From NCBI GenBank assembly GCA_027624315.1, contig JAQBXX010000008.1, positions 1 through 45,359 of the forward strand: a stretch of 45,359 nt of DNA. The letters are read 5' to 3'. A program made the translations under genes and the position numbers. The notes below the pieces were generated by a model. The model was not told the DNA's origin and made no database searches. It saw only the letters and a list, made by a program, of their open reading frames with translations. This stretch comes from Pseudomonadota bacterium (GTDB lineage: Bacteria; Pseudomonadota; Gammaproteobacteria; SURF-13). This document shows positions 1 through 45,359 of this stretch, piece by piece (position 1 is the first letter of the stretch; each line of letters opens with the position of its first letter).

Positions 1-411
1 GCAATTCAACATAATGCTCGATATTATGCGCAGCACAAAAAGCGTGCTGTCCGGCTCTCGCCCGCATAATTTGCACTATGTGTAAATTGCCTCCGCTTGT
101 TTTTGAACCCCCGCCCACCCCCACCCGCGCATCAGGCTGCGACGGCTCGCGCCCGGTGAGCAGCGCCGCATGACGCGCCCACACTCGGGAAATTTTCGGC
201 GCATTTTTGGAGGAAGGTGAATGGATGGGGACCCCCCACATGATACCCCCGCCCCCTTTTTTTCACGGTACCCCCGTCATGGGGCACTGGCGGGGCACTC
301 ACACAATAAAAGAGGCAATAAACGGCAACACCTCACGAAAATGGTGCGCTCATAAGCCCTTGATAGACTTGCTTTAGTGTGTTGTGGTGTGTTGTAAGTT
401 ATTGATATATA
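1..411. mobile_element. Inner end of an integrated element, no gene seen
   Basis: This stretch lies on the inner side of a tRNA-Lys 3' half and has no convincing gene. The short open frame over 277-540 on the minus strand crosses the tRNA fragment and looks spurious. It is rich in C/G runs and short repeats: TACCCCC-type words at about 243-275, and two GGGGCACT words about 11 bases apart at 282-300. Such words resemble arm-type binding sites for tyrosine recombinases, but that is inference. The intact tRNA-Lys and any integrase would be expected to the left, outside the window. Confidence 0.5.
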
Positions 412-460
412 AGGACTCTTAATCAGTAGGTCGCTGGTTCGACCCCAGCACGGCCCACCA
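412..460 (+). other. Attachment site: 3' half of tRNA-Lys(CUU)
   Basis: The sequence from the anticodon loop (CTCTTAA, anticodon CTT) through the T arm (GGTTCGACCCC) to GGCCCACCA matches the 3' half of a tRNA-Lys gene. The D arm and 5' acceptor strand are absent and replaced by unrelated A+T-rich DNA. A tRNA 3' end without its 5' half is the usual product of a tyrosine-recombinase element integrating into a tRNA gene, where the displaced 3' end marks the far boundary of the element. It is not a functional tRNA. Confidence 0.75.
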
Positions 461-595
461 TTTCCTCCCTGCCCACGCTCAGACGTTGCGCTATTATACG
501 GCGCAGGGATGCCAGGCGCGCCCTCTGCGATGCGTCGCACGGGGCTTTAGCCCGCAGGACTTATCCAAGAGTTACCTCGGATGAGAGATCGCCGA

Positions 596-931
596 TTATG
601 GCGCTCGCAGAACCTCGACATTGTCCACCACCGGGGGCAGAACCGGTGAGATATGGTAGATCGCTGCCTGGGACTCCACATACTCTGCGATTTGCTCGTC
701 CGTGAGTTTGAGCAGCATATCTTTTTTGCGCATCCAATCGTCCCGTACACGGCTCATAATCTCATTGTAGAGTTCGGGATCCCATTGCGGCTCTTTCCCG
801 ATGATAAGGACCGGGCTGATGCGCATATCTAGTGCATGATAAATACGATTGAAGTTGTCCGCAGCCCGCTGGTTCTCGCCATCCCAACTACACACAGTGC
901 TGGCATTAACAAGATATTTACTGAGGTTCAT
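596..931 (-). CDS. Hypothetical protein, 111 aa, in att-flanked segment
   Basis: I do not recognise this protein. It is soluble and acidic, with no signal peptide or membrane segment. Residues around 50-90 are rich in charged amino acids and look helical, with a D-W-M-R-K-K-D stretch. The start is well supported: a GGAGGGG ribosome binding site lies about 7 bases before the ATG. Its base composition is lower in G+C than phoR next door, and it sits between the tRNA-Lys fragment (412-460) and a degraded copy of the same region (1209-1262), so it is probably acquired cargo. An inverted repeat GGCCTG/CAGGCC at 966-987 lies upstream and might be regulatory. No function is proposed. Confidence 0.55.
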   Translation of the reverse strand: MNLSKYLVNASTVCSWDGENQRAADNFNRIYHALDMRISPVLIIGKEPQWDPELYNEIMSRVRDDWMRKKDMLLKLTDEQIAEYVESQAAIYHISPVLPPVVDNVEVLRAP

Positions 932-1149
932 AGTCAGCCCCTCCTAACAAGATGATTAGGTAATGGGCCTGCGCGACGGCACAGGCCTAGATTGCCCGAC
1001 CGGGTATCTACAGCATTAAACTACGCCGTAGTCTGGTTCGTTGCAAGATACTTCCGGGCGGCCGTGCAGCCCGAACAAATTTTCTTATATCCTTAATAAC
1101 CAGCAACTAATTAATACTTGGTATGGTACAGACAAGCCATTGTTTTTAT

Positions 1150-1190
1150 TGGTACCAGTGAGGGGAGCCGAACCTCTGACCCGCTGATGA
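1150..1190 (-). other. tRNA-like T-arm fragment
   Basis: Read on the minus strand this contains GTCAGAGGTTCGGCTCCCCT followed by CACTGGTACCA. This resembles a T stem-loop (TTCGGCT loop) and an acceptor end with CCA. The stem has a mismatch and no anticodon arm is present, so it is at most a relic, possibly another recombination site. It could also be chance similarity. Confidence 0.3.
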
Positions 1191-1208
1191 CGAAATACCC
1201 GTCAAATT

Positions 1209-1262
1209 AGCTGGTTCTACCCCGGCACGGCATTTTCCCTCCACTCACGCTCAGACGTTGCT
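1209..1262 (+). repeat. Degraded second copy of the tRNA-Lys 3' end and flank
   Basis: The words CTGGTTC-TACCCC-GGCACGGC and, further on, CACGCTCAGACGTTGC match positions 434-485 with a few substitutions and a short deletion. The similarity extends past the tRNA CCA end into downstream chromosomal DNA. It therefore looks like a duplication of the whole attachment region rather than a second independent tRNA end. The two copies bracket the 111-residue orphan gene. Confidence 0.6.
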
Positions 1263-1277
1263 CGCATCGCGTGCGCG

Positions 1278-2582
1278 CTATTGCGTGCCGGCCAGATGTA
1301 CCAGCGCCGCGAGCGGAAAATCACAACTGAAGGTGCTGCCCTTGCCCAGCTCGCTCTCAATGCGCAACTGCGCGCCGTGCCGGTTGAGCACGTGCTTGAC
1401 GATGGCGAGGCCGAGGCCGGTGCCGCCGCTCTGGCGCGAGCGTCCCGCATCGATGCGGTAGAAGCGCTCGGTAAGGCGCGGGATGTGGTGCGCGGCGATA
1501 CCGGTGCCGGTGTCGCTCACTGCAAGGTGCACGCCCTCAGCATCGCGGAACCAGCGCACATTGATTTCGCCCTGCTCCGGCGTGTACTGCACGGCGTTGA
1601 ATACCAGATTGGAAAATGCGCTGCGCAGTTCGTCTGCGTTGCCGCGCAGCCCGAGCTCCCTGTCGACATCGAGCACGATCTGATGTTTGCGCGCACCGCT
1701 CAAGGCCCGCGCCTCCAGCACAACGGCCTCAAGCAGTTCGGGCACCATCACAATCTCCACCCGCGACGGCTGCTCCATCTCCAGACGCGACAGCAGCAGC
1801 AGATCCTGCACGATATTCTGCATGCGCTGCGCCTGCTGCCGCATGAGTTGCATCGGACGCCGCCAGTCGGGCGGGCACTCCGTAGCATCTTCGTTCGCCG
1901 TCTCGAAAAAGCCGTTGATCACCGTGAGCGGGGTGCGCAGTTCATGTGACACGTTGGCGACAAAATCACTGCGCACCTGTTCCAGACGGCGGATACGCGT
2001 GATGTCACGCGCGACCAGCAGGCGCTGCTCATTGCCGTAAGGCACCACCAGCACCGCGAGTAGCACGTCGGCATTCGCCGACGCGGACAATTCCACGCTT
2101 CTGGAGTATTCGCGCGCCGTAAGAAACTCGATAAACGCCGGGTGACGCAGCAGATTGCTGATGCGCTGACCAACGTCCTGCGGCCAATGCAGCCCTAATA
2201 GCTGTTGCGCTGCGTTATTAAACCACTCGATTTCGTCATGCATTCCCAGCACGACCACCGCGTCCGGCAGCGCCGCAGCGGCGTCTTCAAACCGCGTGAG
2301 GGTGCGGGTGAGCTTGCGCTTGCGTTTGCGATTGCGCGCCTGCATACGCGCCAGATCGGTGAATATCACATCCCACGCCCCGCTCGAAACGGGGGGATGC
2401 GCGTCTTCGCCCTCCGCCAGCCAGCGCTGCAAGCGCATCAGGTTGACGAGATGCCAGGCGAGATAACCGAGCACTGCGAGCAGCAGGAAAAGCTCAGCGT
2501 ACCCCGCCACCAGCCCCGCCAAGAGCGCGACCAGCCCGATGCCTGTCAACCGCCAAAATTCGCTTATCCAGACCTGGCGCAT
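1278..2582 (-). CDS. phoR: Phosphate regulon sensor histidine kinase PhoR
   Basis: Membrane-bound histidine kinase that senses phosphate limitation through the Pst/PhoU system and phosphorylates PhoB. The 434 residues match the family length. Two hydrophobic segments at about 12-46 form the PhoR-type N-terminus, followed by a basic linker, a PAS-like region at about 95-195, and the H box with phosphoacceptor His213 (VSHELRTPLT). The N box is near 325-334 and the G boxes are DTGTGI (357-362) and GGTGLGL (386-392). A GAGGA ribosome binding site precedes the ATG. The odd point is context: the usual partner phoB is not upstream, where birA diverges only 50 bases away, and pst genes are absent downstream, where the attachment-site debris lies. 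Confidence 0.92.
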   Translation of the reverse strand: MRQVWISEFWRLTGIGLVALLAGLVAGYAELFLLLAVLGYLAWHLVNLMRLQRWLAEGEDAHPPVSSGAWDVIFTDLARMQARNRKRKRKLTRTLTRFEDAAAALPDAVVVLGMHDEIEWFNNAAQQLLGLHWPQDVGQRISNLLRHPAFIEFLTAREYSRSVELSASANADVLLAVLVVPYGNEQRLLVARDITRIRRLEQVRSDFVANVSHELRTPLTVINGFFETANEDATECPPDWRRPMQLMRQQAQRMQNIVQDLLLLSRLEMEQPSRVEIVMVPELLEAVVLEARALSGARKHQIVLDVDRELGLRGNADELRSAFSNLVFNAVQYTPEQGEINVRWFRDAEGVHLAVSDTGTGIAAHHIPRLTERFYRIDAGRSRQSGGTGLGLAIVKHVLNRHGAQLRIESELGKGSTFSCDFPLAALVHLAGTQ

Positions 2583-2632
2583 GCCGTCCTCAGAGCTACT
2601 GGTAAGGCCCTATTTTGCTACACTGGGCCGCC

Positions 2633-3628
2633 ATGCGCCAGAAACTGAAACGAAGCCTCTTAAGCCTGCTGAGCGACGGCCTGTTCCATTCCGGTACGGC
2701 GCTGGGCCATACGCTCGGCGTGAGCCGCAGCGCGGTGTGGAAGGAAATGCAGGCACTGTCCGCCGCAGGCCTCGAAGTCCATGCCGTCACGGGGCGTGGC
2801 TACCGTCTCGCGCACCCGGTCGAAACGCTGGACAAAGAGGCGATACGCGCGACCTTGAGCAAACCCGCGCAGCGCCTGCTCGGCAAGGTCGAAATCCTCG
2901 ACGACACTGACTCCACCAATCTGTATTTAATGCGTCAGGCGGCCTGCGGCGCACCCGGCGGCACGGCCTGCCTCGCCGAGCAGCAACACGCGGGGCGCGG
3001 GCGGCATGGGCGCACATGGGTTTCGCCGCCGGGCGGGAATATCTATCTCTCGCTGTTGTGGCGCTTCACGGCGGGCCCCGGCACGCTCGGTGGCGCCAGC
3101 CTCGCCGTGGCGGTGGCCGTGATGCGCGCGCTGCACGCCGCCGGTCTCCCCATCGGTCCCAAAGGCGCAGGCCTGAAGTGGCCGAACGACGTGCTCTGGC
3201 AAGGGCGCAAGCTCGCCGGTATCCTGCTCGACATGGCGGGCGAAAGCTCCGGGCCGTGCCATCTGGTCGCCGGCGTCGGCTTGAATGTGGTCATGCCGGC
3301 GCCGGCGGCGCAGATGATCGATCAACCGTGGGTGGACATGCGTACACTGCTCGACCCGCCGCCGTCGCGCAACCTGCTCGCGGGCCTGCTGCTGCAACAT
3401 CTCCTGCTGGCGTTGCACGAATTCCAGCGCTACGGCCTCGCGCCGTTCATGGCGGAGTGGAAACAGCTTGATCTCATCGCAGGCAAGCGCGTGGCGCTCA
3501 ACCTCGCCGGGCGCAACATCAACGGCTTGGCTCAGGGCGTGGCCGACGATGGCGCGCTCAAGCTGCTCGTGAACGGCGCCACACAGCGCTATTATTCCGG
3601 CGAAGTGAGTGTGAGGGAGTTGACGTGA
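2633..3628 (+). CDS. birA: Bifunctional biotin ligase/biotin operon repressor BirA
   Basis: Activates biotin to biotinoyl-AMP and attaches it to the biotin carrier of acetyl-CoA carboxylase. With its N-terminal DNA-binding domain it also represses biotin genes. A winged helix-turn-helix occupies about residues 1-60 (GVSRSAVWKEMQAL), the catalytic motif GRGRHGR is at 121-127, and KWPNDV lies further on, followed by the small C-terminal SH3-like domain. I chose the ATG at 2633, giving 331 residues; an upstream in-frame TTG at 2615 would add six residues without better support. Its stop overlaps the coaX start by four bases, so the two are translationally coupled. It diverges from phoR. Confidence 0.93.
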   Translation: MRQKLKRSLLSLLSDGLFHSGTALGHTLGVSRSAVWKEMQALSAAGLEVHAVTGRGYRLAHPVETLDKEAIRATLSKPAQRLLGKVEILDDTDSTNLYLMRQAACGAPGGTACLAEQQHAGRGRHGRTWVSPPGGNIYLSLLWRFTAGPGTLGGASLAVAVAVMRALHAAGLPIGPKGAGLKWPNDVLWQGRKLAGILLDMAGESSGPCHLVAGVGLNVVMPAPAAQMIDQPWVDMRTLLDPPPSRNLLAGLLLQHLLLALHEFQRYGLAPFMAEWKQLDLIAGKRVALNLAGRNINGLAQGVADDGALKLLVNGATQRYYSGEVSVRELT

Positions 3629-4392
3629 GTACGGACAAAATCCTCTTGCTCGACAGCGGCAACACACGCCTCAAATGGGCGTGGCTGACAGCCGCGGGGC
3701 TCGAACAGCCGGGCAGCGCCGCGCAGGCGGGGCTCGATCTGCATGCTCACGCGCAATCCGCGTGGGCGGCCGTCGCTACGCCCACGCGCATCATCGTATC
3801 GAACGTCGCGGGTGACGAATTTTCCGCGCGCCTGTCCGCCCGCACGCAACGGCTGTGGAAACTGGAACCGGAATTCGTGCGCGCACAACCCCGCGCCTGC
3901 GGCGTCACCAACGCCTATGCCGACCCCGGCAAGCTCGGCGCCGACCGCTGGGTGGCGCTGATTGCGGCGCACAGACACACTCCCGGCGCCGTGTGCATAG
4001 TAGATTGTGGAACGGCGGTAACTATTGACACCTTGACGGCGGACGGCAATCATTCAGGCGGCGTTATATTGCCGGGGCTGAGACTGATGCAGCGCGCATT
4101 GTTTGAACACACGCAAAAAATCATCAGCGACGACATGCAACAGGATATGCACCCTCTCACGCCATTTGCGCGCTCCACACGCGAGGCGGTGCACAACGGC
4201 ACGCTGTATGCGCTCACCGGCGCCATCGAACGCGCAACGGCGGACGCCGAGGCCGCTCTCGGCACCACCGTCACCCGCATCATCACCGGCGGTGACGCCG
4301 CGCGCGTCCTGCCCCATCTTGCCACACAGTACCGTCACACGCCTGACCTGGTGCTGCAAGGCCTCGCCGTAATCGCAGGGGGTTCATCGTGA
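3625..4392 (+). CDS. coaX: Type III pantothenate kinase
   Basis: Catalyses the first step of coenzyme A synthesis, ATP-dependent phosphorylation of pantothenate, using the type III (ASKHA-fold) enzyme instead of CoaA. Visible motifs are the N-terminal phosphate loop D10-SGNTRLKW, GADRW (105-109), the pantothenate-binding VDCGTAVT (126-133) and GGVILPG (145-151). The 255 residues are normal for the family. It starts with GTG inside the birA stop (GTGA overlap), and its own stop overlaps the next start in the same way, so birA, coaX and the small downstream gene form one translationally coupled operon. Confidence 0.94.
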   Translation: MSTDKILLLDSGNTRLKWAWLTAAGLEQPGSAAQAGLDLHAHAQSAWAAVATPTRIIVSNVAGDEFSARLSARTQRLWKLEPEFVRAQPRACGVTNAYADPGKLGADRWVALIAAHRHTPGAVCIVDCGTAVTIDTLTADGNHSGGVILPGLRLMQRALFEHTQKIISDDMQQDMHPLTPFARSTREAVHNGTLYALTGAIERATADAEAALGTTVTRIITGGDAARVLPHLATQYRHTPDLVLQGLAVIAGGSS

Positions 4393-4604
4393 AAAGGTTA
4401 TTTCTGTTGCTGGTGCTGCTGAATCTGGGATTTTTCGCCTGGCAGCTCTGGGGAAATAACACCCCGGCCCCAACACCCGTCGCAACCGACAAATCAAAAG
4501 GCATCGTACTGCTGCACGAACTCAATCCCGATCAACTCAAGCAACTGTCACCTGCCGCCGAGCCGCCCTCCGCGCCCGAGAGCCTGCCTCCGGCTACACA
4601 GTAA
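4389..4604 (+). CDS. Small single-span membrane protein after coaX, SPOR domain missing
   Basis: A 71-residue protein with one N-terminal membrane segment (about 4-22, rich in Leu) followed by a Pro/Ala/Thr-rich tail. It starts at a GTG overlapping the coaX stop by four bases and ends just before tRNA-Thr. In related genomes this position often carries a protein with the same kind of anchor and linker ending in a peptidoglycan-binding SPOR domain; that is recalled family knowledge, not seen here. This copy stops after the linker, so it may be a truncated descendant or an independent small membrane protein. No frameshifted SPOR domain is evident in the 64 bases before the tRNA. Confidence 0.65.
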   Translation: MKRLFLLLVLLNLGFFAWQLWGNNTPAPTPVATDKSKGIVLLHELNPDQLKQLSPAAEPPSAPESLPPATQ

Positions 4605-4668
4605 ATTGCCTTCGCTGCGTGAATTACCTACAATGGCCGCACGTTTCCGCACAGATCGTACTTCCAAC

Positions 4669-4744
4669 GCTGGCGTAGCTCAGTTGGTAGAGCAGCTGAT
4701 TTGTAATCAGCCGGTCGGGGGTTCGACTCCTCTCGCCAGCTCCA
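4669..4744 (+). tRNA. tRNA-Thr(UGU)
   Basis: A 76-nucleotide cloverleaf with encoded CCA. The acceptor strands GCTGGCG and CGCCAGC pair, the D arm contains AGCTCAGTTGGTAGAGC, the anticodon stem-loop is GCTGA-TTTGTAA-TCAGC with anticodon TGT, and the T arm contains GTTCGACTC. In many gammaproteobacteria this tRNA follows coaX and opens a tRNA-Thr/Tyr/Gly/Thr-tuf cluster. Here nothing of that cluster follows. Confidence 0.96.
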
Positions 4745-4764
4745 AATTTTTGAAAGATGTATTC

Positions 4765-4814
4765 ATCGGTTAAACCCGCTCAACCGATCTTCTGTGCCAG
4801 ATTTGTGTCTGGCA
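4765..4814. terminator. Two small hairpins downstream of tRNA-Thr
   Basis: Two perfect 7-bp inverted repeats follow each other: ATCGGTT/AACCGAT (4765-4788) and TGCCAGA/TCTGGCA (4795-4814). Neither has a strong T run, so a terminator or processing role is only suggested by position. Confidence 0.4.
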
Positions 4815-4859
4815 TCGGTTACCCCTCACATCAGCAGTCTCACCATTGCCCACACATTC

Positions 4860-4885
4860 GGCGGATTACGCTGCGCTAATCCGCC
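4860..4885. repeat. Palindrome GGCGGATTA/TAATCCGCC
   Basis: A perfect 9-bp inverted repeat with an 8-base loop. Copies of this GGCGGATTA-type palindrome are familiar between genes in many proteobacteria (from memory). Here it contains the stop codon (4876-4878) of the minus-strand membrane protein gene, so the last residues (Arg-Arg-Ala-Asp) are coded by the repeat. Confidence 0.75.
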
Positions 4886-5658
4886 CTACGTGCTGCGCTG
4901 CACACTGTTTCCGGACTATCATTGAGCTGCGCAGCCGTGGAGAATTGCAGAAACGAAATTGATGCTATTGCGATCGTGTCAGAAGACGCAGCGCATGGCC
5001 GATACCATGCTTTGGTGCCGTCATAGAAGAGGAGGACACCTCTAGCGGGCGGTGTAGCAGTGTCAACCCCGCCGAGAATGACATACAAGCCGCCGCCTGC
5101 CCCAATCATCTGCAAAGATTTCGCAACCAGAGGGTTTGGAACTGGGAGCTTGGGGCCCCCTTCACCAGAAAGCGGAAATACAGGAGCGAAAAGAAAGAAG
5201 AACAACACACCGATGAGTGGCAGGACAGCGTTGCGCATTGACGTTGCCGAAACGAGACCAGCCAGCGCTCGATATGCGAGCCACATTAGTGGGGCAGCGA
5301 TAATTAGCAACAGAGGTTGTTCGAGACTGTCGGCAAGTTTGTACCAAGAAAAAAAGCAGATTCCAAAAATAATAACCAACCCGACAGCGTTGTAAATAAT
5401 TCCAAAAACGCCAACACTACTGCGAGCGTCCAGAATTAGCTGACGAAGAGGAATCTTGATGTCTTTGTTTCGATCTTTCTCTTGGAGCGGTTCGTAAGAT
5501 GCTCCATAGATCATATTCCGAAGCATATCTTCGTCAATGAGCCACGAGAACGGCGCGAAAAGCACACCAAGCCAGACGAGAAACAACAACAGAATCAGCG
5601 CAAATCCGACCAGTACAATCGGAAGTGATTCCAACGATACTAGAGGGCACGAATCCAT
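4876..5658 (-). CDS. Unrecognised integral membrane protein, 260 aa
   Basis: I do not recognise a family. Hydrophobic segments lie at about residues 10-38, 82-105, 110-135 and 145-165. The first is followed by an acidic/basic soluble loop containing SYEPLQEKDRNKDIKIP. A glycine-rich stretch with a TPPARG motif precedes a soluble C-terminal part containing several Cys residues. The ATG at 5658 has no clear ribosome binding site, so the start is uncertain. The gene sits between tRNA-Thr and metZ, where the tRNA/tuf cluster is normally found, and its composition is more A+T-rich than its neighbours, suggesting acquisition. The C-terminus is coded by an intergenic palindrome, so the original end may have been lost. 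Confidence 0.6.
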   Translation of the reverse strand: MDSCPLVSLESLPIVLVGFALILLLFLVWLGVLFAPFSWLIDEDMLRNMIYGASYEPLQEKDRNKDIKIPLRQLILDARSSVGVFGIIYNAVGLVIIFGICFFSWYKLADSLEQPLLLIIAAPLMWLAYRALAGLVSATSMRNAVLPLIGVLFFFLFAPVFPLSGEGGPKLPVPNPLVAKSLQMIGAGGGLYVILGGVDTATPPARGVLLFYDGTKAWYRPCAASSDTIAIASISFLQFSTAAQLNDSPETVCSAARRAD

Positions 5659-5751
5659 GCGGCCATGTATACGAGCAAAGAATAGCGTACCCAGTGAAGG
5701 TTACTAGCAACGCTCTAACGCCGAAGATGCTCACAGCACTTCCTGTGGCGG

Positions 5752-6966
5752 CTAACAGGCGGAAAACCCGACCTTCAGGTCGTCCTTTAAATCCTCGACG
5801 TCTTCGAGGCCAACGCCGATGCGCACCAGGCCGTCGCTGATGCCGGCGGCGGCGCGGGCTTCGGGGGTGAGGCGCCAGTGGGTGGTGGTGGCGGGGTGGG
5901 TGATGGTGCTTTTGGTGTCGCCGAAGGTGGCGGTGATGGAGATGATCTGGGTGGCGTCGATCAGTTTCCACGCGGCCGCCTTCCCGCCTGCGAGTTCAAA
6001 CGACAGCACACCTCCGCCCGCGGTTTGCTGCTTCATGGCGAGGGCGTGCTGCGGGTGCGATGGCAGAGCCGGATAGTGCACGCGCTTGACCGCGGGCTGC
6101 TGCTCCAGCCACTCGGCAAGTTGCAGCGCGCTGCGGCTGTGCGCGTCCATGCGCAGGCGCAGCGTCTCCAGCCCTTTGAGATAAATCCACGCATTGAACG
6201 GGCTCATGCTGGGACCTGCGGTGCGCAGAAAGGCGTAGATGTCGCCGCCCACCAGTTTTTCGCTGCCGACTATCGCGCCGCCCACTGCGCGGCCTTGGCC
6301 GTCGATGTATTTGCTCGCGGAATGCACGACGATGTCCGCGCCGAGTGCGAGCGGAAGTTGCAACGCAGGGGTGCAGAAGCAGTTGTCCACCACCAACAAA
6401 CTTCCGTTTTTGTGCGCGATCTTCGCCAGTGCGGCGATATCGGCCACTTCGGTGAGCGGGTTGGACGGCGTCTCCAGAAATAGCAGGCGCGTGTTGGGGC
6501 GCAATGCCTGCTGCCACGCCGCGAGGTCGGTGAGCGGCACGAAAGTGGTCTCGATGCCGAAGCGTGCGAGGATGGTGTTGAACAAAATCACCGTGGGGCC
6601 GAAGATGCTGCGCGAGGCTACGATGTGGTCGCCGCTCTTCAGCAGGCCCATGCAGGTGGTGAGGATGGCGGACATGCCCGAGCCGGTTGCCACACAGCGC
6701 TCACCGCCTTCAAGGCTCGCGAGGCGCTGTTCGAAGGTACGCACCGTGGGGTTGGTGAAACGCGAATAGATGTTGCCCGGCTCGGCGCCTGAAAAGCGCG
6801 CGGCGGCCTGCGCGGCGCTCTCGGCCACAAAGCTTACCGTGGGAAAGATCGGCTCGGACTGTTCGTCTTCGGAGGTGCGGATTTGGCCCGCGCGCACGGC
6901 ACGCGTGTCGAAGCGGTAATTCTTCTGCTTCTGATTAGATGTATTTTTTTTATCGTCGCGTGTCAT
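5752..6966 (-). CDS. metZ: O-succinylhomoserine sulfhydrylase
   Basis: A PLP enzyme of the Cys/Met metabolism family that makes homocysteine directly from O-succinylhomoserine and sulfide. The PLP-binding lysine is Lys219 in the motif VVHSASKY. Upstream, TGSGMSA (94-100), the YSRFTNPT segment (67-74) and the ETPSNP and VDNCFCTP motifs are as expected for the family. Length 404 is normal. It lies six bases after purF, a gene pairing common in beta- and gammaproteobacteria, and closes the long minus-strand operon. Cystathionine gamma-synthase is a related alternative, but the purF neighbourhood favours MetZ. Confidence 0.9.
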   Translation of the reverse strand: MTRDDKKNTSNQKQKNYRFDTRAVRAGQIRTSEDEQSEPIFPTVSFVAESAAQAAARFSGAEPGNIYSRFTNPTVRTFEQRLASLEGGERCVATGSGMSAILTTCMGLLKSGDHIVASRSIFGPTVILFNTILARFGIETTFVPLTDLAAWQQALRPNTRLLFLETPSNPLTEVADIAALAKIAHKNGSLLVVDNCFCTPALQLPLALGADIVVHSASKYIDGQGRAVGGAIVGSEKLVGGDIYAFLRTAGPSMSPFNAWIYLKGLETLRLRMDAHSRSALQLAEWLEQQPAVKRVHYPALPSHPQHALAMKQQTAGGGVLSFELAGGKAAAWKLIDATQIISITATFGDTKSTITHPATTTHWRLTPEARAAAGISDGLVRIGVGLEDVEDLKDDLKVGFSAC

Positions 6967-6972
6967 GTTGGC

Positions 6973-8484
6973 TCAAGCGTCGTTATGCAAATCCATGGCT
7001 TCATTTTGCGCTGCGCGCTGCTGCGCCTTGGCGGAATCGCAGCGCAGTTTTTCAATGTGATCGAGATAACGGCGATCCACGCCGCCGGTGATGTACTCGC
7101 CGCTGAAGCAGGAGGCATCAAAACGCTTGATGGCGGTGTTGTCGCTGCGCGTGGCGTCGATCAGGTCGTCGAGGTCCTGATAGATCAGGCCGTCAGCACC
7201 GATGGCCTGCGCCACTTCCTGCTCGCTGCGATCATGCGCGATGAGCTCGTGTACCGAAGGCATATCGATGCCGTACACGTTGGGGTAACGCACCGGCGGC
7301 GCGGCGGAGGCGAAATACACCTTGCGCGCGCCGGCCTCTCGCGCCAACTGGATGATCTGCTGCGATGTCGTGCCGCGTACGATGGAATCGTCCACCAGCA
7401 GCACGTTCTTGCCCTTGAACTCCATGCCGATGGCATTGAGTTTCTGGCGCACCGACCGTTTGCGCTGACCCTGCCCGGGCATGATGAAGGTGCGCGCGAT
7501 GTAGCGGTTTTTCACGAAGCCCTCGCGGTAGGCGATGCCGAGTTCCTGCGAGAGTTGCAGCGCCGCGGTGCGGCTCGTGTCCGGGATCGGAATCACCACG
7601 TCGATGTCGTGCTTGGGCCATTCGCGCTGAATCTTGCGCGCGAGCATTTCACCCATGCGGATGCGCGCCTGATACACGGAAATGCCGTCGATGATGGAGT
7701 CGGGGCGCGCAAGATAGACGTACTCGAAAATACACGGCGCGCATACCGGGTGGTCCGCGCACTGGCGCGTGTGCAGGTGGCCGCCGGCATCGATCAGCAC
7801 CGCTTCGCCGGGCGCGATGTCGCGCACCAGATCGAAGCCCAGCGTGTTGAGCGCCACGCTCTCGGAGGCGATCATGTATTCCACACCGAGTTCGCTGTCA
7901 CGCTTGCCGAATACGACCGGACGGATGCCGAAGGGATCGCGGAAGCCGACGACGCCGTAGCCGGTGATCATGGCGATGGCGGCATAACCGCCGCGGCAGC
8001 GCTTATGCACGCGTGCAATCGCCGCGAAGATGTCGTTTTCGTCGATGCGCAGTTTTCCGCAGCGCTGCAACTCCTGCGCGAACACGTTGAGCAGCACCTC
8101 TGAATCGGAGTCGGTGTTGATGTGGCGCAGGCCTTCGCGGAACAATTCTTCCTTGAGTTCGTCGGCGTTGGTGAGGTTGCCGTTGTGCGCGAGGCACACG
8201 CCGTAGGGCGAATTCACGTAAAACGGCTGCGCCTCGGCGGAACTGGAGCAGCCCGCCGTGGGATAACGCACATGACCGATGCCGATATTACCGGGCAGGT
8301 TGCGCATGTGACGGGTATGAAATACATCGCGCACCAGGCCGTTGTCCTTGCGCATGTAGAGCCGACCGTCATCGCAGGTCACGATGCCGGCGGCATCCTG
8401 ACCGCGATGTTGCAGCACCGTGAGGCCGTCGTACAGGGCCTGATTCACGGCGGACTTGGCGACAATTCCGATAATGCCACACAT
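6973..8484 (-). CDS. purF: Amidophosphoribosyltransferase
   Basis: First committed enzyme of purine synthesis: converts PRPP and glutamine to 5-phosphoribosylamine. The protein begins Met-Cys-Gly-Ile, so Cys2 becomes the N-terminal nucleophile of the glutaminase domain, followed by [10 protein letters not shown]. The C-terminal phosphoribosyltransferase domain carries the PRPP loop [13 protein letters not shown] near residues 360-375. The 503 residues are normal for the proteobacterial enzyme. It is preceded by cvpA, as in most gammaproteobacteria, but an inverted repeat lies between them (8504-8537). Confidence 0.97.
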
Positions 8485-8503
8485 GTAAACTACCTCACTA
8501 TAT

Positions 8504-8537
8504 CAGGATGCTGAAAAACGAGTTTTTCGGCAGCCTG
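8504..8537. repeat. Inverted repeat between cvpA and purF
   Basis: The arms CAGGATGCTGAAAAAC and GTTTTTCGGCAGCCTG pair over 16 positions with one mismatch and one wobble, around a two-base loop. The cvpA stop codon (8538-8540) is immediately adjacent. The TGAAAAAC/GTTTTTC core is shared with the hairpin array upstream of mutS (38481-38517). Confidence 0.75.
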
Positions 8538-9038
8538 CTAACTATCGTTGCTGTATTCAAATTTCTGTGCGAGTTGCGGCGGCAAAAATCCGCGTAGCCA
8601 CACGGACAGGGTTTGAAAACGGCCGATCAACATGGACTCACTCCACCACTGGTCTTTGGGCAGCGGCGTGGCGCCGGCGAGCAGCACCAGCAGCGCGACC
8701 ACAATCACGCCGCGCGCCAGTCCGAACACCACGCCGAGCGCGTGGTCGGTGCCCTTGAGACCGCCCTTGTCCGCCATTTTTGCGATGAGATAATTCACCA
8801 CGGCGGCGAGGATCAGCGTGACGACAAAGAGGGTGATAAACGCCGCCGCAAGGCGCACGGACGGGGTTGCAATGTGCGTCGCGAAAAGCCCGGAAAAACG
8901 CTCCGAGAAAGTGAACGCTATCCACAGCGCGACCACCCAGGCGATAAGCGACAAGGCCTCGCGCACCACGCCCCGGATCAGACCGATCAGCGTGGAAAGG
9001 GCAATAATCCCGATGATGGTATAGTCAACCCAGATCAT
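8538..9038 (-). CDS. cvpA: CvpA family inner-membrane protein
   Basis: Small polytopic inner-membrane protein, named for colicin V production, found upstream of purF; its molecular role is not settled. Four hydrophobic segments are visible, with the conserved N-terminus WVDYTIIGIIALSTLIGLIR and a Gly/Arg-rich turn before the last helix. I chose the ATG at 9038 (166 residues) because MIWVDY matches the usual family start; a TTG at 9071 would add 11 residues. The spacing to dedD and the shared strand place it in the same operon, and a palindrome separates it from purF. Confidence 0.9.
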   Translation of the reverse strand: MIWVDYTIIGIIALSTLIGLIRGVVREALSLIAWVVALWIAFTFSERFSGLFATHIATPSVRLAAAFITLFVVTLILAAVVNYLIAKMADKGGLKGTDHALGVVFGLARGVIVVALLVLLAGATPLPKDQWWSESMLIGRFQTLSVWLRGFLPPQLAQKFEYSNDS

Positions 9039-9116
9039 GCTGTCACTGGCCCGCGCCTGTGTGCGATACAAGAGCGTATTTTAGCATAGACGCCCGGCCT
9101 GTCCCCAGCGTAGTGA

Positions 9117-9824
9117 TCAGGGATATTGAACCACGTTACCCTTGATGTTGAGCTCCTTCTGCAGCCTGTCGCGCACGGCCTCCGCGCGTGCGCGCTGCGC
9201 CTCCGGCCCCACGCTCACCCGCAGCAGAGGTACACCACGGGTGGTAACCTTTTCCACCAGCGCCTTGTACCCCTTGCTGCGCAACTTGTCGCGCAGCGCC
9301 AGCGCATTCTGCTCGCTGGCAAAACTACCGAGCCGCACTACCCACGCCTCCGCTGCCCTGGCCGCAGCCGGTTTTTTGTTGGCCGTGTCGGCAGGCTTAT
9401 TGACCGCAGCCGCAGGCGGCGCCACGGCCGGGGAGGCACTCTTTACCGGAGCCGGAACAACAGGCACCGCAGTTGGAGTCACGTTTTTTGCCGGGGCCTG
9501 AGCGGGAACTGGCACAACCGGAGCCTCGGCTGTGGCTGCGTTCTTTGCCGGAGACGGTGCAGCGGCGGCGGGCGCGGCGGGCTGCTCCACACTGGCGGCG
9601 GGCGGACTGATCGGCACCGGGTTCAGCGTGCCTGCAGCGGGCACCTCATCCAGCGGAATGATCTTGGAACTGAACTCGGATTTCGGCGGCGGCGGAATGT
9701 TGCTCTGGGTGATCGGCGCAGGCCCTTCGCCGGAGAGCAGCATGGGGATCACGATCACGCCCAGGAAGACCAGCACGATGGCACCCGCCAGGCGTTGTTT
9801 CAGACTACTGTCTTGCATCTCCAC
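9117..9824 (-). CDS. dedD: SPOR-domain cell division protein, DedD-like
   Basis: Anchored periplasmic protein that binds denuded septal peptidoglycan during division. One membrane helix at about 12-30 is followed by a long Pro/Ala/Val-rich linker (about 40-150) and a C-terminal SPOR domain at about 157-235 (WVVRLGSFASEQNALAL, then LLRVSVGP). The linker contains repeated APAKN/APV-type words. Its position between folC and cvpA is the classic DedD place. The 235 residues are within the family range. Confidence 0.9.
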   Translation of the reverse strand: MEMQDSSLKQRLAGAIVLVFLGVIVIPMLLSGEGPAPITQSNIPPPPKSEFSSKIIPLDEVPAAGTLNPVPISPPAASVEQPAAPAAAAPSPAKNAATAEAPVVPVPAQAPAKNVTPTAVPVVPAPVKSASPAVAPPAAAVNKPADTANKKPAAARAAEAWVVRLGSFASEQNALALRDKLRSKGYKALVEKVTTRGVPLLRVSVGPEAQRARAEAVRDRLQKELNIKGNVVQYP

Positions 9825-9836
9825 ATCCTGAAATAG

Positions 9837-11123
9837 TTAAGGCTGATTATAGACCTGCTGCAGCACCTCGGCCACCGTATAAAATGAACCGAACACCACC
9901 ACGCGGTCACCGGGGCGGGCCTGTTCCATAACGGCGCGATAGGCCGCACTGATACTGCCGTGTTCATGCACCACGGCCTGGGCCGCATTTTCACGCAGCA
10001 GGTGTACGATCTGCTCCGCGCTTGCCGCGCGCGCCGCAGGAAGTGCCGCCACATGCCACTGGTCGATCACCTCACGCATCCTGTCGATCACGCCCGCGAT
10101 GTCCTTGTCCGCCAGCATGGAAAACACCGCCAGCGTACGGCCCACGCACGGATATTCTTTCAAGGTGCGCGCCAGCACCTCCGCGCCGTGCGGATTGTGC
10201 GCGACGTCAAAAATGCGCGTGACGGGACCGGGCAGCACCTGGAATCGGCCCGGCAACTTCGCGGCCAGCAGCCCTTGACGCACGGCGTCCTCGCTCACCG
10301 GCAGGCGCGGCAGCAGCGGTTGCAGCGCCATCAGCACAGCGGCGGCGTTGCGCAACTGAAATGCGCCGCGCAGGCCGGGGAAAGGCAGGTGTTCGTAGCG
10401 CGCGCTCGCGTCATCGTAGCGGCCCCACCACGACCAGTCGCCGGTACCGGCGCTGTAATCGGCGCTGTAACCGAAGTCACGCTCAAGACAATAGAGCGGC
10501 GCGGCACAATCACGCGCGTGCGCGCGCAGACTTTGCGGCACATCAGGGTCGCCGCAGATCGCGGGCCGCTCCACACGGAAGATGCCTGCCTTCTCGCGTG
10601 CGATGCTCTCGCGATCAGGACCCAGCCACTCCACATGGTCGATACCAATGCTCGTCACCAGCGCGACGTCGGCGTCGAGTATGTTCACCGCGTCCAGCCG
10701 CCCGCCGAGCCCGACCTCGAGGATGGCGACGTCGAGTTGTGCGCGCTGAAAGATGTCGAACGCTGCGAGCGTGCCGAACTCAAAATAGCTCAGCGAGATT
10801 TCGCCGCGCGCCGCGTCGATGCGCGCGAAGGCCTCGCACAACTGCACGTCGCTGGCCTCTTCACCCAGCACGCGGACGCGCTCGTTATAGCGCAACAGAT
10901 GCGGCGAAGTGTAGGCCCCCACGCGGTACCCGGCGGCGCGATAGATCGCCTCCAGCAATGCCACGCTGGAGCCTTTGCCGTTGGTGCCGGTCACCGTGAT
11001 CACGGCATGCGGAGGCTGCGCGAGCCCCATGCGCTGGAGCACGCTGCTCACGCGCTCCAGACCGAGATCGATCAGTCGGGGATGTTTAGTCTCTTGCCAG
11101 GACAACCAGTCGGCTAAAGTCAT
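9837..11123 (-). CDS. folC: Bifunctional folylpolyglutamate/dihydrofolate synthase
   Basis: Adds glutamate to dihydropteroate to form dihydrofolate and extends polyglutamate tails on folates. The ATP-binding loop TVTGTNGKGSS occupies residues 43-53. Further motifs are SPHLLRYNERVRV, LEVGLGGRLDAVN and the C-terminal DVAHNPHG, all typical of the Mur ligase-like family. The 428 residues match. It lies between accD and dedD as in other gammaproteobacteria, but a 24-bp-armed inverted repeat separates it from accD. Confidence 0.95.
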   Translation of the reverse strand: MTLADWLSWQETKHPRLIDLGLERVSSVLQRMGLAQPPHAVITVTGTNGKGSSVALLEAIYRAAGYRVGAYTSPHLLRYNERVRVLGEEASDVQLCEAFARIDAARGEISLSYFEFGTLAAFDIFQRAQLDVAILEVGLGGRLDAVNILDADVALVTSIGIDHVEWLGPDRESIAREKAGIFRVERPAICGDPDVPQSLRAHARDCAAPLYCLERDFGYSADYSAGTGDWSWWGRYDDASARYEHLPFPGLRGAFQLRNAAAVLMALQPLLPRLPVSEDAVRQGLLAAKLPGRFQVLPGPVTRIFDVAHNPHGAEVLARTLKEYPCVGRTLAVFSMLADKDIAGVIDRMREVIDQWHVAALPAARAASAEQIVHLLRENAAQAVVHEHGSISAAYRAVMEQARPGDRVVVFGSFYTVAEVLQQVYNQP

Positions 11124-11136
11124 AAATACAGTAATA

Positions 11137-11223
11137 CAGTGGCGAGTGGCTAGTAGCGAGGAACTAGATATAAAAGGGTATTGCCTGCTTTCCTCGCCAC
11201 TCGCTACTAGCCACTCGCCACTG
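11137..11223. repeat. Long inverted repeat, family 1, copy 1
   Basis: Arms of 24 bp (11137-11160 and 11200-11223) are exactly complementary and flank a 39-base loop. The arms are built from iterated words, GTGGCGAGTGGC and TAGTAGCGAG. The element fills the accD-folC junction, ending three bases before the accD stop. A second copy lies at 33319-33404. It could act as an operon-internal RNA structure affecting stability or termination, which is not shown by sequence alone. Confidence 0.9.
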
Positions 11224-11226
11224 CCT

Positions 11227-12084
11227 TTAAGATTGATGCGTAAGCATAGCCAGCAGCCGGGCGATTCTGTCGCGCATGTCGTGGCGGTTTACGATCATAT
11301 CGATGGTGCCGTGTTCCATCAGAAATTCGGCACGCTGGAAACCTTCCGGCAACACCTCGCGCACCGTCTGCTCGATCACGCGCGGGCCGGCAAACCCGAT
11401 CAGCGCCTTGGGCTCGGCCACGTTCACATCGCCCAGCATGGCGAGACTCGCCGACACACCGCCCATGGTGGGATCGGTGAGCACGGAAATGAACGGGATG
11501 CCGCGTTCGCTCAGGCGCGCAAGCGCGGCGCTGGTCTTGGCCATCTGCATGAGTGAAAACAAGCCCTCCTGCATGCGCGCGCCGCCGCTGGCGGAAAAAC
11601 ACACCAGCGGTATGCGTTGTTCGAGACAGTGGTTCACGGCGCGCACGAAACGCTCACCGACCACCGCGCCCATCGATCCGCCCATGAAGCGGAACTCGAA
11701 CGCACACGCGACGAGCGGCATGCCCTTGAGCTTGCCGCGCACGACAATCAGCGCATCGTTCTCGCCGGTGTCTTTGTGCGCCTGGGTCAGGCGGTCCTTG
11801 TAGCGCTTGCTGTCACGGAACTTGAGCGCGTCCACCGGCGCAAGTTCCGCGCCGATCTCCGTGCGCGGCTCGGCATCGAGAAAATGATCGAGACGTTGCC
11901 GTGCGCCGATGCGCATGTGGTGATTGCATTTGGGACAGACATCGAGATTGCGCTCCAGCTCGGTGCGGAACAGCACCGAGGCACAGGACTCGCATTTCGT
12001 CCACAGGCCCTCCGGCACCGTTTTCTTCGGCCCGTTGCCTTCGGTTCTGATCTTGGACGGGAGCAATTTTTCGAACCAGCTCAT
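11227..12084 (-). CDS. accD: Acetyl-CoA carboxylase carboxyltransferase subunit beta
   Basis: Beta subunit of the carboxyltransferase that moves CO2 from biotin to acetyl-CoA, the first step of fatty acid synthesis. The N-terminal zinc ribbon has Cys31, Cys34, Cys50 and Cys53 (CESC ... CPKC). The crotonase-like body contains [13 protein letters not shown] and the [11 protein letters not shown] oxyanion region. The 285 residues are normal. It starts four bases from the end of trpA and belongs to the trpFBA-accD-folC operon seen in many proteobacteria. Confidence 0.97.
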
Positions 12085-12950
12085 TTGGGTCTGCCGGATG
12101 GTTCGTCCATCGCCCGGCGCATCCCGGCAAGCAGCGCGGCGATCTCCGGCATGATCTTGTCGGGCTCGTGTTCCAGTTGCTCGATCTTCTGCACCAGCGC
12201 GCTGCCCACGATCACGGCATCGGCGAGTTGGGCGACGCGTGCTGCGGTGGCGGCGTCCTTGATGCCGAAACCCACCCCCAGCGGCAGCTTCGTCAGGGCG
12301 CGAATCTCGTCGAGTTTGCGCCCGACCGCCTCGACATCGAGCGTCGCGGCGCCGGTGACTCCTTTGAGCGAGACATAATAAAGATAACCTTGCGCCAGCG
12401 CGCTGACCTTGGCGATGCGCTCCGGCGTGCTGGTGGGCGCGAGCAGAAAGATGGGGGCGATGGCGTGTGCCTGCAATGCCGTGACGAGATCAACTGCTTC
12501 TTCCGGCGGCATATCCACGGTGAGAACGCCGTCGACACCGGACGCGGCGGCGGCGCGCGCAAAGGCTTCGTAGCCCAGCATCTCCACCGGATTCAGGTAG
12601 CCCATCAATACGACGGGTGTCGCATTATTCCGCGTACGGAATTCGCGCACCCTGTCGAGCACGTGGCGCAGGCTCACATGATGCTTGAGCGCACGCTCCG
12701 ACGCACGCTGGATCACCGGGCCGTCGGCCATCGGATCGGAGAACGGCACGCCGAGCTCGATGATGTTTGCGCCCGCACTCACCATCGCGTGCATCAGCGG
12801 CACGGTCAATTCAGGATTCGGATCACCGGCGGTAATAAAAGGAATCAGCGCCTTGCGTTTTTGCGTGCGCAGCGCGGCAAAGCATTGCGTGATGCGATTC
12901 ACCGCCGCCTCTTGCAGGTGTGCCTCCTGTCCGGAGTGTGCACGGCTCAT
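12081..12950 (-). CDS. trpA: Tryptophan synthase alpha subunit
   Basis: Cleaves indole-3-glycerol phosphate to indole, which is channelled to TrpB. The TIM barrel contains the catalytic glutamate in [10 protein letters not shown], the catalytic aspartate region ([11 protein letters not shown]) and the phosphate-binding GVGFGI. Two starts are possible: an ATG at 12950 that overlaps the trpB stop by four bases, and a GTG at 12902 preceded by a GAGG site. The second gives about 273 residues beginning VNRITQCF, closer to the usual family length and start. The first 16 residues may therefore be untranslated or an extension. Confidence 0.95.
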
Positions 12951-14170
12951 ACTCGCACTCCCTCGCGCGCCGCCACGGTGTGCATGTCTTTATCACCACG
13001 GCCCGACAGATTGACGATGATGATCTGATCTTTTTTCATGGTCGGCGCGAGCTTGGTCGCGTAAGCGAGCGCGTGGCTCGACTCCAGCGCGGGCATGATG
13101 CCCTCGATACGGGTGAGGTCGTGAAAGGCCTGCACAGCTTCGTTATCGGTAATCGCCACGTAGCTGGCACGCCCACTGTCCTTGAGCCAGGCGTGCTCCG
13201 GCCCCACGCCGGGATAATCGAGGCCGGCGGAGATGGAGTGTGTCTCGATGATCTGGCCGTCGTCATCTTCGATGAGGTAGGTGCGGTTGCCGTGCAGCAC
13301 GCCGGGGCGGCCCTTACACAACGTCGCCGCGTGATGCTCTGTGTCGATGCCCTCGCCTGCGGCTTCGACGCCGTAGATCGCTACGGCCGCGTCTTCGAGA
13401 AACGGATAAAACAATCCGATGGCGTTGGAGCCGCCGCCCACGCAGGCGACGAGCGCATCCGGCAGGCGCCCGGCCTGCTCCAGAATCTGTGCGCGCGCCT
13501 CGCGCCCGATGATGGACTGAAAATCGCGCACCATCATCGGATACGGATGCGGGCCAGCCACGGTGCCGATGATATAAAAGGTGTTGTCCACGTTGGTGAC
13601 CCAGTCGCGCATCGCCTCGTTGAGCGCGTCCTTCAGCGTCTTCGAGCCGGACTCGACCGGCACCACGGTGGCGCCCAGCAGCTTCATGCGGAAGACGTTG
13701 AGCGCCTGGCGCTTGATGTCCTCGGAGCCCATGTACACCACGCACTCCAGGCCGAGGCGCGCGGCCACGGTGGCCGTGGCGACGCCGTGCTGCCCCGCGC
13801 CGGTCTCGGCGATGATGCGCGTCTTGCCCATGCGCTTGGCGAGCAGCGCCTGGCCTACGGTGTTGTTCACCTTGTGCGCGCCGGTGTGGTTCAGGTCCTC
13901 GCGCTTCAAATAAATCTGCGCGCCGCCGAGCTGTTTGGTCCAGCGCTCGGCAAGATACAGCGGCGACGGACGACCGACGTAATGCTTGAGGTCGTGATCG
14001 AATTCGGCAACAAAATCAGCATCGTTTTTGTAACGCTCATACGCGAGGCGCAGCTCTTCGAGCGGCTGCATCAGCGTCTCAGCGACGAAGCGCCCGCCGT
14101 AGGGGCCGAAGTGGCCGTTGGCATCCGGTAATGAGGTGTAGGTGGTTGTGCGCGCCTTAGCTGTTAACAC
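12947..14170 (-). CDS. trpB: Tryptophan synthase beta subunit
   Basis: PLP enzyme that condenses indole with serine to make tryptophan. The Schiff-base lysine is Lys100 in HTGAHKVNN, the glycine-rich phosphate loop is GGGSNAIG, and the N-terminal [12 protein letters not shown] and [10 protein letters not shown] segments are family-typical. It starts at a GTG that lies inside the end of trpF (14-base overlap), and its stop overlaps trpA, so the three trp genes are translationally coupled. Length is 407 residues. Confidence 0.97.
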
Positions 14171-14780
14171 GATTAACCTCTTCTATAAACGTCGCCATTT
14201 TCTGCGCGTCCTTGATTCCTTGAGCCGATTCCACGCCGCCACTCACGTCAACGCCGTAGGGCCGTACTTGTCGCACCGCCGCGCCCACGTTTTGCGGCGC
14301 GAGACCACCGGCGAGAATGATCGGTTTATCCATATTCGCCGGCACGCGCGACCAGTCGAACGGTGTGCCCATACCGCCCGCAATTTTTTCATGATACGTG
14401 TCGAGTAGCAACGCTGCGGCGTCGGCATAGTCGCGCGCGCAGGCCGCCACATCCACACCTTCACTCATGCGCAGCACCTTGATGTAAGGCCGCCGGTAAC
14501 GGCCGCACTGCCCTGCCGGTTCGTGACCGTGAAATTGCAGCGTATCGATACGCACGGATTGCAGCACTTGTTCAATTGCGGCGGGCGCGGCGTCGACGAA
14601 CAAACCGACCACGGTAACGAACGCCGGCAACGTGCGTACAATCGTCTGCGCCTGCTCGATGCTCACCGCGCGCGGACTCGCCGCGTAAAATACCAGCCCG
14701 ATGGCATCCGCACCAAGCAGCGCCGCCGCGCGCGCGTCCTCAGGACGTGTAATACCGCAAATTTTAACCCGTGTCCGCAT
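14157..14780 (-). CDS. trpF: Phosphoribosylanthranilate isomerase
   Basis: Amadori rearrangement step of tryptophan synthesis, a TIM-barrel enzyme. The catalytic cysteine lies in [11 protein letters not shown] near residue 8. [10 protein letters not shown] and the C-terminal phosphate-binding ILAGGL and GVDVSGGVE segments are clear. The 207 residues match monofunctional TrpF. It overlaps trpB by 14 bases. Upstream, a composite repeat separates it from truA, which it usually follows closely. Confidence 0.96.
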
Positions 14781-14842
14781 GGCAAGTCACTGAATTGTTA
14801 AGATTACTCAGAAGCCAGCCAGTAAGTCTACACTTTCCGCTA

Positions 14843-14954
14843 CGTCCCCGCCCCCTGTTTAGGGGGCGGGACAGGGTGGGGGTAGATACACACGGCGATT
14901 AGTCAGGAGTCACATCATAAGCGTTGTAGCCTTAATTTTGTGACTCCTGACTAA
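14843..14954. repeat. Composite intergenic repeat (modules A and B), copy 1
   Basis: Module A (14843-14885) is C/G-rich, with a hairpin GCCCCCT/AGGGGGC followed by GGGACAGGGTGGGGGTAG. Module B (14898-14954) is an inverted repeat with arms TTAGTCAGGAGTCAC and GTGACTCCTGACTAA around about 25 bases. The truA stop codon (14951-14953) lies inside the right arm of B. The same two modules recur at 26214-26325 in the reverse order and orientation. Confidence 0.88.
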
Positions 14955-15730
14955 CAGAGCACGGGCGGCAGTGGAAGGCGCGGCAGGCCGAAGGATTCGG
15001 GATATTCCACACGCATGAGCGTCAGGCCGTGCGGCGGGGCGGTGACACCGCCCAAAGTCCGGTCACACGCCTCCAGCACCTCGCGTGCCCACGCGGGTGC
15101 GCGCTCGCCCGCGCCTACCGTCATCAGCACGCCCGCGATGTTGCGCACCATATGATGCAGGAAGGCGTTGGCGACGATGTCGAGCACGACCAGCTCGCCG
15201 TAACGCGCCACATCGAGACGGTGCACCGTGCGCACCGGGTTTTTCGCCTGGCACGCCAGTGCGCGATACGAAGAGAAATCGTGCGCGCCGATGAGATGGC
15301 GCGCGGCCTCCTGCATATATTCGACATTCAGCGGCCGATAACACCAGCTCACGCGGCTGCCGAACGCACCGGGACGCACCGCACGGTTGAAAATCACATA
15401 GCGGTAATAGCGTGCCGTGGCGGAAAAACGCGCATGAAATTCGTCACTCACAGGCTGCGCCCACACCACGCCACAGTCATCGGGGAGATAAGAGTTCGCG
15501 CCGTATATCCACGCACGGTCACTGCGTACAGATGTTGTGTCGAAATGGATCACCTGACCGAGGGCGTGCACGCCGGTATCGGTGCGGCCCGCAGTGATCA
15601 CGCGCACCGAATGATCCGCGACCTTGGACAGCGCCTGTTCGACGCACTCCTGCACCGTGCGCGTACCCAGCTGCAACTGCCAGCCGTAAAACTTTGTGCC
15701 GTCGTATTCAACGCCGAGCGCCACCCGCAT
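14951..15730 (-). CDS. truA: tRNA pseudouridine(38-40) synthase
   Basis: Converts uridines 38-40 in the anticodon stem-loop of tRNAs to pseudouridine. The catalytic aspartate is Asp51 in TAGRTDTGVHALGQV. The N-terminal VEYDGTKFYGWQ and the later HDFSSYRAL and FLHHMVRNI segments are as expected. The 259 residues are normal. It starts seven bases after def, and truA followed by trpF is common in gammaproteobacteria. The TAG stop is supplied by a palindromic repeat (module B), and the C-terminal residues LPPVLC lie at its edge. Confidence 0.96.
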   Translation of the reverse strand: MRVALGVEYDGTKFYGWQLQLGTRTVQECVEQALSKVADHSVRVITAGRTDTGVHALGQVIHFDTTSVRSDRAWIYGANSYLPDDCGVVWAQPVSDEFHARFSATARYYRYVIFNRAVRPGAFGSRVSWCYRPLNVEYMQEAARHLIGAHDFSSYRALACQAKNPVRTVHRLDVARYGELVVLDIVANAFLHHMVRNIAGVLMTVGAGERAPAWAREVLEACDRTLGGVTAPPHGLTLMRVEYPESFGLPRLPLPPVLC

Positions 15731-15736
15731 AGCGAA

Positions 15737-16261
15737 TCAGTCCGCCACGGCCTTCAGTAACTCGTCCTCGAAACCGAACAGGCGCAGGTCTTCGATGCGG
15801 TACGGATACAAGATGCCGTCGAGATGATCGCACTCATGCTGCACCACGCGCGCGTGAAATCCGTGCGCCTCGCGTTCGAAGCGTTTACCGTGTTGATCGA
15901 AACCGGAATAGCGCACGCACGTGGGCCGCCGCACCAGGCCGCGCATGCCGGGCACGCTCAGACAGCCCTCCCACAGTTCGTCGTCCTCGTCACCGATCAC
16001 CTCGATCACCGGATTGATGAGCACGGTGGTCGGCACCGGCTCGGCCTCCGGATAGCGCGGGTTGTGCTCCACGCCGAAGATCACCACACGCCGGCTCACG
16101 CCGATCTGCGGCGCGGCAAGCCCCGCGCCGTTGCGCGACGCCATGGTGTCGAACATGTCGGCGATGAGCGCATCGAGCGCGGAGGTATTGAATTCAGCCA
16201 CCGGCTCCGCTACCTGCAACAGCAGCGGATGGCCCATGCGCAGCACTTCCTTGACGGCCAT
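15737..16261 (-). CDS. def: Peptide deformylase
   Basis: Metalloenzyme that removes the formyl group from new proteins. All three motifs are intact: [16 protein letters not shown] and QHECDHLDG, with the metal ligands Cys, His and His and the catalytic Glu. I chose the ATG at 16261 (174 residues, [12 protein letters not shown]); an in-frame GTG at 16273 would add four residues. It is not next to fmt, so it may be one of several deformylase genes. It sits between mtnP and truA on the same strand with very short gaps. Confidence 0.95.
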
Positions 16262-16276
16262 TTTCAGAGGCACCCT

Positions 16277-17017
16277 TCAGATCAGCGGGATGACGTGCTC
16301 AAGCAAGGTGCGCACATTTTCCATGGCCTGCTTGAGGTTGTACTCAATCTCCACCATGGAGATGGTCTCCGCACCGCGCCCTGCGGCCATGTTCGCCACC
16401 ACCGCGCAGGTCGCGTAGGCGAGCCCGAGCTCGGCAGCGAGCGCCGCCTCCGGCATGCCGGTCATGCCCACGATGCCGCAGCCATCGCGCTCCATGCGGT
16501 TGATCTCTGCCGCGGTTTCCAGGCGCGGGCCCTGCGTCGCGCCGTACGTCGCCTGGCTGCTGCATGCCAGCCCCGCACTCGCGCAACCCTTGAGCAGCAG
16601 CGCACGCAGTTCCGCGCTGTAGGGATGAGTGAAGTCGATGTGCGTGACAGGCGTGTCGCCACCCTCAAAAAACGTATGCGCGCGCGCCCAGGTGTAATCA
16701 ACGATCTGGTCGGGAATCACGATGCTGCCCGGAACGAGGTCCGCACGGATGCCGCCCACCGCGGCGACCGCAATCACCTTCTTCACGCCGATCTGCTTCA
16801 GCGCCTGCAGGTTGGCGCGATAGTTGATCATGTGCGGCGGGATGGTATGCCCGTAACCGTGGCGCGGCAGAAACACCACCTCCTTGCCACACAGGGTGCC
16901 GTAGGTGAGCGGGCCCGAAGGCTCGCCGTAGGGCGTATACACCACCTCGCGCCGCGTGACTTCCAGGCATTTGAGCGAGGTGAGCCCACTACCGCCGATG
17001 ATCGCAAGTTCCGTCAT
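16277..17017 (-). CDS. mtnP: S-methyl-5'-thioinosine/purine nucleoside phosphorylase
   Basis: Phosphorolyses methylthio-nucleosides or purine nucleosides and feeds bases to salvage. The start is the ATG at 17017, sharing one base with the hpt stop (TAATG), giving 246 residues beginning MTELAIIGGSGL. Phosphate and base-binding regions include LPRHGYGH, AVGGIR, the TQGPRLETAAEI segment and GMTGMPEAALAAELGLAYA. The coupling to hpt fits a pathway from methylthioinosine to hypoxanthine to IMP. Relatives in pseudomonads act on methylthioinosine; methylthioadenosine phosphorylase is the alternative, and residues alone do not decide. Confidence 0.88.
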   Translation of the reverse strand: MTELAIIGGSGLTSLKCLEVTRREVVYTPYGEPSGPLTYGTLCGKEVVFLPRHGYGHTIPPHMINYRANLQALKQIGVKKVIAVAAVGGIRADLVPGSIVIPDQIVDYTWARAHTFFEGGDTPVTHIDFTHPYSAELRALLLKGCASAGLACSSQATYGATQGPRLETAAEINRMERDGCGIVGMTGMPEAALAAELGLAYATCAVVANMAAGRGAETISMVEIEYNLKQAMENVRTLLEHVIPLI

Positions 17018-17574
17018 TAAATGTCTTCCTCTCGCACCGCAAAAATGCCGGGCGCATTGCGCCAGTAGTCCTTGTAATCCATGCCGTAACCGAACACATA
17101 ACGATCCGGCACCGTAAGTCCGACAAAATCGGCGCGCACATCGCATTTGCGGTCGTGCAGCTTGTTCACCAGCACCGCGCTATACGCCTCGCGTGCGCCC
17201 TCCGCCCTGCAATACTGCAAAATCGCCGCGAGCGTGTTGCCCTCATCGAGAATATCGTCCACCACCAGCACCACGCGGTCACATAGCGGCGTCGCGGGCC
17301 GTGCGCGCCACTGCAACGCACCGCCCTGCGTGCTGCCCGCATAGCGCGTGGCGTGCAGGTAATCGACCTGCAACGGAAAATCGAGCCGCGCAAGCAACTG
17401 CCCCATCGCCACCACACCACCGGTCATCACGCACAACAGCAACGGATTGTGCTCCTTGAGGCGCGCGCCGATCTCACCGGCCATGCGCGCAAGCGCCGCC
17501 TCAACCTCGGCTTGCGAATAAAGACGGTCCGCGTGGGTGTATACGCCCAACGCCTGCTCTGCGGTAACTGACAT
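17017..17574 (-). CDS. hpt: Hypoxanthine-guanine phosphoribosyltransferase
   Basis: Salvages hypoxanthine and guanine to IMP and GMP using PRPP. The PRPP motif VVLVVDDILDEGNTLA is intact, as are MTGGVVAMGQLL and the C-terminal base-binding DYKDYWRN region. The 185 residues are normal. It overlaps mtnP by one base and follows nagZ by about 50 bases, forming a salvage pair. Confidence 0.92.
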   Translation of the reverse strand: MSVTAEQALGVYTHADRLYSQAEVEAALARMAGEIGARLKEHNPLLLCVMTGGVVAMGQLLARLDFPLQVDYLHATRYAGSTQGGALQWRARPATPLCDRVVLVVDDILDEGNTLAAILQYCRAEGAREAYSAVLVNKLHDRKCDVRADFVGLTVPDRYVFGYGMDYKDYWRNAPGIFAVREEDI

Positions 17575-17627
17575 CGGATTCCCCGGCGGGTATTGTAGTG
17601 AATTATAGGGAGACGGCGTGGTACTGA

Positions 17628-18659
17628 CTAGCCGTTTTGCGTTGCATGTACCGTCACGGCCTGTACCGCCTGCTGCCAGGCCGGTGACTGTTGCAGTTGC
17701 ATGCGATCAGGCGCCGGACGGCCGCGCATGCGTAGCAGGCGGGCGTGCGCTGCGGGATTGTGGTGGTCGGTCAGTGCCTCCGCGACTTGTGCTGCTGCTG
17801 CCGGATTGTTGCACACCAGCACCATGTCGCAACCTGCGCCCAGTGCCGCATGTGCACGCTCGACGTAGTTGCCCGCCACGCTTGCGCCTTCCATGCTGAG
17901 ATCGTCGCTGAAGATCACGCCCTGGAATCCGAGGCGGGTGCGCAATACTTCCTGTATCCAGAACGGTGAAAATCCCGCGGGGTGCGGATCGACGCGCGGA
18001 TAAATGACGTGCGCGGGCATTACGGCGGCGAGTCCGAAATGGATCATGCGCTCGAACGGCAAAATATCTTCGGCGTAGATGTCTTCGTAGCGGCGCTCAT
18101 CCACGGGAATCGCGATGTGCGAATCCGCCTCTACCGCGCCGTGGCCGGGAAAGTGTTTGCCGGTGGCGGCCATGCCCGCGCGCGCCATGCCGCTCATGTA
18201 GGCGTGCGCAAGGTCGGCGACGATTTCGGGGTTGGAATGAAACGCGCGGTCACCGATTACGGCGCTCACGCCGCGATCAAGATCGAGCACCGGCGCGAAA
18301 CTGAAATCAATGCCCACCGCACGCACCTCCGCCGCCATGAGCCAGCCGTGCGCCTCGGCGAGGCGTTTGGCACGCTTGCGGTCGCTGTCGTAGAGTGCGC
18401 CCAGATGACGCACAGCGGGCAGCACGGTAAAGCCGTCGCGGAAGCGTTGCACGCGGCCGCCTTCATGATCCACCGCCACCAGCAGGCGCGGTTCGCGCAA
18501 GGCGTGTATCTCCGCCACCAGCGCCACGACCTGATCGGCAGACGCATAATTGCGCGCAAACAGAATGACGCCGCCGACAGCGGGGTGCCTGAGCATCTCG
18601 CGTTCGGCGGCGCTGATTTCCAACCCCGCCAGATCAAGCATTACCGGGCCTAGCGACAT
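17628..18659 (-). CDS. nagZ: Beta-N-acetylhexosaminidase NagZ
   Basis: Cytoplasmic glycoside hydrolase family 3 enzyme that removes N-acetylglucosamine from anhydro-muropeptides during cell wall recycling; its products matter for AmpC regulation in some species. The KHFPGHG motif and the nucleophile loop [10 protein letters not shown] are intact, as is [11 protein letters not shown]. The ATG at 18659 (343 residues, [12 protein letters not shown]) fits the family start. It lies four bases after the L,D-transpeptidase gene, so two peptidoglycan genes are adjacent. Confidence 0.95.
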
Positions 18660-18663
18660 GATT

Positions 18664-19158
18664 TCATCCTTGCGGTGCCTCACTGATAATGACGCGCGTA
18701 CCCACGGCAACACGGTCGAAGAGTTCGATCACATCCTGGTTGCGCATCTTCATGCAGCCGTGCGAGCTGGCGACGCCCATCACATCTTCATCGGGACAGC
18801 CGTGAATGTAGATGTAGCGGCGCATGGTATCCACGTTGCCGAGGCGATTCTTTCCCGCCTCCAAACCGCTCAGCCACAGGATGCGCGTGAGTATCCAGTC
18901 GCGCTGCGGAAATTGCTGGCGCAGCGCAGGTGTGTAGATTTTCCCGGTCGGGCGTCGGCTCACGAACACCGTATTCGGGGCACATCCCGCGCCGATCTTC
19001 GCGCGTATCACATGTGCGCCGCGCGGAGTGCATTCGCTGCCGTTGATCTCGCCCGCACCGTTTTTTGCCGTGCTCACGGCGACATCCATCGTGATGCTGT
19101 TTCCCTCGCGCAGCCGCAGACGCTGCCCGGCGATGCTGATTTCAATTACGGATTTCAT
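18664..19158 (-). CDS. L,D-transpeptidase (YkuD domain)
   Basis: Predicted YkuD-fold transpeptidase forming L,D cross-links in peptidoglycan or attaching lipoprotein to it. The catalytic motif is [11 protein letters not shown] followed by SSHGCMKM, with His and Cys of the S-H-G-C signature in place. The ATG at 19158 overlaps the cysG stop by four bases and gives 164 residues. No signal peptide is apparent: the protein starts [17 protein letters not shown] periplasmic location is therefore not obvious, and this resembles the short YkuD proteins found beside nagZ in some gammaproteobacteria. Confidence 0.88.
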
Positions 19159-20540
19159 ATGGGATGAAACCACGCCAGCGTGTCGTGCAGCCGCACCACG
19201 TCGCCCACGATAATCAGCGTGGGTGCATGCACCTCGGTGTGGTCGATGATCTCCGGCAAGGTGCCGAGCGTGCCGACCAGTACACGCTGATGTGGCGTGG
19301 TGCCGCGCTCGATCAGCGCGCTCGGGGTGGCGGCGGGCAGTCCGTGTGCGATGAGTTCGCGGCACAGCACATCGACGCCCGCGAGGCCCATGTATACGAC
19401 GATGGTCTGCTGCGGCTGAATCAGCCCGGCCCAGTTGAGGTCCATGCCGCCGTCCTGCAACTGGCCGGTGACAAACACGCACGATTGCGCGTAATCACGG
19501 TGTGTGAGCGGGATGCCGGCGTAGGCGGCGCAGCCGGACGCCGCGGTGATGCCCGGCACCACCTGAAACGGTATGCCCTCCTCGGCCAGTGTGGCGATCT
19601 CCTCGCCGCCGCGCCCGAAAATAAACGGATCGCCACCCTTCAGGCGCAGCACGCGCTTGCCTGCTTTCGCATGCTGCACCAGGAGCTGGTTGATCATCTC
19701 CTGACGCAGTGCGTGTTCGCTGCGCCGTTTGCCCACGTAGATGCGTTCGGCGTCGGCGCGCACAAGATTGAGAATTGCATCCGGGATGAGGCGATCATAC
19801 AACACCACATCGGCCTGCTGCATGAGGCGCAAGGCACGAAACGTAAGCAGGTCAGGATCACCCGGCCCCGCGCCGACCAGATAGACTTCGCCCGTGACCA
19901 CAGCGGCATCCGCGCTTTCCAGCGCCGCCCGCAGCGCCGCCTCGGCGGCTTGCTCCTGCCCCGCGAAGACACGCTCGGCCACCGGCCCCTGCAGTATGCC
20001 TTCCCAGAAGCGGCGGCGCTGCTCGCTGTGCGCGAACCGCTGTTTCACTTTTTCACGAAACCTTGCGGCAAGCACGGCGAGGCTGCCGTAGGCGGCAGGA
20101 ATCAGCGTTTCGAGCCGCGCGCGCAACAGGCGCGTGAGCACCGGCGCGGCGCCGCCGGACGACACTGCGATCAGCACCGGCGAGCGATCCACAATCGCAG
20201 GCATGATGAAGCTGCACAGCGCCGGATCGTCCACCACATTGACGGGGATGTTTTTTTGCAGCGCCGCCGCATGCACCGCACGGTTGACGGCGTTGTCGTC
20301 GGTGGCAGCGATGACGAGCGCGCAGCCTTCGAGATCGGCGGGCTCGAATCTGCCGCTGCGCTGGGCCATTTTATGCTGCCCGGCAAGTGCCGTGAGCTTC
20401 TCGCCCAGCGCGGGCGCAACAACGCGCACCTCGGCGCCTGCGCGCAACAACTGCAACGCCTTGCGCGCGGCGACATCGCCGCCGCCCACAATCAGGCACG
20501 GCTTGCCTTTGATGTGCAGAAAGATGGGGAAAAAATCCAT
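19155..20540 (-). CDS. cysG: Siroheme synthase (trifunctional)
   Basis: Makes siroheme from uroporphyrinogen III. The N-terminal half is the NAD-dependent precorrin-2 dehydrogenase/ferrochelatase ([20 protein letters not shown] near 16-35). The C-terminal half is the SAM-dependent methyltransferase beginning [15 protein letters not shown], with [16 protein letters not shown] and [20 protein letters not shown]. At 461 residues it is the full fusion. Siroheme serves assimilatory sulfite and nitrite reductases, none of which are in the window; sulfide made this way would feed MetZ. It overlaps the L,D-transpeptidase gene by four bases. Confidence 0.96.
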
Positions 20541-20559
20541 GGCTATTCAGTGCGCAGAT

Positions 20560-20829
20560 TCAGAGAATGTCGAAGCCGTCGAGGCGCACAAGCGGTGCGG
20601 GTGACTGGGTAACGGCCGTCACCTGCGCATGCGGCGGTCCGGAGTGCAGCCAGTTGCGCAGCGCTTCAAGCTGATCCGCAGCGCCGCAGGCCAGCACCTC
20701 CACGCCACCATCCGCGCAGTTGCGCGCCCAGCCTGACAGGCCGAGGCTAAGCGCCTGTGCCCGTGTACTGGCCCGAAAACCCACTCCCTGCACCCGGCCC
20801 GATACCTTATAGTGTATGCAGGTCGTCAT
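20560..20829 (-). CDS. Acylphosphatase
   Basis: Small enzyme hydrolysing acyl-phosphates. The 89-residue protein from the ATG at 20829 (MTTCIHYKVSGRVQGVGFR) carries the catalytic Arg in the VQGVGFR loop and the catalytic Asn in GWARNCADGGVEV. Longer starts extend into the repeat region at 20842-21033 and were rejected. It precedes cysG on the same strand by 19 bases. Confidence 0.92.
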   Translation of the reverse strand: MTTCIHYKVSGRVQGVGFRASTRAQALSLGLSGWARNCADGGVEVLACGAADQLEALRNWLHSGPPHAQVTAVTQSPAPLVRLDGFDIL

Positions 20830-20841
20830 GCGCCTGATTAC

Positions 20842-21033
20842 GGGCACCTCTAAACATGCGTCTTTTGCTCCAATACTGCGTTGCAGCTTGTCTCCGCTGC
20901 TCACATACTAACTTGTATGCTGTGCTGTACAGGGACGTACGAATGTCGCGGGCGCAGGACGCGCAGGAGCGACCGCTGCTCGACGGCGCTGCGCCTTGTC
21001 TTAAAGCAAAATCCATCATTTTTAGAGGCACCT
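20842..21033. repeat. Long imperfect palindrome ending in CTCTAAA/TTTAGAGG
   Basis: The spacer between acyP and the thioredoxin-like gene is bounded by GGGCACCTCTAAA (20842-20854) and TTTAGAGGCACC (21021-21032), inverted except for the last bases. The middle has a CATAC/GTATG centre (20904-20919) with flanking GCTGCTC/CTGTGCTG words. No gene is seen. A half copy of the end motif (CACCTCTAAAAA) recurs at about 26152-26164. The element ends one base before the stop codon at 21034. Confidence 0.6.
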
Positions 21034-21663
21034 TTATTTTGGCCTGGATTTTCCGGCACCGGTTTGAAACTGTGGGGGCGGTGATTTAATGAATGCCTCA
21101 ATGGACTCTGCGTTTATGCGCCCCAGATGCTGTGCTGCAATCTCACCGTTCGGCGCAATAAGATATGTCACCGGCAGACCGCGCACAGGGCCCAGCGGCG
21201 AATCGTATCTCGAACCGCCACGCAGCACCGGGTAGTCCATCAAATGATCATCCATGAACTCACGCAGGGACGGCACACTGATGTCTTCCATGACCACGCC
21301 CAGCACTACGGCATCCTTGTTTTTGTGTCGGTCATAGAACATCACCAGATCGGGGATTTCCTGCAGGCAGGGCGGGCACCAGGTGGCCCAATAGTTCACT
21401 ACCACCCACTTGCCGCGATAGTCCGACAGCTTGTGGCTCACGCCGTTGACATCGAGCAGTGTGAAATCATTGCCCTTCGCCGCTGCAGACGATATCCACA
21501 GCGCGGCAAAAAGGATTAAACTGGCTGTAATCAAATTGATGCGCACCGCGCGGTATGAACCCGCGCGGGCGACCCAAGGGGAGAGTTGCACTTCTCCCCT
21601 TTGGAAACCCCAAGGCTTCGAGCCCGCAGCAAGCTGCGGGGTATAAATTAAATTGACGCGCAT
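21034..21663 (-). CDS. TlpA-like periplasmic thiol-disulfide protein with hairpin insertion near its start
   Basis: Redoxin-family protein, probably exported or membrane-tethered. The active site is WATWCPPC, with the family YRGKWVVVNYWATWC lead and the cis-Pro region GLPVTYLI. It is likely to reduce or isomerise disulfides, for instance in cytochrome maturation, but the partner is unknown. Two starts compete: an ATG at 21663 with a GGGGG site, giving 209 residues, and an internal GTG at 21546, giving 170 residues that begin just before the hydrophobic signal segment LITASLILFAALWI. The 101 bases between them form a hairpin cluster flanked by near-identical 16-base repeats, so the outer start was probably created by insertion. 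It diverges from fumC. Confidence 0.82.
   Translation of the reverse strand: MRVNLIYTPQLAAGSKPWGFQRGEVQLSPWVARAGSYRAVRINLITASLILFAALWISSAAAKGNDFTLLDVNGVSHKLSDYRGKWVVVNYWATWCPPCLQEIPDLVMFYDRHKNKDAVVLGVVMEDISVPSLREFMDDHLMDYPVLRGGSRYDSPLGPVRGLPVTYLIAPNGEIAAQHLGRINAESIEAFIKSPPPQFQTGAGKSRPK
21547..21647. repeat. In-frame hairpin cluster inserted at a gene start
   Basis: Three stem-loops lie side by side: CCGCGCGG/CCGCGCGG (21546-21568), CCAAGGGGAGA/TCTCCCCTTTGG with one bulge (21573-21604), and CCCGCAGC/GCTGCGGG (21623-21640, perfect). The cluster is flanked by 16-base direct repeats at 21531-21546 and 21648-21663 that match at 13 positions. The repeat period of 117 bases is 39 codons, so reading frame is kept. 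Confidence 0.8.
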
Positions 21664-21695
21664 ACAGCCCCCACACATCGCACAGCACAACCGAC

Positions 21696-23090
21696 ATGAA
21701 TGATATCAGTTTCCGCATCGAGAGAGACAGCCTGGGTGAGATGAAGGTTCCCGCTCAGGCGTGGTTTGGCATTCAAACCGCGCGCGCCGTGGCCAACTTC
21801 CCGATCAGCGGGCGCGGCCCGGACCGGGACTTCACCCTCGCCCACGTGCGCATCAAACGTGCGGCGGCGGTCGCCAACCGGCAATGCGGCTGGCTGAAGG
21901 ATGATCTTGCCAACGCCATCACGGCGACGTGCGATAAAATTCTTGCAGGCGAGTATCTCGACCAGTTCGTGGTGGACCGCTTTCAGGCAGGTGCCGGCAC
22001 CAGTCACAACATGAACAGCAACGAGGTGATCGCCAACCTCGCCAATGTCACGCTCGGCGCCGAGCGTGGTGTCTACCGCCCGGTGCACCCCAACGATCAC
22101 GTCAACATGGGGCAGAGCACCAACGACACCATCCCCACCGCCATCCGCCTCGCGGCGCTCGCCAAACTGCCGCGCCTCATCGCCGCGGTACAGACTATGG
22201 CCGGCGAATACGCGCGCATCGGCGCACGCGAGGCCGACACCGTTAAAAGCGCCCGCACCCATTTACAGGACGCCGTGCCCACCACCGTGGGGCGCGAATT
22301 CAATGCCTACGCCTGGACGCTCACGCGCTGCATCGAGCGTCTGCGTGAAACCCACGCGCCGCTGTGCGACATCGGCCTCGGCGGCACCGCTGTCGGCACC
22401 GGCCTCAACACCGCGCCGGGCTACCTCGAAAAGGTCACAGCGGAACTCGCGCGCCTGACCGGTGAACCGCTGCGCCCGGCACACAACCTCGCGGCACAGA
22501 TGCAGTCGATGCTTGACCTGCAACACCTTTCCCATGCGATCCGCGCGCTCGCGCTTGAACTCACGCGCATCTCGAATGATATGCGCCTGCTCGCCTCCGG
22601 CCCGCGTACGGGCCTGGGCGAGATCACGCTGCCCGCAGTGCAACCCGGCTCCAGTATCATGCCGGGCAAGGTCAACCCGGTGATGTTTGAGATGCTGAAC
22701 CAGGTGTGCCATCAGGTGATCGGACAGGACGCCGCCGTCGCCGCGATGACGCAGGCCGGGCAGCTCGAATTGAACGTGATGATGCCCGCGCTCGGCTCGG
22801 CGCTGTTTGATGCGCTGGACTGGCTCACCAACGCCATCAACGCCACGACGGAATTTAATCTCAAAGGACTCACGGTCGACCGTGAACGCTGCAAGGACTT
22901 CCTGCACCAGAGCGTGGCGCTGGCCACACTGCTCAACCCCAGCATCGGCTACGAACAGGCCGCCAAGATCGCCCAGGAATCCGAAAAGACCGGACGCCCG
23001 GTGCGTGATATCGTGGCGGAACGCGGACTCATGACGCATGAAGCGTTCGATGCGCTGGTGCTGACAGCCGCGCGCGCGGGGCTGCTATAA
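21696..23090 (+). CDS. fumC: Class II fumarate hydratase
   Basis: Oxygen-stable, iron-free fumarase of the TCA cycle, reversibly hydrating fumarate to malate. The 464 residues include the signature loop GSSIMPGKVNP, the NMNSNEVIAN segment and TVKSARTHLQDAVPTT with the active-site His. Class II aspartase is the main look-alike, but the sequence pattern is that of fumarase. It diverges from the TlpA-like gene by about 30 bases and converges on prfC across a palindromic terminator. Confidence 0.94.
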   Translation: MNDISFRIERDSLGEMKVPAQAWFGIQTARAVANFPISGRGPDRDFTLAHVRIKRAAAVANRQCGWLKDDLANAITATCDKILAGEYLDQFVVDRFQAGAGTSHNMNSNEVIANLANVTLGAERGVYRPVHPNDHVNMGQSTNDTIPTAIRLAALAKLPRLIAAVQTMAGEYARIGAREADTVKSARTHLQDAVPTTVGREFNAYAWTLTRCIERLRETHAPLCDIGLGGTAVGTGLNTAPGYLEKVTAELARLTGEPLRPAHNLAAQMQSMLDLQHLSHAIRALALELTRISNDMRLLASGPRTGLGEITLPAVQPGSSIMPGKVNPVMFEMLNQVCHQVIGQDAAVAAMTQAGQLELNVMMPALGSALFDALDWLTNAINATTEFNLKGLTVDRERCKDFLHQSVALATLLNPSIGYEQAAKIAQESEKTGRPVRDIVAERGLMTHEAFDALVLTAARAGLL

Positions 23091-23102
23091 AATACGCATT
23101 TT

Positions 23103-23134
23103 TAGGGAACCTCTGATGTATCAGAGGTTCCCTA
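23103..23134. terminator. Perfect palindrome between convergent fumC and prfC
   Basis: Fourteen-base arms (TAGGGAACCTCTGA and its exact complement) flank a TGTA loop. It ends transcription in principle from both sides, and the prfC TAG stop (23132-23134) is the last three bases of the right arm. No clear T run is present on the prfC side, while TTTTT precedes the arm on the left. Confidence 0.8.
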
Positions 23135-24712
23135 GTGCTCGCGCGTGGCGCGGAACTCGATCTCCGGCCAGCGCTCCATGGTCAGCTCCAGATTGATGCG
23201 TGTGGGCGCGATGTAGGCGAGCTGGCCCGCGCTGTCCAAGGCCAGATTGTCGTGTGCCTTCTGGCGAAACTCCTCCAGCTTTTTGGCATCAGCGCACTGC
23301 ACCCAGCGCGCGGTGGCGACCTGTACATTTTCAAAGCTGCAGTCCACGCCGTATTCATGCTGCAAGCGGTAGGCCACCACGTCGAATTGCAGCACACCCA
23401 CCGCACCCAGAATCAGCTCGTTGCTGCTCAAGGGGCGGAATAGCTGTGTCGCGCCTTCTTCGCACAGTTGATCGAGCCCCTTTTGCAGCGCCTTCATGCG
23501 CAACGGATCGCGCAGCCGCACGCGGCGGAACAGCTCGGGCGAGAAATACGGGATGCCGGTGAATTTGAGCTGCTCGCCCTGGGTGAAGGTGTCGCCGATC
23601 TGGATCGTGCCGTGGTTGTGCAGTCCGATGATGTCGCCGGGAAAGGCGGCGTCGATGTGCTCGCGTTCACCGGCCATGAAGGTGATGGCGTTTGATATCT
23701 GCACCTCGCGCGCGATGCGGACATGGTGCATCCTCATGCCCTTTGCATAACTGCCCGAGCACACGCGCACAAACGCGATGCGGTCGCGGTGCGCCGGGTC
23801 CATGTTGGCCTGTATCTTAAAAACGAAACCGGTGAACTTATCTTCCTCCGCCTGCACAGTGCGCGTGGTGGTGGCGCGCGGTTGCGGCGGCGGCGCGACT
23901 TCGACAAAGGCATCGAGCAATTCCTTCACGCCGAAATTGTTCATCGCCGAGCCGAAAAACACCGGCGTCAGTCCGCCGGCGAGAAAGGCCTGCAGATTGA
24001 AGGCATGACTGGCGCCCTTGACCAGTTCGATCTCCTCGCGCAGTTCCGCCGCCATGGGGCCGAACAGTTCATCGAGCCGCGGATTGTCCAGGCCCTGGAT
24101 GATTTCGCCCTGCTGTATCTTGCCGCCATGGGTGGGCGTAAACAGGTGCACGCTGTCATTGGGTAGATGAAAGATGCCCTTGAAGCGCTTGCCCATGCCG
24201 ATGGGCCAGGTCACCGGCGCGCAGCGGATGTTGAGCACGGTTTCGATTTCATCCAGCAGTTCGACCGGGGCGCGCCCTTCGCGGTCGAGCTTGTTGATGA
24301 AGGTGACGATGGGCGTGGTGCGCAACCGGCACACCTCAAGCAGCTTGATGGTGCGCGCCTCCACGCCCTTGGCGGAATCGATCACCATGAGCGCGGAATC
24401 GACCGCGGTGAGCGTACGGTAGGTGTCCTCGGAAAAATCCTCGTGTCCCGGCGTGTCGAGCAGGTTGATGATCTTGTCGCGGTAGGGAAACTGCATCACC
24501 GAAGAAGTCACCGAGATACCGCGCTGCTTTTCCAGCTCCATCCAGTCGGACGTCGCGTGGCGCTGGCTCTTGCGCCCCTTCACCGTGCCGGCGAGCTGGA
24601 TCGCGCCGCCGAACAGCAGCAGCTTTTCGGTCAGCGTGGTCTTGCCCGCATCGGGATGAGAAATAATGGCGAAGGTGCGGCGTCGCGCCGCCTCGCTGAT
24701 GATGATGGACAT
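23132..24712 (-). CDS. prfC: Peptide chain release factor 3
   Basis: GTPase that recycles RF1 and RF2 from the ribosome after termination. The P-loop [15 protein letters not shown] (about 18-32), switch regions [10 protein letters not shown] and [14 protein letters not shown], and [11 protein letters not shown] (NKxD) are intact. The 526 residues match the family. It has its own spacer upstream with a long inverted repeat (24755-24860), so it may be transcribed separately from rimI. Its stop codon lies in a palindrome. Confidence 0.97.
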
Positions 24713-24754
24713 CTGGTATCACGACCTGTTAATTACGAAATATACATCGCAGAC

Positions 24755-24860
24755 ATGTAGGTTGGGTTAGGCGCGTTTTTTGCGCCGTAACCCAACAACA
24801 GCCGGTGTTGAAGATTAAGTTTGTTGGGTTACGCGATAAAACCGCTAACCCAACCTACAT
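24755..24860. repeat. Cruciform-type inverted repeat upstream of prfC
   Basis: Outer arms ATGTAGGTTGGGTTAG and CTAACCCAACCTACAT are exactly complementary over 16 bases. Inside, GTAACCCAACAA and TTGTTGGGTTAC form a second perfect pair. The whole spans 106 bases. Repeats with GTAGGTTGGGTTA words are known from many bacterial genomes (from memory), but the function is unknown. Confidence 0.88.
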
Positions 24861-24885
24861 GATTTACTTCGGGTCTCCTGAATAA

Positions 24886-25368
24886 TTATAGCAAACTGAG
24901 CGCGAGAATGATGGCGTCTTCCCTGCCATTGGCGGCGGGGTAATAGTCCTTGCGGATGCCGACCTCGTTGAAGCCCACCGCCAGGTAAAGCTCTATGGCG
25001 TCGCGGTTCGAGGGCCGCACTTCGAGCAGTGCGGTATCCGCCTGATGGCCGCGCGCGATGTTCAACATGTGCTTGAGCAGGCGACGGCCCAGTCCGCGTC
25101 TACGCGATTCGGGCCGCACGCAGAGATTCAGGATATGCGACTCGCCCGCGCCCACCGACATCACCGCATAGCCTGCAATCTTCCCGCCTTCCTCACACAC
25201 CCAGCAACAGTAACCCACACCCAGGCAGTCGCGGAAAATGCCTTCGCTCCAGGGGTATTCATAGGCGCGGCGCTCAATCGCCATGATGACCTCGATGTCT
25301 TCGGCGGTCATGGGCCGCAGGTGCGTGTCCGCACGCGCGGCTGCGGGCGGGCTCATCACCTGGCTCAT
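24886..25368 (-). CDS. rimI: Ribosomal protein bS18 alanine N-acetyltransferase
   Basis: GNAT-family enzyme acetylating the N-terminal Ala of ribosomal protein S18. The acetyl-CoA loop is RPESRRRGLGRRLL (R/Q-x-x-G-x-G/A type), preceded by HILNLCV and followed by EVRPSNRDAIELYLAVGF, both typical of RimI. The ATG at 25368 overlaps the upstream uracil-DNA glycosylase stop by four bases and gives 160 residues. RimI next to this glycosylase or to tsaB is common in proteobacteria. Confidence 0.92.
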   Translation of the reverse strand: MSQVMSPPAAARADTHLRPMTAEDIEVIMAIERRAYEYPWSEGIFRDCLGVGYCCWVCEEGGKIAGYAVMSVGAGESHILNLCVRPESRRRGLGRRLLKHMLNIARGHQADTALLEVRPSNRDAIELYLAVGFNEVGIRKDYYPAANGREDAIILALSLL

Positions 25369-26108
25369 ACCTCGCCCCGCAATACCCGGCGCGCGAACTT
25401 CAGGTCTTCCCATGCCTTGCGCTTCTCCAGCGGCGAACGCAGCAGATAAGCCGGATGATAGGTCACCACCACCGGAATGTCCGTGCCGGGACAGGTGAAA
25501 CGCTGGCCGCGCAGGGCGCCGATCCTGGTGTCGGTCTTGAGCAGGTTCTGCGCCGCGATGCGGCCCACGGCGAGAATGATCCTGGGCTTGATCAGCGCGA
25601 TCTGGCGCTGGAGATAGGGCTCGCACGCGGCCACCTCCTCCGGCAGAGGATCGCGGTTGTTGGGCGGACGGCTTTTCAGGATATTGGCGATGTACACCTG
25701 CTCGCGCGCCAGCCCGAGGGCCTTGAGCATGGACGTGAGCAATTGCCCCGCGCGCCCCACAAACGGCTCGCCCACACGATCTTCATCCGCGCCCGGCGCC
25801 TCGCCAATCACCAGCCACTCCGCGTTTTTGTTGCCGACGCCAAACACCGCCTGCGTGCGCGTTTTATACAACGGACAGCGTGTGCACGCGCGCACCTCCT
25901 GCTCCAGTTCCTCCCACGCGCGGGCATCTGCATTCCGGGCAGGCGCGGGTATTTGCGCTTCACCCGCTGCTGAAACCTGGATTGGTGTAGCTTGCTGCAT
26001 GAGATTGCCCGCCTCCGGCGTGCCTGTCATCGGAACAGGGCGCCGCTCCCACTGCGTGATACCCATCGCCCGCAGGTAATGCCCGCGTACTGCTTCGTCG
26101 TCTATCAT
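25365..26108 (-). CDS. Family 4 uracil-DNA glycosylase (Fe-S)
   Basis: Removes uracil from DNA with an iron-sulfur-stabilised fold. Motif 1 is [20 protein letters not shown], with the Cys pair in CTRCPLY nearby. Motif 2 is [12 protein letters not shown], and [19 protein letters not shown] with ACEPYLQRQ supplies another Cys. The N-terminal ~75 residues are variable and low in complexity, as in many proteobacterial members that were once annotated as phage polymerase-related. It is translationally coupled to rimI. Confidence 0.93.
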
Positions 26109-26351
26109 GGCGCTAGCATAGCGGCTGTGCGGGGTAAAACAAACATCCGGACACCTCTAAAAACGCGCCGGATAGACGGTAATGAGATTGCTGCCGCTGC
26201 GCGCAGCTCCGTATAATCAGGAGTTACAACATAGGTTAACCATGCTTTATGGTGTAACTCCTGATTAAAAACCCTGTTTACTCTACCCCCACCCTGTCCC
26301 GCCCCCTGGACAAGGGGCGGAGACGTAACGGGAATCTCGTGTACGGTGTGA
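26109..26351. other. Intergenic spacer filled with repeats
   Basis: No intact gene is seen. It holds a half motif CACCTCTAAAAA (about 26152-26164), the second copy of the composite repeat (26214-26325), and the start of the truncated universal stress gene region. Two near-identical words, GTGTACGGTG(T/C), follow each other at about 26339-26366. Confidence 0.5.
26214..26325. repeat. Composite intergenic repeat (modules B and A), copy 2
   Basis: Module B (26214-26267) has arms TAATCAGGAGTTAC and GTAACTCCTGATTA, exactly complementary. Module A (26283-26325) reads CTACCCCCACCCTGTCCCG then a CCCCCT/AGGGG-type hairpin ending in GAGACG, the reverse complement of module A at 14843-14885 with a few changes. 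The whole element is therefore inverted relative to copy 1. Confidence 0.88.
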
Positions 26352-26630
26352 CCCTGTGTACGGTGCGCCCAGGCGCGCGAGGCGGCGAATCAGGAAATGC
26401 AAAAACTTGTTTCCAGTTGCGGGGTTGATCAAAACCGGGTGTCGCACATTGTGGAGCACGGCTATCCTTCCGCCGGCATTCTGGGAAAGGCGGAACAGAT
26501 CGAGGCGGACCTGATCGTGATGGGCAGGCATGGCCAGTCCGGGTGGGAAGCCGCGTTGTTGGGCAGCGTAACGAAACACGTTATCTACGAGGCCGGCTGC
26601 GACGTCCTGGTGGTCAATGCGGGCAAGTAG
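26352..26630 (+). pseudogene. Universal stress protein, C-terminal fragment
   Basis: The frame encodes the C-terminal half of a UspA-fold protein. The nucleotide-binding signature G-x2-G-x9-G-S is intact in MGRHGQSGWEAALLGSVT, followed by the final strand CDVLVVN. The frame is open back to a stop at 26349, and residues before the first ATG (26397) still look Usp-like (ANQEMQKLV), so the N-terminal half has been lost rather than a short gene being complete. It ends next to a transposase-type palindrome and a truncated helicase gene, part of one rearranged region. Confidence 0.8.
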
Positions 26631-26660
26631 CCAAAAAATCGAAGCGTTGAAGTTTAAAAA

Positions 26661-26681
26661 TAAAGGGTAGCGTCCCCTTTA
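26661..26681. repeat. Short palindrome resembling a REP/RAYT transposon end
   Basis: TAAAGGG-TAGCGTC-CCCTTTA is a perfect 7-bp hairpin. From memory, this AAAGGG-TAGCGT-CCCCTTT type of sequence occurs beside IS200-like (RAYT) transposase genes. It sits exactly between the truncated stress gene and the truncated helicase. No transposase is present. Confidence 0.5.
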
Positions 26682-26688
26682 TCCTGTC

Positions 26689-28323
26689 GTGTACGCGGGG
26701 CAGGCGCACGAAGAGTTTCTTGACGCCGAAGTAACCCCAGCCGACTCTATTACCTACGGAATAAAGTCCGGTACGCGCTACCGTCGCGGCTTCTTTATCG
26801 GGGATGGAACGGGAGTTGGTAAGGGCCGTGAGATCGCCGGTATTATCATTGATAACTTGCGCCGAGGCAGAAAAAGAGCGATATGGGTTTCAGAAAAACA
26901 AGACTTAAGGGCTGACGCGCAGAGGGACTTCAGTGACACGGGTGGAGACAAGCAGTTATTTTTTGGCCTAAACTCTACTCCCGCTGATGCGCTAACAGTC
27001 AAGGGCGGTGACGGTATTTTGTTCACAACTTACTCAACCATTAGAATGGGAGGAGTAGTAGCTGCTGGCCAACATCAAAAAGCATCCGTTTCTCGTGTAG
27101 ATCAAATAGTCAACTGGGCTGGCCCAGACTTTGATGGTGTAATCGCCTTCGACGAGTCTCATAACGCGGGCAACGCTGTATCAATGAGGGGTGCAAGAGG
27201 AGTCTCTGCACCGTCCAAACAAGCTCTGGCTATGGTTGAATTACAGCGTAGGCTCCCCGGAGCTCGTATCGTCTATGTGTCGGCCACTGGCGCTACGACT
27301 GTGGAGAATCTGGCCTACGCCACGCGGCTTGGTTTGTGGGGGCCAAACACGCCATTCGCAAGCGTTAGTAACTTTATTGGAGAGATGACTTCTGGCGGGC
27401 TGGCCGCTATGGAGTTGATAGCCAGAGACATGAAGCAGATGGGCCTGTATATAGCACGCAGCCTATCGTTTGAGGGCGTTACCTATGGAAGGCTTGAGCA
27501 TCAGTTGTCTGATTTGCAGGTAGACATCTACAACCGACTGGCCGATGCGTGGCAAGTTACTCTGCAAAACTTTGACGAGGCTCTGAAGATCACTGGCGCG
27601 ACAGAAGAAGTCAATGATCGGATAGTAACGCGCAACAGTCAGGCCAAGAAAAACGCAAAGGCTGCATACTGGGGGGCGCAACAGAGATTCTTTAATCAGA
27701 TCATTACGTCAATGCAAATGCCGGTTGTTATTGAACAGATGGAGAAAGATATTGCCGATGGCAAGTCCGTGGTGTTGCAGCTTGTAAACACGAACCAAGC
27801 ACAGCAAGAAAGGGCGCTGGAAGCTCGCAAGGAGGCAGGCGAGTCAACCGAGCTTGAAGACCTTGACTTAACTCCAAGAGACCATATTATCGAAATGGTT
27901 ACGAAGTCGTTTCCTGTGATACAAATTGAGGAAGTATATGACGCCAACGGCAACAAAAAATACAAGCCAGTAAAGGATTCGTCAGGCAACTTCGTTAAGA
28001 ACAAAGAAGCTGTCGCTATGCGCGAAAAGCTACTTGCAGACCTGCGTGCTATTACTGTTCCTGACGGGCCTTTGGAGATAATCTTTAATTATTTTGGTGT
28101 TGGTGCAATCTCCGAAATAACCGGTAGAACCCGCAGGGTAGTTCGCAAGGCCGACAAGGACGGGAACATAAAATCCGTCATCGAGCCGAGGGGGCATGGG
28201 TCTGTAAAGTCTGATGCCGACGCCTTTATGGCAGACAAGAGGCAGATTTTGATATTCTCCAATGCTGGCGGAACAGGCTTTTCGTTCCATGCTGATCTGA
28301 CCAAGAAGAACCAGCGCAGGCGC
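26689..28323 (+). pseudogene. Strawberry-notch-type helicase fragment, both ends missing
   Basis: About 545 residues match SBNO-like superfamily 2 helicases carried by phages and integrative elements. The Walker A region is FFIGDGTGVGKGREIAG (near residue 40), followed by ILFTTYST, the DEAH-type box IAFDESHNAGN and VYVSATGATTVENLAYATRLG (motif III). The C-terminal helicase half carries ITGRTRRVVRK and breaks off at LIFSNAGGTGFSFHADLTKKNQ, where intact relatives continue with the arginine-finger motif. The frame is open upstream only to 26671 (PLYPVVYAGQAHEEFL), so the N-terminal region is missing too. Codon and base use differ clearly from the flanks. The last ~40 codons of the open frame read through fetB antisense and are not real. 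Confidence 0.82.
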
Positions 28324-28400
28324 AGCGACAACAGGGCCAGTGCGAGCACCAGCACGGCCGCCAGCGCGAGTGACCATGGGCTCAGGGCAATGACATTCAT
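28314..28400 (-). pseudogene. fetB: FetB-like ABC permease, N-terminal stub
   Basis: The ATG at 28400 overlaps the fetA stop by four bases and starts a hydrophobic segment, LSPWSLALAAVLVLALALLS, like the first helix of YbbM/FetB permeases. After about 29 codons the sequence switches abruptly to antisense of the helicase fragment. The remaining ~230 residues of a normal FetB are absent from the window, so the transporter cannot be complete here. Confidence 0.75.
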
Positions 28401-29044
28401 GCACTCACCATTTTGCCGTCCGCGAGCCTGCAATGGCGCGTGCTGATACGCGCGATCTGTTCCATGTCGTGACTCACCCATAGCACCACAGCGTTGTGCT
28501 GCGCGCGATAGTCGGCGATCAGCGCCTCGACACGACGCACATTCTCCGCATCCAGATTGGCGCTCACCTCATCCAGCAACAACATCTGCGGCTGATGGGT
28601 GAGCATACGCAGCAGCGCGAGGCGCTGGCGTTCGCCGCTCGACAAGCGGCTCACTTGCCACGCCATCACCCCACGCTCAAGCCCCAGCGACTCGACCGGG
28701 GCCGCATCGGCATGCATGAAATGCTCGCCCACCGAGGGATGCCACCAGTGGCTCTCCGCCGGCAGCAGGGCGACGCGCCGGCGCCACTCGTGTGCGCGCA
28801 GGTGCTGGCACTCAACGCCGTCGAGCAGCACCTGCCCTGTATGCGGGTCGAGGTCGGCAATGGCGCGTAGCAGCAAGGTCTTGCCCGCGCCGGACGGGCC
28901 GGAGAGACACACGCATTCGCCCGCGTCGAGACTGAGGCTGACCGGCCCGAGGTTGTGACTGACAAGGTTTTCGACGCGCAGACGCGCGGGCAGGTCGAGC
29001 AAGGTGCTAGCGGGATGGGTTACGGCGTGTTGGGTATCACGCAT
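28397..29044 (-). CDS. fetA: FetA/YbbL-like ABC transporter ATP-binding protein
   Basis: ATPase of a two-gene exporter linked to iron and oxidative stress in E. coli. Walker A is GPSGAGKT, the signature is RLSSGERQRLALLR and Walker B is QMLLLDEVSANLD, followed by the H loop WVSHD. The 215 residues are normal for the family. Its partner permease is cut off after 29 codons by the helicase scar, so the ATPase is orphaned unless a second permease exists elsewhere. It diverges from the CDGSH gene. Confidence 0.88.
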   Translation of the reverse strand: MRDTQHAVTHPASTLLDLPARLRVENLVSHNLGPVSLSLDAGECVCLSGPSGAGKTLLLRAIADLDPHTGQVLLDGVECQHLRAHEWRRRVALLPAESHWWHPSVGEHFMHADAAPVESLGLERGVMAWQVSRLSSGERQRLALLRMLTHQPQMLLLDEVSANLDAENVRRVEALIADYRAQHNAVVLWVSHDMEQIARISTRHCRLADGKMVSA

Positions 29045-29128
29045 GCAATGCTCGAGATATCTAAGGGTGGTGCTGCGCTATAATCAGTGAGCCGTATTCC
29101 CGCGTGTGTGCTCAAACTGGAGGATAGT

Positions 29129-29365
29129 ATGACAGAGGCCGTGATTGCGCAAAAATTCCCCTACCTGCTGGAGCTGGAACCCGGCCAATATTGGTGGTGT
29201 GCCTGTGGCCGCTCGGCCAAGCAGCCGTTTTGCGACGGCTCGCACAAGGGCACCGATTTCACGCCGGTGGCCTTCAGTCTCACGGAAAAAACCGAGGTGG
29301 CGCTGTGCGGCTGCAAGCGCGCGCTGACACCGCCCTACTGCGACGGCCAGCACAAGAAGATATAA
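29129..29365 (+). CDS. CDGSH iron-sulfur domain protein (two motifs)
   Basis: Small [2Fe-2S] protein with two CDGSH-type motifs: CACGRSAKQPFCDGSH and CGCKRALTPPYCDGQH. Each supplies three Cys and one His, so two clusters are likely. The start is the ATG at 29129 with a GGAGG site seven bases upstream, giving 78 residues; the longer frame from 29087 is not supported. It diverges from fetA and converges on pnp. The cellular role is unknown; redox or iron handling is inferred from the fold. Confidence 0.9.
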   Translation: MTEAVIAQKFPYLLELEPGQYWWCACGRSAKQPFCDGSHKGTDFTPVAFSLTEKTEVALCGCKRALTPPYCDGQHKKI

Positions 29366-29378
29366 GCAAAAGATGGAA

Positions 29379-29400
29379 CCGGGCCCTATGGAGGACCCGG
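29379..29400. terminator. Hairpin between the CDGSH gene and pnp
   Basis: CCGGGCCCT and AGGACCCGG pair over nine positions with one mismatch around a four-base loop. It lies between convergent genes, so it may end both transcripts. There is no T run. Confidence 0.5.
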
Positions 29401-29406
29401 GATAGA

Positions 29407-31488
29407 TCAATCGGTCAGTACGGCCTTGATGCTGAGACGGATGCGGCCCTGCTTGTCGACCTCAAGCACCTTGACGCGCACCACTTCGCCTTCCGTCAGC
29501 TTGTCGCTTACGTTCTCGACGCGCTCTTCGGAAATCTGCGAGATGTGCACCAGACCATCGCGGCCCGGCAGGATGGTGACGAACGCGCCGAAGTCCATCA
29601 GTTTGGCCACGCGCCCTTCGTAGATGCGTCCGACTTCAACGTCGGCGGTGATCTCTTCCACGCGGCGGCGTGCTTCCAGCCCGGCGGCCTTGTCCACCGA
29701 GGCGATCTTCACGGTGCCGTCGTCGACGATGTCGATGGTGGCGCCGGTCTCTTCGGTGATGGCGCGAATGGTGGCGCCGCCCTTGCCGATCACGTCGCGT
29801 ATCTTGTCCGGATGTATCTTGAAGCTGATGATGCGCGGCGCGTAATCGGACATCTGGCCGCGCGGCTCGGAGAGCACCTGGTTCATGATACCGAGAATGT
29901 GCAGACGGCCTTCCTTCGCCTGTGCCAGCGCCGCCTCCATGATCTCGCGCGTGATGCCGTCGATCTTGATGTCCATCTGCAACGCGGTCACACCCTTTGC
30001 GCTGCCCGCCACCTTGAAGTCCATGTCACCCAGATGATCTTCGTCACCCAGGATGTCGGACAGCACCGCGAAACTGTCGCCTTCCTTGATCAGGCCCATG
30101 GCGATACCCGCGACCGGCGCCTTGATCGGCACGCCGGCGTCCATCAACGCCAGACTGCTGCCACACACGCTCGCCATCGAGCTCGATCCGTTCGACTCGG
30201 TGATCTCGGACACGACACGGATCACGTAGGGGAATTCGTCCATATTCGGCATCACCGCAGCGACGCCACGCTTGGCGAGACGTCCATGACCGATCTCGCG
30301 GCGCTTGGGGCTGCCCACCATGCCGGTCTCGCCGGTGCAGGAGGGCGGGAAATTGTAGTGCAGCATGAACGGCTCTTTGCGCCCACCCTCAATGGCGTCG
30401 ATGAGCTGCGCGTCGCGCCCGGTGCCGAGCGTGGCCACCACCAGCGCCTGCGTCTCGCCGCGCGTGAACAGCGCGGACCCGTGGGTGCGCGGCAACACGC
30501 CGGTGCGCACCGTGATCGGGCGTATGCTGCGTGTGTCACGACCGTCGATGCGCGGCTCGCCCTTGAGGATGCGTCCACGCACGACCTTCTTCTCCAATGA
30601 TTCAATAGCGTGCTTGACGGCCTCTGCCGCGCCCGACCCTTCCGGGGCCAGCTTGGCAAGAACCGTGCTGCGAATCTCCGCCAGACGTTGCTGACGCGCC
30701 TGCTTCTCGCGCAGTTGATAGGCCTCGTTGATGGCACTCTCGCCTGCTGCGGCTACCGCGGCCAGCAGCTCGGCATCCTTGCTGGTGGGCTGCCAGCTCC
30801 ACGCGGGCTGTGCCGCAGCGGCGGCCAGTTCGCGGATCGCCTTGATGGCGATCTGCATCTGTTCATGGCCGAACATCACCGCGCCCAGCATCACCTCTTC
30901 TGTCAGTTCGTGCGCGTCTGACTCCACCATCAGCACGGCCTTTTCGGTGCCCGCCACTACGAGATCGAGCGCCGAATCCTGCAACTGGGTACGGGTGGGG
31001 TTGAGTAAATATTTTCCGTCGCGATAACCGACGCGCGCGGCACCGATGGGGCCGCTGAACGGGATACCGGAAAGCGCCACCGCCGCTGAGGCACCGAGCA
31101 AGGCCGGAATATCGGAATCGATGTCGGGATCGATCGACACCACGGTGGCGATCACCTGTACTTCATTGAGAAAACCCTTGGGAAACAGCGGGCGCAACGG
31201 CCGGTCGATCAGGCGCGAGGTGAGGGTTTCCTTTTCGCTCGGGCGCCCTTCGCGCTTGAAAAAACCGCCGGGTATTTTGCCGGCGGCGTAGGTACGTTCC
31301 TGGTAGTTGACGGTGAGCGGGAAGAAGTCGCGCCCTTCCTTCACTTCCTTGAGGCCGACGGCGGTCACCATCACCACGGTGTCGCCCATACTGATCATGA
31401 CGGCGCCGGAGGCCTGGCGCGCGATCTCGCCGGTTTCGATGGTGACCGCATGGTCATCGTACTGAAAGGTCTTTTTAATGGAGGGCAC
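29407..31488 (-). CDS. pnp: Polyribonucleotide nucleotidyltransferase
   Basis: 3'-5' phosphorolytic exoribonuclease (PNPase), part of RNA decay and the degradosome. Two RNase PH domains fill about residues 1-545, with [21 protein letters not shown] in the first and the second ending near the [11 protein letters not shown] segment. A KH domain ([18 protein letters not shown], about 560-580) and a C-terminal S1 domain ([18 protein letters not shown]) follow. The 693 residues are normal. It follows rpsO, as in most bacteria, with a stem-loop between them. Confidence 0.97.
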
Positions 31489-31539
31489 GATGGATTCCTT
31501 CGGCGATGGACGGCAAGTCAGGCGGGGGACGGTAACGCA

Positions 31540-31569
31540 GGTCTGCGGTTTGTGTTATTTACGCAGACC
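31540..31569 (-). promoter_or_regulatory. rpsO-pnp intercistronic hairpin
   Basis: GGTCTGCG and CGCAGACC form a perfect 8-bp stem that encloses the rpsO stop codon (31555-31557) in its loop. In E. coli the rpsO-pnp spacer carries a terminator and RNase processing sites; this stem could play a similar part, but no T run follows. Confidence 0.55.
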
Positions 31570-31824
31570 CAGTCGTTGAATAAGTTTGCGGTAACTCTCC
31601 ACATTCTTCTTTTTGAGGTAATCGAGCAGCTTGCGCCGCTGGCTCACCATACGCAGCAAACCCTGGCGCGAGTGGTGGTCGTGGACGTGGGCCTTGAAAT
31701 GACCGGACAACTGGTCAATGTGCGTGGACAGCAACGCGACCTGCACCTCAGGCGAACCGGTGTCGGTGGCGGAACGCTGGTAGTCCTTTACGACCTTGCT
31801 CTTTACTTCAACATTGAGCGGCAT
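31555..31824 (-). CDS. rpsO: 30S ribosomal protein uS15
   Basis: Primary 16S rRNA-binding protein of the small subunit platform. The 89 residues contain the signature [20 protein letters not shown] and the C-terminal helix [10 protein letters not shown]-type segment ([16 protein letters not shown]). Length and position between truB and pnp are canonical. Its end lies within the intercistronic stem-loop at 31540-31569. Confidence 0.98.
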
Positions 31825-31887
31825 GCTCGACTCCTGATAGGTCTATCTTTAATCAAATGAGAGCTGACTATTCTAAGAGAACCAGAG

Positions 31888-31998
31888 AAAAGAGGCAAGT
31901 GAAAAGAGAAAAGAAACCGTTTAAAAACAGATACAAAAAGAAAGCCGCCTTGCGCGCTATTTTTTAACTTTTCTCTTGCCTCTTTGCTCTTGTATCTG
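31888..31998. repeat. A/G-rich inverted repeat, family 2, copy 1
   Basis: The 18-base arm AAAGAGGCAAGTGAAAAG (31888-31905) pairs with CTTTTCTCTTGCCTCTTT (31968-31985) with one mismatch. A second pair, CAGATACAA (31928-31936) and TTGTATCTG (31990-31998), is interleaved with the first, so the two stems cannot both form as simple nested hairpins. The truB stop codon and its last ~10 codons lie in the element. Related copies are at 35917-36016 and 37537-37606. Confidence 0.85.
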
Positions 31999-32932
31999 TA
32001 GTAATGAGGCGGCGCGGGGCAACCCGGCCATCATCCAGCATTTCACCCATACCGATAAAATGGTCATCGGCCCCGTAGAGCGAGACCCAGCCCGCCGCCG
32101 GCGCCTGCGGCACAAACACCGCCTGGCCGCGTTGCAGGTGCCAGGCCGTGTCATCCGACAGTCGCACCTGGGGCCAGCCTTCCAGCGCGCTCTGCATCGG
32201 CAGCAGCAAGGCGTCGAGCTGCGCCGGGTCATGCAGCGCCTGCAAGGACTCCAGCGTGACCGCGTGGGCGACGGTGAAATCGCCAAACCCGGTGCGGCGC
32301 AAGGCGGTGACATGGGCCCCGCAGCCGAGGCGCGCGCCGATATCCTCCACCAGGGTACGGATATAGGTGCCTTTGGAGCACGCAACCTCCAGCGCCAGCT
32401 CATCAGCGGCGTAGTGCAGCAGGTGCAGTTCGTGAATGGTTATGGTGCGCGGCGCGCGCTCCACCGACAGGCCGCGCCGGGCGAGCTTGTAGAGCGGCTG
32501 GCCCTGGTGCTTGAGCGCAGAGTGCATGGGCGGCACCTGCTGCTGCTCGCCCAGAAAACCCTCCAGTACGCGCACCAGCTCTGCCGCGGCATATGTGCCG
32601 GCCGGACGCACCTCGCGCACCTCGCCTTCCGCATCGCCGGTGGTGGTGGTGATACCGAGCTTGCAGCGCACTTCATAACGCTTGCCGGTGTTGAGCAGAA
32701 ACCCAGCGACCTTGGTCGCCTCGCCGAAACACAGCGGCAACAGACCGCTGGCCAGCGGATCGAGGCTGCCGCAGTGCCCGGCCTTGCGCGCCTGATAGAG
32801 GCGCTTGGCGATTTGCAGCGCCGCGTTGGAGGTGATGCCGGAGGGTTTATCGAGCAGCAGAATACCGTGCACGTCGCGGCCTACGGCGCTGTAATTGGCG
32901 GCGCGCCGCACCGGCTGCTCAGGGCTTGTCAT
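31964..32932 (-). CDS. truB: tRNA pseudouridine(55) synthase
   Basis: Forms pseudouridine 55 in the T loop of tRNAs. The catalytic Asp lies in HCGSLDPLASGLLPLC, preceded by LLLDKPSGITSNAAL. The remaining motifs (KRYEVRCKLG, SKGTYIRTLVEDIG) are intact. I chose the ATG at 32932 (322 residues); a GTG at 32950 would add six residues, and either start overlaps the end of rbfA. The tail (TDTRAKRQEKS) and the TAA stop are coded by the repeat at 31888-31998, so the native C-terminus has been replaced or extended by repeat DNA. Confidence 0.95.
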   Translation of the reverse strand: MTSPEQPVRRAANYSAVGRDVHGILLLDKPSGITSNAALQIAKRLYQARKAGHCGSLDPLASGLLPLCFGEATKVAGFLLNTGKRYEVRCKLGITTTTGDAEGEVREVRPAGTYAAAELVRVLEGFLGEQQQVPPMHSALKHQGQPLYKLARRGLSVERAPRTITIHELHLLHYAADELALEVACSKGTYIRTLVEDIGARLGCGAHVTALRRTGFGDFTVAHAVTLESLQALHDPAQLDALLLPMQSALEGWPQVRLSDDTAWHLQRGQAVFVPQAPAAGWVSLYGADDHFIGMGEMLDDGRVAPRRLITTDTRAKRQEKS

Positions 32933-33311
32933 GCCGTTTGATGTGGTCACGGTCGGTGGCCACTGCGGCGTCGATCAACGCGGTCAGGCGCGCGCCGCGC
33001 ACGACGCTCTCGTCATGCACAAAACGCAGTTGCGGCACAATGCGCAGGCGCAGGCGCTTGGCCAGCGCACGGCGCAAAAAACCTGCTGCGTTGTTCAGCC
33101 CTTGCAAGCTCTTGTGAAGATCGTTGCCCTCACTCACCTGGGCATCCAGCAGGGTGATGAATATCTTGGCGTGCACCAGATCGCGCGAGATTTCGACCCG
33201 GGAAACCGTCACCATGCCGATGCGCGGATCCTGCAACTCGCCCTGGATCAGGGCGGCGATGTCGCGCCTGATCTCTTCGGCAATGCGTAGGGTGCGGCTG
33301 TATTCTTTCAT
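32919..33311 (-). CDS. rbfA: 30S ribosome-binding factor A
   Basis: Assembly factor for the small ribosomal subunit, needed for 16S 5' end processing and cold adaptation. The 130 residues begin with the RTLRIAEEIRRDIAALIQ helix and contain the KH-like core IGMVTVSRVEISRDLVHAKI and the LRIVPQLRFVHDES segment, all typical. It overlaps truB at its end. A family-1 inverted repeat separates it from infB. Confidence 0.95.
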   Translation of the reverse strand: MKEYSRTLRIAEEIRRDIAALIQGELQDPRIGMVTVSRVEISRDLVHAKIFITLLDAQVSEGNDLHKSLQGLNNAAGFLRRALAKRLRLRIVPQLRFVHDESVVRGARLTALIDAAVATDRDHIKRHDKP

Positions 33312-33318
33312 ATTAAGA

Positions 33319-33404
33319 CAGTGGCGAGTGGCTAGTAGCGAGTGACTAGGTAAGTAAAATTAAAATTCATCTTGTTTTTCCTAGCTACTCGCCACTCGCC
33401 ACTA
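33319..33404. repeat. Long inverted repeat, family 1, copy 2
   Basis: The left arm (33319-33342) starts with the same 24 bases as copy 1 at 11137-11160. The right arm (33381-33404) pairs with it except at a few positions (CTAGCTACTCGCCACTCGCC). The loop is A+T-rich and differs from copy 1. It fills the infB-rbfA junction, five bases short of the infB stop. Confidence 0.88.
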
Positions 33405-33408
33405 ATGA

Positions 33409-35898
33409 CTAGAGTTTACGAGTTACCTGCACGCGCTCAAATACTTCGATTTGATCGCCGGGTTTGACGTCGTTGTAGTTCTTGACGCCGATGCCGCATT
33501 CGGTGCCCGAGCGCACTTCGTTCACGTCGTCCTTGAAGCGGCGCAGTGACTCGAGTTCGCCCTGGTAGATCACCACGTTGTTGCGCAGCACACGGATGGG
33601 ATTGTTGCGCCGCACCACACCTTCCGTCACGATGCAGCCCGCGATCGCACCCAGCTTGGATGACTTGAAGACATCGCGCACCTCGGCCAGACCGACAATC
33701 TGATCCTGGAATTCCGGCGCCAGCATACCGGTCATCGCGGCGCGCACGTCGTCGATCACGTTATAGATCACGCTGTAGTAGCGCAGGTCCACGCCGTGCT
33801 CGGACACCAGCCGCCGCGCAGTGGTGTCCGCGCGCGTGTTGAAGCCGACCAGCAGGGCGCGCGAAGCCATGGCGAGGGTGACATCCGATTCGTTGATGCC
33901 GCCCACGCCGCTGGAGAGAATCCTCACCCGCACCTCGTCCGTGGACAGCTTCTTCAGCGACTCCGCAAGCGCCTCGGCGGAACCCTGCACGTCGGCCTTG
34001 ATGATGATAGTGAGCGTGCTGACCTTACCTTCTTCCAGTTGAGTAAAGACGTTCTCCGGCGTAACCACGCGCTCGCGCGCGAGCTTTACATCGCGGAACT
34101 TACCTTGCCGGAACAGTGCGATCTCGCGCGCCTTGCGCTCATCCTTCACCACCAGCACGTCGTCGCCCGCGTTGGGCGTGCCGGACAGTCCCAGCACCAC
34201 CACCGGCACCGACGGCCCGGCCTCGCCCACCTGCGCGCCGTTTTCGTCCAGCAGCGCGCGCACACGTCCGTATTCGGAACCGGCGAGCAGCATGTCGCCC
34301 TTGCGCAGCACGCCGTTCTGCACCAGCACCGTGGCGACCGGCCCGCGGCCCTTGTCCAGGCTTGACTCCACCACCACGCCGGAGGCCGGAACGTCGCGGT
34401 GCGCCATAAGCTCGAGCACCTCGGCCTGTACCAGAATGGAATCGAGCAGGGCATCGACACCTGCGCCGGTCTTGGCCGAGACGCTGGCGAACATCGTATC
34501 GCCGCCCCAGTCTTCCGGGATGACCTCGTGCTTGACGAGTTCCTGCCGCACGCGCTCCGCGTCAGCCTCGGGCTTGTCGATCTTGTTCACCGCCACCACG
34601 ATGGGCACGGAGGCTGCCTTGGCATGCTGGATGGCTTCAATGGTCTGCGGCATGACGCCGTCGTCAGCGGCCACCACCAGCACCACGATATCGGTGAGCC
34701 TGGCGCCGCGCGCGCGCATCGCGGTGAAGGCCGCGTGGCCGGGCGTGTCGAGAAAGGTGATCATGCCCTTCGGCGTTTCCACATGGTAGGCGCCGATGTG
34801 CTGCGTGATACCGCCCGCCTCACCCTTCGCCACCTTGGTGGCGCGGATGTAATCGAGCAGCGAGGTCTTGCCGTGATCCACGTGGCCCATGATGGTCACC
34901 ACCGGCGCGCGTGCGAACTTCTCACCCGCCTGTTCTTCCTGACCCAGCGCCGCCTCAAGTTCATTCTCTTCCAGCAGCTTGGGGACGTGACCCATTTCCT
35001 CGACCACAATCGCGGCAGTTGCCTGATCGATGACCTGGTTGATGGTGGCCATGCTGCCGAGCTTCATCATCACCTTGATGACCTCGGCGGCCTTCACCGA
35101 CATGCGTTGCGCGAGTTCCGCCACCGTGATGGTCTCCGGGATACCCACTTCATGCACGATAGGTACAGTGGGGCGCGCGAAGCCGTGCTTGGGCGCACCG
35201 CTCACCACTACGCCGCTGGCACGGTGTTTTTTCTTGCGTCGACCGGTGAGATCGGCGGCGATGTGCAATTCTTCGCGGCCATACTTGGTGCCGCCTTCAC
35301 GCGCGCCGCGCCACTTGGGCTTCTTCTCAACCTTCTCAGGCGCGACCGGCTTGGCGGGTGTCGCCGCGGTGGCGACAGGGGCAACGGCGCCCTTGATGGC
35401 GGTCTCCTGCGCGGCCTTGTGCTTGGCCTCCGCCTGCAGCCGGGCGTCTTCTGCGAGACGCGCGGTGACCTGCGCCTCGGTCTTCAGCTTTTCCTCAACC
35501 TTCTGCTGCTCCGCCTGTTCGACGGCACGCTGCACCGCCTCTTCCGCCGCCACGCGCTCGGCGTCTTCGCTTTCGATCACACTGCGCTTGACGTAGGTGC
35601 GCTTCTTGCGCACTTCGACGCTGACCGTCTTGACCTTGCCCTGCGCGCCCGTATGCTTGAGCGCACTCACCGTCTTGCGCTTCAGGGTAATCTTGCGCGG
35701 CTCGGCGGCGCCGGCGTCCGGCTCCTCGCCCGCGCCGTGACTGCGCCTCAAATAGGCGAGCAACTGCACCTTTTCGCTGTCGTTGATGGTGTCGTCGGCG
35801 CCCTTCTCCGCGAAACCCGCCTCGCCCAACTGCACGAGCAGGCGGTCGACGGAGATGCCCACCACATCAGCAAACTGTTTTACGGTAACGTCAGACAT
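33409..35898 (-). CDS. infB: Translation initiation factor IF-2
   Basis: GTPase that brings initiator tRNA to the ribosome and promotes subunit joining. The N-terminal IF2_N domain (about 1-55, [18 protein letters not shown]) is followed by a long charged, Ala/Glu/Lys-rich linker. The G domain has GHVDHGKT near 337-344, then [23 protein letters not shown] and the C-terminal domains. At 829 residues it is normal for gammaproteobacteria. The gene order nusA-infB-rbfA is canonical, but both flanks carry inverted repeats. Confidence 0.97.
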
Positions 35899-35916
35899 TT
35901 ACGTTCTCATTAGAAA

Positions 35917-36016
35917 ACAGATACAAGAGAAAAGAGGCAAGAGAAAAGTTAAAAAACAGGGCGCTCAAGATAGCCTCTATTCTCTAATTTTCTTTTCTCT
36001 TTTCTCTTGCCTCTTT
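35917..36016. repeat. A/G-rich inverted repeat, family 2, copy 2
   Basis: It begins ACAGATACAAGAGAAAAG and then AAAGAGGCAAGAGAAAAG (35931-35948), which pairs with the T/C-rich arm at 35999-36016. The first ~40 bases match copy 1 read on the minus strand, including the AAAGTTAAAAAA run. The nusA TAA stop (36015-36017) sits at the tip of the right arm. Confidence 0.86.
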
Positions 36017-37511
36017 ACCCTGCCTCACTGGCGAACCACGGCGCACGTGCCGTCATGATGAGCTGGCTTGCGCGCTCCTTATCCATGCCTTCGATATCGA
36101 GCAGGTCATCTACTGCCTGTTCGGCCAGGTCTTCCATGGTCACAATGCCTCGGCTGGCCAGTCTCTGCGCGAGACGCGGGTCCATGCCTTCCATCGCCAG
36201 CAGATCGGGCGCGGCCTGCGCCGTGCCCAGCACCTCTTCGTTGGCGATGGCGCGCGTAAGCAGTACATCCTTGGCGCGGCTGCGCAACTCCTCCACCATC
36301 TGCTCGTCGAATTCTTCGACGGCGAGCATCTCCTGCGTCGGCACGTAGGCGACCTCCTCAATACTGGAGAAGCCTTCCTGCACCAGAATCGCGGCGACGT
36401 CTTCGTCCACGTCGAGCTGATCCATGAACAGCTTGCGCAACACCTCGGACTCGCCTTCGTTCTTTTCCTCGGCCTGCGTCTCGGTCATCACGTTCAACTC
36501 CCAGCCGGTGAGCTGGCTGGCGAGGCGCACGTTCTGGCCGTTGCGTCCGATGGCCTGCGAGAGCTGGTCTTCGGCCACGGCGACATCCATGCTGTGCGTT
36601 TCCTCGTCCACCACGATGGACTGCACCTCGGCGGGCGACATGGCGTTGATCACGTATTGCGCCGGATTTTCATTCCACAGGATGATGTCCACGCGCTCGC
36701 CCGCGAGCTCGCCCGACACTGCCTGCACACGCGAGCCGCGCATGCCGACGCACGCGCCCACCGGGTCGATGCGCGCATCGTTGCCCTTGACGCCGATCTT
36801 GGCGCGCAGGCCGGGGTCGCGCGCGACGCCCTTGATCTCGATCAGACCGGCGCCGATCTCCGGCACCTCCAGCTTGAACAGTTCGATCAGCAGTTCAGGC
36901 GCGGTGCGGCTGATAAACAACTGCGGGCCGCGCGCCTCGGCGCGCACCTCGCGCAGATAACCGCGCAGGCGGTCGCCCGGGCGCGCCGGCTCGCGCGGAA
37001 TCATGTCGTCGCGGCTGACGAGTGCCTCGACGTTGTTGCCGAGATCCAATAGCACGTTGCCGCGCTCGACGCGCTTCACCACGCCGGTGACCAGTTCGCC
37101 CACGCGCTCCTTGTACGCCTCCACCACCTGCGCACGCTCGGCCTCGCGCACCTTCTGCACGATCACCTGCTTCGCAGTCTGCGCGGCAATGCGCCCGAAG
37201 CTCACCGATTCCAGCGGCTCCTCGATGTATTCGCCCGGCTGCGCATCCGCGCGGACATCCAGCGCGTCCATGAGGCGCAACTGGCTCTCGGGCAGCAAAT
37301 CTGTCGCCGCATCTTCCACCACCAACCAGCGGCGGAAAGTCTGGTAGTCGCCGCTGTCACGGTCGATGGCGACGCGCACGTCAATCTCCTCGCTATAACG
37401 CTTTTTCGTCGCCATCGCGAGCGCGGCCTCGATGGCTTCAAAGATAATGGACTTGGCGACGCCCTTTTCATTGGACACCGCATCCGCTACCAGCAAAATT
37501 TCCTTGTTCAT
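36015..37511 (-). CDS. nusA: Transcription termination/antitermination protein NusA
   Basis: Binds RNA polymerase and RNA to control pausing, termination and antitermination. The N-terminal polymerase-binding domain (about 1-130) precedes an S1 domain ([20 protein letters not shown]), two KH domains ([15 protein letters not shown], then [18 protein letters not shown]) and two C-terminal helix-hairpin repeats ending [20 protein letters not shown]. The 498 residues match the long gammaproteobacterial form. It is flanked by family-2 type repeats on both sides; the downstream one reaches its stop codon. Confidence 0.97.
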
Positions 37512-37536
37512 GACATCACCTAATAACTACAGTTAT

Positions 37537-37606
37537 CAAGATACAAGCGGCAAGTTACAAGAAAATCAGGTGTACGAATTCATACACGCTTCTTGCTACT
37601 TGCTAC
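37537..37606. repeat. Imperfect inverted repeat, family 2-like, copy 3
   Basis: The left arm CAAGATACAAGCGGCAAGTT shares the AGATACAAG and GGCAAG words with the other two copies. It pairs imperfectly with TTCTTGCTACTTGCTACTGTA on the right. A small inner pair GTGTA/TACAC is at 37571-37588. The rimP stop (37596-37598) and its last three codons (Ser-Ser-Lys) are in the right arm. Confidence 0.7.
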
Positions 37607-38072
37607 TGTACTCCGGCACCAGTTGCGCCTTGTCGATGCTCTCGAAGGGCAGCGCAAACTCCGCTCCGTCTTCCACTATCACCACCTGTCCGTCACGCAC
37701 ACCGGCGAGTACGCCGGTAAAGTTGCGACGCCCGTGCAGCGGCGTGTGCAGCCGCAGCTTCGCGCGCCGCCCGGTAAAACGTACAAAGTGCTCCACGCTG
37801 AACAACGGCCGATCCAGCCCGGGCGAAGACACTTCCAGTTGATACTGGCCCGTGAGCGGGTCTTCCACGTCCAGCACACCGCTCACCTGGTGGCTCACCC
37901 GCTCGCAATCGTCGAGCGTGATGCCGGTGGCACTGTCGCCGGCGCTGTCAATGTACACCCGCAGCAGCGAGTGACGACCCTGCGGCACATGCACCACACC
38001 CACCAGCTCGTAGCCCAGCGCAGTCACTACCGGCTCGATCAAGTCCTGTAAGCGCGCGGCGTTCTTGCTCAC
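37596..38072 (-). CDS. rimP: Ribosome maturation factor RimP
   Basis: Assembly factor for the 30S subunit. The start is a GTG at 38072 with a GGAGG site seven bases upstream, giving 158 residues (VSKNAARLQDLIEPVV). The N-terminal domain contains GYELVGVVHVP and LRVYID, and the middle carries the family signature YQLEVSSPGLDRPL. The longer open frame upstream runs through the initiator tRNA and is not coding. The order tRNA-fMet-rimP-nusA is that of E. coli metY-rimP-nusA. Confidence 0.95.
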   Translation of the reverse strand: MSKNAARLQDLIEPVVTALGYELVGVVHVPQGRHSLLRVYIDSAGDSATGITLDDCERVSHQVSGVLDVEDPLTGQYQLEVSSPGLDRPLFSVEHFVRFTGRRAKLRLHTPLHGRRNFTGVLAGVRDGQVVIVEDGAEFALPFESIDKAQLVPEYSSK

Positions 38073-38090
38073 AACCGCCTCCACAAACGA

Positions 38091-38113
38091 AAAGTGGGCG
38101 CAAGGCCCACTTT
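38091..38113 (-). promoter_or_regulatory. Stem-loop in the rimP leader
   Basis: AAAGTGGGC and GCCCACTTT form a perfect 9-bp stem with a five-base loop, between the initiator tRNA and the rimP ribosome binding site. It could be an attenuator or a processing signal that separates the tRNA from the messenger. No T run is present. Confidence 0.5.
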
Positions 38114-38165
38114 CCCTAAAACCACCCCACACTTGGCCCCGACCCCGGCCAAGCACGATAAAATC

Positions 38166-38242
38166 TGGTAGCGGGGGCAGGATTTGAACCTGCGACCTTC
38201 GGGTTATGAGCCCGACGAGCTGCCAGACTGCTCCACCCCGCA
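38166..38242 (-). tRNA. Initiator tRNA-fMet(CAU)
   Basis: A 77-nucleotide tRNA with encoded CCA. The anticodon stem-loop TCGGGCTCATAACCCGA has the three consecutive G-C pairs typical of initiators, and the D arm reads GGAGCAGTCTGGCAGCTC. Bases 1 and 72 are both T, so the end of the acceptor stem is unpaired, as needed for formylation, though the usual pair is C1-A72. It leads the rimP-nusA operon. Confidence 0.95.
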
Positions 38243-38359
38243 CTAGACCGCGTACTATACAAAAAAATCCCTGCTCATTCAAGTAAAAAGCCGCATCTGC
38301 TGTGCTTGCGCCCGCCACACATGGGCCGGGCACGACGCGCGGACTTTCGCTACCAGTTT

Positions 38360-38517
38360 GTTGAAAAAGGCCATCCATGGCCTTTTTCAACACGCAAAGC
38401 AAAAAATGTGATTTTTACTTTGCTTCCTTTTTCAAACACTTGGGTGTTTGAAAAAGGGCGGTACATCCATGTACCGCACCGCAGTTTGTTGAAAAACGCA
38501 GTTTTTCAACAAACTGC
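38360..38517. repeat. Array of four perfect hairpins upstream of mutS
   Basis: Four stem-loops occur in sequence: GTTGAAAAAGGCCAT/ATGGCCTTTTTCAAC (38360-38391), CCTTTTTCAAACAC/GTGTTTGAAAAAGG (38426-38457), GCGGTACAT/ATGTACCGC (38458-38477) and a 17-bp stem at 38481-38517 (TTTGTTGAAAAAC core). All are exact. The first and third share the tip CATCCATG. The array ends 12 bases before the mutS start, so it lies in or next to its promoter and leader. Confidence 0.85.
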
Positions 38518-38529
38518 TACACTGGCGCG

Positions 38530-41085
38530 ATGAACGCACCGCACACCCCACCGGCGCAGCACACGCCGGTCATGCAGCAATACCTGCGCATCAAGGCCGC
38601 CCACCCCGACACCCTGCTGTTTTACCGCATGGGGGATTTCTACGAGCTGTTCTTCGACGACGCCGAAAAGGCATCGCGGCTGCTCAACATCACGCTCACC
38701 GCGCGCGGGCAGTTGGGCGGCGCACCGATCCCGATGGCGGGCGTGCCCTACCACGCCGCGGACGCCTACCTCGCCCGCCTGGTGCGCGCCGGGGAATCGG
38801 TGGCGATCTGCGAGCAGATCGGCGACCCGGCGAAGAGCAAGGGCCCGGTGGAGCGCAAGGTGGTGCGCATCATTACGCCCGGCACGGTGACGGACGAGGC
38901 GCTGCTCGATGAGCGGCGCGACGCGCTGATTGCGAGCATCCATGAACACCAGAATCATTTCGGCATCGCCGCGCTCGACCTCAGCAGCGGACGCTACACA
39001 CTGCTGGAGGTCGAAAGCACGGAAGCCGTCGCGGGTGAACTGGAGCGGCTGCGGCCTGCGGAGTTGCTGGTGAGCGAGGACTTCAGGCACGCCCCGCTGG
39101 TCGAAGGGCGACGCGGGGTGCGCCGGATTGCGCCGTGGCACTTCGACCTCGACACCGCGACCCGTTTGTTGTGCGCGCAGTTCGGCACACGTGATCTCGC
39201 GGGCTTCGGTTGCGCGCACGCCGCCTTGGGCATCGCAGCGGCGGGCGCACTGCTGGCCTACGTGAGCGATACCCAGCGCAGCCGCCTGCCGCACCTGCGC
39301 TCGCTCAGTCTGGAGAACCGCAGCGATGCACTCCTGCTCGATGCCGCGAGCCGCCGAAACCTGGAACTCGAATTCAGCCTCTCCGGCGCGCACGAGCACA
39401 CCCTGTGCGGCGTGCTGGACCACACCGCCACTAGCATGGGCAGCCGTTTGCTCAAGCGCTGGATTCATCGCCCATTGCGCAGCCGCGTCGTGCTACAGAG
39501 CCGCCAGCACGCCGTCGGCGAGCTGCTGGAAGATCAACGTTATCAGCCGCTGCACGACGTGCTGTGCGGCATCGGCGACATCGAGCGCATCCTCGCGCGC
39601 GTGGCGCTGAAGTCGGCGCGCCCGCGCGATCTCGCGCAGTTGCGTAACGCGCTCGGCCTGCTGCCTGCGCTGCATGAACAACTCGCCGACATTGAGACTC
39701 CGCGCGTACGCGAACTGGCGCAGCTCATCGGCCGCCATCCCGCCGTGCACCAGCGGCTGGCGCAGGCGCTGGTGGAAAACCCGCCCATGCTGATCCGCGA
39801 CGGCGGCGTGATCGCGCCCGGCTTCGACGCCGAACTGGATGAGTTGCGCGCGCTGCGTGAAAACGCGGGCGACTACCTCATGGCGCTGGAGGCGCGCGAA
39901 CGCGAGCGCAGCGGCATCGCCAACCTCAAGGTGAATTACAACCGTGTGCACGGTTATTACATCGAGGTCACGCGCACGCAGGCGGAAAAAATCCCGGCCG
40001 ATTATCAGCGCCGCCAGACGCTGAAGGGTGTCGAGCGCTACATCACGCCGGAACTGAAGGGCTTCGAGGACAAGGCGCTCTCCGCCGCCGAGCGCGCGCT
40101 CACACGCGAAAAAATGCTGTATGACGCACTGCTCGATGAACTCGTCACGCACCTCCCCGCGTTACAGGCGAGTGCAGATGGACTCGCCGAGCTCGACGTG
40201 CTCGCCAACCTCGCCGCGCGCGCGGATCACCTGAACTGGAGCGCGCCGGAACTCAGCGCCACGCCGGGAATCATCATCAAGGACGGGCGTCATCCGGTGG
40301 TGGAGTCCGCGCTCGATACGCCGTTTGTGCCGAACGACATCGAGCTCAACGAAACACGGCGTTTGCTCATCATCACCGGCCCCAACATGGGCGGCAAATC
40401 CACCTACATGCGTCAGGTTGCGCTCATCGTGCTGCTCGCGCACATCGGCAGCTACGTGCCGGCGGCGCACGCCGTGATCGGACCGATCGATCGTATCTTC
40501 ACGCGCATCGGCAGCTCCGACGATCTCGCGGGCGGGCGCTCGACCTTCATGGTGGAAATGACCGAGACCGCCACCATCCTGCACAACGCCACGCGCGCAA
40601 GCCTGGTGCTGATGGACGAGGTCGGGCGCGGCACCAGCACCTTCGACGGCCTGGCACTCGCCTGGGCCTGCGTACACGCACTCGCCGGACAACTCGGCGC
40701 CTACACGCTGTTCGCCACGCACTACTTTGAACTGACCGCACTGCCAGACCAGCTCCCCGCCTGCGCCAACGTGCACCTCGACGCGGTGGAGCACGGCGAC
40801 GGCATCGTGTTTCTGCACGCCGTGAAGGACGGCCCCGCCAACCAGAGCTATGGCCTGCAAGTCGCCGCACTCGCCGGCGTACCGCGCGCGGTGATCGAGC
40901 ACGCGCGGCAACGTCTCGCACAACTGGAGACGCGCGCAACGCCTCCCTCCTCCGCGCCGCAGATGAATTTATTCCAACCTACGCATCCCGTGCTCACAGC
41001 GCTTGCTGCACTGCGACCCGACGAACTCACACCCAAACAGGCGCTGGAGGCGTTATATCGGCTCAAAGGACTACTACCGGACTGA
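38530..41085 (+). CDS. mutS: DNA mismatch repair protein MutS
   Basis: Recognises mismatches and starts repair with MutL. The N-terminal mismatch-binding motif is near [17 protein letters not shown] (Phe-x-Glu type, residues 36-52). The ABC-type ATPase has Walker [11 protein letters not shown] (616-625), [26 protein letters not shown] and FATHYFEL. The 851 residues are normal for the MutS1 family. It has no obvious ribosome binding site, and the hairpin array ends just upstream, so translation may be affected by structure. The usual recA/cinA neighbours are absent; yciB follows. Confidence 0.97.
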
Positions 41086-41132
41086 CGTCCATGAGAAAAT
41101 AACCGCAGTCCGATTCACACACGCAGGCTCAC

Positions 41133-41678
41133 ATGAAATTCTTATTCGACCTGTTTCCGATTCTGCTGTTTTTCATCGCCTACAAGTTTTATGGCATCTA
41201 TGTCGCCACCACGGTTGCCATTGCGGCGTCGTTTGTGCAGGTCGGCGTGTTCTGGCTCAAGCACCGGCGCTTCGAGACCATGCATCTCGTCACCCTCGGA
41301 CTTATTGTCGTGTTCGGCGGCGCCACCTTGCTGCTCAAGGACGAGATGTTCATCAAGTGGAAACCGTCGGTGCTCAACTGGCTGTTCGGCGCGGCGTTTC
41401 TCATCAGTCAATTTGTGGGTGACAAGAATCTCGCGCAACGCATGCTGGGCGGCAACATCAGCTTGCCGGTAGCGATATGGACGCGACTCAATCTGAGTTG
41501 GGCCGCGTTTTTCGTTGCGGTCGGTTTCGCCAATCTGTACGTGGTGTACAACTTCGACACCGATACCTGGGTCGACTTCAAGCTGTTCGGCATCGTCGGC
41601 CTCACGCTGGTGTTCGTCATCCTGCAGGCGATTTATCTGTCGCGTCACATGCAGAACGTCCCCGGCAACAAAGAATAA
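41133..41678 (+). CDS. yciB: Septation protein A family (YciB/IspA)
   Basis: Inner-membrane protein linked to cell division and envelope integrity. It has five or so hydrophobic segments, starts with MKFLFDLFPILLFFIAYK, and has the LLLKDEMFIKWKPSVLNWLF and FVGDKNLAQRMLG segments of the family. The 181 residues are normal. It begins a small run yciB-yciI-bolA-ppiC that recurs in beta- and gammaproteobacteria. Confidence 0.95.
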   Translation: MKFLFDLFPILLFFIAYKFYGIYVATTVAIAASFVQVGVFWLKHRRFETMHLVTLGLIVVFGGATLLLKDEMFIKWKPSVLNWLFGAAFLISQFVGDKNLAQRMLGGNISLPVAIWTRLNLSWAAFFVAVGFANLYVVYNFDTDTWVDFKLFGIVGLTLVFVILQAIYLSRHMQNVPGNKE

Positions 41679-41684
41679 AACAGC

Positions 41685-41984
41685 ATGCTCTACGTTATTC
41701 AAGGCGCAGACCTGCCCGACAGCCTGGAGCGCCGTCGCGCTGCGCGTCCCGCGCACCTTGCGCGCCTCACGGCGTTGCGCGACGCCGGGCGTCTCGTGCT
41801 GGCTGGCCCGCATCCCGCCATCGACAGCCCTGATCCGAGCGCGGCGGGCTTTACCGGCAGCCTCATCGTCGCCGAGTTCCCCTCGCTCGCAGAGGCGCAG
41901 GCGTGGGCCGACGCCGACCCTTATTGCAGTGCAGGCGTGTACGCCAGCGTCAGCGTGAAACCTTTCATACAGGTGCTGCCGTAA
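41685..41984 (+). CDS. yciI: YciI family protein
   Basis: Small dimeric ferredoxin-like fold protein of unknown function. The family pattern is visible in [20 protein letters not shown]-type helix and GPHPAIDS, then [20 protein letters not shown] and DPYCSAGVY. The His near residue 25 and Asp near 77-80 correspond to the proposed active-site pair. It lies six bases after yciB and overlaps bolA by one base (TAATG). Confidence 0.9.
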
Positions 41985-42265
41985 TGACGGCGGCGCGCGT
42001 TGAGATGATCCACCAGCGCCTCACCGCGGCGCTGGCGCCCGAGCACCTCACCATCATCGACGAAAGCCATAAGCACGCGGGTCACGCCGGCGCCCAATCG
42101 GGCGGCGGACACTTCGCCGTCACCCTGGTGAGCAAGGCCTTTTCCGGTCAGGGGCTGCTCGCGCGACATCGAATGGTATATGATGCGCTGGGGTCTGCCA
42201 TGCACACCGACATTCATGCCCTCAGCATCCGGGCATTCACTCCCGACGAATTCAACCCGCACTAA
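41984..42265 (+). CDS. bolA: BolA family transcriptional/iron-sulfur factor
   Basis: Small KH-like protein that partners monothiol glutaredoxin in Fe-S handling and affects shape and stress responses. From the ATG at 41984 it has 93 residues, with IDESHKHAGHAG (the conserved His region) and FSGQGLLARHRMVYDAL, both family signatures, then HALSIRAFTPDEF. The start overlaps the yciI stop. The longer open frame starting at 41903 lies in yciI and is rejected. Confidence 0.93.
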   Translation: MTAARVEMIHQRLTAALAPEHLTIIDESHKHAGHAGAQSGGGHFAVTLVSKAFSGQGLLARHRMVYDALGSAMHTDIHALSIRAFTPDEFNPH

Positions 42266-42276
42266 GGAATAACGCT

Positions 42277-43164
42277 ATGTCGCCAATGAAAAAGGCTGTA
42301 TTAGTCGTCGCCCTGCTCAGCGTCGCGTTCATCGCGGCCTGCAACAAAAAGCCGGACGAAAAAGCTGCGGGCAGCAAGGCCACTGATGTGATCGCTGTGG
42401 TCAGCGGCACCTCCATCAACAACGCCGCCTACGACGCTTACGCGCGCCAGCGTGCGCAGTCACGCCCGACGTCCGGCTCACCGGAAGAGCGCAAGGCGAC
42501 CCTCGACGAACTCATCAACCGCGAGCTGATCTACCAGGAAGGCGTGAAGCAGGGCCTGGACAAGAAGCCCGAAGTGGCCGCCGAGATTGAAAACCAGAAG
42601 CGTAATATCGTCGCCAGCGCCACCATCCGCGCCCATACGGAGTCGACCAAGTTCAGCGACGAGGCACTGCGCAAGGAATATGAGACCCACATCGGCGCCA
42701 TGACCGGCAAGGAATTCCATGCACGGCACATCCTGGTGAAGGGCGAAGACGAGGCCAAGGCCATCATCGCCAGGCTCGACAAGGGCGCCGACTTCGCCAC
42801 CATCGCCAAAGACAAATCACAGGATACTGGCTCGGCCAAAAACGGCGGCGACCTGAGCTGGTTTGAACCGGGCCAGATGGTGAAACCGTTCGGCGACGCC
42901 GTGAAGGCGATGGAGAAAGGCACCTACACCAAGACAGCGGTGCAGTCACAGTTCGGCTGGCACATCATCAAGCTCGAAGACACGCGCGACATCAAGCCGC
43001 CGGAGTTCGAGAAGGTGAAAGACAATGTGCGCAACATCCTGCAGAGCAAGGCAGTCGAAACCTACCTCGCCACCCTCAAAGGCAAGGCCAAGATCGAGAT
43101 CAAGGGTGAGCAGGCCGCGAAGCCCGCAGCACCCACCATGCCGAAGACCGAAGCAGGCAAGTAA
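42277..43164 (+). CDS. Parvulin-type peptidylprolyl isomerase lipoprotein
   Basis: Periplasmic foldase of the PpiC/SurA type. A signal peptide ends in a lipobox with Cys22 (VAFIAAC), so the protein is probably a lipoprotein. A SurA-N-like helical region spans about 40-135, and the parvulin domain about 145-240 (EFHARHILVKGEDEAKAII, GGDLSWFEPGQMVKPFGDAV, TKTAVQSQFGWHIIKLED). The tail is Lys/Ala/Pro-rich. AAGGA precedes the ATG by about 9 bases. It follows bolA, and a strong terminator follows it. Confidence 0.93.
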   Translation: MSPMKKAVLVVALLSVAFIAACNKKPDEKAAGSKATDVIAVVSGTSINNAAYDAYARQRAQSRPTSGSPEERKATLDELINRELIYQEGVKQGLDKKPEVAAEIENQKRNIVASATIRAHTESTKFSDEALRKEYETHIGAMTGKEFHARHILVKGEDEAKAIIARLDKGADFATIAKDKSQDTGSAKNGGDLSWFEPGQMVKPFGDAVKAMEKGTYTKTAVQSQFGWHIIKLEDTRDIKPPEFEKVKDNVRNILQSKAVETYLATLKGKAKIEIKGEQAAKPAAPTMPKTEAGK

Positions 43165-43179
43165 TACCCCCGCTGACAC

Positions 43180-43214
43180 CCGGCAGACCGCAGTTGCGGC
43201 CTGCCGGTTTTTTT
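43180..43214 (+). terminator. Intrinsic terminator after the parvulin gene
   Basis: CCGGCAG-A-CCGCA and TGCGG-C-CTGCCGG form a stem with one central mismatch around a short loop (43180-43207), followed by a run of seven T. This is a textbook rho-independent terminator ending the mutS/yciB-side operon and marking the border to the accessory region. Confidence 0.9.
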
Positions 43215-43231
43215 ATGTGCGCAATGCGCGC

Positions 43232-43376
43232 TCGTCCGGTAGCTGTACTGTTGCAGCGCACCCTCGCTGATGAAGCCGTTGGCGCCAAACACCTCTTCTG
43301 GCATTATGTACCTGTCTGGGTGCGTGAAATCAGGATACCTTAGGTCAGTCTCTGGATTCAAACTGTCGAGGTCACT
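43232..43376 (-). pseudogene. Possible protein-coding fragment, unidentified
   Basis: On the minus strand this stretch reads in one frame as a plausible protein piece containing RYPDFTHPDRYIMPEEVF and GANGFISEGALQQ. I do not recognise the family. The frame continues into antisense of the parD-like gene on one side and past the terminator on the other, so only this piece could be real. It may be debris of another accessory gene. Confidence 0.25.
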
Positions 43377-43556
43377 ATGGAACCCTTGAAGAAAGAAGCG
43401 ATGGACACCCTTGCGAATCTGCCCGATGACGCAGACATCGACGAGATCATGTATCGGCTCTATGTGCTCGATAAAATCCGCAAGGGCCGGGAAGCGGTGG
43501 AACAAGGCCGCACCATCAGCCATGAGGACTTAAGGCGTGAGATCGCGCAGTGGTAG
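43377..43556 (+). CDS. ParD-like antitoxin (59 aa)
   Basis: Short acidic protein (MEPLKKEAMDTLANLPDDAD...) resembling antitoxins paired with ParE-type toxins. The C-terminal part KGREAVEQGRTISHEDLRR is typical of such small antitoxins. A GAGG site precedes the ATG by seven bases. The following toxin frame starts at a GTG overlapping its end by seven bases, the usual coupling. The antitoxin looks intact although its toxin is broken. The exact antitoxin family is uncertain. Confidence 0.75.
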   Translation: MEPLKKEAMDTLANLPDDADIDEIMYRLYVLDKIRKGREAVEQGRTISHEDLRREIAQW

Positions 43557-43693
43557 TTTGGTCAGACCCTGCCAAGGCGGATCTGCGCCACATTTTCGAG
43601 TATATCACCCACGACTCGCACCACTACGCCCAGAAGGTCACGCAGGAGTATGCTGCTGGCCAAGGCAGCGAGCAGCTAACGAGGAGCGTGTAA
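43550..43693 (+). pseudogene. ParE-family toxin, truncated
   Basis: The GTG-started frame gives VVWSDPAKADLRHIFEYITH then DSHHYAQKVTQE, the N-terminal helix hairpin of RelE/ParE toxins. After about 33 residues the sequence loses family character and stops at 47 residues. Normal toxins have about 95-105 residues, and the missing part contains the active-surface strands. It is therefore very likely inactive. The stop overlaps the next start (TAATG). Confidence 0.78.
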
Positions 43694-43923
43694 TGGAAAA
43701 GATTGTACATCTGCATATCGAGAAGCTGCCGGAAGGCATGTATCTGGCTACCTCCGAGGAAGTCCAGGGTCTGATCGCTCAGGGACGTACGATTCAGGAA
43801 ACTCTCGAGATCGCGCGTGACGTGGCGAAGAAGTTGATCGAGGCCCGTCAGGAACGTGCAGAGACATCACCGCTTTCCCCAGCGGGCGATGCCCTGGATT
43901 ATCCGTTGATCGTCAACGCCTGA
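43693..43923 (+). CDS. hicB: HicB-like antitoxin (76 aa)
   Basis: The protein begins MEKIVHLHIEKLPEGMYLAT and continues GLIAQGRTIQETLEIARDVAKKLIE, the partial RNase H-like fold of HicB antitoxins with the conserved Gly and helix. At 76 residues it is a short member. GAGGAG lies about eight bases before the ATG. It shares one base with the broken parE stop and one with the following hicA start (TGATG), so the modules were tightly joined. Confidence 0.82.
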   Translation: MEKIVHLHIEKLPEGMYLATSEEVQGLIAQGRTIQETLEIARDVAKKLIEARQERAETSPLSPAGDALDYPLIVNA

Positions 43924-44191
43924 TGGGACGACTCACGGGGTTTAAATACCGGGAGATCGTCAAGCGTTTATAAAGCGGCTCGGCTTTGCCTTCGACCGGC
44001 AAGCAGTCGGCAGTCACGAAGTATTGTAGCATTCCGGGGTGAGAGAGGGAGCTACAACTAGCATCACGAGCAAGTTGCGATGCATCAAAGTGATAAACAA
44101 CTCCGTTGTCAGGACTGCGCCAGTATTCATCCCACCCAGCAGCAACGGGTAGGGCAATGGAACAAAATAAAAACGGGATGAGTTTTTTCAT
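43913..44191 (-). CDS. Small exported protein with a chimeric C-terminus
   Basis: The ATG at 44191 has a good GAGGGA site five bases upstream and starts a signal peptide (MKKLIPFLFCSIALPVAAG). The mature part WDEYWRSPDNGVVYHFDASQ resembles the first strands of small surface-adhesin-E-like secreted proteins, which is a weak similarity. From about residue 55 the frame runs antisense through the broken hicA gene, so the last ~38 residues are probably not native. The gene is likely truncated by the same event that cut hicA. Confidence 0.5.
   Translation of the reverse strand: MKKLIPFLFCSIALPVAAGWDEYWRSPDNGVVYHFDASQLARDASCSSLSHPGMLQYFVTADCLPVEGKAEPLYKRLTISRYLNPVSRPIRR
43923..44029 (+). pseudogene. 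hicA: HicA toxin, frameshifted and truncated
   Basis: The frame opens MGRLTGFKYREIVKRL and hits a stop at 43971-43973. Two bases further in frame, translation resumes as KRLGFAFDRQAVGSHEV, which is the continuation of HicA including the catalytic His of the GSHE motif. A two-base insertion explains the break. After SHEV the sequence ends and unrelated DNA follows, so the C-terminal half of the small toxin is also gone. Confidence 0.82.
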
Positions 44192-44236
44192 TACTTCCCT
44201 CGAAAAAGTTAAGGTCTATTCATGTCCTACTGAACG

Positions 44237-44662
44237 CTATTTCATCAAAACCTGCGCTGCTTGATTGAATGCGTTGAAGAACTGATCCTCGGTAACCCTT
44301 CCGGGCGCCTCAAGTTGCACTCGATAAAAAGCATACATTGCAACCGCATTCCCAGCATCTGGTCCCCTTGCGACCTGCAGAACCTCATTAAATTCATCGG
44401 CATTGTGCCCAAGAGACCTTCTGTGTTGTTCCATTTGCGAAATAATTTGTCCAAGCAACATCCCTTTTGCTTGCATTTTAAAAACAGTCTCAATAATCGT
44501 AACAATCGCTGCCTCTGGAATTCCCATTAACTCCATGTTTCCTAACTCCTTGACCTTCAATCGAGAATCGATATCAGTGAACCCATGGTCACGCATCCGT
44601 TGTTCAACCAATTCTCGAATCAGTTCAAGTTTTCGTTTACCGCCAAAAAGAAAATCAAACAC
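44237..44662 (-). CDS. Hypothetical protein, 141 aa
   Basis: I do not recognise this protein. It begins MFDFLFGGKRKLELIREL, a short hydrophobic peptide followed by basic residues that might form an amphipathic membrane-touching helix. The middle contains a conserved-looking GNMELMGIPEAAIVTIIETV helix and Met-rich FKMQAKGMLLGQIISQME. The GTG start at 44662 is backed by an AGGAGA site about eight bases upstream. It is A+T-rich compared with the core genes and lies 18 bases after the next gene on the same strand, so the two probably form an operon. No membrane span is obvious. Confidence 0.7.
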   Translation of the reverse strand: MFDFLFGGKRKLELIRELVEQRMRDHGFTDIDSRLKVKELGNMELMGIPEAAIVTIIETVFKMQAKGMLLGQIISQMEQHRRSLGHNADEFNEVLQVARGPDAGNAVAMYAFYRVQLEAPGRVTEDQFFNAFNQAAQVLMK

Positions 44663-44680
44663 GGTTCTCTCCTAAACTCG

Positions 44681-45214
44681 TCACTTGAGGATTGTCTCAA
44701 CTAACTCTGTAACCAGAAATGTGACCTCCATAAATGATTTTCTTGAGTCATTTACGGAAACTTGACCAACAACAATCGCCGCAGTTCCAAAAGACCCCAT
44801 GGGACCGCCATTCTTGTCACATATGTCCTTAACAAATCCAGGACCAAAATAGTTGAAATAAGTGGGAAACATCAACCCTCCGTTGACCGTGACGCTTGGA
44901 CTGCCGCCTCCAGGAATGTGGGATAGGACTTCGGAGACGAAATCCTCATCATCAGATATATCAGAAACTCTGAATCTTAGAGACTCGCATAACTTATAGG
45001 AAACATCAGAAATCTCATCAATAAGAGTTCTTGTGGTACCGGCGCTTACATCGTTGATAACTCCGATAGCGGCGATGGTTAATGCCATCGTGCATTTGAA
45101 CTTCTGAGCATCGCTGGGGTTATTGACCCCGTATAGCGATAAGAGTCGGTCTCTGAAGGTAAGGAAAGTCTGCTCTTTAGTCGGTTTGCTCTTGAATAAA
45201 TCGAAAAGTCCCAT
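44681..45214 (-). CDS. Hypothetical protein, 177 aa, partner of the 141-aa gene
   Basis: I do not recognise this protein. It starts MGLFDLFKSKPTKEQTFLTF, again a short amphipathic peptide plus basic residues, similar in kind to the start of the downstream gene. Mixed hydrophobic segments include CTMALTIAAIGVINDVSAGT and a Gly-rich HIPGGGSPSVTVNGGL loop. The C-terminus ends in MEVTFLVTELVETILK. The spacing of 18 bases to the next gene suggests co-transcription. The upstream 145 bases hold no other gene, so the promoter should lie at about 45220-45300. Confidence 0.7.
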   Translation of the reverse strand: MGLFDLFKSKPTKEQTFLTFRDRLLSLYGVNNPSDAQKFKCTMALTIAAIGVINDVSAGTTRTLIDEISDVSYKLCESLRFRVSDISDDEDFVSEVLSHIPGGGSPSVTVNGGLMFPTYFNYFGPGFVKDICDKNGGPMGSFGTAAIVVGQVSVNDSRKSFMEVTFLVTELVETILK

Positions 45215-45359
45215 TCCCTTACCCCCTTGTAAAGTTAAGGTGTCGAATCCGTATCACATGGTGGCAATTCATCTCATCTTCTTAGGTTTATTTTCGCTAA
45301 CGAATCTTTAATGCGTCCAAATACTGTTGAAAAATTAAAGATTGCCACTGGTCGAAGTT
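45215..45359. other. A+T-rich upstream region at the window edge
   Basis: No gene is seen. It presumably holds the promoter of the two unknown minus-strand genes. TTGAAAAATTAAAGATT near 45330 and TTTAATG/CATTAAAG-type words are visible, but no promoter can be assigned with confidence. Confidence 0.35.

Follow-up and report, generated by a model that had tools for sequence, protein, structure and literature searches.

The window, a stretch of 45,359 nucleotides, contains a thioredoxin-like gene (AhpC/TSA, TlpA-like; positions 21034–21663, minus strand) whose beginning is present twice, with palindromic DNA in between. Where does the extra DNA come from, and which of the two starts is translated? 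The 16-mers at 21531–21546 (tcaaattgatgcgcac) and 21648–21663 (ttaaattgacgcgcat) have the same base at 13 of their 16 positions, the period being 117, just as the original prediction stated; their best-matching core, aaattga(t/c)gcgca, agrees at 12 of 13 positions between the inner copy (21533–21545) and the outer copy (21650–21662). The period equals 39 codons, and the minus-strand frame is indeed open through the insert and into the AhpC/TSA, TlpA-like domain. As predicted, an ATG of the outer repeat (21661–21663) stands at the place occupied by a GTG in the inner repeat (21544–21546). The gene encodes 209 residues from the ATG, residues 1–39 being contributed by the insertion, and 170 residues from the GTG.

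The body of the insert (21546–21649; the consensus orientation is that of the plus strand) is missing at the corresponding gene of two congeners, G002 and G001, whose proteins are 89% and 71% identical and lack the 39 residues. Because these congeners have an empty site, the insertion is real and recent, and the proposal of an in-frame insertion is borne out. Of the codon differences in the gene, counted over 150 codons, 15 are synonymous and 9 nonsynonymous. The open frame might be taken to mean that the 39 residues form an N-terminal domain conserved in the protein. However, in a protein alignment they are present in the window protein only and absent from four orthologues, no relative carries them, the insertion is missing entirely from the relatives' homologues, and the same sequence recurs in intergenic regions. 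The domain reading is thus refuted, and we give it practically no weight.

The inserted segment is matched at 18 further places of its own 1.43-Mb genome (E 1e-42 to 2e-4; best 1.5e-42), indicating that it is not a chance sequence. Including the TlpA copy itself there are 19 matches, about 15 of them near full length, and the body aligns with these and with copies from relatives. By these alignments, the insert belongs to a family of dispersed palindromic repeats about 120 bp in length, for which the consensus is roughly CAATTTGATTTCGCACCGCGCGGTATGAAACCGCGCGGGCGACCAAAGGGGAGAGTTGCACTTCTCCCCTTTGGAAACCCCAAGGCTTTGAGCCCGCAGCAAGCTGCGGGGTATGAATTAA. All five genomes of the same family (G001–G005), as well as G006 and G033 from other families of the same class, carry the repeat, either several times or in at least one unambiguous copy. 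Most copies are intergenic; only two of the approximately 15 lie clearly inside coding sequence. The frames of the element are stop-poor on both strands, and 62 open frames run through 28 copies, compared with 38 expected. The Rfam 15 covariance models give no match to the repeat at gathering score.

Several copies (L012, L019, L023, and L013) end right before a start codon or right after a stop codon, the genes being uvrA-like, ccmC-like, radC-like, and nfeD-like as named by inspection; in some of them, GGGG of the element lies about 11 bases 5' of the ATG. In L018, L025, and L039, the first two being copies of the own genome, the middle hairpin is about 80 bases larger and contains additional palindromes (e.g. 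GGGCGGACATGGATGTTCGCCC). Other repeats are found nearby as well. A third hairpin-rich repeat (GGAATCTCTGATTTATTCAGAGATTCC...), with tens of copies in G003 and G005, adjoins a family copy (right flank of L014; G000 C25, about 2505–2660). A second inserted repeat of about 190 bp, with the ends GGCACCTCTAAA...TTTTAGAGGCACC, occupies 20836–21034 of the window, between the acylphosphatase and TlpA-like genes; its site is empty in G002, and it has 48 matching pieces in the own genome and many in G001, G002, and G004.

The DNA between the direct repeats is composed of three consecutive hairpins, in accordance with the original prediction. It folds far better than its dinucleotide shuffles on both strands tested (z = -4.7 for DNA and -3.9 for minus-strand RNA; none of 200 shuffles equals it). 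Hairpin 1 (21546–21568; ccgcgcgg/ccgcgcgg) is enclosed by TCGC...GCGA in the family. Hairpin 2 (21573–21604) is the core, CCAAAGGGG...CCCCTTTGG in the family and CCCAAGGGG here, and is followed on its 3' side by an unpaired AAACCCC (21605–21611), highly conserved in the family alignment and in the core search of public genomes. Hairpin 3 (cccgcagc-aa-gctgcggg) occupies 21623–21640. Across 28 copies, 94% of the pair cells have standard pairing, and compensatory changes are observed in 14 of 34 stem pairs (six of nine in hairpin 1 and four of eight in hairpin 3), compared with 5.9 in shuffles, which do not keep the relatedness of the copies, and 2–5 in slid controls, which do. The hairpins of the family are therefore supported by compensatory changes.

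The left end of the TlpA copy is unusual. The terminal 13 nt or so of the element are replaced by target sequence: three columns differ from 19 of 19 other family copies and equal the gene sequence, while outside the left end the copy departs from the family at few positions. Both direct repeats are collinear with the start of the relatives' gene, the outer one with that of G002; the inner one is a gene-derived start region that includes the three columns. We therefore dropped the idea that the left repeat is simply the element's own end. These columns indicate that 13 bp of the gene start are genuinely duplicated and that this copy is without the left end of the element. At seven other copies (L010, L011, L012, L013, L015, L018, and L019), comparison with empty sites of relatives reveals 0–2 ambiguous A/T bases and no long duplication, indicating that the 13-bp duplication is atypical of the family and not its signature. 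The direct repeats thus stand as a real duplication of the gene start, but not as a target-site duplication typical of the element. Two further copies, L016 and L020, are common to G002 and therefore older, and L023 has an apparent decayed counterpart in G003.

A copy that lacks the family left end need not have arisen by ordinary transposition; template switching and gene conversion are possible alternatives. The atypical duplication would be accounted for by a template switch from another copy or by an integration event of another type. For microhomology-mediated switching in particular, gene sequence stands in the left terminal columns of the element, the consensus and the target share CGCA at the left junction and AA or AAATT at the right, and duplications are absent at other copies. 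However, there is a single such copy, and the shared stretches are short and may be due to chance; nor is the likeness of the target flanks to the element left end significant (p 0.07, 15 copies), so preferential insertion into sites resembling that end is not supported either. We consider template switching a tentative explanation, conceivable but on the unlikely side.

The TlpA-like gene is not the only coding sequence that the family has entered. The gene at 113–931 on the minus strand of L011, which we take from its conserved sequence to be aat, encoding Leu/Phe-tRNA-protein transferase, contains an in-frame insertion of the same repeat that adds 40 residues. Its product has 272 residues, compared with about 230 in congeners (net +40 over G002), and the insert is absent in six relatives. 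With dN of 0.051 and dS of 0.258, and with 12 synonymous and 3 nonsynonymous changes on the G000 branch compared with 16 and 4 on that of G002, aat is not decaying and is still under purifying selection. In the predicted Aat structure, which is based on a shallow alignment, the insert is a low-confidence loop (residues 90–124). The element is read in one orientation in the TlpA-like gene and in the other in aat, which is possible because it is stop-poor in frames of both strands.

Which start is used in the TlpA-like gene? The net gain from the insertion is 117 bp, or 39 stop-free codons, located between two copies of the gene start. The outer ATG, in place of which the congeners have GTG, is preceded by a Shine–Dalgarno-like GGGGG (21668–21672) that is common to G002. 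The calculated anti-Shine–Dalgarno duplex energy is -8.5 kcal/mol for the outer start and -8.4 kcal/mol for the G002 orthologue, as compared with -3.9 kcal/mol for the inner GTG. As the outer ATG keeps the ancestral Shine–Dalgarno sequence and the inner GTG has none, the likeliest product, judged from these sequence features, is a protein that starts at the outer ATG and carries a 39-residue leader, MRVNLIYTPQLAAGSKPWGFQRGEVQLSPWVARAGSYRA. The original prediction that the insertion created a second start and a possible leader is thus partly right: the start is duplicated and the leader is probable, but it is the outer start that is ancestral, and the new duplicate is the inner GTG.

The inner GTG could still be used as a start. 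If it were the main one, the insert would be effectively 5'-untranslated, and its hairpins would act solely on the mRNA, through stability or attenuation, or on the fumarase-like gene, which is divergent and 32 bp distant. In line with this, the RNA hairpins are strong, GTG is the start codon in congeners, most family copies are intergenic, and REPs at the 5' ends of genes are often judged non-coding (PMC3733652). However, the inner GTG has no Shine–Dalgarno sequence and is located at the foot of hairpin 1, the open frame continues in register through the insert, and the copy in aat shows that the family does enter coding sequence. We therefore find an untranslated insert rather doubtful, and favor translation from the outer ATG. 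The structure prediction of the TlpA-like protein is too low in confidence to be informative (mean pLDDT 51). The TlpA-like and fumarase-like (lyase family) genes are divergent, with 32 bp between their start codons (21663–21696) and a similarly close spacing in G002. At such a distance, the insertion may have displaced promoter sequence; a consensus scan finds no sigma-70-like site.

We propose that the element is a non-autonomous, MITE-like palindromic repeat that is moved in trans by a putative enzyme. After the split from the congener G002, a copy would have integrated into the first codons of the divergently transcribed TlpA-like gene, an event that duplicated 13 bp at the beginning of the gene. 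The ancestral start, which is now the outer ATG, is most likely still the one used in translation, and the protein would carry a probably disordered leader ahead of its hydrophobic signal or anchor segment. The insertion is probably tolerated without being of use, like the palindromic elements of Rickettsia. We estimate the probability of this account as a whole at about 85%.

No transposase can be assigned to this role: tests for Y1/RAYT and for IS66 transposases are both negative, and it is for this reason that we call the repeat MITE-like and mobilized in trans. In addition, neither terminal inverted repeats of useful length nor a consistent target-site duplication is found in the family. 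A REP element mobilized by a RAYT (Y1 tyrosine transposase), as in GTAG/CGTC repeats, would account for small palindromes in many copies, mostly with no clear target-site duplication, and the own genome has four Y1_Tnp genes. However, the core is near none of 32 Y1_Tnp loci examined, a set that covers the two stronger of the four own Y1_Tnp genes. In G002, the element has seven matches but there is no Y1_Tnp match, several other carriers (Legionellales SP151, Coxiella sp., and two Clostridia MAGs) have copies but likewise no Y1_Tnp match, and the RAYT tags are not conserved (GTAG in 2, CTAC in 4, CGTC in 4, and GACG in 2 of 28 copies, with no common place). Mobilization by a RAYT is thus improbable. 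IS66 is rejected as a helper, as none of the hosts G000–G005 and G033 has a match to the IS66 transposase (PF03050).

The core extends well beyond the relatives. A search of public genomes from about 85,000 species finds its exact form, GCGACCMAAGGGG-(8-22)-CCCTTTGGAAACCCC, in 104 stretches from several phyla, in uncultured Gammaproteobacteria, Chromatiales, Legionellales and Coxiella-labelled MAGs, Syntrophobacter and other deltaproteobacterial MAGs, and a few Clostridia; these carriers are metagenome-assembled genomes, and single taxon assignments may be wrong. There is none from Rickettsiales among the 80 core matches listed. A similarity search of plasmids yields no copy, and the exact core pattern is absent from viral contigs. 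By inspection, the TCGC-hairpin-GCGA unit precedes the core in most of the wider stretches, and the genes recurring beside the core in other genomes are repeat-derived frames and ordinary genes, with no apparent transposase. In one MAG, JAHJDE, the core lies within an IS66-like MITE (L091, L103, L111, L138, L177, and L178) with GTAACTATTCAG terminal repeats and, on inspection, apparent 8-bp target-site duplications (e.g. GGCAACCG in L091). The single IS66 gene of JAHJDE has no GTAACTATTCAG MITE ends within the stretch examined. The core is unusually constant across distant phyla. TCGC-hairpin-GCGA and CCAAAGGGG-hairpin-CCCCTTTGG-AAACCCC could form a cross-phylum mobile module, read as folded single strands by a putative recombinase or transposase and also carried inside other mobile elements such as the JAHJDE MITE; we regard this as speculative and, at present, unlikely.

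How does the family relate to known repeats? The Rickettsia palindromic elements (RPE-1 and others; Ogata et al. 2000, as cited in PMC2229807) are dispersed stem-loops of 105–146 bp, both intergenic and in frame in conserved genes. The family resembles them in its stop-free, in-frame insertion into conserved genes with tolerance by the host protein (39 codons in the TlpA-like gene and 40 in aat). However, it has three hairpins and a near-invariant core, whereas an RPE is one long palindrome with terminal repeats, and its phylogenetic range is different. GTAG/CGTC REPs with RAYTs (PMC3733652) are likewise short palindromes, mostly between genes and sometimes intragenic, but the family has no conserved tag, no association with a Y1 transposase gene, and a longer composite unit. 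The MITEs Correia/NEMIS, ERIC, and YPAL (PMC2229807), and QMITE2 of Coxiella (PMC5896051), which has a small REP-like version, are small non-autonomous repeats with strong stem-loops; the mobility of YPAL was inferred from empty and filled sites (PMC2229807). The family is also dispersed, short, and non-autonomous, with empty and filled sites, but it lacks clear terminal inverted repeats and a constant target-site duplication (0–2 bp at seven sites), and the searches for Y1 and IS66 transposases reveal no partner element. The JAHJDE MITE (L091, L103, and L138) shares the core and the TCGC-hairpin-GCGA unit, but differs from the family in having GTAACTATTCAG ends and 8-bp duplications; moreover, no IS66 match is present in the hosts of the family. 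A search of open-licence papers for the core motif returns no relevant match. We rate the repeat as a new family of a known kind, that of MITE-like, RPE-like coding palindromes, set apart from RPE and QMITE2 by their descriptions.

For annotation, the 39 residues at the start of the TlpA-like protein should be treated as repeat-derived. The best-known coding palindromes with in-frame entry into conserved genes are those of Rickettsia and a few other lineages. Our results add a small-genome, uncultured gammaproteobacterial lineage to their hosts, with insertion events placed by empty and filled sites, one of them in aat.
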